A DNA stretch of 47,795 nt, taken from the NCBI GenBank assembly GCA_902787575.1, contig CADAGX010000020.1, positions 1-47,795 on the forward strand. Reading direction: 5' to 3'. Positions within the stretch are counted from its first letter, which is position 1; each line of letters opens with the position of its first letter. Source of the DNA: an uncultured Bacteroidales bacterium (GTDB taxonomy: Bacteria > Bacteroidota > Bacteroidia > Bacteroidales > Bacteroidaceae). Made by a program: the position numbers and the translations under genes. Under the pieces are notes generated by a model. The model did not search any database, was not told where the DNA came from, and saw only the letters and a list, made by a program, of their open reading frames with translations. Positions 1-47,795 of this stretch are shown in pieces.

Positions 1-1797
1 ATAGCGATAGAATTCATCCAAATCATCCACGCAGATATAGTTGTAATTCTCTATAATTACATCTTTAACCCACTCCGAATAGATGCTTTTGGGGTTGAAC
101 TCAATCTTCTCAATTAGGCTGTTCTCATTATATTCTCTGAACTGGAAACTGGTTAATGAAGTCGTGTTCTCATAACGTTGATATACAATTCTGCCCTGCA
201 AATCGTGACCATTCACAAAAAGACTTACTTGTCGATAGAATTTCTCAGGAACGATCAGTCGTAGTGCAAAATTGTGTAGTATCTTCTCTATGGAATTCTC
301 CCAAACCTTCTCGCTATCTTTAACTCTGATAAGTTCTCCAATAAAAGGTATTTCTTCTGGTTTAGCATGAACCTCCTGCAAAATCATCTCTCTTATTTCT
401 GCCACACGACTAGAAATGTTGTTCTTGTTTTTTTGTAGGGTATTAAGCGTTTCAATATTTGATGTAATTGCTTCGCCAATTCTTTCTTCTTCGTTTTTTG
501 CCAGACGCCATTCTTCGTTCTTCTCATTCAACGTGACTTCACAATTATCCCTCTCTGTTCGAGCCTTTTCACGATTCTCTAAGAACAGAACTTCAGCGGG
601 GTTCTCTGAAAATCCGACTTCTCTTACTTTTTTGTTATACTCATCAAGCTTATTCTGACGACTTTGCTTTGTCCGTTCAAGCCCTTGCATCTCTTTTTCT
701 AAGGTTTTTATCTGTTGGCCAACATTGTCATTCTCAATAGCCAAAGACAAATCACGCTCTTTACCTTTTAAATTCTCTTTCTCATCGTTAAGCTTTTTGA
801 GTTCTTCTTTTAGTTTCGATAACTTTTCATTCAATTCCACCAACTTGGCATTTGCCAGCTCCATATTTTTCTGGGCGAACCAATACACGGCCATTTCTCG
901 TGTCGTCTGCAACTCATTGAGTGCCGTTGCAATATTTTCCAGCTGTCGGGCTTTCTCATCAATCGGTTTAAGTTGCCTAATCTGCTCACTTACTTTCTCA
1001 ATAGTTGTTCTTGCCTCTATCAATCTCGCAAAACTATCATTGAGACGATTATACTCTTCCTCTGTATCCCGTTGCTCAAGCATATTGTTGCGAATAAATT
1101 CATCTAAATCATTCAGTACCTTAACGCCAACAATCTGATTAAATAGCGTCAGGGCTTTGTCTGAACGTAGGCCCATGGAGTGTACTATGCGGTCTTTGTA
1201 GTCCTTAATGGTGTCGTAGAATTCAATCTGTTTCTTGGGCACATTAACATTGTATTTTCTATCCAATGTCTTCCTCCAATAGCCCTTTGCATCAAATGTA
1301 GAAAAGTCATCTGTTATATGCAAAGCTTTTGTGGAAAAGCCAAATGTGCATTTTAATTCTCCATTTACAAACCAGCGCACCTGAAATAGAGTTACTACGT
1401 TTTTAAAGTTGTTGGTGAAAGAAGCGAGGATTACAGAATAGGTGTTCTTGTCTCGAAGTTGTTGCTTCCTTGTTGATGCCTCACCTTCAGATTGCATGTT
1501 ACCATAATTGCCAAGCACGTATGTTTCCTCTGTGCGGTCACCTTTCTTCTCATTACCAGATGATTGGTTGTAGAATCTATCTTTCTTCGCAGGAACTAGC
1601 AGTGTCAGCAATGCATCAATCAATGTGCTCTTACCAGAAGCATTGGCTCCTGTGAGCAATGAATTATTTCCTCGTGGTTCAATTCGATATACCTTATTGT
1701 GGAATGTTCCCCAATTGAATAACTCCATATAGTTCAACCGATAGCCGGAAGTGCCAGGGTTGGTTGTAAATAAATCAAATTGTGCCGGCATACTCAT
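1..1797 (-). CDS. jetC: Wadjet JetC, SMC-like ATPase (C-terminus beyond window edge)
   Basis: Partial gene: 599 codons are present and the reading frame is still open at base 1. JetC is the SMC-like motor of the Wadjet plasmid-restriction complex; it hydrolyses ATP and extrudes DNA loops with JetA and JetB. The N-terminal head shows a Walker A motif GANASGKST at residues 50-58 in the setting 'MELFNWGTFHNK', typical of SbcC/JetC-type ATPases that sense an extended DNA substrate. From about residue 215 to 420 the protein is dominated by Glu/Lys/Leu-rich coiled coil. Walker B and signature motifs would lie outside the window. The start is ATG at 1797 (an in-frame ATG also sits at 1791); it overlaps the end of jetB by 23 bp, so the genes are translationally coupled. 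The region is AT-rich compared with the core genes to the right. Family assignment rests on motif plus gene order and is strong. Confidence 0.9.
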   Translation of the reverse strand, partial: MSMPAQFDLFTTNPGTSGYRLNYMELFNWGTFHNKVYRIEPRGNNSLLTGANASGKSTLIDALLTLLVPAKKDRFYNQSSGNEKKGDRTEETYVLGNYGNMQSEGEASTRKQQLRDKNTYSVILASFTNNFKNVVTLFQVRWFVNGELKCTFGFSTKALHITDDFSTFDAKGYWRKTLDRKYNVNVPKKQIEFYDTIKDYKDRIVHSMGLRSDKALTLFNQIVGVKVLNDLDEFIRNNMLEQRDTEEEYNRLNDSFARLIEARTTIEKVSEQIRQLKPIDEKARQLENIATALNELQTTREMAVYWFAQKNMELANAKLVELNEKLSKLKEELKKLNDEKENLKGKERDLSLAIENDNVGQQIKTLEKEMQGLERTKQSRQNKLDEYNKKVREVGFSENPAEVLFLENREKARTERDNCEVTLNEKNEEWRLAKNEEERIGEAITSNIETLNTLQKNKNNISSRVAEIREMILQEVHAKPEEIPFIGELIRVKDSEKVWENSIEKILHNFALRLIVPEKFYRQVSLFVNGHDLQGRIVYQRYENTTSLTSFQFREYNENSLIEKIEFNPKSIYSEWVKDVIIENYNYICVDDLDEFYRY

Positions 1798-2344
1798 CTA
1801 GTTTTTTCTTGAATAAATCCAAATCTTCTATCGTCACCTTTTCTTTGATAATGCGATGTATCTTATAACGCACATCATCACCGTTTCGCTTTACTTCTTT
1901 TAGGTACCCAAGTTCGGCAACTCGTTGAATATAGGTGTCCAAATCTTTCTCCAGCTTCACCTTATTATAATTTTCAGGTAGGAATAGTCGTACTTCATCT
2001 TTTATCTCGTTTGTTGTTATTATTCGGTCTAAGGATTGTGTTTCGGTAGGATTGCTGTCGTAGTCTTCAAGCAACTGTCTGAGTACTATAACCACTATAG
2101 AAACTTCAAATCCCAATTGTCTCCGAGTTACGAGATTCATGGTGGTATCATCATCATATACCACTTGCTTAACGAAAGCAAAACCTTCGTCTTTCTTTAC
2201 TATAAGTTCCAACCCTATCACAGATAGGTATTCCTGTATTTCACTTTGGTATAGAAGTATGTCGTTCCATACAGGAGAGGACTTCTCTGCCGTCTTTCTT
2301 AAAAGATAGACAATTGCTTTAGAATATGGTTTTATCTCGTTCAT
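1775..2344 (-). CDS. jetB: Wadjet JetB, DUF4194 family (KITE-like subunit)
   Basis: 189 aa, the usual size for DUF4194 proteins. JetB is a winged-helix KITE-like subunit that bridges the JetA kleisin and the JetC ATPase in the MukBEF-like Wadjet complex. The sequence has the family's alternating helical pattern: N-terminal 'YLLRKTAEKSSPVW', a middle part with 'DDTTMNLVTRRQLGFEVSIVVIVLRQLLEDYD', and a C-terminal winged-helix-like part ending in 'YKIHRIIKEKVTIEDL'. Its ATG overlaps the jetA stop by four bases (ATGA) and its 3' end overlaps jetC by 23 bp, which indicates one co-translated operon. The identification is from sequence character and position between a DUF3375 gene and an SMC-like gene, as known for Wadjet; no catalytic residues are expected. 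Confidence 0.88.
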   Translation of the reverse strand: MNEIKPYSKAIVYLLRKTAEKSSPVWNDILLYQSEIQEYLSVIGLELIVKKDEGFAFVKQVVYDDDTTMNLVTRRQLGFEVSIVVIVLRQLLEDYDSNPTETQSLDRIITTNEIKDEVRLFLPENYNKVKLEKDLDTYIQRVAELGYLKEVKRNGDDVRYKIHRIIKEKVTIEDLDLFKKKLDEYAGTI

Positions 2345-3798
2345 TGTGACACAATAATTTCTGGGATTATTATTCGTTTCTTTTGGCTCTCATCAAAAAT
2401 GATAGCCTCTTGTTTGTCTTCATTGATTGTCTTATGTGAGAAATGGTTTAAGACACTGAAGTATGCAAAAAGTTCTGGAAGTCCTTGATTCAACGGATGC
2501 AGACCTACAACTTCTGCGATGGTCGTCTGCCCCTTATTTTTCAATACGTCTCTCAAGTTATGCTCAATAATTTTTCGATCTATTACAACATTACTAAAAA
2601 CTTTGCCAATCTCATTTAAGCTATCAAAATCTAACACATAGTTCTCTGGCTGCTGGTTATATTCTGTATTTTCACTTTGTTCAAAAGTGATTTTTCTTTC
2701 AAATGGAATATTGATATCCAATCCATCTTCGACGGTTAGTGATATATCTGGTTTACCTTTAGCCTTTGAAATCTCTATAAGTGAATTTTTAATTTCTTGA
2801 ACGATAAGTCTGGCAGCATCAGAACGGGCAGCATCATTTTCACGTATGATATGACTGAGTTTGTCTGCCATCTTATCGTTAGTCTGATACACCTTGCGTC
2901 CAGATTCATAGAGGTGAGAAACCATGTTCTGCAGGAAACGGTCATCACTCGCTATCTCTCTCTCCTGAAGTGTACTAAATAGACTGTTAATTAGTTGCTC
3001 CAGTTCGTTCTGCATGTCACGTGATAAAAGGAACTCCCAAAAGGCATAGAAACTTTTTCCTTGTGAACTAGATTTCAATTCATCCAGCGCGTCAAAGGTA
3101 TATTGCAGAATACCACCTTTATTCAATGTTGGGTCAATTTGTTTCTGATAGATATCTTTGATGATATTTTTGAAGTTATCATCTACGTCCTTAAAATCAG
3201 ACAATAATTCTTTTGCTAATTTGTTAACTTGCTGAAATCGTGGCACAATCTCGTATTCTTCGAATATCTTAACGTCGTCACCCATTTGCAAGCGCTGTAT
3301 CTGCTGCTCTATCTCCAACTTTTTGTCTTCAAGAATCTGTAGTCGCTTTTCTCTGTCCTCGCTAGTATATTCAACCAGTTCGCGCAATTGCGTGATGATT
3401 GACTTGAATTTTGATTCTGTACCAATATATTCTTCACGTTTTAAACTGGATAGCCAATCAATAACTTTACTTGAATGTGATGATAGCTCATAATAAATCT
3501 CGCCATCTTCATTCCTATAGTTCGTAAGGAAACCGTTATCAGTCCAGCTCTTGACGTATTTAGCCGCTTTTTCTTCGTATGTATCCGAAAAAAGAATGTC
3601 ATTTTCTTCATCAATATCTACACCATAATCGTTAAGAAAATCAGTCAATTGATTATGGATGCTCTCGTATGATACAACATTTATTTCTCTAAATACTTTA
3701 ATAAAGAATTCTATTATGATATCAAAATGTTTTGAACGTAGCAAAGCTATGCTCGGAGACTTTTTTAATACATTTAATATATTTACTTGCTCTGTCAT
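2341..3798 (-). CDS. jetA: Wadjet JetA, DUF3375 family (kleisin-like subunit)
   Basis: 485 aa, matching the size of DUF3375/JetA proteins. JetA is the kleisin-like subunit of the Wadjet complex, which recognises and cleaves small circular DNA together with JetB, JetC and the nuclease JetD. Features seen: N-terminal 'SIALLRSKHFDIIIEFF', typical of the family; a 'WLSSLKREEYIGTESKFKSI' segment; a coiled-coil heptad stretch at about residues 145-175; and a C-terminal winged-helix-like region including 'TIAEVVGLHPLNQGLPELFAYFSV'. It is the first gene of the minus-strand operon and is followed by jetB with a 4-bp overlap. No clear Bacteroidota promoter could be assigned upstream (3799-4026). The gene is AT-rich relative to the chromosome right of 4 kb, consistent with transfer. 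Confidence 0.9.
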   Translation of the reverse strand: MTEQVNILNVLKKSPSIALLRSKHFDIIIEFFIKVFREINVVSYESIHNQLTDFLNDYGVDIDEENDILFSDTYEEKAAKYVKSWTDNGFLTNYRNEDGEIYYELSSHSSKVIDWLSSLKREEYIGTESKFKSIITQLRELVEYTSEDREKRLQILEDKKLEIEQQIQRLQMGDDVKIFEEYEIVPRFQQVNKLAKELLSDFKDVDDNFKNIIKDIYQKQIDPTLNKGGILQYTFDALDELKSSSQGKSFYAFWEFLLSRDMQNELEQLINSLFSTLQEREIASDDRFLQNMVSHLYESGRKVYQTNDKMADKLSHIIRENDAARSDAARLIVQEIKNSLIEISKAKGKPDISLTVEDGLDINIPFERKITFEQSENTEYNQQPENYVLDFDSLNEIGKVFSNVVIDRKIIEHNLRDVLKNKGQTTIAEVVGLHPLNQGLPELFAYFSVLNHFSHKTINEDKQEAIIFDESQKKRIIIPEIIVSQ

Positions 3799-4026
3799 AT
3801 TCCCCTTTTATATTTCTTTTATCCCTTACGATATCAAATACGCATACGTCCATCAGGGTATTCTGAAAAATCTTCTAGTGTGGGATGGTTTTATTTCCTT
3901 TTGTGTCTTTGTTTATTTAAGTTCCAGTTAGTTCTAATTTGGCCTATCCTAATGCTTTGGTGAAGCCAAATATATTTTTGCAAAAATACAAAATCTTTTA
4001 TAAAACAGGTGAATTTCTACGTAAAA
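3799..4026. other. AT-rich spacer upstream of jetA
   Basis: This 228-bp spacer lies between the jetA start and the stop of the next minus-strand gene. It is AT-rich on the jetA side and changes to GC-rich sequence at about 4030. No ORF with credible codon use, no tRNA and no exact TAnnTTTG promoter element is visible on the minus strand. It must hold the jetA promoter but I cannot point to it. Confidence 0.5.
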
Positions 4027-4446
4027 TTACGTGTTTTTTGCGGCAAGTGTGGCGCGTCCGTATTCGTGCCACCATCTTGCGGCTGCTCCCACGGCGCGAA
4101 CGGGAACCTGGATGCGGTCTGGCCAGGAGGACGGGACTTCGTCGTGATTGATGCGGGCAAGCATGCAGAAGAAGGTGAGGTCGCCATCTATGTATGCATG
4201 CAGCTTCTGCATGGCGAGGACGGTGCCCAACTTGAGATCGAAGTCTGCCTCGCCGTTGGTAAACTGCACATGGGCTACCAGGTGCGGCGGCTTCTGCTGG
4301 TACAATAGCCAAGCCTCGCCATAGCCTTCTATGTGGCGACACTCGGCCACGAAATCTGTCTGCTCCACGTGCTGCGGAGCAAGGCCACGCTCCACGGTTC
4401 GCGGGAACAGTTGAATACAATCTACATGAAATTTTCTGCGTTCCAT
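4027..4446 (-). CDS. Hypothetical protein, 139 aa
   Basis: I do not recognise this protein. It is soluble, without signal peptide or membrane segment, and rich in His, Arg and aromatic residues (for example 'YGEAWLLYQQKPPHLVAHVQF', 'LARINHDEVPSSWPDRIQVP', 'RWWHEYGR'). The GC-rich codon usage with C or G at third positions matches the core genes further right and not the AT-rich Wadjet genes, which supports this frame over two overlapping frames on either strand. A TACCTTTG minus-strand -7 element at 4567-4574 would give a leader of about 110 nt. It stands alone between tRNA-Leu and the Wadjet operon, so context gives no function. Confidence 0.65.
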   Translation of the reverse strand: MERRKFHVDCIQLFPRTVERGLAPQHVEQTDFVAECRHIEGYGEAWLLYQQKPPHLVAHVQFTNGEADFDLKLGTVLAMQKLHAYIDGDLTFFCMLARINHDEVPSSWPDRIQVPVRAVGAAARWWHEYGRATLAAKNT

Positions 4447-4566
4447 ATCGTTTACTGTTTAGTGAATAGATGGGTCTCGTTCACTCGCATCTTTTTACCA
4501 CCGTTGCCAACGATCTTCAGGCTGGTTGGTGGGCACAAAGGCCACTCTTGATGCAAAATTCTGCCG

Positions 4567-4574
4567 CAAAGGTA
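4567..4574 (-). promoter_or_regulatory. Bacteroidota -7 element for the 139-aa gene
   Basis: Minus strand reads TACCTTTG, an exact match to TAnnTTTG. No good TTTG is found at the -33 distance. The start codon lies about 115 nt downstream. Confidence 0.45.
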
Positions 4575-4602
4575 AGAAGAAACTATGAATAATGTGAAAT
4601 AA

Positions 4603-4646
4603 TGGAAAAGAAAAATCGCTAAATCCCGTGTGGGACTTAGCGATTT
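4603..4646 (-). terminator. Rho-independent terminator after tRNA-Leu
   Basis: A long near-perfect hairpin (AAATCGCTAAGTCCCA / GGGATTTAGCGATTT, loop of a few bases) is followed on the minus strand by the T-rich tract TTCTTTTCC. It sits about 20 nt past the tRNA 3' end. Confidence 0.85.
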
Positions 4647-4666
4647 GTTCCGAGTGGTATGACTCG

Positions 4667-4748
4667 TACCCAGAGCCGGGATCGAACCGGCACGCCTTGC
4701 GGCATTGGTGTTTGAGACCAACGCGTCTACCAATTCCGCCATCTGGGC
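4667..4748 (-). tRNA. tRNA-Leu(CAA)
   Basis: The minus strand folds into a class II (long variable arm) tRNA: acceptor GCCCAGA/TCTGGGT, D-arm with GGTAGACGC, anticodon stem TTGGT/ACCAA around loop CTCAAAC giving anticodon CAA (decodes UUG), variable arm TGCCGCAAGGCGT, and T-arm GCCGGTTCGATCCCGGC. The discriminator base is A; CCA is not encoded (ACGA follows). The first acceptor pair is G-U. It has its own promoter and terminator. The 3' end points toward the Wadjet genes. Confidence 0.95.
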
Positions 4749-4762
4749 GCTTATAGCGGGTG

Positions 4763-4794
4763 CAAAGGTATGGCTTTTCGGCCAATGCACCAAA
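4763..4794 (-). promoter_or_regulatory. Promoter of tRNA-Leu
   Basis: On the minus strand TTTG (4794-4791), a 20-bp gap, then TACCTTTG (4770-4763): a full Bacteroidota -33/-7 promoter. Transcription would begin a few bases before the tRNA 5' end at 4748. Confidence 0.8.
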
Positions 4795-4830
4795 CTTTTA
4801 AGCGTTTTTTTGGATAAAGTGTCTGAAAAA

Positions 4831-6207
4831 TCAGTCTTTAGCGGGCTGGTTGGCAGTATCTTCTGCCGCGTCGTCTTTCTTCTTTGCCAGGTATTCGGGC
4901 AGTGCCATGCCGGCTTGGTCGAAGAGCTCGGCCAACGGAGGAACGCTCTTCATAAGTCCGCTCAGGAAGTTGGCTGTGCTGGTCTTGCCGTCGCCCGAGC
5001 CGTTGTCCCAAACGGTTACCTTGTCGATGTTGATGCCCTTGATGGCCTCGACTTGCGTCTTGACGAGTTCGGGCAGTTTCTCCAGCAGGAGCAGGGTGTA
5101 GGCTTTGGTGGCATCGCCGCCGGCTGCCTGTATCATCTTGTCGTATCCGCTGGCTTGCTTGGTGAGGATTTCGAAGAGTCCCTTGGCTTCGGCTTCCATC
5201 TTGGCGAAGATGGCGTCGGCCTCACCCTTGGCGTTGACGCGTTTCTGCTCGGCTTCGGCCTCGGCGGAGATGACGAGTCGCTTCTTCTCTATCTCTTGTG
5301 CTACGATGACGTTGGCTGTCTGTGTGGAGCGCTCGCGGTCGGCACGTGCCTCCTCGGCTTTCTGCTCGGCTGCGTAGGCTTCCTCGAGTGCCTTGGCCTG
5401 TGCCACCTTCTCGGCAGCTGTGGCCTTGCGCTGTGCTTCGGCTTCCTTCTCGCGACGGTTGGCCTCGCTGTTGGCGATGTCTATCTTGGCTTCGTTCTCT
5501 CCGCGCACGGCTTCGGCATTGGCTTCGGCTGTACGGATGCGGGTCTCGCGGACGGCTTCTGCCTTACCGATTTCGCCAATCTTCTCCTGCTCGGCCACGC
5601 GGACCTTGGCTTCGTTGATGGCCTTGGCGGCGGCTTCCTGTCCGAGGGCTTCGATGTATCCGCTCTCGTCCTTGATGTCGGTGACGTTTACGTTGATGAG
5701 GCGGAGGCCGATTTTCTTCAGCTCAACTTCCACGTTGGCGCTGATGGCCTCGAGGAACTTGTCGCGGTCTGAGTTGAGCTCCTCGATGCTCATGGTGGCG
5801 ATGACGAGACGGAGCTGTCCGAAGAGGATGTCTCGGGCGAGTTCCTGTATCTGCTGTGCCGAGAGGCCGAGCAGTCGCTCTGCGGCTGCAAGCATGCTTT
5901 CGGGCTCGGTGCTGATGCCGACGGTGAAGCGGCACGGCACGTCGACACGTATGTTCTGACGGCTCAGCGCGTTGGTGAGGTTGGCGTCTATGCTGATGGG
6001 TGTCAGGCTCATGTAGGCATAGTCCTCAATGATGGGCCAGACGAAGGCACCTCCGCCGTGTACGCACTTGGCACTGCGGCTCATGCCTTTGTTGCCGTAG
6101 ATGACCAGAATCTTGTCGCTGGGGCAGCGGCGGTAGCGGTTTATCAGTGCCATAAACAGGAACACCAGTACGATGACTCCTATCACTCCGAAAAATAGAA
6201 TTCCCAT
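4831..6207 (-). CDS. Flotillin-like SPFH/Band 7 membrane scaffold protein
   Basis: 458 aa, the usual flotillin size. Flotillins form oligomeric scaffolds in ordered membrane domains. An N-terminal hairpin or transmembrane segment lies at residues 3-22 ('ILFFGVIGVIVLVFLFMALI'); an SPFH domain follows at about 25-190 ('YGNKGMSRSAKCVHGGGAFVWPIIEDY', 'RLVIATMSIEELNSDRDKF'). A long Glu/Ala-rich coiled-coil domain covers about 195-365 ('AEANAEAVRGENEAKIDIA'), and the C-terminal flotillin domain carries 'YTLLLLEKLPELVKTQVEAIKG'. The tail is charged. It is the second gene of a minus-strand pair behind an NfeD-like gene, 51 bp away; NfeD-flotillin pairs are a recognised bacterial arrangement (YuaF-YuaG/FloT in Bacillus). 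Confidence 0.93.
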   Translation of the reverse strand: MGILFFGVIGVIVLVFLFMALINRYRRCPSDKILVIYGNKGMSRSAKCVHGGGAFVWPIIEDYAYMSLTPISIDANLTNALSRQNIRVDVPCRFTVGISTEPESMLAAAERLLGLSAQQIQELARDILFGQLRLVIATMSIEELNSDRDKFLEAISANVEVELKKIGLRLINVNVTDIKDESGYIEALGQEAAAKAINEAKVRVAEQEKIGEIGKAEAVRETRIRTAEANAEAVRGENEAKIDIANSEANRREKEAEAQRKATAAEKVAQAKALEEAYAAEQKAEEARADRERSTQTANVIVAQEIEKKRLVISAEAEAEQKRVNAKGEADAIFAKMEAEAKGLFEILTKQASGYDKMIQAAGGDATKAYTLLLLEKLPELVKTQVEAIKGINIDKVTVWDNGSGDGKTSTANFLSGLMKSVPPLAELFDQAGMALPEYLAKKKDDAAEDTANQPAKD

Positions 6208-6258
6208 AGTTCTTTCGCTTTACTATAATTAATATACGGTTTTGTTCTCTCTCTGGTT

Positions 6259-6861
6259 TTAAATTTTCTCTACGAGCAGCAGCCGGCCCTCGATGAGCTG
6301 TACGACACGCACTTTGGCACCGCTGGGCAGCTGTTCGCCATCGGTCACTGCATCCAACTCCTGCACCGAGCCGCCGAAGCTCACCTGCACCTTGCCCTGT
6401 CCCGAGCGGGCAGCCGGGATGCGCAGATAGACGTCGCAGGCCTTGCCCACGCAGTCTTCGATGCGGAAGGCGCCGTTGGACTCCAGCTTCATCAGCTGGC
6501 GGAACATCAGCAGGAAGGCTACCACCATGGCAATGCCACAAAGCACAGCCACCAGCAGTAGCAGCGGACGACTGGGGATGCTGGAATAGAAGCACACGCC
6601 GCCCCAGCCGATGCCGAGCAGCAGGTTTACCATGTTGCGGATGGTGAAGAGCTGGATGGCTCCACCGGTGTCCATCGTGTCGCCCGTGGCATCAGCGTCC
6701 AGGCCACCCGTGTCCACGTCGGCATCCGTGTCGCCTATACCCACCAGCGTAAGCACCATCTGAATGGCGAAGACAAGCGTTGCCAGCAAGGCTATCACCC
6801 AAAAGGCGCGCTGCAGCGGTTCCATGCCGCCGAGCCAAGAAGAAATAGTTAGAAGTACCAT
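6259..6861 (-). CDS. NfeD-like membrane protein (YuaF-type partner of flotillin)
   Basis: 200 aa from the ATG at 6861; an open frame extends to 6954 but the promoter lies within that extension, so the shorter start is chosen. Membrane segments are seen at about residues 17-41, 73-92 and 99-120; between the first two is an acidic Asp/Gly/Thr-rich loop ('GDTDADVDTGGLDADATGD'). The C-terminal part (about 125-200) has the OB-fold pattern of NfeD C-domains, with 'CVGKACDVYLRIPAARSGQGKVQVSFGG' and a final 'VRVVQLIEGRLLLVEKI'. Such proteins act with SPFH proteins in membrane organisation. A TAACTTTG element at 6900-6907 fits its promoter; the flotillin gene follows in the same transcript. Confidence 0.85.
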   Translation of the reverse strand: MVLLTISSWLGGMEPLQRAFWVIALLATLVFAIQMVLTLVGIGDTDADVDTGGLDADATGDTMDTGGAIQLFTIRNMVNLLLGIGWGGVCFYSSIPSRPLLLLVAVLCGIAMVVAFLLMFRQLMKLESNGAFRIEDCVGKACDVYLRIPAARSGQGKVQVSFGGSVQELDAVTDGEQLPSGAKVRVVQLIEGRLLLVEKI

Positions 6862-6899
6862 ATTTGTTTTCTCTTTTTTGGTTTTGCAGTCTTGAGTGC

Positions 6900-6907
6900 C
6901 AAAGTTA
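6900..6907 (-). promoter_or_regulatory. Bacteroidota -7 element for the nfeD/flotillin pair
   Basis: Minus strand TAACTTTG, an exact TAnnTTTG match about 38 nt before the ATG at 6861. The -33 region is weak. It lies back to back with the Nudix gene promoter. Confidence 0.55.
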
Positions 6908-6947
6908 AAACATTTTCTTCGTATTTCTGCGAAAAAGCGTGTGAATA

Positions 6948-6979
6948 ATTGCAAAAAGTGCCGAAAACAGCTACTTTTG
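6948..6979 (+). promoter_or_regulatory. Promoter of the Nudix hydrolase gene
   Basis: A TTG core (6949-6951), a 20-bp gap and TACTTTTG (6972-6979) match the Bacteroidota -33/-7 pattern. The predicted start site leaves a leader of about 20 nt before ATG 7004, which rules out the longer in-frame start at 6896. Confidence 0.7.
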
Positions 6980-7003
6980 CAAAGCCTAACTTACAGAGCA
7001 GAC

Positions 7004-7549
7004 ATGATGGAACATCACCTTTTGGAGCACTTCCGCTTCTGTCCCGCCTGCGGTTCGCCTCGCTTCGAGCCGCACAACCAGAAGAGCAAGCAGTGTCCGC
7101 AGTGCGGATTTACATACTATTTCAATCCCAGTGCTGCCACGGTGGCAGTCATCCTCAACGAACGGGACGAACTGCTGGTGGTGCGGCGCGCCAAGCAGCC
7201 CGCACGCGGCACGCTCGACTTGCCCGGTGGCTTCTGCGACTGCTACGAGACAGCCGAGCAGGGTGTCTGCCGCGAGGTGCTCGAGGAGACGGGACTCAGC
7301 GTGTGTCAGACGCGTTATCTCTTCTCCATCCCCAACATCTATCCCTACGGAGGCATGGACATCCACACGATGGACCTCTTCTTCCTCTGTCGCCTCCGCC
7401 AGACCGACGGTGGGCAGGCTGCAGACGATGCTGCGCAGCTGATGTGGCTGCCGCTGGAGCAAGTGCGTCCCGAGGACTTTGGGCTCACCTCCGTGCGGCA
7501 AGGTGTGGAGCGCCTGCTGCAAGAACTTCCCCTAATCTCTAATCCCTAA
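7004..7549 (+). CDS. Nudix hydrolase with zinc ribbon (NudC/YfcD-like)
   Basis: 181 aa from ATG 7004. A zinc ribbon is formed by C13, C16, C31 and C34 ('FCPACG', 'KQCPQCGF'). The Nudix box is complete: G76-x5-E82-x7-R90-E91-x2-E94-E95-x-G97, in 'LPGGFCDCYETAEQGVCR' followed by 'EVLEETGL'. Nudix enzymes cleave nucleoside diphosphate-linked compounds with Mg2+; the zinc ribbon plus Nudix layout resembles NADH pyrophosphatases, but at this length it lacks their N-terminal domain, so the substrate is open. The last codons and the stop (…LISNP) lie inside a heptamer repeat tract (7532-7552), so the natural C-terminus may have been slightly extended by repeat DNA. Confidence 0.88.
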   Translation: MMEHHLLEHFRFCPACGSPRFEPHNQKSKQCPQCGFTYYFNPSAATVAVILNERDELLVVRRAKQPARGTLDLPGGFCDCYETAEQGVCREVLEETGLSVCQTRYLFSIPNIYPYGGMDIHTMDLFFLCRLRQTDGGQAADDAAQLMWLPLEQVRPEDFGLTSVRQGVERLLQELPLISNP

Positions 7550-7552
7550 TCC
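7532..7552. repeat. Three tandem CTAATCY heptamers
   Basis: CTAATCT-CTAATCC-CTAATCC in direct tandem, overlapping the Nudix gene stop codon and reaching the stop of the convergent HTH gene. Related ATTAGRG heptamers recur at gene borders near 13.05, 15.53 and 27.94-28.0 kb. Confidence 0.7.
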
Positions 7553-7759
7553 TTACTCCTCCCGATACTCCAGGATGTCGGCCGGCTGGCAGTCGAGCGC
7601 TTGGCAGATGGCATTGAGCGTGGAGAAGCGGATGGCTCGTGCCTTGCCTGTCTTCAGGATAGAGAGGTTGGCCTGCGTGATGCCTATTCTGGCGGCCAGT
7701 TCGCCCGACGACATCTTGCGCTTGGCCAGCATAACGTCTAAATTAACAATGATACTCAT
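7553..7759 (-). CDS. Cro/CI-type HTH regulator, 68 aa
   Basis: Small XRE-family repressor (YozG-like): the whole protein is one helix-turn-helix domain with 'SSGELAARIGITQANLSILKTGKARAIRFSTLNAICQALDCQPADILEY'-type spacing (shown here only as the recognisable pattern: helix 2 'ELAARIG', recognition helix 'TQANLSILK', and the closing 'CQPADILEY' seen in this subfamily). It follows the DUF2975 gene by 17 bp; DUF2975-HTH pairs are a common arrangement in Firmicutes and Bacteroidota, where the membrane protein probably modulates the regulator. Its targets cannot be inferred. Confidence 0.88.
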   Translation of the reverse strand: MSIIVNLDVMLAKRKMSSGELAARIGITQANLSILKTGKARAIRFSTLNAICQALDCQPADILEYREE

Positions 7760-7776
7760 GTGTGCGTGCGAGTGTG

Positions 7777-8106
7777 TTAGATGGTTAATGCTTGGTCGTC
7801 TTTGAGTTCGCGGCCCATGAGGATAATCTGAGAGACAATCATCAGGGCCAGACCGGTAAAGATGTACATATTGTTACAGTTGTTTTGGAAGACGACGGCA
7901 TAGTCGGCCAGCACGAGGTAATGCATCAGATGTTTGGCCGATATGTATGCTATAAGGTACTGCGAGACGTACAGTACCACCAGCAGCCAGCCCGTGGTCT
8001 CGAGGTAGCGAGCCACGCGGGAGACGAAGATTTCGCCCCGGCGGACACTGATGAAGAGTCTTACGATGAGGTAGAACAGCCACAGTGTGACGCCCCATCG
8101 GAGCAT
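7777..8106 (-). CDS. DUF2975 membrane protein, apparently short at the N-terminus
   Basis: 109 aa. DUF2975 character: 'FYLIVRLFISVRRGEIFVSRVARYLETTGW' (the G-x-IF motif after the second helix), then hydrophobic helices at about 41-58 and 81-99, and the conserved tail 'GRELKDDQALTI'. Family members usually have an extra N-terminal helix and an external loop, about 160 aa in total; here only about 100 bp separate the ATG at 8106 from the topA promoter, so the protein starts within what is normally the second helix. In-frame hydrophobic codons continue upstream (LFLLLVLT) without an ATG; a TTG start there is possible. Cotranscribed with the downstream HTH gene. Confidence 0.75.
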   Translation of the reverse strand: MLRWGVTLWLFYLIVRLFISVRRGEIFVSRVARYLETTGWLLVVLYVSQYLIAYISAKHLMHYLVLADYAVVFQNNCNNMYIFTGLALMIVSQIILMGRELKDDQALTI

Positions 8107-8214
8107 AGTTAGGACTAAAAGCAGAAACAATGCAAAACGAGCCGCGAGCCGTCGGAAAACGGGTCGGAAAGAAAAAAATTCTATATAAATAAGGTGTAGA
8201 ATGAATTTTTGCAC

Positions 8215-8222
8215 TACCTTTG
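8215..8222 (+). promoter_or_regulatory. Bacteroidota -7 element for topA
   Basis: TACCTTTG, an exact TAnnTTTG match, about 43 nt upstream of the topA ATG at 8266. The -33 region is not a clear match. Confidence 0.6.
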
Positions 8223-8265
8223 CGGCCACAAAACGATTGTAACAAGGAAAAAAGATATAGGTCAG

Positions 8266-10593
8266 ATGAAACAGAATCTGGTTATCGTGGAGAGTCCGGC
8301 CAAGGCCAAGACAATAGAAAAGTTTCTGGGAGCAGACTACAAGGTGCTCTCGAGCTACGGACATATCCGCGACCTGAAGAAGAGGGCTTTCAGCATAAAT
8401 ATGAATTCGTTTGAGCCGCAGTACGAGGTGCCGCAAGACAAGCAGCGCGTGGTGGCTCAGCTGAAGAAGGCAGCCGGCGAGGCAGAGACCGTGTGGCTGG
8501 CCTCCGATGAGGACCGCGAGGGAGAAGCCATCAGCTGGCACCTGTCGCAGGTGCTTGGACTGAAGGAAGACCACACGCGCCGTATCGTCTTCCACGAGAT
8601 TACGAAGCCCGCTATACTGAGTGCCATTGAGACGCCACGCAGCATTGACCTCAACCTGGTGAATGCGCAGCAGGCGCGCCGTGTGTTGGACCGCATAGTG
8701 GGCTTCAAGTTGAGTCCACTGCTCTGGAAGAAGGTGAAGCCGGCGCTGAGCGCTGGTCGCGTGCAGAGCGTGGCCGTGAGATTGATAGTGGAACGCGAGC
8801 GTGAGATTCAGCACTTCTCGGGCGAAGACAGCTACCGGCTGACAGCCACTTTCCTGACTGCCGACGGCAGCGAGCTGAAGGCTGAACTGGGCCGCAGGTT
8901 GGCCACGCAAGACGAGGTGCGCGAGTGGCTGCAGATGTGCAGCAGCGCAGGCTTTGAGGTGCAGACCGTAACGACGAAGCCGCAGAAGCGCACTCCGGCA
9001 CCGCCATTCACCACCAGCACCCTGCAGCAGGAAGCAGCCCACAAACTGGGATTCACTGTGGCGCAGACGATGATGGTGGCGCAGCGGCTCTACGAGAGCG
9101 GACGCATCACCTACATGCGTACGGACAGCGTGCACCTGAGTTCGCTCTGTCTGGCTGCCAGCAAGAAAGTCATTGCCGAGCAGATGGGCGAGCAGTATGT
9201 AAAGACGCGTCAGTTCAACACCCATTCGAAGGGAGCGCAGGAGGCTCACGAGGCCATACGTCCCACGTATATGGACCAGTTGCAAATCGAAGGTACGGCT
9301 CAGGAGCGCCGCCTCTACAACCTCATCTGGAAACGCACCATTGCCAGCCAAATGGCTGATGCAGAGGTGGAGAAGACGCAGGTTTATATACGAGTGGGCG
9401 AGACGGAAGACTGCTTCGTGGCCAACGGCGAAGTGGTGAAGTTCGACGGTTTCCTGAGCCTCTACAGAGAGACGCAGCAGGAAGACGAGCGCGAAGACGA
9501 GAACGCTCAGTTGCCCGTGGTGCAGGTGGGCGAGAAACTGCAGCTGGCGGAGATGGTTGGCACGCAGCGCTTTGCCGGTCGGCCGCTTCGATACAACGAA
9601 GCCAGTCTGGTACGTAAGCTGGAGGAACTGGGCATCGGACGCCCCAGCACTTACGCCACCACCATCACCACCATTCAGCAGCGTGAGTACGTGACCAAAG
9701 GTGATAATCTCGGCGAAGAGCGTACCTACCAAACACTGAAGCTGAAAGGCGGAAAGATAACCTCGGCCACGCATAAGATAACGGTGGGAGCCGAGCGCGG
9801 CAAGCTGATGCCAACGGATATCGGCAGCGTGGTGAACGACTTCCTGATGGAGTACTTCCCACGAATTATGGACTACAACTTCACGGCCGAAGTGGAGAAG
9901 CAGTTCGACGACATCGCCGAAGGAAACACGGAGTGGAAGCGCGTGATAAGCGACTTCTGGAAGGACTTCGAACCGCAGCTCGAGAAGACCGTGCAGACGC
10001 ATACGGAGCACAAGATAGGCGAACGCATACTCGGCACCGACCCCAAGACTGGCAAGAGCGTGAGCGTGAAGATAGGCCGCTTCGGCCCCGTGGCGCAGAT
10101 TGGACAGACGGAGTCGGACGAGAAGCCACGTTTCGCGCAGTTGAAGAAAGGTCAGACGCTGGAGAGTATCACGCTGGAGGAAGCACTCGAGCTGTTCCGC
10201 CTACCTCGCGAGTTGGGCTTGCTGGATGGCGAGCCTGTGAGCGTGGGTGCAGGTCGCTTCGGTCCATACATTGCCTACAAAGGTATGTTCGTCTCGGTGC
10301 CCAAGGGTGTCGACCCGCTGGATATCACTCTGGAAGAAGGCACCGAACTCATCAGAGAGAAGCAGCGCGAGCAGGAGGAACGTCATCTGAAGACATTCGA
10401 CGAAAAGCCTGAACTGGAGATACTGAAAGGCCGCTACGGCCCATACATTGCATATAAAGGCACCAACTACCGCTTGCCGAAGTCGATGCAGACACGTGCT
10501 GCCGAGCTGACGCTGGAGGAGTGCATGGCCGTGGTGGACGCTCAGCCTGCCACGCGTAGCAAGAGAGTTCCGAGACAGAAAAAGGCAGAATGA
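8266..10593 (+). CDS. topA: DNA topoisomerase I
   Basis: 775 aa type IA topoisomerase that relaxes negative supercoils. The start is MKQNLVIVESPAKAKTIEKF; the track's longer frame begins upstream of the promoter-proximal region. TOPRIM domain: E9 in 'VIVESPAKAKTIEKFLG' and the acidic triad 'ASDEDREGEAI' at about 79-89. 'SAGRVQSVA' and the catalytic tyrosine Y283 in 'GRITYMRTDS' are present, as is the downstream 'GIGRPSTYATTI' motif. The C-terminus has no Cys4 zinc fingers but three repeats of the type 'GRFGPVAQIG', 'GRFGPYIAYKG', 'GRYGPYIAYKG', as in the Bacteroidota/alphaproteobacterial form. It overlaps aroK by four bases and heads a probable topA-aroK-speA-argB transcript. Confidence 0.98.
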   Translation: MKQNLVIVESPAKAKTIEKFLGADYKVLSSYGHIRDLKKRAFSINMNSFEPQYEVPQDKQRVVAQLKKAAGEAETVWLASDEDREGEAISWHLSQVLGLKEDHTRRIVFHEITKPAILSAIETPRSIDLNLVNAQQARRVLDRIVGFKLSPLLWKKVKPALSAGRVQSVAVRLIVEREREIQHFSGEDSYRLTATFLTADGSELKAELGRRLATQDEVREWLQMCSSAGFEVQTVTTKPQKRTPAPPFTTSTLQQEAAHKLGFTVAQTMMVAQRLYESGRITYMRTDSVHLSSLCLAASKKVIAEQMGEQYVKTRQFNTHSKGAQEAHEAIRPTYMDQLQIEGTAQERRLYNLIWKRTIASQMADAEVEKTQVYIRVGETEDCFVANGEVVKFDGFLSLYRETQQEDEREDENAQLPVVQVGEKLQLAEMVGTQRFAGRPLRYNEASLVRKLEELGIGRPSTYATTITTIQQREYVTKGDNLGEERTYQTLKLKGGKITSATHKITVGAERGKLMPTDIGSVVNDFLMEYFPRIMDYNFTAEVEKQFDDIAEGNTEWKRVISDFWKDFEPQLEKTVQTHTEHKIGERILGTDPKTGKSVSVKIGRFGPVAQIGQTESDEKPRFAQLKKGQTLESITLEEALELFRLPRELGLLDGEPVSVGAGRFGPYIAYKGMFVSVPKGVDPLDITLEEGTELIREKQREQEERHLKTFDEKPELEILKGRYGPYIAYKGTNYRLPKSMQTRAAELTLEECMAVVDAQPATRSKRVPRQKKAE

Positions 10594-11117
10594 AACGCAT
10601 CATCCTAATCGGTTACATGGGTTCGGGCAAGACCACAGTCGGCCGTCAGCTGGCTATGGCCCTCGGCCTCTCGTTTTACGATTTGGATTGGTACATCGAG
10701 ATGCGGTTCCATCGCTCCGTGGCTCGCATCTTTGCTGAGTCAGGCGAAGAAGGATTCCGGCAGATTGAACGCAACATGCTGCACGAGGCAGCCGAGTTCG
10801 AGGATGTGGTGCTGTCGTGCGGCGGTGGAACACCCTGCTTTTACGACAACATGGAATACATGAACTCGCTGGCCGAAACCGTCTACCTGAAAGCCACGCC
10901 CGAGGTTCTGGCCATGCACTTGAAGATGGGCAAGGTGGAACGCCCGCTCATTAAAGGCAAGACAGAAGACGAGCTGCTGCAGTATATCCGCCAGTCGCTC
11001 GAGGAGCGAGAGAAATACTACTTGCAAGCAAAACACGTGCTCGATGTGAGCCTGCTCGACAATTACGACAAGATACAAACCAGCGTGACGCTGCTCCGTC
11101 AGGAACTGGGGATATAA
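10590..11117 (+). CDS. aroK: Shikimate kinase
   Basis: 175 aa; phosphorylates shikimate at the 3-hydroxyl in the chorismate pathway. Walker A 'GYMGSGKTTVG' at 8-18, the shikimate-binding 'DLDWYIE' (D in place of the canonical DxD, about residues 31-37), the substrate-binding R in 'GFRQIER', 'LSCGGGTPC' corresponding to the conserved GGG loop, and the lid arginine in 'VERPLIKG'. The start ATG overlaps the topA stop (ATGA), indicating translational coupling. Confidence 0.96.
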   Translation: MKRIILIGYMGSGKTTVGRQLAMALGLSFYDLDWYIEMRFHRSVARIFAESGEEGFRQIERNMLHEAAEFEDVVLSCGGGTPCFYDNMEYMNSLAETVYLKATPEVLAMHLKMGKVERPLIKGKTEDELLQYIRQSLEEREKYYLQAKHVLDVSLLDNYDKIQTSVTLLRQELGI

Positions 11118-11147
11118 GCAGACACGGACAAACACACATAAACGAAA

Positions 11148-13040
11148 ATGAAAAAGTGGCGAATCGAAGACTCCGAGGAGTTGTATAACATCAAGGGATG
11201 GGGCGTGAACTACTTCGGCATCAACGAAGAGGGGCATGTCTATGTGACGCCCAAGAAGAACAGTGTGCAGGTAGACCTCAAAGAGGTGGTGGACCAACTG
11301 GCCACACGTCACGTGACGGCTCCCGTCTTGCTGCGTTTCCCAGACATTCTGGACAACCGCATCGAGAAGACCGACGAGTGCTTCCGCAAGGCTGCAAAGG
11401 AATACGACTACCGCGGAGAGCACTTTATCATCTTCCCAATCAAGGTGAATCAGATGCGGCCCGTAGTGGAGGAAATCATCAGTCACGGCAAACGCTACAA
11501 CCTGGGACTGGAAGCTGGCTCGAAGCCCGAGCTGCACGCAGTGCTGGCCACCAATATGGACTCCGACAGCCTCATCATCTGCAACGGCCACAAGGACCAG
11601 AACTTCATCGAACTGGCACTGCTGGCTCAGAAGATGGGCAAGCGCGTTTTCCTCGTTATCGAGAAACTGCCCGAACTGAAGATTATCGCTGAGACAGCCG
11701 CCAAACTGAATGTGCGCCCCAATCTGGGCATCCGCATCAAGTTGGCCAGTAGTGGGGCTGGCAAGTGGGAAGAGAGCGGAGGCGACGCCAGCAAGTTCGG
11801 ACTCAACTCGTCAGAACTGCTCACCGCATTGCAGATGCTTGAAGAGATGGGTATGCGCGATTGCCTGAAACTCATTCACTTCCATATTGGAAGCCAGATA
11901 ACCAAGATTCGTCGCATCAGCACCGCTCTGCGCGAGGCGGCTCAGTTCTACGTACAGCTTCATGCTATGGGTTTCAACATCGAGTTTGTAGACTGCGGCG
12001 GCGGATTGGGAGTAGACTATGACGGCACACGCAGCAGCAACAGCGAAAGCAGTGTGAACTACAGCATTCAGGAGTACGTAAACGACTGCATCTATACGTT
12101 GGTGGAAACAGCTAACCGCAACAATATTCCACATCCCAACATCATCACCGAAGGCGGACGTTCGCTGACAGCACACCACAGCGTGCTGATAGTGGATGTG
12201 CTGGAGAGCGTCACCGCTCCACAGATGCCCGAAGACTTCCAGCCCGGTGAGGATGACCACAAGTTGGTGCACGACCTGACGGAGATTTGGGATAAACTGA
12301 GCAGCCGTTCCATGCTCGAGGACTGGCACGATGCCGAAGACATCCGAGAGGAGGCACTCGACCTCTTCCGCCATGGAATTATCGACCTGAAGACGCGCGC
12401 TCAGATAGAGTCGCTTTATTGGGCCATCACACACGAGATAGCCGAACTGGCACATCACCAGAAGCATGTGCCCGACGAACTGCGCAAACTCGACAAGCAG
12501 ATGGCCGACAAATACTTCTGCAATTTCAGTCTCTTCCAGAGCATGCCCGACTCGTGGGCGCTCGACCAGCTCTTCCCCATCATGCCGATTGCGCGGCTCA
12601 ACGAGCAGCCCACGCGAAGTGCTATGCTGCAAGACATCACTTGCGACTCCGACGGCAAGATTTCTACGTATGTGAACGGCGGGCAGCAAACGAGCTATCT
12701 GCCACTGCATCCCGTTAAACCCGACGAGCACTATTACATCGGAGTCTTTCTGGTGGGTGCTTATCAGGAGATATTGGGTAATATGCACAATCTCTTTGGC
12801 GACACGAATGCCGTCCACATCTCGGTGAGCGACGAGGATTACACCATCGACCAACTTATCGACGGCGAGACGGTGGCCGACGTGCTCGAATATGTGCAGT
12901 ACGACCCCAAGAAACTCGTGCGCCGACTCGAAATATGGGTCAGCCGAGCCATTAAGGACGGCAAGATAACGCCCGAGGAAGGCAAAGAATTCATCTCGAA
13001 TTATCGCGCCGGGCTCTACGGTTACACATATTTGGAGTAA
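11148..13040 (+). CDS. speA: Biosynthetic arginine decarboxylase
   Basis: 630 aa, the normal size for the SpeA fold-III PLP enzyme that makes agmatine from arginine, feeding spermidine/carboxyspermidine synthesis. The PLP lysine is K99 in 'IIFPIKVNQMRPV'. Other hallmarks: 'GLEAGSKPEL', 'GHKDQNFIELAL' , 'LIHFHIGSQ', 'FVDCGGGLGVDYDG', 'ITEGGRSLTAHHSVL' and the C-terminal 'LVGAYQEILGNMHNLFGDTNAV' active-site region with the conserved aspartate. It follows aroK by 30 bp and precedes argB by 26 bp. Confidence 0.97.
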   Translation: MKKWRIEDSEELYNIKGWGVNYFGINEEGHVYVTPKKNSVQVDLKEVVDQLATRHVTAPVLLRFPDILDNRIEKTDECFRKAAKEYDYRGEHFIIFPIKVNQMRPVVEEIISHGKRYNLGLEAGSKPELHAVLATNMDSDSLIICNGHKDQNFIELALLAQKMGKRVFLVIEKLPELKIIAETAAKLNVRPNLGIRIKLASSGAGKWEESGGDASKFGLNSSELLTALQMLEEMGMRDCLKLIHFHIGSQITKIRRISTALREAAQFYVQLHAMGFNIEFVDCGGGLGVDYDGTRSSNSESSVNYSIQEYVNDCIYTLVETANRNNIPHPNIITEGGRSLTAHHSVLIVDVLESVTAPQMPEDFQPGEDDHKLVHDLTEIWDKLSSRSMLEDWHDAEDIREEALDLFRHGIIDLKTRAQIESLYWAITHEIAELAHHQKHVPDELRKLDKQMADKYFCNFSLFQSMPDSWALDQLFPIMPIARLNEQPTRSAMLQDITCDSDGKISTYVNGGQQTSYLPLHPVKPDEHYYIGVFLVGAYQEILGNMHNLFGDTNAVHISVSDEDYTIDQLIDGETVADVLEYVQYDPKKLVRRLEIWVSRAIKDGKITPEEGKEFISNYRAGLYGYTYLE

Positions 13041-13066
13041 GGCGAAAGGAATAGAGATTAGAGAAT

Positions 13067-13834
13067 ATGGAGCAGGTGAATGTCATCAAGGTGGGCGGCG
13101 CAGTAGTGGAGAACGCCGACACGCTGGCCCAACTGCTGGCTGACTTCTCGGCGCTGCCGGGTGCAAAGGTGCTGGTACATGGCGGCGGGCGCAGTGCTAC
13201 GCAGGTGGCTGCCAATCTGGGTATCGAAAGCCAGATGGTGGGTGGCCGACGCATAACGGATGAGGCCATGCTGCGTGTCGTAACGATGGTATACGGCGGG
13301 CTGGTAAATAAGAACGTTGTGGCTCGTCTGCAAGCCTTGGGCGTGCAGGCTCTGGGACTGACGGGAGCCGATGCCGACCTTATACGCAGTCACCGTCGCC
13401 CTGTGGGCGAGGTGGACTATGGCTGGGTGGGCGACGTAGACCGCGTGCGAGGCGACCTGCTTGCCACACTCATCCGTCAGGGTATCGTGCCCGTGGTGGC
13501 ACCGCTCACGCACGACGGAGAAGGCCACATGCTCAATACCAACGCCGACACCATTGCCAGCGAGGTGGCTTGTGCGCTGACGCCATTCTTCGACGTCACG
13601 CTTACTTTCTGTTTCGAGAAGCGTGGCCTGCTACGCAATCCCGACGACGAAGAGAGTGTCGTCCCATTCGTCTCTGAGGCGGACTTCGCACAGCTGAAAG
13701 CTGAAGGGGTAGTTTCCGGCGGCATGGTTCCCAAACTCGAGAATGCATTCCAGGCCATCCGGCGAGGTGTCCGCTCTGTTGTTATCACGCGAGCTGACCA
13801 TCTCGACGGGCAGGGCGGCACGTGTCTCTCGTAG
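13067..13834 (+). CDS. argB: Acetylglutamate kinase-family enzyme (possibly N-succinylglutamate kinase)
   Basis: 255 aa amino acid kinase fold; phosphorylates the gamma-carboxylate of N-acylglutamate in arginine biosynthesis. Lys8 in 'NVIKVGGAVV', the phosphate loop 'LVHGGGRSATQ', 'ALGLTGADADLI' and the C-terminal 'VSGGMVPKLENAFQAIRRGV' (catalytic lysine) are all in place. In Bacteroides fragilis the arginine pathway is known to use succinylated intermediates; whether this enzyme takes succinyl- or acetylglutamate cannot be read with certainty from the sequence. It lies 26 bp after speA, and a single ATTAGAG heptamer sits in that spacer just before its ATG. Confidence 0.93.
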   Translation: MEQVNVIKVGGAVVENADTLAQLLADFSALPGAKVLVHGGGRSATQVAANLGIESQMVGGRRITDEAMLRVVTMVYGGLVNKNVVARLQALGVQALGLTGADADLIRSHRRPVGEVDYGWVGDVDRVRGDLLATLIRQGIVPVVAPLTHDGEGHMLNTNADTIASEVACALTPFFDVTLTFCFEKRGLLRNPDDEESVVPFVSEADFAQLKAEGVVSGGMVPKLENAFQAIRRGVRSVVITRADHLDGQGGTCLS

Positions 13835-13879
13835 TTCCGTCGGTTTTCTTTTTTACAGAACTTTAATTGGAGCGAAAAG

Positions 13880-15505
13880 ATGAGAAAAGTATGTTTCGTG
13901 CTGGCGGCAATGTTGTTTGCCACGCAACTATGTGCCGCAGACATCTTCGCCGACAAGCGAGCCGCATGGATGCGCAAGGCTGAGGAGGCCAAACCCCAAC
14001 TGATTTTCAGAACGATGAAGCCCGTGGCACTGGTGCGTGCCGTGGCCGACAGCTTGGCATACCAAGGATGGCGTTACGAGCCGGAGGCCGAGCCAGCCGA
14101 ACTTTATAAAGCCACTTTCAATCAGCGACAGACGGTGACGCTGGACTTCGGGCAGCACATGGTGGGATACTTCGGCTTTCACATCTCGGAAAGAGGACGC
14201 TGCCAGGATGCGCCCGTGCGGCTGAAGTTCACGTTTGGCGAGGTGCCGGCAGAGCTGAACACGCCTTTCGACCCGTGGAAAGGCACACTCAACCGCGCAT
14301 GGATGCAGGACGAAGTGGTCACCGTGACACGTGTGGACCAGCCCATCATCATTCCGCGGCGTCTGGCCTTCCGCTACGTAAAGATAGAACTGATGGGCCG
14401 CTGCAATTTTGGCTTTGCCATCGATAGCCTTTGGTGCCGCGCACAGACTTCGGCCGGAAAGGTGGAAGAGACGCTGCTGCCCACGTGTCCCGACATTGTG
14501 CGCCGTATTAATGCCGTGGGCGTGGAGACGTTGCGCGAATGCATGCAGACGGTTTACGAAGACGGCCCAAAGCGCGACCACCGGCTGTGGATAGGCGATA
14601 TGTACCTCGAGGCACTGGCCAACAGGCATTCCTTCCGTTGTCACCAAATGACGAAGCGTTGCCTCTATCTCTTTGCCGGATTGTCGACGCCAGACGGTGT
14701 GACGATATCCAACTGCTTCGAAGAACCCGAGCCGCACGCGCAGGATGTCTCCATCTGCCTGCCGTATAGTCTGTTGTGGAACTCATCGCTGCTGGAATAC
14801 CTGAAGGACACAGACGACCGCGAGACGGCGCAGGACTTGTGGCCCGTGGCTGTTCGGCAGGTGGAGGCTGCACTGAAGTATGTGGGCGACGACGGACTCT
14901 TCGACCGCGGCCGCTGCAATCTGTGGCTCTTTTTCGACTGGCGAAACGGACTCGACGACTACGCGCTCATACAGGGTGCTACGGTTTTTGCCCTGCGGCA
15001 GACCTACGAATTGGCGCAGATGCTGGGACGTGAGAGCGAGGTGGCGACTTATCCGTCGCTCATCCGAAAGATGACAAAGGCCATTCGCGGCCGTTGTTAC
15101 AACGCCAAACGCGGTGTGGTGGAGAGCGGAAAGAACCGGCAGGTGAGCGTCTTGGCACAGACGTGGCTCATAAAGTCGGGCATACTGAGCAAGAAGGAGG
15201 GAGCGCGTGCCCTACGCACTGCCCTTGCCACAGACGGCTGCGTGATGCCTGGCACGCCATACGGCACGCACTACCTCATAGACGCCATGCTGCTGTGCGA
15301 CATGAAGCAGGAGGCGCACGACTATCTCATAGATTATTGGGGCGGCATGGTACGCAAGGGAGCCGACACCTATTGGGAGGCCTACGACCCGAAGGACGAC
15401 TGCATTTCGCCCTATCGTTTCCATCCGCTCAACAGCTCGTGCCACGCGTGGGGATGCACACCGGTCTATTTCATTCACCAGTATCCCGACGTTTTCCAAA
15501 AATAG
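13880..15505 (+). CDS. Secreted GH78-like alpha-L-rhamnosidase family protein
   Basis: 541 aa with a signal peptide (residues 1-20, 'VCFVLAAMLFATQLCAA'). A beta-sandwich region (about 75-190, 'QTVTLDFGQHMVGYFGFHI') precedes an (alpha/alpha)6 barrel. The family's general-acid region is recognisable as 'EDGPKRDHRLWIGDMYLEA' at about 227-243, equivalent to the DxPxRExxxWxGD signature, with D in place of the usual E of RE; a second acidic residue, E500 in 'ADTYWEAYDP', fits the catalytic base. Members release terminal rhamnose or related deoxyhexoses; the exact substrate is not predictable, and the R-D substitution is worth noting. It ends facing the ThuA/GH18 operon. Confidence 0.82.
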   Translation: MRKVCFVLAAMLFATQLCAADIFADKRAAWMRKAEEAKPQLIFRTMKPVALVRAVADSLAYQGWRYEPEAEPAELYKATFNQRQTVTLDFGQHMVGYFGFHISERGRCQDAPVRLKFTFGEVPAELNTPFDPWKGTLNRAWMQDEVVTVTRVDQPIIIPRRLAFRYVKIELMGRCNFGFAIDSLWCRAQTSAGKVEETLLPTCPDIVRRINAVGVETLRECMQTVYEDGPKRDHRLWIGDMYLEALANRHSFRCHQMTKRCLYLFAGLSTPDGVTISNCFEEPEPHAQDVSICLPYSLLWNSSLLEYLKDTDDRETAQDLWPVAVRQVEAALKYVGDDGLFDRGRCNLWLFFDWRNGLDDYALIQGATVFALRQTYELAQMLGRESEVATYPSLIRKMTKAIRGRCYNAKRGVVESGKNRQVSVLAQTWLIKSGILSKKEGARALRTALATDGCVMPGTPYGTHYLIDAMLLCDMKQEAHDYLIDYWGGMVRKGADTYWEAYDPKDDCISPYRFHPLNSSCHAWGCTPVYFIHQYPDVFQK

Positions 15506-15507
15506 TT

Positions 15508-15554
15508 AAGTAACAGAATTAGAGATTAGAGGCTCTAATCCTGAAATGTTACTT
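15508..15554. terminator. Symmetric hairpin between convergent genes
   Basis: Inner stem GATTAGAG/CTCTAATC (15524-15540) and outer stem AAGTAACA/TGTTACTT (15508-15515 and 15547-15554). It separates convergent stop codons and probably ends both transcripts, though no T-run follows. The inner stem is built of ATTAGAG heptamers. Confidence 0.55.
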
Positions 15555-16349
15555 CTCAAAAGGGTTTCCCGACGGGTCGCGTTCGACAATCCAGCGGAAG
15601 GCGTTCACGAACAGCAGGTTTTGTGTGGCGTCGATGAAGCCTTCGTCGCCGTGTCCCATGTTGAGATAAATCATTCGATACTTATTGTTCGTCCATACGA
15701 TGGGAAAGTCGCCCCATTTCACCACGTCTTTTATGCCAAAGGGATACATCTTTTGCGAGATGGAGAGCAGCACCGTGACGTCGGGATTCAGCCTGGGCGA
15801 CGGATTCCATTGGTAGAATTCGCTGGCCGGAGCCACGAACTGTGCGGGTAGTGTGCGCGTTACGGGGTGCTCCGTCGTGTCGCATTCCACAAGGGAAGGC
15901 TGCGGCGGCCAGTTGTTGCAGTAGAAAGTGCCGCAGCCCAGGAAGTCGTTGAACCACGGCCATTGTGTATGCCCGTCGTTGTAGCCGCTGGCGTGGAATC
16001 CCATCCAGCCGCCACCGTGCTCCATGTACCGACGGAACGCATCGCGTTGTGCCTCGCCGCCCGGCATGGCGTTCAGGCTGATGAGAATGGAGTACGCCTT
16101 CAGTCGCTCGTACGAGTAATCGGCCAGCGATGTCGTGACGTCGAGCGTCCAACCCTCGCCGTAGGTCAGTTTCTGAAAGAAGCGAATGGCCTGTTCGTCG
16201 AACTGCACGTGTGCCGGCTCAGCATGTGGCTCGTAGTGCAGCAGGGCTTTGAAACGCGGTACACGGGCATAGTTGGCCGGATACTCGTCTTGCGCCATGC
16301 CGCAATGCATGGCAAGTGCGGCAACGAGGAGAAGCAGATGTCTTTTCAT
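15549..16349 (-). CDS. Secreted ThuA-domain protein
   Basis: 266 aa with a signal peptide ('RHLLLLVAALAMHCGMAQ'). The rest is one ThuA (trehalose-utilisation, class I glutamine amidotransferase-like) domain: 'KALLHYEP' at the first strand, 'YSILISLNAMPGGEAQRDAFRRYMEHGGGWMGFHASG' around the central turn, 'WPWFNDFLG', 'HPVTRTLPAQFVAPASEFYQWNPSPR', 'DFPIVWTNNKYRMIYLNMGHG' and a final 'FVNAFRWIV'. No catalytic Cys is evident at the nucleophile elbow ('GFHAS'). ThuA-like domains occur in exported sugar-utilisation loci, but their reaction is poorly defined. It is the third gene of the dipeptidase-GH18/ThuA operon, 12 bp after its neighbour, which carries a second ThuA domain. Confidence 0.85.
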   Translation of the reverse strand: MKRHLLLLVAALAMHCGMAQDEYPANYARVPRFKALLHYEPHAEPAHVQFDEQAIRFFQKLTYGEGWTLDVTTSLADYSYERLKAYSILISLNAMPGGEAQRDAFRRYMEHGGGWMGFHASGYNDGHTQWPWFNDFLGCGTFYCNNWPPQPSLVECDTTEHPVTRTLPAQFVAPASEFYQWNPSPRLNPDVTVLLSISQKMYPFGIKDVVKWGDFPIVWTNNKYRMIYLNMGHGDEGFIDATQNLLFVNAFRWIVERDPSGNPFEK

Positions 16350-16361
16350 ATTCTTTATTTG

Positions 16362-18083
<1,722 letters not shown>

Positions 18084-18084
18084 A

Positions 18085-18870
18085 TCACTTGAGTTGTCGG
18101 ACGGGGAAGTTGAAATACGTGTCGGGGAACGGCTCGTCGGCGAGCGTGAAGTGCCACCATTCCGAGGTCAGCGGCTTGAAGCCGTGGCTCATCATGGCGC
18201 GGCGGAGCAACATGCGGTTGGCAAACTGTTGGGCAGTGATGCTGTCGCCGGCACCCGTGAACTCCATCGTTTCGGGGTTGCCACCAAAGTCGGGATGACT
18301 CTCGTGGCCGAACCAGTCGAATGTGCCGCCCATATCGAGTTCCTTCTCCGTTTTCATGTCAAAGAGCGTCAGGTCAACGGTCGAGCCACGTGTGTGTCCA
18401 CTCTTTTCGTAGATGTATTCCTGCTCGAAAAGCACACTCTTCGCCAGATTGGGGTAGAAGTACGGCTTCATCAGCGTGTCACCCAAGTTGGCAGCCCATC
18501 GCACGAAGTGATCCACAGCCCTTTGCGGACGATAAGCATCGTAGATTTTCAGTCGGTAGCCTTGGCGCATCACGTCGTCGCTCACCGCCCTGAGGCTGTC
18601 TGCCGCCTGCCGGGTCATCAGTGCCGTCGGCTCCTCGTATCCGTCTATTCGACAACCCACGAAGTTGTACGTCCCAAAGTAGCGGATTTCCAGAATCGCA
18701 TCTGGCACAGCGTCCGTCAGCGTCACAAACTGGCTGCTGTCTTGGGTAATGTCGCACGTCGTTTCTTTTTTTTCACAGCATGCGCCGCACAAAACTGCGA
18801 GCAGCATTCCCAGCATCCACATGCCGCTGCCTCTCCACGTATTGCCGCAAAACATCCTTTCCATCTTCAT
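18085..18870 (-). CDS. D-alanyl-D-alanine dipeptidase (VanX/DdpX family), exported
   Basis: 261 aa M15D zinc peptidase that splits the D-Ala-D-Ala dipeptide. Zinc ligands H159 and D166 in 'SGHTRGSTVDLTLFD' and H240 with catalytic E237 in 'SEWWHF'; the substrate-binding arginine is R114 in 'IYDAYRPQRAV'. The N-terminus has a hydrophobic export segment (17-30) ending in cysteines ('LAVLCGACCEKK'), so it is probably a lipoprotein acting in the periplasm. It is the first gene of an operon with a GH18-ThuA fusion and a ThuA protein. No vancomycin-resistance ligase or racemase is nearby, so a scavenging or recycling role is more likely than resistance. Confidence 0.92.
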   Translation of the reverse strand: MKMERMFCGNTWRGSGMWMLGMLLAVLCGACCEKKETTCDITQDSSQFVTLTDAVPDAILEIRYFGTYNFVGCRIDGYEEPTALMTRQAADSLRAVSDDVMRQGYRLKIYDAYRPQRAVDHFVRWAANLGDTLMKPYFYPNLAKSVLFEQEYIYEKSGHTRGSTVDLTLFDMKTEKELDMGGTFDWFGHESHPDFGGNPETMEFTGAGDSITAQQFANRMLLRRAMMSHGFKPLTSEWWHFTLADEPFPDTYFNFPVRQLK

Positions 18871-18923
18871 ATTCCTATTGTTTAAGTTAGTATTTAAAAT
18901 GCAGTAAGCGTTAAAACATATAC

Positions 18924-20492
18924 TTATTTCATTATTTTCAGTTTATTTCCTGATATATATAGGCCTTTGGCAGGTGCCGACAGGCGACGCCCTTGCAAAT
19001 CGAAGATGGGAGCAGAGGAATTATGATTCCGCTCTTGGGTGAAGGGCACTTCGCGTACAGACGTAGCGTTTTCATCCTTGAATTCGAACGAAGCAAGTCC
19101 GTTAGCATCGACAGCCATGTGGGTGATGGGCTTCGACATCAGCTGTTCGCCATTGGTATTCGGATTGTATAACGTGGCTGCCGGCTCAGAGGTGTTGGTC
19201 AGGCAGTCGTTGGCAATCGAATCGTTGCCATGGATGTCTTTTGTCACATACGGGTATGCCCAGCCGCTCGAAGCACTACTCTTGGGCTTGTTGTTGGCAG
19301 GGAAGATTTGATAGCGCTTTCTGCTAATACTGTTAGCGTAGTCAGTTGTACTTTGCCAGACATCTTTGTCGTAATCAATATGAAAAACGATGATGCCACT
19401 GCCAGGCAAATCTTCGTCCCAGCCCCTTTGCTGGCGGTTCTCGACGAAGTAGTATTCGTTTTCCGCGTCGTTGTTGCGAATGAGATAAGCCACAGGCTCG
19501 TCATCCAAAGCCGGCAGGTCGGTGATATCGACCGTGCCGCTGAGTTCGACAGGCGTGAGCCATCCCATCAGCATCCGTTCGTGAGCCGAATAACTACATG
19601 GGCGATACCCGTCCCCGTTGTAGTTGCCGTTGTCCATCAAGTCCCAGTTGCCTACCACCTTTGTGCTGCCATAGTAAAAGTCGGGAAAACCGAAACAATG
19701 GCTATATTCGTGGCAGATGGTGCCAAACGGTGTTCTCGGCGTTTTATCCGCTATATATTCTTGCAGACAACAATAGCAATCGACGTAGTACTCCTTGTCT
19801 CCCTGCATAACGGTGCGGAAACTGCGGTAGTCGGTCGGTTCCTCCGTCTCCATGTTCAGATGCTGGCTCAGCCACCACTGGTGCGGCCAAATGGTATTCG
19901 AACCTCCACCGGCATTCATTCCTTGGCCGGCATAGATGATTAGCAACTGGTCGATGAACGAGTCGCCGTCCCAGTCGTAGATGCTCCAGTCTATAACCTG
20001 TTTCTGCAGCACATCCACGATGTCATCGACCATGTACTGAGAGTACTCATCATGAGATTCCGTGCTACGATACTTTTGGCGCCCGTCCGGCAACTCTACG
20101 AAAAGGAGGTCGAACGCCAAGTTAAACAGCCCGTAGCTCTGTGACATGAAGTAGTCGTGTATGGAGCCCACAAATCTTTCCTCGGCATAATTCTCCTTAT
20201 TGAAAATCTTGTTCCACTTTTGCAATGCGGCCTCGTGGTCTTCCGCAAAGTCCTGGTCCTGAAACGATGCTAACACCACCAACTGACGCTGGTTGCCTAT
20301 ATAAGGGTTCTCCCTGCCTTGCGACGATGGCGCACGGCGTGCTACAAACTGGGGATTAGGCGTTCCACCCCTGCAGCTACGCATGCGAATGAAAGAGTCT
20401 GCCAAAGCTTTGCCCTCTTCTGTTGCCTGCTGTGCTGATACACCAGAAGTCGCGGCGAGTGCCAGCATGATGGTATATATCAGTTTCTTCAT
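18924..20492 (-). CDS. Secreted M6 family metalloprotease
   Basis: 522 aa. Signal peptide (1-20, '…LALAATSGVSA') then propeptide region. The zinc site is HExxHxxGxxD as 'HEYSHCFGFPD' at 261-271, with the Met-turn-like 'NWDLMDNGNY' at 282-291 that marks the M6 (immune inhibitor A-like) family. 'VVLASFQDQDF' and 'DYFMSQSYGLF' are typical early motifs of the catalytic domain. The last 35 residues ('IFDLQGRRLSAPAKGLYI') resemble the short tails many Prevotella/Porphyromonas secreted proteins carry after their catalytic part. Probably an extracellular protein-degrading enzyme. It lies 82 bp downstream of yifB with no exact promoter match between. Confidence 0.92.
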   Translation of the reverse strand: MKKLIYTIMLALAATSGVSAQQATEEGKALADSFIRMRSCRGGTPNPQFVARRAPSSQGRENPYIGNQRQLVVLASFQDQDFAEDHEAALQKWNKIFNKENYAEERFVGSIHDYFMSQSYGLFNLAFDLLFVELPDGRQKYRSTESHDEYSQYMVDDIVDVLQKQVIDWSIYDWDGDSFIDQLLIIYAGQGMNAGGGSNTIWPHQWWLSQHLNMETEEPTDYRSFRTVMQGDKEYYVDCYCCLQEYIADKTPRTPFGTICHEYSHCFGFPDFYYGSTKVVGNWDLMDNGNYNGDGYRPCSYSAHERMLMGWLTPVELSGTVDITDLPALDDEPVAYLIRNNDAENEYYFVENRQQRGWDEDLPGSGIIVFHIDYDKDVWQSTTDYANSISRKRYQIFPANNKPKSSASSGWAYPYVTKDIHGNDSIANDCLTNTSEPAATLYNPNTNGEQLMSKPITHMAVDANGLASFEFKDENATSVREVPFTQERNHNSSAPIFDLQGRRLSAPAKGLYISGNKLKIMK

Positions 20493-20574
20493 GTGATGTT
20501 TTTTATTCGCCGATACACTAATAATTATTCATTCTAACTAGTGCAAGTAGGTGGACTCTTTTATTATAAATACT

Positions 20575-22146
20575 TCAAAGTCCTCTCTCTGCCCAGTCGC
20601 TGCGGTCGAGGTTGCGATAGCCAATAGCCTCTGCAATGTGTGTGGATTCTACCTTCTCTGAGCCGGCGAGGTCGGCGATGGTGCGGGCAACCTTGAGGAT
20701 GCGGGTGTAAGCACGAGCGGAGAGTTTGAGACGTTCCATGGCAAGGCGCAACATCTCGAGTGACTTGGCGTCGGGCTCGGCAAACTGGTGGAGCATCTTC
20801 TCTGTCATCTGTGCGTTGCAATGGATGCGGCTCCCTTCCCGGCCTCCCCCGAGTGGGAGATGGCTGAAACGCTCGGTTTGGATTTCGCGGGCTCGGATGA
20901 CGCGCTCGCGAATGGAGGCGCTGGATTCGCCGGGCTGCATCTGGCTGAGCTGGGCGAAGGGCACGGCCTGGATTTCGCAGTGGATGTCAATGCGGTCGAG
21001 CAGCGGCCCAGAAATCTTGCTCATGTACTGCTGGATGCGGCCGGGCGTGCAGGTGCAGTGATGCAGCGGGTCACCGAAATAGCCGCATGGGCAGGGATTC
21101 ATCGATGCCACGAACATAAAGGAGGCGGGGAATGTGACGGAATACTTGGCACGCGAGATGTTGATGATGCGGTCTTCGAGCGGTTGGCGAAGTACTTCGA
21201 GCACGGAACGCGAGAACTCTGGCAGCTCGTCGAGGAAGAGGACTCCGTTGTGTGCGAGGCTTATCTCGCCGGGTTGCGGGTTCTGTCCGCCGCCTACAAG
21301 GGCTACTTGTGAGATGGTATGGTGCGGCGAGCGGAAAGGTCGCTGTGCGATGAGCGAGCACTTGTCGGGCAGCGTGCCGGCCACGGAGTGAATCTGTGTG
21401 GTCTCGAGGCTTTCGTGGAGCGAGAGGGGCGGCAAGATGCTGGGCAGGCGCTTGGCCATCATGCTTTTGCCGCTGCCGGGAGGGCCTACCATGATGAGGT
21501 TGTGGCCACCGGCCGCTGCTATCTCGAGGGCGCGTTTTACTTGCTCTTGGCCTCGTACGTCGGCGAAGTCGAACTCGAATTGCGACTGCCGAGAGTAGAA
21601 TTCGGCGCGCGTATCGATGAGTGTGGGGCTGAGTGCCGGCTGTCCGTTCAGGAAATCCACAATCTGGCGTATGTCTTTGGCGCCGTACACTTTCAGTCGG
21701 TCCACTACGGCGGCCTCGCAGATGTTGGCTTCGGGCACGATGAGGCCTTCGAAACCCATCTGGCGGGCCTTGATGGCGATGGGAAGTGCTCCGCGTATGG
21801 GCATCAGCGAGCCGTCGAGACTGAGTTCGCCCACCATCATGTAGCGATCGAGCAGGTCGGTGCTTACGATGCCTTCGGTGGCAAGGATGCCAATGGCCAT
21901 AGGGAGGTCGAAGCCGGAGCCTTCCTTACGGATGTCGGCGGGAGCCAGATTGATGGTGATGTTGCGCGGCGGGACGCAGAATCCGCTGTTCTGTATGGCT
22001 GCGGTGATGCGTTCGTGGCTTTCCTTCACAGTATTGTCGGGAAGGCCCACGAGCACAAAGTGCATTCCCGAGGTGACGTTTACCTCTATTGTCACAGCAG
22101 TGGCCTGAAGCCCCTGCACGCAGGCGCTGAGTGTCTTTACGAGCAT
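20575..22146 (-). CDS. comM: YifB/ComM-family Mg-chelatase-like AAA+ ATPase
   Basis: 523 aa. N-terminal ChlI-like Lon-protease-fold domain ('GLPDNTVKESHERITAAIQNSGF'), then the AAA+ core with Walker A 'MVGPPGSGKSMMAKRLPSILP', Walker B 'GVLFLDELPEF', and a C-terminal Mg-chelatase domain ('RDLAGSEKV'-type end, here 'TIADLAGSEKVESTHIAEAIGYR'). ComM-type ATPases are hexameric helicases that promote branch migration and integration of incoming DNA in natural transformation; outside competent species the role is less clear. A TAATTTTG -7 element lies at 22177-22184. Confidence 0.95.
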   Translation of the reverse strand: MLVKTLSACVQGLQATAVTIEVNVTSGMHFVLVGLPDNTVKESHERITAAIQNSGFCVPPRNITINLAPADIRKEGSGFDLPMAIGILATEGIVSTDLLDRYMMVGELSLDGSLMPIRGALPIAIKARQMGFEGLIVPEANICEAAVVDRLKVYGAKDIRQIVDFLNGQPALSPTLIDTRAEFYSRQSQFEFDFADVRGQEQVKRALEIAAAGGHNLIMVGPPGSGKSMMAKRLPSILPPLSLHESLETTQIHSVAGTLPDKCSLIAQRPFRSPHHTISQVALVGGGQNPQPGEISLAHNGVLFLDELPEFSRSVLEVLRQPLEDRIINISRAKYSVTFPASFMFVASMNPCPCGYFGDPLHHCTCTPGRIQQYMSKISGPLLDRIDIHCEIQAVPFAQLSQMQPGESSASIRERVIRAREIQTERFSHLPLGGGREGSRIHCNAQMTEKMLHQFAEPDAKSLEMLRLAMERLKLSARAYTRILKVARTIADLAGSEKVESTHIAEAIGYRNLDRSDWAERGL

Positions 22147-22176
22147 GGATCTTTTGTTTTCAATGATTCTTGGCTA

Positions 22177-22184
22177 CAAAATTA
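22177..22184 (-). promoter_or_regulatory. Bacteroidota -7 element for yifB/comM
   Basis: Minus strand TAATTTTG matches TAnnTTTG and lies about 31 nt before the ATG at 22146. The -33 box is weak. Confidence 0.45.
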
Positions 22185-22345
22185 ATGAAATTTCAGAAGA
22201 ATTGTGAAATACACACGCCTAAAATGTGTTTCTACGACGAACTCGTATAGGCAAATGGCACGTATGCAGAGTAGAAATACATGGAGAAATGAGAATGAGG
22301 AATGAAATATATCGTGTAAAAAGAGTTTTTCTGAAATATTATGCT

Positions 22346-22353
22346 TACTTTTG
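22346..22353 (+). promoter_or_regulatory. Bacteroidota -7 element for the metallophosphoesterase gene
   Basis: TACTTTTG, an exact match, leaving a leader of about 70 nt before ATG 22431. The 240-bp divergent spacer 22190-22430 holds no gene; short frames there are not credible. Confidence 0.55.
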
Positions 22354-22430
22354 CAAGCGGGGTTGCAACTGAAACGGTTGCGCGCCGACTGGAAAAATAC
22401 TAATAACACTCTAATAACACAAGACAACAA

Positions 22431-23477
22431 ATGGACAGAAGAGATTTTATCCGTAGCGGAGCAGCCGCAGGAGTTGCTGCTGTATTGCCCACCATCCCGG
22501 CACACGCTGCCACGTCGACGGCAAAGACCTACGAACCCCGGAGCCTTCGTTTCCGCCCCGACGGGACGTTTAAGATCTTGCAATTTACCGACACTCATTA
22601 CATAGCTGACAACGCGCACGCAGCACGTGCCATGCGGAACGTCATAGAGATGCTCGAGATGGAGAAGCCAGACCTGGTAATCCACACGGGCGACGTGATC
22701 TTCGGCAAGCCGACCGAGAAGAGTCTGCGCGATATACTGGCGCCAATAGCTGAACGCAAGATTCCGTTTGCCGTGGCTATGGGTAACCACGACGGGCAGT
22801 ACGAACTCAGCCGCAAGGAGGTATTCGATGTCATCAAGACGATTCCCTACAACATCAACCAGGGTGTCGAGGGTCTGTATGGCGACACGAACGACATCAT
22901 CTCTATTCTGCCATCGAAGGGCGGAGAGAAATGTCCCAAGTGGGTTCTCTATCTGTTCGACTCGGGCGACAGCATTTCAGATCCCGACATGAAGGGCTAC
23001 GACTACATTCATTACGACCAGATTGACTGGTATCGCCGCCAAAGCAAGGCTTTCCAAGAGATGAACGGCGGCGAGCCCGTGCCCTCGCTGGCGTTTTTCC
23101 ACATCCCTGTGCCCGAATTTACATACGGCCTGCGCTACGATACGCATCGCGACATGAAGGGTAACTTGGGTGAGGACCCCAGTCCGGCAAATGTGAACTC
23201 GGGTCTGTTTGTGGCAATGAAGGAGCAGCGCGACGTGCAAGCAATCATCTGCGGCCACGACCACGACAACGACTACGCCATGAAGTGGCGCGGCATGTTT
23301 CTCATGTACGGGCGATACAGTGGCGGCGATACAGTGTACAATCACCTGAAGCCCAACGGCGCACGTATCATCCAGCTTACCGAGGGCGAGCCGGGCTTCC
23401 GTTCGTGGGTACGCTTGTACGGCGGTGTGGTGCAGCAGGAACTGCGCTATCCCGATTCGTTCAGGACTTTTAAGTAA
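22431..23477 (+). CDS. Tat-exported calcineurin-like metallophosphoesterase
   Basis: 348 aa. It opens with a Tat-type signal ('MDRRDFIRSGAAAGVAAVLP', RR at 3-4). Metal-binding motifs of the purple-phosphatase-like superfamily are all present: D54 and H56 in 'LQFTDTHYIAD', 'VIHTGDVIFG', 'AMGNHDGQ', 'FFHIPVPEF' and the final 'ICGHDHDNDY'. It thus resembles DCR2/YvnB-type periplasmic phosphodiesterases, hydrolysing a phosphomonoester or diester with a dinuclear metal centre; substrate unknown. It is a single-gene transcript with a strong terminator directly downstream. Confidence 0.9.
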   Translation: MDRRDFIRSGAAAGVAAVLPTIPAHAATSTAKTYEPRSLRFRPDGTFKILQFTDTHYIADNAHAARAMRNVIEMLEMEKPDLVIHTGDVIFGKPTEKSLRDILAPIAERKIPFAVAMGNHDGQYELSRKEVFDVIKTIPYNINQGVEGLYGDTNDIISILPSKGGEKCPKWVLYLFDSGDSISDPDMKGYDYIHYDQIDWYRRQSKAFQEMNGGEPVPSLAFFHIPVPEFTYGLRYDTHRDMKGNLGEDPSPANVNSGLFVAMKEQRDVQAIICGHDHDNDYAMKWRGMFLMYGRYSGGDTVYNHLKPNGARIIQLTEGEPGFRSWVRLYGGVVQQELRYPDSFRTFK

Positions 23478-23517
23478 AGGGGAGCAGCGTGCCGAACAGG
23501 CACCGATGCTGATGAAA

Positions 23518-23562
23518 TAAGACAGGGCGCCTGCAGAAGGTGCCCTGTCTTTATTCTTTTAG
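23518..23562. terminator. Bidirectional terminator
   Basis: Hairpin GACAGGGCGCC / GGTGCCCTGTC with AAGA upstream and TTTATTCTTTT downstream. It serves the metallophosphoesterase gene and, on the other strand, the converging lipoprotein operon whose stop lies at 23551. Confidence 0.85.
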
Positions 23563-24606
23563 CAAGTCTTTTGTTTTGGGTTCGATGTCGTCTTTCCAGT
23601 CCGAGCCGCTGGCAATGATATGGCCTTCGGGGTCAATGAGGATGAAGAACGGGATATTCTGTATGCCCCATTGGCGAACGAGTGGACTGTTCCAGCAGCG
23701 GAAGTCGCAGTGGTTGGGAAAGTCTACGCTGTCGCGCCGCACAGCATCCTGCAGGCGCTGTCGGTCGAAGTCGAGCGAGTAGCTGACAATCTTCAGTTCC
23801 TGTTTCATCTCGCGGCGCAGCCGACGGGCACGATAGATGGCGCTCTGCGAGCCGCTCTTCCATGTGGCCCAGAAGATGAAGAGCGTGTGGCTGCCCTTGA
23901 AGTCCTTTCTCCGTATGGTGTCGGACTCGGCTTTTTCCTTGTCCTTTTCCTTGGAGTCGGGATGCGGGAGCGTGACGAGAGTGAAGTCGGGAAGTGGCGC
24001 CCCTGGTCGCAATATGGCATGGTGACGCACTGCACTGGCCAGTTGGCTCAGCAGCACGTCCTCTGGGCGGGCACGGCAGAGACTGTCGTAGATTTCCTTC
24101 GTCTCGTGGTGAGTGCTGCTGTCGGAGAGCAGAAAGTATTGGCTGAAGAGGAAGCGTGCAACAGTTTCTTCGGGGTATTCCAATGCGTACCTGCGAGCCA
24201 AGGCACGTGCGTCTTTCTGCGAAAGTTCACGTACTTCGCGGCGAAACTGCGTGTAGATTTCGTTGCATCGCGTGCCGCTCACTTTCACCTCGCTGAGGTT
24301 CTGAGCGTCGCCCTCCACCTTGATGTCCTCTCCCGGAGCAGCAAAGACGGCCAGTTGTGAGTAGTTGGGGTAAAGGATGTGGAGCGTGGCCTCTCCGTCG
24401 AGCGGCAGCATGTAGTCGAAGCGTCCCTCCTGAATGTGCAGCGTGTCGATGCGGTCGAGCCCGATGTCGCTGCTGTAGATAAAGAACTCACCCTGCTCAA
24501 GGTGAGCAAACCGTCCCCGTATGCGTACTTGGCCCGGGTGGTTGCTACAGCTGAGCAGGGCGAGCAAAAAAGCTATGCAGTATAGCGTTTGGCTTACATG
24601 TCTCAC
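23551..24606 (-). CDS. Thioredoxin-fold lipoprotein (DUF4369/TlpA-like) lacking the CxxC pair
   Basis: 351 aa lipoprotein (lipobox LLSC, C20). N-terminal DUF4369-like domain at about 25-115 ('RIRGRFAHLEQGEFFIYSSD'), a helical linker, then a TlpA/AhpC-type thioredoxin fold from about 200. The redox motif that should read W-C-x-x-C after 'FIFWATW' is instead K-S-G-S (250-253), so both cysteines are missing; the cis-proline P319 ('QNIPFFILID') remains. It cannot act as a thiol oxidoreductase by the usual mechanism and may bind a partner or ligand instead. It is the second gene of an operon, 10 bp after a TPR lipoprotein. A charged insertion with 'DSKEKDKEKAESD' precedes the fold's catalytic part. 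Confidence 0.85.
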   Translation of the reverse strand: MRHVSQTLYCIAFLLALLSCSNHPGQVRIRGRFAHLEQGEFFIYSSDIGLDRIDTLHIQEGRFDYMLPLDGEATLHILYPNYSQLAVFAAPGEDIKVEGDAQNLSEVKVSGTRCNEIYTQFRREVRELSQKDARALARRYALEYPEETVARFLFSQYFLLSDSSTHHETKEIYDSLCRARPEDVLLSQLASAVRHHAILRPGAPLPDFTLVTLPHPDSKEKDKEKAESDTIRRKDFKGSHTLFIFWATWKSGSQSAIYRARRLRREMKQELKIVSYSLDFDRQRLQDAVRRDSVDFPNHCDFRCWNSPLVRQWGIQNIPFFILIDPEGHIIASGSDWKDDIEPKTKDLLKE

Positions 24607-24616
24607 AGACGTGGCC

Positions 24617-26308
24617 TTATTTCAGCAGGTTCTTGATGGTGCTGGCGTAGTTTGCAAACTCCAGATCCTTGGCTGCGCGTGTGGCCAGCGTGGCATCCTG
24701 TGCGATGGCGCTCTTGAGGCTGCTTACCAGTGTGGTGGCATCATTCGTACGAGCTGCCAGCACAGCCTTCAGGTAGTCTGTCGTAGCATCGGGGTTCTTA
24801 ATGCCAGCCAGAATGTTCTTGGCCATCACATAGTCCTTAGCCAAGATCTGTGCCAGAGCAGCGCTGTTGGTGTACGTACCGGCCAGATCGGTGGCAGCCT
24901 GTGTGTAGTTGCCTTTGGCAATGTTGAGGTTGCCCATCACCTCCTTGAAGGTGTCTGCGCCGCTACCCTGTGCCAAGTATGTCTCGGCAGCCGTGATGTC
25001 ACCGTCCTTCAGTGCCATGAGAGCCAAGTTGGTGTTCACCTCGCTTGCGCTCTTGCTGATGTTCTTGGCTTGGTTCAGATAATTCTTGGCAGCGTCCACA
25101 TCGCCCTTGGTAAGTGCCTGCTGAGCCAGGTTGTTCAGAGCGCGATAGTCGTTGGGATACTGCTTCAGCGTTGTCTGGTTCCACTGAGCCTTCTCCTCTT
25201 CAGAGCCAGCCAGCTTGTTGGCTCCGTAGAGCAGTTCTTCTACGCTGAGCTTGCTGGCATCTTGCTTATACTGAGCCACAATCTGCTCGTCGCTGCGGCC
25301 GATGACATCGTACTTCACGATAAGGCGTGCGCGGCGCAACTCGGGCAGGATGCCTTCCTTGATGTCGGTGTAAACTTCGCTCATGTTGCTAATCTGCTGC
25401 TCGCGCTCCTCGGGATCTTGATACATGGAGAGCACACGCAGTATCACGTCCTTGTCCTGAAGGTTGCTCTTCGAGATGAGTTCCTGGAAGCCTTCCCAGT
25501 CCTCGGCGGTGAACTTGGTGTCCACGTCGGCCTTCATCTTCAGTTTCTTCAGCTCCTTCTTCATGTAGTCGGCGCTCACGTTCTGACGCTTCTCGGCCAA
25601 CTTCTCGTTGAGCGTGTAGCGACCGTCGGGGCTGGCGTATGCGCTAACCTCGATGCTTTGCAGTGCGCGCTCCTCTTGGTTGTCATTGATTTCTTTCAGA
25701 ATCTTGCTCAGGTCCTTCACGCTGGTGGTGCCCAGTTCGCTACTGCGCAGAGTGGCCTGATTGATGAGGAACTTAATGTTGGCTTCCTGCTTCTGTTCGA
25801 TAATGCGCTGGTATGCATCGGGAGCTGTGGCAGCCGTGATGTTGCAGCGGTTCAGCAGCTGGCTGGTGGCCACAACGCCGTAGCCAATCTTTACCTCAGG
25901 AATGGAAACTTTCTTCTTGCCTTTCTTTGCGTCGAAACGAGCGTAGAGGTCGCTGTTCATCATGGCGTCGGTGTAGGCAAAGTTGGTTTTCATCGAGTAG
26001 GTGCCGCCCACCTTGTACTGTACGGTCGTGGCATTGCCTTCTACCTTCTCGCCTTGGAACGTAGCGCTTTGGCCTTCAACCTCGCCGCCTTCGTACTTCA
26101 GCACGGGAGTCACCGTCACGACGGCTTTCTTCTTCATATACTTCTCGGGGAAGGTGCCGTTGATGGTTGCAGGCACTTGTCCACCCACAGCCTCCAGCGG
26201 CGTGGGAGTTACTTTGAAATTGTCGGCACTCAGGTTGCCCAACTTGCCACACGATGTCAGCACCAGCGCTGCAGCGGTGCCCATCAAAAGGAGTTTTGTT
26301 GTCTTCAT
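24617..26308 (-). CDS. OmpA-like/TPR envelope lipoprotein
   Basis: 563 aa lipoprotein (signal 1-19, lipobox LTSC with C20). Residues 30-170 form beta-rich repeats of unknown type. About 170-300 resembles an OmpA-type peptidoglycan-binding domain ('SIEVSAYASPDGRYTLNEKLAEKRQNVSADY'-like spacing: A-S-P-D-G followed by N-x-x-L-x-x-x-R). About 345-560 is a row of TPR-like helices ('YRALNNLAQQALTKGDVDAAKNYLNQA', 'NTNLALMALKDGDITAAETYL'). The layout suggests an outer-membrane lipoprotein anchored to the wall that scaffolds other proteins. The function is not established. A full Bacteroidota promoter precedes it, and it is cotranscribed with the thioredoxin-like lipoprotein. Confidence 0.82.
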   Translation of the reverse strand: MKTTKLLLMGTAAALVLTSCGKLGNLSADNFKVTPTPLEAVGGQVPATINGTFPEKYMKKKAVVTVTPVLKYEGGEVEGQSATFQGEKVEGNATTVQYKVGGTYSMKTNFAYTDAMMNSDLYARFDAKKGKKKVSIPEVKIGYGVVATSQLLNRCNITAATAPDAYQRIIEQKQEANIKFLINQATLRSSELGTTSVKDLSKILKEINDNQEERALQSIEVSAYASPDGRYTLNEKLAEKRQNVSADYMKKELKKLKMKADVDTKFTAEDWEGFQELISKSNLQDKDVILRVLSMYQDPEEREQQISNMSEVYTDIKEGILPELRRARLIVKYDVIGRSDEQIVAQYKQDASKLSVEELLYGANKLAGSEEEKAQWNQTTLKQYPNDYRALNNLAQQALTKGDVDAAKNYLNQAKNISKSASEVNTNLALMALKDGDITAAETYLAQGSGADTFKEVMGNLNIAKGNYTQAATDLAGTYTNSAALAQILAKDYVMAKNILAGIKNPDATTDYLKAVLAARTNDATTLVSSLKSAIAQDATLATRAAKDLEFANYASTIKNLLK

Positions 26309-26348
26309 ATTTTTGTTTTTTAGAATACTGTCTCTCAGAATTTGGCCG

Positions 26349-26379
26349 CAAAGTTACACAGAATATTCAAAATAACAAA
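26349..26379 (-). promoter_or_regulatory. Promoter of the TPR lipoprotein operon
   Basis: On the minus strand TTTG (26379-26376), exactly 19 bp, TAACTTTG (26356-26349): a textbook Bacteroidota promoter, with a leader of about 35 nt. Confidence 0.85.
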
Positions 26380-26456
26380 ATCCGCCATTCAAAATCCGCA
26401 TTTGCAAAGCAAAAGTTTCTCCGAATGGCCTGCTGTTGGTCTGTGAATGAAAGTCT

Positions 26457-27383
26457 TCAGGCGTCTTGCTGGTTTCTGGGATGGTGGTGCAGGATGGTGT
26501 CGCGCAGGCGACTCTGCTCGATATGGGTATAAATCTCGGTGGTGGCAATGCCTTCGTGGCCCAGCATGGCTTGTATGGCACGCAGGTTGGCACCTCCTTC
26601 GAGCAAGTGAGTGGCAAAGCTGTGGCGGAAGGTGTGCGGACTGATGTTCTTCTGCACGCCGGCACGCTTGGCATAATCCTTGATGAGGCAGAAAACGCTG
26701 ATGCGGCTCAGGTGTTTCTTGCGCCGCAGTGAGACAAAGACGTAATTCTCCTCGCCAGGCATCACTTCGGTGCCTTGTCGCTCCACAAACCACTCCCTGA
26801 GGCGGTGGATGGCTTGCGCTCCGATGGGCACGAGCCGCTCCTTGCGGCCTTTGCCGTGGACGCGGATGTATTCTTCCTCAAGGTAGAGGTCGTTCATCTG
26901 CAACTGACAAAGTTCGCTCACACGCAGGCCACAGCTGTATAGCATCTCTATGATGGCCCGGTCGCGCACGCCTTCGGGCTTGCTGACATCTACAACCGCC
27001 AGTATGTCTTCTATCTCCTCAAGGCTGAGCACTTCGGGCAGGTGTTTTCCTATTTGTGGACTCTGCAGCAACTCGGTGGGGTCGGTCTGCACCTCGCCTT
27101 CGAGCGTAAGAAAGCGGTAGAATGAGCGAACGCCGCTTAGTATGCGGCAGAGACTGCGCGGCTGAATGCCCAGATCGCGCAGGGTGCCGGCAAAGCGGTC
27201 GAGCTGTTCCAGCGTAACGGTGCGGAAGTCGATTCCCTCGTCGGCAAAGAAGGAAAGAAGTTTTTGCAAGTCGTCTTCGTACGCGGCCAGCGTATTGGGC
27301 GTGTAAGAGCGTTCCAAGCGCAGGTATTGCCTGTAACGTTTCAGTATTTTGGGGTCAATATTTCCGATATTCGACAAATTCAT
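26457..27383 (-). CDS. xerD: Tyrosine recombinase XerD
   Basis: 308 aa from ATG 27383, which has an AGGA ribosome-binding sequence 10 bases upstream; a longer GTG start at 27416 would run into the divergent aroQ promoter and is rejected. The SAM-like N-domain spans about 10-95 and the catalytic domain about 115-295. Catalytic residues are complete: R154 (CGLRVSEL), K178 (HGKGRK), H250 and R253 (SPHTFRHS), H276 (LGHEG) and Y285 (EIYTH). The size and the lack of adjacent mobile genes argue for the housekeeping chromosome-dimer recombinase (XerD type) acting at dif, not an integrase of a mobile element. Confidence 0.93.
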   Translation of the reverse strand: MNLSNIGNIDPKILKRYRQYLRLERSYTPNTLAAYEDDLQKLLSFFADEGIDFRTVTLEQLDRFAGTLRDLGIQPRSLCRILSGVRSFYRFLTLEGEVQTDPTELLQSPQIGKHLPEVLSLEEIEDILAVVDVSKPEGVRDRAIIEMLYSCGLRVSELCQLQMNDLYLEEEYIRVHGKGRKERLVPIGAQAIHRLREWFVERQGTEVMPGEENYVFVSLRRKKHLSRISVFCLIKDYAKRAGVQKNISPHTFRHSFATHLLEGGANLRAIQAMLGHEGIATTEIYTHIEQSRLRDTILHHHPRNQQDA

Positions 27384-27404
27384 GTAATTTTCCTGCCTCT
27401 TCTT

Positions 27405-27434
27405 TTTGCTTTTCACGAAACTTTCCTATCTTTG
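27405..27434 (+). promoter_or_regulatory. Promoter of aroQ
   Basis: TTTG (27405-27408), 18-bp gap, TATCTTTG (27427-27434). Leader of about 20 nt to ATG 27461. It lies between the divergent xerD and aroQ genes. Confidence 0.8.
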
Positions 27435-27460
27435 CAAGTGACAAAGGTACTAAAACTATT

Positions 27461-27925
27461 ATGAGAATCCAAATTATCAACGGCCCAAATTTGAATCTTT
27501 TGGGTGTCAGAGAGCCGGAAATCTACGGCAAGAAGGCGTGGGAAGAGTACCTGAAGGAATTGCGCGCACGCTTCCCCAAAGTGAAAATCGACTACTTCCA
27601 GAGTAACTTGGAGGGCGAAATTATCAACAAGATTCAGGAGATTGGTTTCGACCGCGACGGCATTGTGCTGAACGCTGGAGCTTACACCCATACGAGCGTA
27701 GCCATTCTGGATGCCATCATGAGTGTCACCTCGCCAGTGGTGGAAGTGCACATCACCAACGTTCACCAGCGCGAGGAGTTCCGTCGTCGCAGCCTTATCA
27801 GCCCGGGCTGTCTTGGTTTCATTGGCGGCTTCGGGCTCGACAGCTACCGACTGGCCATCGAAGCGCTTGTTGATAAGGCGCTGAACGCCAAGGCTAAAAA
27901 GGAAAAAGCTGCCAAGAAGGCGTGA
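27461..27925 (+). CDS. aroQ: Type II 3-dehydroquinate dehydratase
   Basis: 154 aa, the size of the dodecameric type II enzyme, which dehydrates 3-dehydroquinate in the shikimate pathway. The opening 'INGPNLNLLGVREPEIYG' carries the catalytic Tyr22 and the flexible-loop arginine; 'YFQSNLEGEIINKI', 'LNAGAYTHTSVAILDA' and H102 in 'EVHITNVHQREEFRR' complete the site. The tail is Lys/Ala-rich ('NAKAKKEKAAKKA') and not conserved in the family. It is a second aromatic pathway gene in the window besides aroK. Confidence 0.97.
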   Translation: MRIQIINGPNLNLLGVREPEIYGKKAWEEYLKELRARFPKVKIDYFQSNLEGEIINKIQEIGFDRDGIVLNAGAYTHTSVAILDAIMSVTSPVVEVHITNVHQREEFRRRSLISPGCLGFIGGFGLDSYRLAIEALVDKALNAKAKKEKAAKKA

Positions 27926-27936
27926 TACTCTGGATT

Positions 27937-27998
27937 GGGAATTAGGGCAGAGAGGTGCGAGGGCTTTTTCCCTTGTCGCTCCGTATCCCTAATCTCCC
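27937..27998 (+). promoter_or_regulatory. Stem-loop leader between aroQ and the O-methyltransferase gene
   Basis: GGGAATTAGGG (27937-27947) can pair with CCCTAATCTCCC (27987-27998), with a further internal GCGAGGG/CCCTTGTCGC pairing. It lies directly before ATG 28012 and contains ATTAGGG heptamers in inverted orientation. It could attenuate read-through from aroQ or just be a repeat pair. Confidence 0.4.
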
Positions 27999-28011
27999 GT
28001 CAGACAGAACG

Positions 28012-28644
28012 ATGACGATAGACGATTATATCCTTCGGCACATCGACCCCGAAGGCGAATATCTTCATGCGCTTTGGCGCGACACGCAACTGAAGACGTC
28101 CTACGGGCAGATGGCCAGTGGCCACCTGCAGGGTCGTCTGCTGAAGATGCTGGTGGCCATGGTGCGTCCGCGGCGTGTACTGGAACTGGGCACCTTCAGC
28201 GGTTACAGTGCGCTATGTATGGCCGAAGCGTTGGAGGGCGACGCCGAACTTCACACATTTGAGATTTTCGACGAACAGGAAGATTTTATCCGCCACTGGT
28301 TCGAGGGTAGTCCGTACGCCTCGCGCCTGCACCTTCACATTGGAGATGCCCTGCAGCTCGTACCGCAAATGACGGACACGCTGTGGGACTTCGCATTCAT
28401 CGATGCCGACAAGCGGCAGTACGTGGAGTACTACGAGATGCTGCTCCCTCGGATGCGTAGTGGCGGATTCATCGTGGCCGACAACACACTTTGGTACGGT
28501 CATGTGGCCGAGGAGCATCCGCGCGAGAGTGATGCTCAGACGCGGGGCATTCAGGCCTTCAACGACCTTGTGGCCGCCGACACTCGGGTGGAGAAAGTCA
28601 TCCTGCCTTTGCGTGACGGCCTCACGCTGATTCGCGTCTTATAA
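28012..28644 (+). CDS. SAM-dependent O-methyltransferase (class I, COMT-like)
   Basis: 210 aa from ATG 28012 (a longer frame from 27955 reads through the stem-loop leader). Typical of the bacterial catechol O-methyltransferase-like family: 'QMASGHLQGRLLKMLV', the SAM motif 'VLELGTFSGYSALCMAEAL' (about 57-75), 'HTFEIFDEQEDF', metal and substrate motif 'DFAFIDADKRQYVEYYE', and 'GGFIVADNTLWYG' with the metal-binding DN pair. It methylates a vicinal hydroxyl of an unknown small molecule using Mg2+. Its stop codon overlaps by a few bases the stop of the convergent glycosidase gene, with no terminator in between. Confidence 0.9.
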   Translation: MTIDDYILRHIDPEGEYLHALWRDTQLKTSYGQMASGHLQGRLLKMLVAMVRPRRVLELGTFSGYSALCMAEALEGDAELHTFEIFDEQEDFIRHWFEGSPYASRLHLHIGDALQLVPQMTDTLWDFAFIDADKRQYVEYYEMLLPRMRSGGFIVADNTLWYGHVAEEHPRESDAQTRGIQAFNDLVAADTRVEKVILPLRDGLTLIRVL

Positions 28645-31050
28645 ACCTTTCAGCACCAGCTTCTTCTTTTCGAACGGGATGGGGTAGGCTGTCAGCCACA
28701 CCTCAGGTTTCAGCTCTTCCGAGCCCTCCTTGCCCAGTTTCATGGCGTAGGCCTCTATGGTCTTGCCTTTCATTTCGGGCGTCAGGGGCAGATAGTAAGT
28801 ATAATTCTTGTCGCCAGTATTGCAAAGGTGCTCCCACGGATTGGCGTTGAACGAAGGCGCGCGGTCGGGACAGCCCACGTATCTCCCGTCTATCTTCAGG
28901 GCAGCCCAGGCTCCCTCCTTGCCGTGGTTGCCGTTGATGGCTACGCAGAGATATGCACCCGGCACAATTTCGTCGATGCGGAACGTACCTTTCCACGTTT
29001 TCGTCGCCTTGCAATTGCCGCGGTCGAAGGTGCGGAAGAGGTTCGATGCGCGCCACTGGCTTCTGTCCATCGGGTGTCCGTTCTTGTAACCCTCCACCTC
29101 GGTGATGCGTAGGGGGCAGGGGTTGAAGCGGACGTAGCGCACTGTTCCTGCACGGCGCAGGTCTATCCTCATGCGCGGACCTATGATGCAGTCGATGCGT
29201 TGCCATTTGGCAAGGTCGGCCGACACCCAAACGGGCGTGCCGTCGAGCGGTTGTGCCGAGAGGTAGTCGGTGGCACGGGGCACGCAGACGACGAGGCTGT
29301 CGGCCTGTGTCGGGCGGCCCAAGTCGAGGCAGAAAGACGACTCGCGGTCGGTGCGCATGTCTTTTATGCGTTGGGAAATGAAGAAGCCTGTGGCGGGATT
29401 GCCGTCGAAGAGGTGACGGTCCCATATCTCGCGTTCGATGAAGATAGGTTGCTCGAAGAATGCTTTGCGTGCGGCAGCCACTTCCGGGATTCTGGTCTCT
29501 CCCGAGCGGCGAAGCGAACGCACTTCCATGGCATTGTTGTCGGCCGCAAAGGCTGTGGCGTAGTAGAGGCTGGCTGCGTCGGCGGGTGTCTCGGTCGGCT
29601 GCAAGTCGGCCACATGGCGATGCCACTTCTCGCGAAGTTGTGTGCCGGGGAACGTCAGTTCCACTGTCTTGCCGGCGGCCAGTTCCGCGACATTTTCATC
29701 GTCGAGTTGCGCACTGCGCAGTTTCAGTACCGAGCGTTCAATCCTCACTTTGTACGTCTGGCCGGGCTCGCCTAGCAGTTCCACTTCAGCCTCCTTGCCA
29801 ACCCTGTCGTTGATGATGCGGTATGGGATGCCCGACAGCAGGACGCGGTCTTTCTCTTTCTCGGCGGTGAGTTTCAGCAGTGCAGCGCGGAAAGGCTGCA
29901 CCTCCACTTCGAACGACGTGCCCCAAACGTGCTGCCCCAAGTCTTGGACGTAGGGATGATAGAGCCGAGCCTGAATTTTCTTTCCGGTGCGTGCAAGACC
30001 CGTCTCGGCGTCGAGCGTGATGCGATAGCGGACGGGGTTCCACGAAAGGTTACGTAACGTCAGGAAACGCGTTTTGGCACTTCCTCGGCTCAGTGCTTCA
30101 GGACCGTATTGTGCCTCTGGCAGCCGTTTGGCCGAGGGCAGGATGTCGCGATAGTCGCGGTGCAGGTTGAAGATGAAGGCCAGCGTGGGAAACTCGTCGT
30201 CGCGCAGCAGCCACGGGTTGGCATAGATTTCGGGTGCAAGGATGAGTTCGCGGCCGAAGGATTGCAGCACGAGGTCGTCTTCCCAGAAGTCGAGGCACGA
30301 CGAGAGGCACACGCCGTGGTCCTCAGTCAGACGGGTCAGGTTGTCGGGTGCCTTGCGGCTGATGGCTTGCGCGCGGTGGTGCGGAGCCGTCATGTCGTTG
30401 GTCATAAAGACGTCGATATACGTTTCTGCTCCGCCCAGCAGGAAGGTGGTGCTGTGCTTGGTGCCCGGGCCAAGGTTGAGGCGGTGGTTGAGTAGTACGA
30501 AGTCGGGCGAGAGGCGTCGCACCTCGGTCATCATCGAGTCGAAGTAGGCATACTTCTCGGGCCGCAACTGACCGCAGACGGCGTCCATCTTGAAGAGGCC
30601 GAAGTTGTAGTCACGCACCAGCCCCACCATCATGTCGGTGCGTTCTTTTGCCTCTTCGGGGGTATCGCCGAAGCCGTCGGGACCGCCCCATACTCCCAGC
30701 CGTGTACCCATCTCCTTTGCCTGCTTGGCCAGCGGACCGAAGCCTTCTGGAAACTGACGTTTGAACAGGTCGCTGCTGGTGCTGCCGTAGCGGTTCTTTC
30801 CGTCGATGGCTCCAGCGTCGAAGGCGTAAATGTCCAGTTGCATCCCGTAGGTGCGTCGTAGCCAGTCGAAGAAGCGCAGGTTGACGGCCGTCTGTGCGGC
30901 AGTGGCTCCCTCGTTGGTGTTATTTATCCACGAGAAGTACTCCGAGCGCGAGGGTGTCTGCTCGTCGGCTCCGCCTGTGGGCTGTGTTTTCTGTGCCGAC
31001 AAAATCAGTGAGAGGCAGAAGCACAGGCCTGCCGTGAAAAGTTTTTTCAT
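28639..31050 (-). CDS. Large secreted clan-D-like glycoside hydrolase (alpha-galactosidase-like) with discoidin-type domain
   Basis: 803 aa from ATG 31050 (signal peptide 'LFTAGLCFCLSLILSAQ'); a longer frame upstream reads through the intergenic hairpin. The N-terminal barrel resembles GH27/GH36: 'WINNTNEGATAAQTAVNLRFFDWLRRTYGMQLDIYAFDAGAID' pattern, 'LGVWGGPDGFGD' and, at the nucleophile position, D156 in 'FGLFKMDAV'. A beta-sandwich follows, then an F5/8 type C (discoidin)-like region around 560-680 ('DSLVVCVPRATDYL', 'VRYVRFNPCPLRITEVEGY'), and a C-terminal domain probably binding carbohydrate. The acid/base residue is not certain. Clan D enzymes act on alpha-linked galactose or related sugars. 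It is transcribed after an AraC-type regulator gene that probably controls it. Confidence 0.7.
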   Translation of the reverse strand: MKKLFTAGLCFCLSLILSAQKTQPTGGADEQTPSRSEYFSWINNTNEGATAAQTAVNLRFFDWLRRTYGMQLDIYAFDAGAIDGKNRYGSTSSDLFKRQFPEGFGPLAKQAKEMGTRLGVWGGPDGFGDTPEEAKERTDMMVGLVRDYNFGLFKMDAVCGQLRPEKYAYFDSMMTEVRRLSPDFVLLNHRLNLGPGTKHSTTFLLGGAETYIDVFMTNDMTAPHHRAQAISRKAPDNLTRLTEDHGVCLSSCLDFWEDDLVLQSFGRELILAPEIYANPWLLRDDEFPTLAFIFNLHRDYRDILPSAKRLPEAQYGPEALSRGSAKTRFLTLRNLSWNPVRYRITLDAETGLARTGKKIQARLYHPYVQDLGQHVWGTSFEVEVQPFRAALLKLTAEKEKDRVLLSGIPYRIINDRVGKEAEVELLGEPGQTYKVRIERSVLKLRSAQLDDENVAELAAGKTVELTFPGTQLREKWHRHVADLQPTETPADAASLYYATAFAADNNAMEVRSLRRSGETRIPEVAAARKAFFEQPIFIEREIWDRHLFDGNPATGFFISQRIKDMRTDRESSFCLDLGRPTQADSLVVCVPRATDYLSAQPLDGTPVWVSADLAKWQRIDCIIGPRMRIDLRRAGTVRYVRFNPCPLRITEVEGYKNGHPMDRSQWRASNLFRTFDRGNCKATKTWKGTFRIDEIVPGAYLCVAINGNHGKEGAWAALKIDGRYVGCPDRAPSFNANPWEHLCNTGDKNYTYYLPLTPEMKGKTIEAYAMKLGKEGSEELKPEVWLTAYPIPFEKKKLVLKGL

Positions 31051-31063
31051 AGTTTCGAAGTTT

Positions 31064-31098
31064 AACGGGAGCTGGCAGCCTTCCTGCCAACTCCCGTT
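31064..31098 (-). terminator. Hairpin between the AraC regulator and the glycosidase gene
   Basis: Stem AACGGGAG(C)TGGCAG / CTGCCA(A)CTCCCGTT with a 5-nt loop. It lies 11 nt past the regulator's stop and 14 nt before the glycosidase ATG. The T-run is on the plus-strand side (TTTTCTTGTCTTTT); on the transcribed minus strand the hairpin is followed by TTAAACTTC, so it is a weak terminator or an attenuator. Confidence 0.55.
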
Positions 31099-31108
31099 TT
31101 CTTGTCTT

Positions 31109-31984
31109 TTAGATAATAATTTTGCTCTTGTGATAGTTCTCGCGGAACGTCGAAGGCGAGCAACCTTTCTTCTTCTTGAAGATGCGGTTGAAGTTGCTGA
31201 TGTTGTTGAATCCGCAGTCGTAGCAGATTTCAGCAATGCTGGTGCTGGTGTCCACCAATTGGCGTGCAGCGTAGCCCAGTCGCAATTCGATGATGTAGTC
31301 CGACACCGTCTTGCCCGTCTGCATGCGGAAATAGCGGCTGAAGGCAGCAGGCGTCATGCCGGCTATCTCAGAGAGCGTCTTCAGTCGCACCTCGCCTTGG
31401 AAGTGAGCGTCGATGTACTCCTCCACCTTGCGCACGCGCTGGTTCTCGGGCGTGTTCTTCACGTTGGCGAACGACTTGGAGGCTAGCAGATGGTAGTTTT
31501 CTTCGAGCGAGAGGATGTACAGAATCTCCATCAGCTTCAGCACGCGGTAGAAGCCGGGCTGCCCCTCGGTGATGCGCGTAATCTTGTCGTACACCTTCAT
31601 GATGGCCGAGAGGTCGAAAGCGATGCCACGCTTGGCGTTCTCCAGCAGGGCACGGATGCCCGTCAGCTGATTCTTGGCCAGGAACTGCTCACCCATCAGT
31701 TCGCGCGAGAACTGGATGGTGATTTCGTGTATGGAGTTGCTCTCGCAGTTGTGCTGACTCCAGTTGTGCTCCAGTCCACTGCCCAGCAGCACCAGGTCGT
31801 AGCGGCCCAGCGTCTCGATGGAGTCGCCCACGATGCGTCGCGCACCCTCGCAGTGTTCCACAAAGTTCAGTTCCATCTCCTCGTGCTTGTGCAGGGGATA
31901 GGTGAAGGACTCTTTGTTTCGGTCTACCAGATAGAAGAAATCGTCATCCGTAAGTGGCGACTTCTCTGTAATTACTTTTTCCAT
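31109..31984 (-). CDS. AraC-family transcriptional regulator
   Basis: 291 aa. N-terminal cupin-like sensing domain at about 20-100 ('SFTYPLHKHEEMELNFVEHCEGARRIVGDSIETLGRYDLVLLGSG' in outline: the HKHEEMEL and GDLVLLGSG-like motifs). The C-terminal part, about 190-290, has two helix-turn-helix motifs: 'RLKTLSEIAGMTPAAFSRYFRMQTGKTVSDYI' and 'TSIAEICYDCGFNNISNFNRIFKKKKGCSPSTFREN' in the usual arrangement. Such regulators answer to a sugar and activate glycan-degrading genes. It lies between ddh (40 bp upstream) and the glycosidase gene (58 bp downstream), which is the obvious target. Confidence 0.93.
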   Translation of the reverse strand: MEKVITEKSPLTDDDFFYLVDRNKESFTYPLHKHEEMELNFVEHCEGARRIVGDSIETLGRYDLVLLGSGLEHNWSQHNCESNSIHEITIQFSRELMGEQFLAKNQLTGIRALLENAKRGIAFDLSAIMKVYDKITRITEGQPGFYRVLKLMEILYILSLEENYHLLASKSFANVKNTPENQRVRKVEEYIDAHFQGEVRLKTLSEIAGMTPAAFSRYFRMQTGKTVSDYIIELRLGYAARQLVDTSTSIAEICYDCGFNNISNFNRIFKKKKGCSPSTFRENYHKSKIII

Positions 31985-32024
31985 ATTGTATTCTTAGTTT
32001 GTTGTTCAAAGTTCTCAGGCTGTG

Positions 32025-32924
32025 TTACACCAAGTGTCGAATGATGTCCTCGCGGTCGCCGGGCAGATAGTCGATGACCGGAATCTCTATCATGGTGTAT
32101 GCTCCAGGCTGCTGCTTCATGCTGGCACGCGCTGCGTTCACCAACACTTGAGCCGTCAGTGCCGGGTTGTTTATCTTCATGTTGAACTCAAAGAGCTGGT
32201 TGTGTGTCGTGCCGCTCACACCCTTGCGCACCAGATTCACACCGTGACCCACGTCGTTCAGCGCGTCCACACACGGCACCTGCTGCACGTGCGTCTCGTC
32301 GTTAACGAAGTACGGGTCGGCCTTTATGGCAGCCTCTACCTTCTTCAGGTCGGCACCCTCCTCCAGCTCCACGTACACCATTCTGCGGTGTATGCCCGTG
32401 CCAAGCGGTATGGTCATGCTCAGCGCATCGCGCACTCCCTCTATGGCACGCACTGCCACGCTGTGACCCATGCTGCGCCCCGGCCCGAAGTTCGTGTACG
32501 AGATGCCGCGCGGTGCCAGACTCTCCATGAGCGTGCGTACCACGCTGTCCGACCCCGGGTCCCAGCCTGCACTTATCACACTCACTCGGCCGGCCTTCTT
32601 GGCTGCGGCATCCAGCGTGCGGCGCAGGTCGGCAATCCCCGTGTGGATGTCGAAACTGTCCACCGTGTTGATGCCCAGCGCCAGCATCTCCAGCGCGTAC
32701 TTCTCCACGCTGCGTGTCGGTGTAGCCAGCACGGCCACGTCCACATCCTTCAGCTGGCGTATGTCGCTCACCACGGCATACTCCTTCAGCTCCTCGGGGC
32801 AGTCCTCGGCACCCTTGCGGCGCACCACGCCTGCAATCTCCATGTCGGGCGCAGCCTGCAGTGCCTGCAGCGTGTATCGCCCTATGTTTCCATAGCCAAC
32901 AATGGCCACTCTCAGCTTTTTCAT
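32025..32924 (-). CDS. ddh: meso-Diaminopimelate dehydrogenase
   Basis: 299 aa. Converts tetrahydrodipicolinate directly to meso-diaminopimelate with NADPH, the short route to lysine and peptidoglycan precursors. NADP-binding 'RVAIVGYGNIGRYTLQAL' (about 5-22), 'EIAGVVRRKG', 'CVLATPTRS'-type 'DVAVLATPTRSVEKYA', 'TVDSFDIHTGIADLRR', 'SVISAGWDPGSDSVVRTLM' and 'NFGPGRSMGHSVAVRAI' are all characteristic of Ddh. In many Bacteroidota this enzyme serves alongside or instead of the aminotransferase route. A TAATTTTG element at 33068-33075 is a plausible promoter with a leader of about 140 nt. Confidence 0.95.
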   Translation of the reverse strand: MKKLRVAIVGYGNIGRYTLQALQAAPDMEIAGVVRRKGAEDCPEELKEYAVVSDIRQLKDVDVAVLATPTRSVEKYALEMLALGINTVDSFDIHTGIADLRRTLDAAAKKAGRVSVISAGWDPGSDSVVRTLMESLAPRGISYTNFGPGRSMGHSVAVRAIEGVRDALSMTIPLGTGIHRRMVYVELEEGADLKKVEAAIKADPYFVNDETHVQQVPCVDALNDVGHGVNLVRKGVSGTTHNQLFEFNMKINNPALTAQVLVNAARASMKQQPGAYTMIEIPVIDYLPGDREDIIRHLV

Positions 32925-33225
32925 TGTGTTCGAGAGGCATCAGATACCTTTCCCCTTCCACTTTTCCGCTTTGCCACAGAGCGGGAAGGGAGGCAGGGAT
33001 GAGGCTCCGGCCTTTTTGTTTAAATGTTAGTGTAACTTTGTTCTATCAAAGTGTGGCAATATGGGCGCAAAATTACATTTTTTCTTTCAAATCTCCAACG
33101 AAATCGGCACTTTTTTTCGCCAAATGATAAGCAATGACAGATGTCCGTATGCCGATGGCTGTTACAACCCGAAAAAAAGCGTTCTAAAAACTTTCTTTTT
33201 CTTTATTATTTCTTTATTCTTTCCT

Positions 33226-33384
33226 TTGAGTATTTTGAATATCTTGTATATCTTGGCCGAAAACTTGGCTCATTATTTGGCGCACAACTTGCACGCCTTA
33301 GACACCTAACTCGCTGTTTTCCACCCGAAACATTGGACGCAAACTTGGTCTTTTTTTTGGTCGAAAACTTGGACGATGACTTGT
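33226..33384. repeat. Phased TTG/TTGG tract with 9- and then 12-bp periods
   Basis: TTG occurs at 33226, 33235, 33244, 33253 (9-bp steps), then TTGG/TTG at 33265, 33277, 33289 (12-bp steps), and again at 33333, 33345, 33357, 33369, 33381 (12-bp steps, shifted by 44 bp from the first series). The bases between differ, so this is not a simple satellite; AAAAC or AAAC often precedes the TTGG. Confidence 0.65.
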
Positions 33385-33438
33385 TTCGTACCTCTGCCGA
33401 CAGTCCGACGGTGCAAGACAAAACGACACGGGATGATG

Positions 33439-33486
33439 GCGGCATTTGACAAGCCGTGAAAGATGGCTCCGTGTAGGTAATTGCGG
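33439..33486. repeat. Degenerate TGTAGG palindrome element
   Basis: Left half GCGGCATTTGACAAG (33439-33453) and right half GTGTAGGTAATTGCGG (33471-33486) match the paired elements at 34809-34898 and 35454-35526, with losses in the middle. Confidence 0.55.
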
Positions 33487-33487
33487 G

Positions 33488-33525
33488 CTACAAAACAAAG
33501 CGGAAGACACATACGTGTCCTCCGC
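33488..33525 (-). terminator. Rho-independent terminator of the lipoprotein pair
   Basis: On the minus strand GCGGAGGACAC(GTAT)GTGTCTTCCGC is followed by TTTGTTTTGT. It lies 30 nt past the 33555 stop. Confidence 0.85.
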
Positions 33526-33554
33526 CTAAACTTTCTGTCTCAACAACAGGAAAT

Positions 33555-34109
33555 TCACTCGGCCCGCTCCAGCCCCATTCCATTCAACAATTCATCTGGG
33601 CCATTCCATGCCGTTTTAGTATCGCGCGTAGTGGAAAAAAGGAGGTATGTGCCTGTGCTTTCCGCCAACTTCAGAAGCCCATCTTCACGTATGCCAAACG
33701 TCTTCGTCAAACCTACCTTTTTAAGGTATTTGCCGCCAAACGGGTCTGTGTCATTCTTAAAAGTAATGATTATTTGACCGATTGCTATCTTGTAGCCATC
33801 AATCGTGAAATCAGAATGCATTGAATTAAATCCACATTTCCCTTCCATTTGTCCGCTTTCGTCGAAAGAAATATTGAACAACGGGTCGCCCACGCCAGTT
33901 CCCACCTGCGTGTATTTGTCAGACTCGGCATATCCAACCAAATACCATGTGCTTTTATATAAAGCCTGCACAGCATCGTCCAGCGGAGACGGATTTTCGA
34001 GGTCTGTCTGCTGAACCGCAGCATTTTCGTCGTCGCTGCTGCAAGAACTAAGCATCTGCATGGCCAAAACGGCCAACGCCATGATTGTAATAAACAGATT
34101 CTTTTTCAT
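33555..34109 (-). CDS. Small lipoprotein, paralogue of the upstream gene
   Basis: 184 aa. Signal peptide with lipobox 'MLSSCSS' (C23). After a short linker it reads 'VQALYKSTWYLVGYAESDKYTQVGTGVGDPLFNISFDESGQMEGKCGFNSMHSDFTIDGYKIAIGQI', a beta-rich pattern slightly like META/HslJ domains (W near the start, F…G-x-C/G-x-N, then strand-turn motifs); I only regard that as a possibility. The C-terminus 'TFGIREDGLLKLAESTGTYLLFSTTRDTKTAW' is shared with the upstream gene. About half the positions agree between the two proteins, so they are tandem duplicates. Unknown function, cell-envelope location. Confidence 0.8.
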   Translation of the reverse strand: MKKNLFITIMALAVLAMQMLSSCSSDDENAAVQQTDLENPSPLDDAVQALYKSTWYLVGYAESDKYTQVGTGVGDPLFNISFDESGQMEGKCGFNSMHSDFTIDGYKIAIGQIIITFKNDTDPFGGKYLKKVGLTKTFGIREDGLLKLAESTGTYLLFSTTRDTKTAWNGPDELLNGMGLERAE

Positions 34110-34171
34110 AATTGAATATATTATATGAATTTATCCGCGGCGAATTTAGCGTTTAACTCTTTTGAAGCGAT

Positions 34172-34684
34172 TTATTTGGTCAACTCCAGCCCTAATTCTT
34201 TCAAGTGTTCTTCGTCAAAAAATGTTGTCTTGCTACCACGCGTTGCGGTGAAGAGAAGATACGAGTCCTCTGTTACAGACAACTGAAGGAGACCGTCTTC
34301 GCGAATGTCAAAACTGCTAATACGACTTATCATGTTCAAGTATTTACTCCATTTTGGATCTGTGCAATATCCTTCTTCACACACAAAGTTTTTAAAGTGA
34401 ATTTTGTTGCCAGAAATAATTACATCATCTGCATAAAAGCCTGCCGTCGGAGCGGCGCCGTCCATGCGTCCTTCACTGAAAGACACCCGATATAGCGGGT
34501 CGCCCTCGCCGGTTCCCACCTGTGTGTATTCGCCGTCCTCGGCGTAACCGACCCAATACCATGTACTCTTATACAAAGCCTGCACAGCAAACGTCGTATT
34601 GTCGTCGTCGCTGCTGCACGAACTGAACATCGGCATTGCCAAAACGGCCAATGCTATGATTGAAATAAAAAAAGTCCTCTTCAT
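34172..34684 (-). CDS. Small lipoprotein, first of a tandem pair
   Basis: 170 aa from ATG 34684; the promoter TATCTTTG at 34712-34719 excludes the longer start at 34714. Signal peptide with lipobox 'MFSSCSS'. Shared with the downstream paralogue: 'VQALYKSTWYWVGYAEDGEYTQVGTGEGDPLY', then 'FDIREDGLLQLSVTEDSYLLFTATRGSKT'. It lacks the 14-residue linker insert of its partner and has a different middle section, 'CEEGYCTDPKWSKYL', with two cysteines. Unknown function; probably exposed at the outer membrane. The 62-bp gap to the second gene has no promoter, so both are likely on one transcript. Confidence 0.82.
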   Translation of the reverse strand: MKRTFFISIIALAVLAMPMFSSCSSDDDNTTFAVQALYKSTWYWVGYAEDGEYTQVGTGEGDPLYRVSFSEGRMDGAAPTAGFYADDVIISGNKIHFKNFVCEEGYCTDPKWSKYLNMISRISSFDIREDGLLQLSVTEDSYLLFTATRGSKTTFFDEEHLKELGLELTK

Positions 34685-34711
34685 AATTTCATCTTTTAAG
34701 TGTTTCCGCTG

Positions 34712-34742
34712 CAAAGATATACATTATTATTTTCCGCGCAAG
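34712..34742 (-). promoter_or_regulatory. Promoter of the tandem lipoprotein genes
   Basis: On the minus strand CTTG (34742-34739), 19 bp, TATCTTTG (34719-34712). Fixes the translation start at 34684. Confidence 0.75.
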
Positions 34743-34808
34743 CGATTTTATTGAAAAAAGCAAAGGGCATTTTTCTTTCTTCGGATTTGAATACAAGTAG
34801 TTAGAGAA

Positions 34809-34898
34809 GCGGCATTTGACAAGCAAATGCCCTACAGCATGGCGCGATATTCCGCGAAAAAAGCCTACGTGTAGGGAATTTGCTTGTCAAATTCCGCA
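34809..34898. repeat. Composite palindromic element with TGTAGG ends (copy 1)
   Basis: Two inverted halves: GCGGCATTTGACAAGCAAAT…CCCTACA (34809-34836), itself a hairpin, and TGTAGGGAATTTG…CAAATTCCGC (34870-34898), also a hairpin, around about 33 bp. It resembles bacterial interspersed mosaic (paired REP) elements. Related units are at 33439, 35454 and 47066. Confidence 0.8.
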
Positions 34899-34918
34899 CA
34901 TCAAGTTTTCCTGCCACG

Positions 34919-35005
34919 TGTCATCCCGACGTTAGGAGGGATCTCATTTTTGAAGGCTGCGCGATGCGTGAGATTCTTCCTCCGCTTCGCTCCCTCAGAA
35001 TGACA
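34919..35005. mobile_element. 87-bp MITE-like element (copy A)
   Basis: Imperfect terminal inverted repeats TGTCATCCCGA and TCAGAATGACA enclose a second inverted layer, GGAGGGATCTC … GAGATTCTTCC, so the whole folds into one long hairpin. It has no coding capacity. Copy B at 47116-47202 is nearly identical, and homology extends outward on both sides (34870-35026 versus 47066-47223). Confidence 0.8.
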
Positions 35006-35088
35006 CGGATGGGATACAAGCAAATTTTCTATTTGTGATGCGTAAGCAAAGAAAAACATGCATTCTACCCCTCTAAAAATTTTTCTCC

Positions 35089-35411
35089 GAAAAAACCTAC
35101 ACACCTACACTTTTGCGTGGTAATTGGTTGAACTTCTGCGCAGTATAGGGGTGTAGGTTCGGGTGTAGGCAAGCCGAAAATGTGTAGGTTCGGGGTCGTT
35201 TTGGCTGCATTTCTTCCAAAATCTGCTTTGTCAGGTGGTGAGTTCGGTGTGACGTGTTGCACGACTTTTTTGGCGTGTGAAATGTTAAATGTTGCGTGTC
35301 GTGCAGTAAAACCTACACGCTTTTCACGAACCTACACCCGAACCTACACTGTGGTAACAATATGAAATATAGCGAATTGATGTGCAAATGGTGTAGGATG
35401 TAGGTTTTTTC
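35089..35411. repeat. ~320-bp dyad carrying mirrored TGTAGG motifs
   Basis: CCTACAC occurs at 35096 and 35104, GTGTAGG at 35151, 35163 and 35182, CCTACAC at 35312, 35331 and 35343, GTGTAGG at 35391 and ATGTAGG at 35398. Each left motif has a right partner of opposite orientation whose coordinates sum to about 70500 (centre 35250), and both ends read GAAAAAACCTACA inward. The bases between motifs differ strongly between arms. No ORF of credible composition lies inside. Confidence 0.8.
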
Positions 35412-35453
35412 AGAGAAAAAAATTGGGGAAGCTATATATTGTACACGACGTGG

Positions 35454-35526
35454 TGTAGGGAATTTGCTTGTCAAATTCCGCGCGACACGAATATTTTTTC
35501 GGTCTTTGACAAGCAAAGACCCTACA
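35454..35526. repeat. Composite palindromic element with TGTAGG ends (copy 2)
   Basis: TGTAGGGAATTTG(CTTGT)CAAATTCCG and the inverted mate CTTTGACAAGCAAAGACCCTACA enclose about 23 bp. Same architecture as 34809-34898. Confidence 0.8.
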
Positions 35527-35597
35527 ACGTGATGTGTTCCATTTTCCTTTCGCAGATAACGGCTGGCGTGTGTGGAAGAAAAAAAGAGGTGCTTCGC

Positions 35598-35628
35598 TTT
35601 GTCGTTACGCCATTATTGGTTATCTTTG
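35598..35628 (+). promoter_or_regulatory. Promoter of the ctpA-ybeY-ruvB run
   Basis: TTTG (35598-35601), exactly 19 bp, TATCTTTG (35621-35628). Leader of about 20 nt to ATG 35656. Confidence 0.85.
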
Positions 35629-35655
35629 CAGGGAGAAAAAAGAGAGAAGTAAGAT

Positions 35656-37272
35656 ATGAGACTCAAAGACATGCTTTGCGCGCTGGGACTCAGCGCGTGC
35701 CTCGGAGCAATGGGGCAGACGTTCAGCAACCATGCTCCGAACGACGAGGAGAAGGCGATGCAGGAGGCGATGCGCAAGATGGTGAATGCCAGCATTGCCA
35801 TCAAGTCGCTGTATGTGGACACGGTGAACGCCAACAAGATGGCGGAGGACGCCATAAACGGTATACTGAACAAGCTGGACCCGCACTCGGCGTACACGAA
35901 TGCCAAGGATACGAAGCGGCTGACGGAGCCGCTGGAGGGTAGCTTCGAGGGCATCGGTGTGCAGTTTAACATGCTGGACGACACGCTGATAGTGATACAG
36001 CCGGTGCCGAAAGGACCGAGCGAGAAGGTGGGCATACTGGCTGGCGACCGTATCGTCAGTGTGGCAGACACGGCCATTGCGGGCGTGAAGATGCAGCGCG
36101 AGGAGATTATGCGACGGCTGCGCGGCAAAAAGGGCAGCGTGGCACATCTGAAGGTGCGGCGTCCGGGCATCAAGGAGGAACTGACGTTCGACGTGGTGCG
36201 CGACAAGATTCCGGTCAACTCGGTGGATGCGGCCTACATGGTGACGCCCACCATCGGGCTCATCCGCTTCAACAACTTTGCACAGACCACGCACGGCGAG
36301 ATAACGGAGGCCATCAAGAAGCTGCGCGAGCAGGGGATGCAGGACCTCGTGCTCGACCTCCAGCAGAACGGAGGCGGCTATCTGCAGGCAGCGGCCGACA
36401 TTGCCAGCGAGTTCCTGCCCAAGGGCGATATGGTGGTCTATACCCGTGGCCGCAGCGTGCCCAATCAGGAGTTTCACAGCTCGGGCAGTGGCCTGATGCG
36501 CGAAGGACGGGTGGCCGTGCTGGTGGACGAATACAGCGCCTCGGCGGCTGAGATTCTGGCCGGTGCCATTCAGGACCAGGACCGCGGCATCGTGGTGGGA
36601 CGGCGCACCTTCGGCAAGGGACTGGTGCAGCGTCCGTTGCCCATGCCCGACGGCAGCATGATTCGGCTGACGGTGGCTCGCTACTACACGCCCTCGGGCC
36701 GCTGCATTCAGAAGCCTTACACGAAGGGCGACCAAAAGGGTTATGCGCACGACGTGATAAACCGCTACAACCGGGGCGAGCTGACGAATGCCGACAGCAT
36801 ACATTTCCCTGACTCGCTACGCTACAAGACGCTGCGCAAGGGACGAGTGGTGTATGGCGGCGGTGGCATCATGCCCGACTACTTCGTGCCGCTCGACACT
36901 ACAAAGTACAGCAAGTGCTACCGCGAGCTGTCGGCCAAGAGCCTCGTCATCAACGCTTCGCTGAAATACATGGACAAGAACCGCAAACGCCTGACAAAGT
37001 CGTATCCCACGTTCGATGCCTTCGTGGCTAAGTTCGAGGTGCCGCAGAGTGTCCTCGACGGCATACTGGAGGAAGGCAAGAAGCAGAAGATAGAACCCAA
37101 GGACGAGGCCGAAAAGGCACACACGGAGAAGAACCTGCGCCTGATGCTGAAAGCGTTGGTGGCACGCGACCTGTGGGACATGAGCGAGTACTTCCGCATT
37201 GTGTACGACCAGGACGAGGTGGTGAAGAAGGCTGTGGAGCTGCTGAAGGAGGCAGCCGCGAAGGGCGAATGA
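35656..37272 (+). CDS. S41 C-terminal processing protease (CtpA/Prc-like)
   Basis: 538 aa, exported (N-terminal 'MLCALGLSACLGAMGQ'). A helical N-domain precedes a PDZ domain at about 90-175 ('GSFEGIGVQFNML', 'GILAGDRIVSV'), then the S41 peptidase core: 'IGLIRFNNFAQTTHGEI', 'DLVLDLQQNGGGYLQAAADIASEF', the nucleophile serine in 'EYSASAAEILAGA' (about 294-296) and the general-base lysine in 'RTFGKGLVQRPLPM'. Such proteases trim envelope proteins in the periplasm. The C-terminus carries an alpha-helical extension ('LRLMLKALVARDLWDMSEYFRIV') typical for Bacteroidota members. The stop overlaps the ybeY start (ATGA). Confidence 0.93.
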   Translation: MRLKDMLCALGLSACLGAMGQTFSNHAPNDEEKAMQEAMRKMVNASIAIKSLYVDTVNANKMAEDAINGILNKLDPHSAYTNAKDTKRLTEPLEGSFEGIGVQFNMLDDTLIVIQPVPKGPSEKVGILAGDRIVSVADTAIAGVKMQREEIMRRLRGKKGSVAHLKVRRPGIKEELTFDVVRDKIPVNSVDAAYMVTPTIGLIRFNNFAQTTHGEITEAIKKLREQGMQDLVLDLQQNGGGYLQAAADIASEFLPKGDMVVYTRGRSVPNQEFHSSGSGLMREGRVAVLVDEYSASAAEILAGAIQDQDRGIVVGRRTFGKGLVQRPLPMPDGSMIRLTVARYYTPSGRCIQKPYTKGDQKGYAHDVINRYNRGELTNADSIHFPDSLRYKTLRKGRVVYGGGGIMPDYFVPLDTTKYSKCYRELSAKSLVINASLKYMDKNRKRLTKSYPTFDAFVAKFEVPQSVLDGILEEGKKQKIEPKDEAEKAHTEKNLRLMLKALVARDLWDMSEYFRIVYDQDEVVKKAVELLKEAAAKGE

Positions 37273-37688
37273 ACATCACGTTCAACACCGACGGAGTGGC
37301 GATGCCCGACATCGAGCCGCAGCGCATCCGCGACTGGGTGCAGCGCGTGGCTCAGGCGCACGGCCGGCGAGTGGGCGAGGTGAACTACATTTTCGTGTCC
37401 GACGAGCGCATTCTGGACATCAACCGCCAGTTTCTCGGTCACGACTATTACACCGACATCATCACCTTCGACTACTGCGAGGCCGACATCCTGCAGGGCG
37501 ACCTCTTCATCAGCCTCGACACGGTGCGGACGAACGCCGAAGGGCTGGGAGTGACGTACGAGCAGGAGTTGCACCGCGTGGTGATACACGGCATTCTGCA
37601 CCTGTGCGGAATTAACGACAAAGGACCTGGCGAGCGCGAGGTGATGGAGGCCGAGGAAAACACAGCTCTGGCGCTGCTGGAGGTATAA
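37269..37688 (+). CDS. ybeY: Endoribonuclease YbeY (rRNA maturation factor)
   Basis: 139 aa. Zinc-dependent endoribonuclease needed for 16S rRNA 3' maturation and ribosome quality control. The family motif appears as '[21 protein letters not shown]': the two histidines H-x3-H are present, while the third His of the usual GYDH is replaced by D, a change I believe is normal for Bacteroidota YbeY. Further motifs: '[18 protein letters not shown]' (the NxxYR-x-x-D-x-PTDVLSF equivalent) and '[14 protein letters not shown]'. Its ATG overlaps the protease stop, and ruvB follows 22 bp later. Confidence 0.94.
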
Positions 37689-37710
37689 AGAGATAAAACA
37701 GCAAGAACGC

Positions 37711-38763
37711 ATGAACGATACAGATTTCAACATACGCGAGGAAGCTCGCCAGCGCGAGAAAGAGTTCGAGAACGCCCTGCGTCCGCTCCGCTTCGAGGAC
37801 TTCAGCGGACAGCAGAAGGTGGTGGAGAACCTGAGCGTATTCGTGGAGGCGGCACGCTATCGTGGCGAACCGCTCGACCATACGCTGCTTCACGGACCTC
37901 CCGGACTGGGAAAGACCACACTGAGCAACATCATTGCCAACGAGTTGGGCGTAGGATTCAAGGTGACAAGCGGCCCTGTGCTCGACAAACCAGGCGACCT
38001 GGCAGGCATACTCACCAGTCTGGAGCCGAACGATGTGCTCTTCATCGACGAGATTCACCGCCTCTCGCCCGTCGTGGAGGAGTATCTCTACAGCGCCATG
38101 GAGGACTACCGCATCGACATTATGATAGACAAGGGTCCCAGCGCGCGCAGCATACAGATAGACCTCAACCCCTTCACGTTGGTGGGAGCCACCACACGCA
38201 GCGGCTTGCTCACGGCACCCTTGCGTGCACGCTTTGGCATCAATCTGCACCTGGAATACTACGAGTCTGCCACGCTGCAGAAAATCATACAGCGCAGTGC
38301 ATCCATACTGGGTGTACCCATCGATACGAAGGCTGCTGCCGAGATAGCCAGCCGCAGTCGCGGTACGCCACGAATCGCCAATGCCCTGCTGCGCCGTGTG
38401 CGTGACTTCGCACAGGTGAAGGGCGACGGCAACATCGACCTGCGCATTGCACGCATCGCGCTGGAGGCACTGAACATAGACCGATACGGTCTCGACGAGA
38501 TAGACAACAAGATTCTGCTTACTATCATCGACAAGTTCCGCGGCGGCCCGGTGGGCATTACCACGATAGCCACAGCCGTTGGCGAGGATGCCGGTACCGT
38601 GGAGGAAGTGTACGAGCCGTTCCTCATCAAGGAGGGCTTCATCAAACGTACTCCCCGTGGCCGTGAAGTAACCGAACTGGCATATTCTCATCTGGGAAGA
38701 GAGCCTCACCCCAGCCCCTCTCCGAGGAGAGGGGAGTACGTACAAGGCGAACTTGGCTTATGA
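37711..38763 (+). CDS. ruvB: Holliday junction branch migration ATPase RuvB, with repeat-derived tail
   Basis: 350 aa. RuvB is the hexameric AAA+ motor that moves Holliday junctions with RuvA. Walker A '[17 protein letters not shown]', Walker B '[19 protein letters not shown]', sensor 1 '[11 protein letters not shown]', arginine-finger region 'APLRARFGI' and the C-terminal winged helix ending '[21 protein letters not shown]' are intact. The last 20 residues (from about 331: [20 protein letters not shown]) are encoded by the 34-bp repeat at 38703-38736 and flanking bases, which is not family sequence. The new stop overlaps the start of the DUF559 gene (ATGA). Confidence 0.97.
38703..38736 (+). 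repeat. Left inverted repeat of the DUF559 cassette
   Basis: A 34-bp sequence, GCCTCACCCCAGCCCC… ending in the hairpin CCCCTCTCCGAGGAGAGGGG. It pairs with 39172-39206 in opposite orientation and overlaps the ruvB C-terminal codons. Confidence 0.88.
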
Positions 38764-39151
38764 CGGAGGAAAAGACGACTTCCACGCGATTCCGTTGGGC
38801 GGCTTCGGACAGGTACGAACTGCTTAAGAACTTTGCAAGGGAGAATCGTCGGAATGCAACCTTGGCAGAAAATGTCTTGTGGAGCATCTGAGGAACAAAA
38901 GTTTGGGAGATGAATTCCGTCGCCAACATATAATATTCGACTTTATTGCGGACTTTGTCTGCATCGACAAGAAGCTTATTGTCGAAGTTGATGGCGGGTA
39001 TCATTCGGAAGGTGAACAACAAATAGAAGACAGTATAAGAACAGCGCAACTGAACAACTTGGGATTTCGCGTCATCCGCTTTTCTAACGAGGAGGTCTTG
39101 TATGAGGTGGAACGCGTACTACGGGAGAAAAGAACTGCTTTGAGACAATGA
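38760..39151 (+). pseudogene. Frameshifted DUF559 endonuclease-like gene
   Basis: Two adjacent frames together give one DUF559 protein (PD-(D/E)xK/Vsr-like fold). Frame 1 from ATG 38760 gives '…LKNFARENRRNATLAENVLW' and stops at TGA 38889; the match continues one frame over as 'HLRNKSLGDEFRRQHIIFDFIADFVCIDKKLIVEVDGGYH' style sequence to 39151. A one-base deletion after 38884 (expected LW-x-HLRNK) explains the break. The catalytic core residues (D in 'ADFVCID', E-V-D in 'IVEVDGGYH') are still present in the second part. It lies inside a 504-bp cassette bounded by inverted repeats and starts at the ruvB stop. Either a recent pseudogene or, less likely, a frameshift-expressed gene. Confidence 0.85.
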
Positions 39152-39171
39152 AAACATATATGATTAATAAT

Positions 39172-39206
39172 CTCCCCTCTCCTCGGAGAGGGGTTGGGGG
39201 TGAGGC
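39172..39206 (-). repeat. Right inverted repeat of the DUF559 cassette
   Basis: Reverse complement reads GCCTCACCCCCAACCCC… with the same CTCTCCGAGGAGAG hairpin; it matches the left repeat except for CCCAG versus CCCCAA. It ends 3 bp before the ATG of the next gene. Confidence 0.88.
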
Positions 39207-39209
39207 TTT

Positions 39210-40442
39210 ATGGTACTGAATTATATTTGGATAGGATTCTTTCTTACTGCATTCATCATCGCGTTGGTGCAGTTAGTTTTTATGGGTAACACCGAGGTGT
39301 TCCCTGCTGTCATTAACAGCACTTTCGATTCGGCCAAGACTGCATTCGAGATTTCGCTCGGACTGACGGGCGTGCTGAGCCTCTGGATGGGCGTGATGAA
39401 GATTGGCGAACGTGGCGGCGTGGTGAACGTGCTGGCCCGGTGGCTCTCGCCGCTTATGGTGAAACTCTTTCCCGACATACCAGCCGGGCATCCCGTCTTC
39501 GGGCACATCTTTATGAACTTCAGTGCCAACATGTTGGGGCTCGACAACGCGGCTACGCCGCTCGGCCTCAAGGCTATGGAGAGCCTGCAGGAACTCAATC
39601 CCAAGAAGGACACGGCCACCAATCCCATGATTATGTTCCTTGTGCTCAACACCAGCGGACTGACGCTTATTCCGGTCGGCGTGATGGTGTATCGCGCTCA
39701 GATGGGAGCCGCTCAGCCGACCGATGTCTTCATCCCCATTCTCATCGCCACCACGGTGGCCACTTTGGCTGGCATGATTATCACCGGCATCTATCAGCGC
39801 ATCAACCTCTTCAATCGTGTCATTCTCCTTACGATACTCGGCCTCTGCCTCTTGGTGGGCGGCATCGTGTGGTTGGGGACAAACGTGGAGCGCGAGACAA
39901 TGAACACGTGGAGCACCGTGGCCGCCAACGTCATCCTCTTCAGTGTCATCACCTCGTTCATTTTGGCAGGTATGTACAAGAAGATAAACGTTTACGATGC
40001 CTTCGTAGAGGGTGCAAAAAGTGGCTTCGAAACGGCCGTACGCATCATCCCCTATCTGGTGGCCATCCTCGTCAGCATCGGAGTGTTCCGTGCATCGGGT
40101 GCCATGTCCTTCATTATCGAAGGTATCCAGAAGGCCGTGGAAGCCATGAATCTCAACTCCGACTGGGTTGCAGCACTTCCCACAGCACTGATGAAGCCGC
40201 TCAGCGGCAGCGGTGCCCGTGGCATGATGGTGGACGCCATGCAGACGTACGGAGCCGACTCTTTCGTGGGTCGTCTCTCGTGCCTCTTCCAGGGTGCCAC
40301 CGACACCACGTTCTACATCCTGGCTGTCTACTTCGGTTCGGTGGGTGTGCGTCACACTCGTCATGCCGTGGCCTGTGGACTTTGGGCCGACTTGGCCGGC
40401 ATAGTAACCGCCATAGCAATTGCATATCTATTCTTCGGATAG
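39210..40442 (+). CDS. SpmA/SpmB-like nucleoside-recognition (Gate) domain membrane protein
   Basis: 410 aa integral membrane protein that fuses two Gate domains, as in a SpmA-SpmB fusion. First half (about 1-205): 'SLGLTGVLSLWMGVMKIGERGG', 'NFSANMLGLDNAATPLGLKAMESLQ', 'LNTSGLTLIPVGVM'. Second half (about 225-410): 'GAKSGFETAVRIIPYLVAILVSIGVFRASGA', 'LPTALMKPLSGSGARGMMVDAM' and 'FQGATDTTFYILAVYFG'. In sporulating bacteria SpmA/B affect spore core dehydration; in non-sporulating Bacteroidota the fused form is common but its transported or sensed compound is unknown. The start lies directly after the right cassette repeat, so the original leader was probably replaced. Confidence 0.88.
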   Translation: MVLNYIWIGFFLTAFIIALVQLVFMGNTEVFPAVINSTFDSAKTAFEISLGLTGVLSLWMGVMKIGERGGVVNVLARWLSPLMVKLFPDIPAGHPVFGHIFMNFSANMLGLDNAATPLGLKAMESLQELNPKKDTATNPMIMFLVLNTSGLTLIPVGVMVYRAQMGAAQPTDVFIPILIATTVATLAGMIITGIYQRINLFNRVILLTILGLCLLVGGIVWLGTNVERETMNTWSTVAANVILFSVITSFILAGMYKKINVYDAFVEGAKSGFETAVRIIPYLVAILVSIGVFRASGAMSFIIEGIQKAVEAMNLNSDWVAALPTALMKPLSGSGARGMMVDAMQTYGADSFVGRLSCLFQGATDTTFYILAVYFGSVGVRHTRHAVACGLWADLAGIVTAIAIAYLFFG

Positions 40443-40470
40443 AAGTAAAAAGGTGGAAGATATAAAAGAG

Positions 40471-41040
40471 ATGAACGAACTGGCAATTAAAGAGAAAATA
40501 TACGAGATTCGTGGACAACGAGTAATGTTAGATTTTGATTTGGCAGAACTTTATCAAGTCGAAACGCGTGTACTCAATCAATCGGTAAAGCGCAACATTA
40601 GACGTTTCCCCGAAGATTTTATGTTTCAATTAAGTGAGGTGGAATGGGATACAATCTTATCACAATTTGTGATGACATCAAGGGTCAAACGTCCTAAATC
40701 TGCCTTGCCTTTGGCCTTTACTGAGCATGGTGCATTGGCTTTGGCCGGAATTCTCAGAAGTGATGTCGCAATAGAGACAAGTATTATTGTTACACGTGCT
40801 TTTGTTGCTATGCGTCAAGCACTCACAACTTTGGCAATTCCTGTCAAGTTGAACGAGATAGAACGCAGTTTAACGAATCTTCGTCATGAGGTTGAAGAAA
40901 TTCTAGCAGACCAAAACGACATAAATGAGAGTACAAGGTCGCAGATTGATGCAATCAGCGAGGCACTAGCAGAGTTACAGATGTCACACTCGACCGACAA
41001 ACCAAGAAGGCGTATAGGATTTATACGAGATAACGAGTAA
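40471..41040 (+). CDS. ORF6N-domain DNA-binding protein
   Basis: 189 aa from ATG 40471 (an upstream in-frame ATG at 40420 lies inside the previous gene). N-terminal ORF6N domain at about 5-95: 'IYEIRGQRVMLDFDLAELYQVETRVLNQSVKRNIRRFPEDFMFQLSEVEW' pattern (I-x-x-x-R-G-x-x-V-M-x-D-x-D-L-A-x-L-Y), then 'PLAFTEHGALALAGIL'. The C-terminal part (about 110-175) is a heptad-like helix ('LNEIERSLTNLRHEVEEILADQNDINE'). ORF6N proteins are common in phage and plasmid DNA, where they act as DNA-binding or anti-repressor-like proteins. The gene is AT-richer than its neighbours and stands between two core genes, which suggests acquisition. It starts 28 bp after the membrane protein gene and ends 13 bp before the flippase gene. 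Confidence 0.88.
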   Translation: MNELAIKEKIYEIRGQRVMLDFDLAELYQVETRVLNQSVKRNIRRFPEDFMFQLSEVEWDTILSQFVMTSRVKRPKSALPLAFTEHGALALAGILRSDVAIETSIIVTRAFVAMRQALTTLAIPVKLNEIERSLTNLRHEVEEILADQNDINESTRSQIDAISEALAELQMSHSTDKPRRRIGFIRDNE

Positions 41041-41053
41041 AATTATAAATAAA

Positions 41054-42547
41054 ATGGCAAATCTGAAGTCATTGGCCAAGGACACGGCCATCTACGGTCT
41101 GTCGAGCATCGTTGCCCGATTCATCAACTACCTGTTGGTGCCCATTCAGACGGCCCGTTTTGCTGCCTCGGGCGGCGAGTATGGAGTCATCACCAATGTC
41201 TATGCCTACGTCTCCATCCTCGTTATCCTGCTGACATTTGGCATGGAGACCACCTTCTTCCGCTTTATGAGCCGCGAAGGCGAGCAGCCAGAGCGCATCT
41301 ACTCCACCACGTTGCGGATGCTTGCCTTCACGTCGCTGGCCTCCATCGCCGTGGTGCTGACCCTGTTGCAACCCATTGCTGCCGCTGTGGGTTATGCCGA
41401 CCATCCCGAGTACGTGGGCGTGATGTACGTCACCGTGGCCGTGGATGCCTTCATGGCCATTCCCTTTGCCTATCTACGCTACCAGCACAGGCCTGTGAAG
41501 TTTGCCACACTGAAGATTTTCAATATCCTGCTCAACATCCTGCTTAACATCCTCTATCTTATTGTGCTGCCCAAACTGCGGCTCAATCCCTTTGGCATCT
41601 ACGACGAGCAGTTCACGCTTGATGTGGCCTTTGTCTTCTATATCAACCTTGTCTGCACGCTCTGTACTCTGCTGCTTCTCTGGAAGGAACTGCGCGGTTT
41701 CCGCTTCGGTTTCGACGGTGCAGCCTGCCGGCGAATGCTCGGTTACACGTGGCCGTTGCTCGTCATGGGCGTGGCAGGACAGCTCAATCAGGCCGCCTCG
41801 CAGATTCTTTTCCCGCGATTCTACGACGGTCCGCTTGCCGAAGCCCGCACACAACTGGGCATCTACGGCGCCTGCATCAAGATAGCCATGATTATGGTAA
41901 TGATAACTCAGGCCTTCCGCTTTGCCTACGAGCCTTTTGTCTTCGGCAAGTCGAAGGACAAGGACAACCGCGAGACGTATGCACAGGCCATGAAGTTCTA
42001 CATCATCTTCACGCTGCTGGCTTTCCTCTGCGTCATGGGCTACATAGAGGTGCTGAAGTTTGTCATCGGACGGAGCTATTGGGAAGGGCTGCGTGTGGTG
42101 CCTATCGTCATGGCCGCTGAGATTATGTTCGGTGTGTTCTTCAACCTCTCGTTCTGGTACAAACTCACCGACCGCACCATCTGGGGTGCCTACTTCTCGG
42201 GTATCGGTGCCGTGGTGCTTATAGCCATCGACGTGCTCTTCATCCCACGCTTCAGCTACATGGCCTGTGCGTGGGCCGGATTTGCCGCCTATGCCACCTC
42301 GATGCTACTGTCGTACTTCATTGGCCAGCACTATTACAAAATAGATTATCCGCTTCGAGACATCGCACTCTACGTTGCTCTGGCAGCCGTCCTAACGGCC
42401 CTGATGCTATATGGCTCGCACCACCTGCCCATGTGGGCGCAGTTGGCTTGCAACACCGCCTACATCGTAGCCTTCTTGGCTTACATCGTCAGACGCGACC
42501 TGCCGCTCTCGTCGCTCCCCGTGGTAGGAAAGTATTTCAGAAAGTGA
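41054..42547 (+). CDS. Polysaccharide flippase (MOP/Wzx-like)
   Basis: 497 aa with about 14 hydrophobic helices. It has the N-terminal pattern of oligosaccharide flippases ('SLAKDTAIYGLSSIVARFINYLLVPI', 'YGVITNVYAYVSILVILLTFGMETTFFRFM'), and 'MRAL'-type core helices with few charges, then 'WPLLVMGVAGQLNQAASQILFP' and C-terminal helices ending in 'PLSSLPVVGKYFRK'. Such proteins move lipid-linked oligosaccharides for O-antigen, capsule or exopolysaccharide across the inner membrane. No glycosyltransferase or polymerase gene is next to it, so it is not in a visible polysaccharide locus. Confidence 0.9.
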   Translation: MANLKSLAKDTAIYGLSSIVARFINYLLVPIQTARFAASGGEYGVITNVYAYVSILVILLTFGMETTFFRFMSREGEQPERIYSTTLRMLAFTSLASIAVVLTLLQPIAAAVGYADHPEYVGVMYVTVAVDAFMAIPFAYLRYQHRPVKFATLKIFNILLNILLNILYLIVLPKLRLNPFGIYDEQFTLDVAFVFYINLVCTLCTLLLLWKELRGFRFGFDGAACRRMLGYTWPLLVMGVAGQLNQAASQILFPRFYDGPLAEARTQLGIYGACIKIAMIMVMITQAFRFAYEPFVFGKSKDKDNRETYAQAMKFYIIFTLLAFLCVMGYIEVLKFVIGRSYWEGLRVVPIVMAAEIMFGVFFNLSFWYKLTDRTIWGAYFSGIGAVVLIAIDVLFIPRFSYMACAWAGFAAYATSMLLSYFIGQHYYKIDYPLRDIALYVALAAVLTALMLYGSHHLPMWAQLACNTAYIVAFLAYIVRRDLPLSSLPVVGKYFRK

Positions 42548-42591
42548 CAAAAACCTTAAATATTAACCCTAAACCAAAATTCTTAAGCCTT

Positions 42592-43968
42592 ATGAACAAA
42601 AAGCAAAGCAAAGTTTCACAAGCCGAGAAGAACACAATGTCGCGTCGCGACTTCCTGACCACTGCCGCCACAGGCATTGCCGGTTTTATGATTCTTCCCA
42701 GTTTTACGGTAGATGGCGTCCGCGTGGCTCCCAGCGACCGTGTGGTACTCGGATTTGTGGGTCTCGGTCAGCAGGGCTGCAGCGATTTCCGCAGTTTTAC
42801 ACAGTGCCCGGGTGTGCAGGTGGCAGCCTGCTGCGATGTGGACAGCATCAAGCGCGAACGTTTCCGTCGCTACGTTACCAAGTGGCAGAAGGAGAAGTCC
42901 ATGCCTATCCGCTGCGACGTTTACGAAGAGTACGAGCGTCTGCTCGAGCGTAAGGACATCGATGCCATAGAGATAGCCACTCCCGACCACTGGCATGCAC
43001 TCGTTGCCATTCACTCGTTGCAAGCCGGTAAGGACGTTTACGTGCAGAAGCCCCTGGCATACACCATCACCGAGGGTCTGGCCGTGCAGCGCGCCGTTCG
43101 TGCCAACAACCGCATCCTGCAGATGGGCAGCCAGCAGCGCAGCAGCAAGGAGTTCCAGACGGCCATTGCACTGGTGCAGAGCGGAGCGCTGGGCGATATC
43201 AAGGAGATTTATTGCCGCGTGGGCGATCCTCCAAAGCCACTCGACCTGCCCGAGATGCCCGTGCCCGACAACCTGAACTTCAACCTTTGGATGGGTCCGC
43301 TCAACAATCCCAAGATTCACTATCATTCCGACCTCTGCCCCGTGGTGACACTCGACCCCGACCAGAACGAGAAACTCTGGGGTGCATGGCGATGGTACGA
43401 GGAGACAGGCAACGGTTATCCTGCCGACTGGGGAGCTCACATGTATGACATCGCTCAGGCCGCCATCGGTATGGACGGACTGGGACCGGTGGAGTTCATC
43501 CCGAAAGGCTACAACGGCGCCGAGTGGGGAACCATGCGTTATGCCAACGGCATCATCATGCAGGAGCGTCCTTACACCGACGACAAGGAGGCTCGCGGCA
43601 TCAAGTTTATCGGCGACAAGGGCTGGCTCAAGGTGGCACGCGGCTACATCGAGTGCTCCGACAGCAAGTTGCTGAAGAAGCAGCAAGAGCAAATCTCTGC
43701 GGGACAGTACGAAGTGAGCGCTCCGCACATGCAGAATTTCATCGACGCCGTGCGCGAGCACAAAGACCCCATCGCACCGATCGAGTACGGTTGCAGTACT
43801 AACACGCTGTGCTGCCTCTTCAACATCGCTCGCGAGCTGAAGCGCCCTGTGAAGTGGAATCCAGCTACGCTCAGCTTCGGCGACGACAAGGAAGCATTCG
43901 CACATCGTCTCTACTATTACGACTATCGTCGTCCGTACTCCCTGCCCTATCTCGAGCGTCGTGGATAA
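42592..43968 (+). CDS. Tat-exported Gfo/Idh/MocA-family oxidoreductase
   Basis: 458 aa from ATG 42592; a second in-frame ATG directly precedes the Tat motif 'SRRDFLTTAATGIAGFMILPS' (residues 17-37). NAD(P)-binding 'VVLGFVGLGQQGCSDFRSF' (about 52-70), 'QVAACCDVDSIKRERF', 'DAIEIATPDHWHALVAIHSLQAGKDVYVQKPLAYTITEG' (with the family's EKP motif as QKP), and a C-terminal substrate domain containing 'WYEETGNGYPADWGAHMYDIAQAAIG'. Such exported enzymes often act as sugar or glycan modifying oxidoreductases or hydrolases with tightly bound NAD(H). It is first in a row with a GDPD, ribokinase and a permease. Confidence 0.9.
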   Translation: MNKKQSKVSQAEKNTMSRRDFLTTAATGIAGFMILPSFTVDGVRVAPSDRVVLGFVGLGQQGCSDFRSFTQCPGVQVAACCDVDSIKRERFRRYVTKWQKEKSMPIRCDVYEEYERLLERKDIDAIEIATPDHWHALVAIHSLQAGKDVYVQKPLAYTITEGLAVQRAVRANNRILQMGSQQRSSKEFQTAIALVQSGALGDIKEIYCRVGDPPKPLDLPEMPVPDNLNFNLWMGPLNNPKIHYHSDLCPVVTLDPDQNEKLWGAWRWYEETGNGYPADWGAHMYDIAQAAIGMDGLGPVEFIPKGYNGAEWGTMRYANGIIMQERPYTDDKEARGIKFIGDKGWLKVARGYIECSDSKLLKKQQEQISAGQYEVSAPHMQNFIDAVREHKDPIAPIEYGCSTNTLCCLFNIARELKRPVKWNPATLSFGDDKEAFAHRLYYYDYRRPYSLPYLERRG

Positions 43969-44012
43969 GTCGCACCCGAGTTGCGAAGTTTAAACATTTG
44001 TGTAATCTCGTT

Positions 44013-44042
44013 CCTCTCCTTCGGCACAGACCGAGGGAGAGG
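44013..44042. promoter_or_regulatory. Intergenic stem-loop before the GDPD gene
   Basis: CCTCTCCTTCGG (44013-44024) pairs with CCGAGGGAGAGG (44031-44042). No T-run follows; it may act as an RNA-processing or partial termination signal in the operon, or be a repeat relative of the CCCCTCTCC hairpins. Confidence 0.5.
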
Positions 44043-44061
44043 ACATTTACGGAAATAAAAA

Positions 44062-44964
44062 ATGAAGAAGACATTCCTCTTTATGCTTGCACTGCTGCTC
44101 AGCGGTATGCTGCAAGCCACAGACCGCGCCACCAAGCTGCGCGAGAATCTGTTCAACAACCCCAAGTACGTCACCGTAGTGGCTCACCGCGGCGACTGGC
44201 GTAGTGCACCCGAAAACTCACTTCAGGCCTTCCAGAACTGCATCGACATGGGAGTGGATATGGTGGAGCTCGACCTGAAGCGCACCAGCGACGGCGTGCT
44301 CGTTATCATGCACGACAAGACACTCGACCGCTGCACCAACGGTAAAGGCAAGGTCAGCGACCACACCTATGCCGAGATACAGCAACTCTTCCTTAAACCC
44401 CAGCACGGAGCATCCCTCACGCGGCACAAAGTTCCCACGCTGGAGGAAGCACTCAACCTGTGCAAAGGAAAGATTCTAATCAACATCGACCAGGGATACA
44501 ACTATTTCAAGGAAGCCTATGAAATCATGCAGCGCACCGGCACCACCGAACAGGTAATCATCAAGTCCGGCAAGTCGGCCGAGCAGGTAATGCAGGAGAA
44601 TGCCGACGTGGTGAAGAATACCATCTACATGCCCATCGTGCAAGTCGATGCCGCCGATGCAGAAAAGGTAATCAACGAAAACCTCACCCTGAAGCCCGTG
44701 GCCATAGAATGCTGCTTCAAGACCTACAATCAGGACGTGGAAGCACGCCTCCGCCAGATTCGCGAAGCAGGCGTCAAAGTGTGGATCAACAGCATCTGGG
44801 GTTCGCTCTGTGCCTATCACGACGACGACCGCGCCGTGGAGATGAACGAGCCCGACGAGGCTTGGGGTTGGATTCTCGACCGCGGAGCCACCCTCATCCA
44901 GACCGACCGTCCCGAGGCCATCATCCAGTATCTCAAGAAAAAGAAACTGCACAAGCTGAAATAA
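44062..44964 (+). CDS. Glycerophosphodiester phosphodiesterase family protein, exported
   Basis: 300 aa with signal peptide ('FLFMLALLLSGMLQAT'). GDPD catalytic set: H42-R43 and E51 in 'VAHRGDWRSAPENS', E69 and D71 in 'VELDLKRTSDGVLVIMHD', H84 in 'MHDKTLDR'. It hydrolyses phosphodiesters to sn-glycerol 3-phosphate or a related product, with Ca2+ or Mg2+, in the periplasm. The small insertion typical of this class (about 75-140) is present. Cleavage of a phosphodiester with a sugar or inositol head would give substrates to neighbouring ribokinase and permease. That link is inference. Confidence 0.93.
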   Translation: MKKTFLFMLALLLSGMLQATDRATKLRENLFNNPKYVTVVAHRGDWRSAPENSLQAFQNCIDMGVDMVELDLKRTSDGVLVIMHDKTLDRCTNGKGKVSDHTYAEIQQLFLKPQHGASLTRHKVPTLEEALNLCKGKILINIDQGYNYFKEAYEIMQRTGTTEQVIIKSGKSAEQVMQENADVVKNTIYMPIVQVDAADAEKVINENLTLKPVAIECCFKTYNQDVEARLRQIREAGVKVWINSIWGSLCAYHDDDRAVEMNEPDEAWGWILDRGATLIQTDRPEAIIQYLKKKKLHKLK

Positions 44965-44983
44965 GCCGCAGCACCTTCATTCC

Positions 44984-45011
44984 AAAGCCCTTCCCCGCAG
45001 GGAGGGGCTTT
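44984..45011. promoter_or_regulatory. Intergenic stem-loop before the ribokinase gene
   Basis: AAAGCCCTTCCC (44984) pairs with GGGAGGGGCTTT (ends 45011) over a CGCA-type loop. No T-run follows; role unknown. Confidence 0.5.
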
Positions 45012-45052
45012 GACTGTCCTATGGACGGCAAACAACACTATAGACAATAGAC

Positions 45053-45958
45053 ATGAAGAAGAGAATCGTAGTCATCGGCAGTTCGAATACGGACATGGTG
45101 ATGCGCGTGGAGGAATTTCCTCGCCCCGGAGAGACCATCATGGGCCACGGCTTTATGCAAAACCTTGGAGGCAAAGGGGCTAATCAGGCAGTTGCCTGCT
45201 CGCGTCTGGGCGGCGAAACGGCTTTCATTGGCAAACTGGGCAAGGACGCGTTGGGCGACAACACGCTGAAGCAACTGGCTTGCGAGCAGATAGACCTTTC
45301 GCATTTGACTCAAACGGAGGAGACGTCATCCGGCACCGCGTTTATCACCGTCAACGCTCATGGCGAGAACAGCATCATCGTGAATTCGGGAGCTAACTGG
45401 AAGCTCCGTCCCGAAGACATCGACGCGGCAGACCGCTTGTTACGCGATGCAGCATTGGTGCTGATGCAGCTCGAGACTCCCATTCCCACGCTGGTTTATG
45501 CCGCTCGTAAAGCACATTCATATGGTGCTCGCGTAGTGCTGAATCCTGCTCCGGCACCTCAGGAACCTCTGCCTGCGGAACTTCTGCAGAACGTGGACTT
45601 GCTGATTCTTAACGAGACGGAGGCGGAACAAATTGGCGGCATAGAGGTCAGCGACGACACGCTGAAACACTGCTTCCTCAGGCTTAACGAACTCGGTGTG
45701 AAGCAAGTAGTCATCACGCTGGGTTCCAAAGGCGCCGCAACCATTGTGGATGGCGAAGTCAGGACCGTGCCGGCACATAAAGTGGAAGCCGTCGATACCA
45801 CCGCAGCAGGCGACACCTTCTGTGGCGCTTTGTGCGTTGCTCTTTGCCAGGGAAAAGACATCACCGAGGCCATCCGCTTCGCATGTGCAGCCTCGGCCGT
45901 TACCGTCACTCGCATGGGAGCGCAGCAGAGCATTCCGTTTATCAGTGAAATCAAGTAA
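45053..45958 (+). CDS. rbsK: Ribokinase
   Basis: 301 aa PfkB-family sugar kinase; phosphorylates ribose at C5. N-terminal 'VVIGSSNTDMVMRVEEFPRPGETIMG', substrate motif 'LGGKGANQAVACSRLGG', the nucleotide-binding 'VVITLGSKGA', and the catalytic aspartate region 'VEAVDTTAAGDTFCGALCVAL' are all standard. 'LNPAPAPQ' and 'NETEAEQI' also match RbsK. It precedes a permease gene by 36 bp. In Bacteroides, kinase and permease are known partners in ribose and nucleoside use (rus-type loci), though the SusC/D part is not in this window. Confidence 0.95.
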   Translation: MKKRIVVIGSSNTDMVMRVEEFPRPGETIMGHGFMQNLGGKGANQAVACSRLGGETAFIGKLGKDALGDNTLKQLACEQIDLSHLTQTEETSSGTAFITVNAHGENSIIVNSGANWKLRPEDIDAADRLLRDAALVLMQLETPIPTLVYAARKAHSYGARVVLNPAPAPQEPLPAELLQNVDLLILNETEAEQIGGIEVSDDTLKHCFLRLNELGVKQVVITLGSKGAATIVDGEVRTVPAHKVEAVDTTAAGDTFCGALCVALCQGKDITEAIRFACAASAVTVTRMGAQQSIPFISEIK

Positions 45959-45994
45959 CAGAAGAAAACCAAACCGCAAGAACTGAAAGAAAAC

Positions 45995-47002
45995 ATGTAC
46001 ATCGTAAGTAGTTACACATTAGCCGTGGTGCTATGCTTCATCACAATGATTTGCTGGGGCTCGTGGGGTAACACCCAGAAGCTGGCAGCCAAGACTTGGC
46101 GTTACGAACTTTTCTATTGGGATTACGTCATTGGCATGGTGCTCTTTGCCGGTCTGCTTGGCCTGACAATGGGCAGCACGGGTGCCGAAGGCCGTCCTTT
46201 CCTCGATGACTTGTCGCAAGCCAGCCAAGACAGCGTGCTGATGGTCCTTTTGGGCGGCATCATTTTCAATGCCAGCAACATCCTGCTCTCGGCCAGTGTC
46301 TCGTTGGCCGGCATGAGCGTCGCATTTCCTTTGGGTGTAGGCATTGCACTCGTCTTGGGCGTCATCGTCAATTATCTGGGCATGCCCAGTGGCAATCCTC
46401 TTTTGCTCTTTCTAGGCGTGGCGCTGATAGTGATAGCCATCGTATGCAACGGCGTGGCATCGGGCCGCGTCAGCAACTCGGAGAAAGACCCGAGCCAGAA
46501 CCGGAAGGGCGTGCTGATAGCCATTGCAGCCGGCGTGCTGATGAGTCTGTTCTACAGATTTGTCGTAAAGGGTATGGATGTGGCCAACTTCCAACAGCCT
46601 GCCGCAGGAATGCTGACGCCCTACTCGGCCATCTTCATCTTCTCGCTGGGCGTGCTGGGCAGCAACTTCGTTTTCAATACACTGGTCATGAAGTTCCCCT
46701 TCGTGGGTGAGAAAGTTTCCTACGGAGCCTATTTCCGGGGCAGTGCCGCCACCCATCTGACGGGCATGCTCGGAGGCGCCATCTGGTGCCTCGGCACAGC
46801 CTTCAGCTACATCGCATCGGGCAAGGCCGGGCCAGCCATCTCGTATGCATTGGGGCAGGGTGCACCACTCATTGCTGCCCTGTGGGGCGTCTTCATTTGG
46901 AAGGAATTCAAGGGCGCCACTCGTCAAGTAAACGCCCTGTTGCGATTCATGTTCCTATTCTTTATTGTCGGCCTTGTGCTGATAATACTTGCCGGCAACT
47001 GA
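45995..47002 (+). CDS. GRP/ureide-permease-like sugar transporter
   Basis: 335 aa with about ten hydrophobic helices and no long soluble part. The opening 'CFITMICWGSWGNTQKLAAKTWRYELFYWDYVIGMVLF' is characteristic for the Bacteroidota permeases of the DMT superfamily that sit beside ribokinase genes. Further helices include 'VAFPLGVGIALVLGVIVNYLG' and 'SYALGQGAPLIAALWGVFIWKEFKGA'. Its position after ribokinase suggests uptake of ribose or a similar pentose across the inner membrane. Final function depends on the unseen remainder of the locus. Confidence 0.85.
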   Translation: MYIVSSYTLAVVLCFITMICWGSWGNTQKLAAKTWRYELFYWDYVIGMVLFAGLLGLTMGSTGAEGRPFLDDLSQASQDSVLMVLLGGIIFNASNILLSASVSLAGMSVAFPLGVGIALVLGVIVNYLGMPSGNPLLLFLGVALIVIAIVCNGVASGRVSNSEKDPSQNRKGVLIAIAAGVLMSLFYRFVVKGMDVANFQQPAAGMLTPYSAIFIFSLGVLGSNFVFNTLVMKFPFVGEKVSYGAYFRGSAATHLTGMLGGAIWCLGTAFSYIASGKAGPAISYALGQGAPLIAALWGVFIWKEFKGATRQVNALLRFMFLFFIVGLVLIILAGN

Positions 47003-47115
47003 GCGGGGAGCGAAATTCTGTAGTCCTGCAGCGTGGAATAACACATTATATTTTACGCGATTCGGTGCAGGGAATATGCTTGTCAAATTCCGTTCGTTGA
47101 GCTTTCCTCGCCACG

Positions 47116-47202
47116 TGTCATCCCGACGTTAGGAGGGATCTCTTTTTTGAAGGCTGCGCGATGCGTGAGATTCTTCCTCCGCTTCGCTCCCTCAGAATGA
47201 CA
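47116..47202. mobile_element. 87-bp MITE-like element (copy B)
   Basis: Ends TGTCATCCCGA and TCAGAATGACA as in copy A; the two copies differ at very few positions. Flanking homology (47066-47223) also includes the palindromic half-unit GGAATATGCTTGTCAAATTCCG. Confidence 0.8.
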
Positions 47203-47235
47203 CGGATGGGCTACATGCAAATTCCCGCGTCTTTT

Positions 47236-47267
47236 CTTGCATGTTTTGCTCGTTTAGTCTATCTTTG
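47236..47267 (+). promoter_or_regulatory. Orphan Bacteroidota promoter
   Basis: CTTG (47236-47239), 20 bp, TATCTTTG (47260-47267). No CDS follows on the plus strand; the next gene is on the opposite strand. It may drive a small RNA or be a relic of a lost gene. Confidence 0.55.
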
Positions 47268-47497
47268 CACTGCCCAATCGTTCTTTTTGAGGGCGGTGGG
47301 TCGAAGAATCTTATTGGATTACGAGGCTGAGGCACGTGTGCCTGTGGCCGAGTGAAAGGACGTTTACGAACGGAATCTTCTACTGTTGAATCTCGCAAAT
47401 TCTTAGTCTCAGAAGAAACGCAATCGTATCGTTCGCGTTGATGAAGTATGGTTACCTCAAACGCATCACTATATCACACTTTAGTTTCTGTCAGTTA

Positions 47498-47795
47498 TTA
47501 TTTATTGCCAGAAAAATATAGGGTTAATTTCGGGGACAATCGTCTTGCAAACATCAAAAGTAAAATACACAGAAATGCAGTCACAATCGGGGATATAATA
47601 TAACAAAAGCCTTCTTCAATACCTGTATTGCCAGGGATGATATAGTGTAACACTCTTCTAGTCAATCCCAAAGGAGAACCTATTAATGGAAAACCAACTC
47701 CATGGATTGCATAAATAAAAAAGCAGCTTGAAACTAACATCTTATTTGGCATGATGTTGTATTTGATAATACATCTTGAAGCGACAAAGAAAGCT
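47498..47795 (-). CDS. Acyltransferase-3 family membrane protein (N-terminus beyond window edge)
   Basis: Partial: the frame is open to the right edge and only the C-terminal ~98 residues are here. It shows the last helices of OafA/YrhL-type acyltransferases: 'SCFFIYAIHGVGFPLIGSPLG' (the sFfIYaxH pattern), then 'IISPIVTAFLCILLLMFARRLSPKLTLYFSG', ending a few residues later. These enzymes O-acylate sugars of surface polysaccharides. The gene is AT-rich. Identification rests on the C-terminal pattern and is moderately firm. Confidence 0.7.
   Translation of the reverse strand, partial: AFFVASRCIIKYNIMPNKMLVSSCFFIYAIHGVGFPLIGSPLGLTRRVLHYIIPGNTGIEEGFCYIISPIVTAFLCILLLMFARRLSPKLTLYFSGNK

Follow-up and report, generated by a model that had tools for sequence, protein, structure and literature searches.

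A multicopy element family of Bacteroidales with ends that look like SaPI-type iteron replication origins

What is the mirror-symmetric array of short words that lies between a minus-strand frame with no Pfam match (34172-34714) and a plus-strand S41 protease gene (from 35656) in the window, the whole 47,795-bp stretch of DNA analyzed here? The reading that we favor, with modest confidence, is that this dyad derives from a mobile element with two genes, of which it is a copy without genes, and that its half-units are iteron origins, read by the helicase of the element, that also serve as the element ends.

RESULTS

Architecture of the dyad

The ten CCTACA/TGTAGG words reported in the initial annotation were found where it had placed them. 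They form five mirrored pairs whose coordinates, taken as 6-mers, sum to 70500 in four cases and 70501 in one. Ten of the 28 such words in the window fall within the 341 bp of the dyad, and the remainder of the window holds 0.13 per 341 bp. The ends had been set at 35089 and 35411; the mirror symmetry of the flanks was found to run further out, to 35068-35071 (CCCC) and 35425-35428 (GGGG). The dyad consists of a rigid ~113-bp half-unit that occurs twice, in inverted orientation, around a 113-bp center. Each half-unit follows one plan: a T5-C-n3-G-A5 palindrome, two words, about 41 nt, and three inverted words. Rfam gave no match at the dyad. The features are as follows.

35068-35193, plus strand: left half-unit, running from a CCC flank through the palindrome, two words, and the ~41-nt spacer to the three inverted words; profile match at 35075-35190, E 2.6e-26
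35080-35095, no strand: left outer palindrome, TTTTTC-TCC-GAAAAAA, from the half-unit alignment and sequence
35096-35110, plus strand: words 1 and 2, CCTACA (35096-35101) and CCTACAC (35104-35110), from sequence
35151-35188, minus strand: words 3, 4 and 5, GTGTAGG at 35151-35157, 35163-35169 and 35182-35188, from sequence
35194-35306, no strand: center separating the half-units, common to window-type copies, from copy comparison
35307-35428, minus strand: right half-unit, the inverted copy; profile match at 35308-35428, E 1.0e-23
35312-35349, plus strand: words 5', 4' and 3', CCTACAC at 35312-35318, 35331-35337 and 35343-35349, from sequence
35391-35404, minus strand: words 2' and 1', GTGTAGG (35391-35397) and TGTAGG (35399-35404), from sequence
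35405-35420, no strand: right outer palindrome, TTTTTTC-AGA-GAAAAA, from sequence

A repeat family built from half-units

A search pattern for words 1 and 2 located 52 half-units at 36 sites of the same genome, window included, among 35 fetched stretches resembling the 341 bp plus the window itself. A sequence profile made from 48 half-units recovered the same 52, each with an E value of 2e-14 or better (150 of 553 first-look candidates scored). Since the sites at C2:88602 and C2:91154 are the two ends of one 2673-bp element, the 36 sites make 35 elements, of which 16 are inverted pairs, 18 are single half-units, and one is full length. The complete window-type plan is found in six copies, in one of which the similarity is cut short. 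The three right-hand words played no part in collecting the half-units, and in the alignment they are nearly invariant, conserved in 48 to 52 of 52 per column, with one column at 50; the spacer is not AT-rich and is variable except for a TTA..TTG..C.GCGTTA pattern. Words and their spacing are thus kept while the intervening bases diverge, as the initial annotation had proposed for a 320-bp dyad. Inverted pairs in this genome, by contrast, vary in total length between 178 and 390 bp while the half-units stay rigid in other copies, so geometry is conserved per half-unit and not per dyad. Similarity in the alignment stops at CCC, 7 to 10 nt beyond the T-run. By a rough frame call, 33 of 34 classified sites are intergenic, and L037 may overlap a frame.

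Just inside six of the 18 single sites (L025, L031, L033, L034, L037, and L038) lie 22-nt arrays of GCGACGTGTGGC-type words. Similarly, 10 of the 12 copies fetched from genome G029 (L219-L230) consist of one half-unit joined to 22-nt GTATCACCGGTGA repeats at the other end, mostly about 310 bp overall. Because of these joins, single half-units may be the ends of elements that have a different type of other end. L229 and L230, also from G029, have another right part that is common to both.

Full-length elements in relatives

BLAST of the 341 bp against 60 relatives returned no match, so the half-unit profile was needed for relatives. With stricter filters and 25 candidates scored per genome, it placed half-units in 41 of 139 genomes of the genus, our own included. 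Inverted pairs in relatives measure about 0.5 to 0.9 kb or 3 kb, and in several relatives the half-units are paired, inverted, and about 3 kb apart. In all seven ~3-kb elements fetched, the half-unit ends bracket a DUF6078 gene and a gene for a VapE-like helicase of ~705 amino acids, with BT4734-like_N, VapE-like, and DUF3874 Pfam domains in the three proteins scanned. This agrees with the early suggestion that the words are subterminal sites in a small transposable element, and the replication gene that was to be looked for is there. The VapE-like frame is broken in two in L081; in the 2673-bp element of our genome it is open over 750 amino acids. DUF6078 was not found in that genome (87% complete). 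Among the frames of L075, L077, L079, and L093, only DUF6078 and/or VapE-like genes lie inside, with no transposase and no integrase.

A scan of public genomes yielded 48 helicase loci, 7 of them identical with the fetched ~3-kb elements. A close clade comprises 26 loci (L148-L169, L171, and L192-L194). DUF6078 adjoins the helicase in 23 of these 26 (19 of 22, plus 4 of 4 in Prevotella, two of these partial; the contig of L166 begins too near the helicase to judge). In Prevotella vespertina, P. jejuni, P. veroralis, and P. denticola the helicase is shorter and lacks the N-terminal domain. The remaining 22 loci (L170, L172-L191, and L195) form a second, divergent VapE-like clade of the same genus, 32 to 38% identical, in which we found neither DUF6078 nor half-unit-like inverted ends; L173 and L187 have short, weak inverted pairs. 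Half-units occur in 20 of 24 genus genomes with a close-clade helicase versus 21 of the remaining 115 (Fisher P = 2e-9), an association that is partly built in, as full elements carry their own half-units. Six of 16 genomes with at least five half-units lack a close-clade helicase, in genome sequences that are incomplete. Across 295 genomes of the order, DUF6078 was found in 8, and 13 DUF6078 loci of other genera have no VapE-like neighbor. Viral contigs contained three helicase relatives (25 to 29% identity), and those in plasmid (51) and phage (246) records were all below 60% identity.

The iteron word changes together with the helicase C terminus

In all 22 of the 26 close-clade loci that were viewed, by eye, an iteron array starts within about 95 nt after the helicase stop and lies within 150 nt of it, which agrees with the proposal of an origin-like iteron array. 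Half-units of the same plan were also found with different words, namely GTGGCAG, GTTGCAG, GTGACGG, GTGACGC, GTGACTG, GTGATAG, GTGAAGG, GCGTAAG, and GTGACAG. By BLAST, inverted arms of at least 43 nt were present in 14 of the 26 loci and arms of 26 to 29 nt in L162 and L193; for L153, L155, L166, and L192 the right end alone was found, and the ends of L165 are ambiguous. Elements with both ends seen have the same word at each, with mixtures in L148 and L149. Two word types occur within one genome (L151 and L153).

Word distance tracked the C-terminal wing of the helicase when distance in the N-terminal domain, linker, or ATPase was regressed out (partial r of 0.39, 0.25, and 0.29, respectively; reached in fractions of 0, 0.0035, and 0.0015 of 2000 permutations). 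With the N-terminal domain accounted for, the word was likewise tracked by the linker and the ATPase (P = 0.0015 and 0.0145); with the wing accounted for, it was tracked by neither (P = 0.33 and 0.10). These statistics cover 17 elements with words typed by hand; L149 (mixed), L151 (odd C terminus), L163 and L164 (incomplete), L165 (unclear), and the Prevotella proteins were left out. One helicase illustrates the pattern: L153, which has another word than L150, L151, L152, and L168, is 76 to 100% identical to them per 50-residue window over residues 1 to 650 and 51 to 62% identical over residues 651 to 700, although with the right end alone found for L153, one crossover could move the wing and the adjacent right end together. 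Wing identity was 90 to 96% in four of five same-word control pairs and 69% for L151-L168, where the L151 C terminus is odd. In these sequence comparisons, word and wing covary and the geometry stays fixed while words change. On this covariation, the helicase C-terminal domain is a candidate reader of the iteron word.

The AlphaFold2 model of the helicase is nearest to PriRep1 (7pds; Foldseek E 1e-14), followed by AsfvPrimPol, NrS-1 PrimPol, and D5-type helicases; a sequence search also matched 7pds (E 0.00025), and the wing is modeled as helix-helix-hairpin (pLDDT 79 to 91). By family, sequence, and predicted fold, the protein thus resembles an initiator-helicase. Both glycines of GxxxxGK[ST] are lost in 23 of 23 element helicases, whose Walker A reads QGxHKS (20/20) or QGY[RK]KS (3/3); the Walker A lysine and serine and the Walker B motif are kept in L148-L162, L165-L169, L171, L192, and L193. 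In the clade that has no such ends, GKS is retained by 13 of 13 helicases. For an active AEP primase, the available part of one study gives motif I as hhhDhD/E (PMC5862659). The acid pair is absent from all 20 full-length element proteins, which read LEV (19) or LDV (1), the second acid missing, and so do not show this motif. With the Walker A glycines and the acid pair lost, activity is uncertain. A dN/dS of 0.14 to 0.22 in seven pairs indicates purifying selection on the helicase.

Element ends, flanks, and alternative explanations

Target-site duplications, for which a check at the dyad ends had been proposed, were sought at offsets of -6 to 21 and lengths of 3 to 8 against shuffled pairings. 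None was found in the 33 usable elements of 36 (3 had no anchor), no length rising above the shuffled maximum. Empty sites were not found among the relatives compared, of which the nearest is 78% identical even in ctp. The right flank of L152 matches elsewhere just as short pieces (65 to 88% identity, five genomes). L151 (6200-6320) and L168 (6240-7760), from two species, have a locus in common that is occupied in both; the right end of L151 stops within the terminal palindrome. Outer flanks depend on the host, with pyrimidine-CCC in our genome and CATACTA or CGCGCG runs elsewhere. Alternating CGCGCG runs lie just outside one end in several species (L075-L078, L081, L082 at both ends, L090, L130, L199-L201, and others of G029) and may reflect a target preference or belong to the element.

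Ordinary MITEs would account for the inverted ends, the intergenic sites, the patchy distribution (41 of the 139 genomes of the genus), and the gene-less copies. The half-units would then be transposon ends, moved by cut-and-paste or copying by a transposase encoded elsewhere, with VapE and DUF6078 as cargo. Inverted ends in common with a full-length element were indeed found; a target-site duplication (33 elements) and a transposase in the parent (frames of four elements) were not. Also against MITEs, both genes recur in seven of seven elements and the word tracks the VapE wing, and we consider them unlikely.

Less likely still are host regulatory or chromosome-organizing sites, at which a host protein would bind words near promoters and the family would be kept for the host. 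Single half-units do often have divergent genes on their two sides (10 of the 17 that were classified; the orientation labels are rough, since the frame call put the gene to the right of the dyad on the wrong strand), and some inner ends immediately precede promoter-like TTTGC boxes. However, half-units are absent or placed elsewhere in the nearest species, and among the matches listed none lies just upstream of ctp, a gene present in 134 of 139 genomes. The ends also bracket a gene pair, and the word changes with the element, even between L151 and L153 of one genome.

DUF6078 is Cys-rich; a PDB sequence search with it gave chance-level matches alone, and an NCBIfam search gave no useful match. 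That the words are DUF6078 operators controlling the element promoter, with no origin role, is very improbable: the left half-unit immediately precedes DUF6078 and HTH folds are matched weakly by its model (pLDDT 86; best E 0.55), but the gene was not found in our own genome, 16 of 21 proteins retain [YF]YRYR in their putative recognition helix across changing words, and the array after the helicase would be left unexplained.

DISCUSSION

The repeat family and its full-length elements are observed directly; word binding, origin activity and replication, integration, and mobilization in trans are what we infer for them. Under the favored reading of helicase-read origins, the parent would be a two-gene element of rumen and gut Bacteroidaceae and Prevotellaceae, and each ~113-bp half-unit would be an iteron replication origin, in which words of opposite orientation surround a ~41-nt spacer, with an AT-rich palindrome alongside. 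The VapE-like initiator-helicase would read the word with its C-terminal winged helix, load, and open the DNA, by analogy with SaPI Rep as described in the portions of the literature available. A full element would have one origin immediately downstream of the helicase gene and, at the opposite end ahead of DUF6078, a second in inverted orientation. The two would jointly form its terminal inverted repeats, and gene-less copies would be served in trans by the helicase. The spacer, which is not AT-rich, and the six genomes with at least five half-units and no close-clade helicase speak against this reading.

The closest parallel is with SaPI/SCCmec replication modules (Rep, Cch2, or PriRep1 with an iteron origin). 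The SaPI origin is treated in PMC7145576 and PMC7581432; in the available parts of the latter, the C-terminal domain of SaPI Rep recognizes an iteron origin directly downstream of the rep gene; the parts seen of PMC4980987 and PMC10969869 held nothing relevant to it. The elements described here likewise have a primase-helicase fold, iterons directly downstream of the helicase gene, and, from covariation, a C-terminal domain as the likely word reader. Unlike those modules, they have no integrase or recombinase that we saw (nor SaPI-type attachment sites in L075, L077, L079, and L093, where frames were listed), an origin-like array that is present twice, in inverted orientation, one at each end, dozens of copies without genes, a Bacteroidales host, a DUF6078 partner, and degenerate Walker A and primase motifs. 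As integrase, transposase, and target-site duplication were not found, we claim membership in neither SaPIs nor MITEs. The helicase shares its PF08800 N-terminal domain and PF05272 ATPase with the BT4734-like AEP family, as far as the accessible text describes it (PMC5862659), but the element clade lacks the motif I acid pair and is bracketed by inverted arrays. BrickBuilt, a MITE of Porphyromonas gingivalis, is also a multicopy intergenic repeat of Bacteroidales, and some half-unit copies likewise join ~22-nt tandem repeats; its short TIRs, which in the text seen resemble IS5-family elements (PMC4596501), differ from iteron half-units, and with the GAGACC-type TIR absent this identity was dropped. 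Searches of the open literature (DUF6078, VapE/iteron, primase-helicase TIR, BT4734, BF3469, and Prevotella MITE) found no description of such an element.

More speculatively, and as a possibility that we advance only tentatively, these may be a class of mobile elements propagated by replication that starts from an origin in each end, with an initiator-helicase of their own and neither transposase nor integrase. The origin would be the selfish unit, single half-units and gene-less pairs would multiply as parasites of the helicase, and word and wing would diversify into mutually blind types. The favored reading of helicase-read origins, for its part, joins satellite-type replication origins with dispersed-repeat ends, which are usually held apart. 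If right, it would explain an intergenic repeat family that is present in many copies in Bacteroidales of the rumen and gut. It would also give DUF6078 its first context (no paper on it was found in the open literature) and supply naturally matched sets of iteron word and winged helix in which origin specificity could be studied. Movement without transposase or integrase is a directly testable question of mechanism.

The palindromes neighboring the dyad had been thought to be recognized by the same factor. They proved to be a separate REP-like family, GTAGGG-AATTTGcttgtCAAATTCC, at 34871-34895, 35455-35479, and 35500-35526 of the window and also at G000 C1:149956-150246, with 35 exact copies in the genome. 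Because six copies cluster within about 600 bp of the sole Y1_Tnp gene found, palindromes and gene are probably a RAYT-type system. REP/BIME repeats with RAYT have GTAG beside a hairpin. The REP-like copies resemble them in this and flank the dyad on both sides, but they are a family separate from the half-units, with a Y1_Tnp gene of their own.

Elsewhere in the window, all on the minus strand, Rfam placed a SAM-I/IV riboswitch and a tRNA at 4445-4559 and 4667-4748, and a Phage_integrase-family protein, perhaps XerC/XerD, is encoded at 26457-27416.
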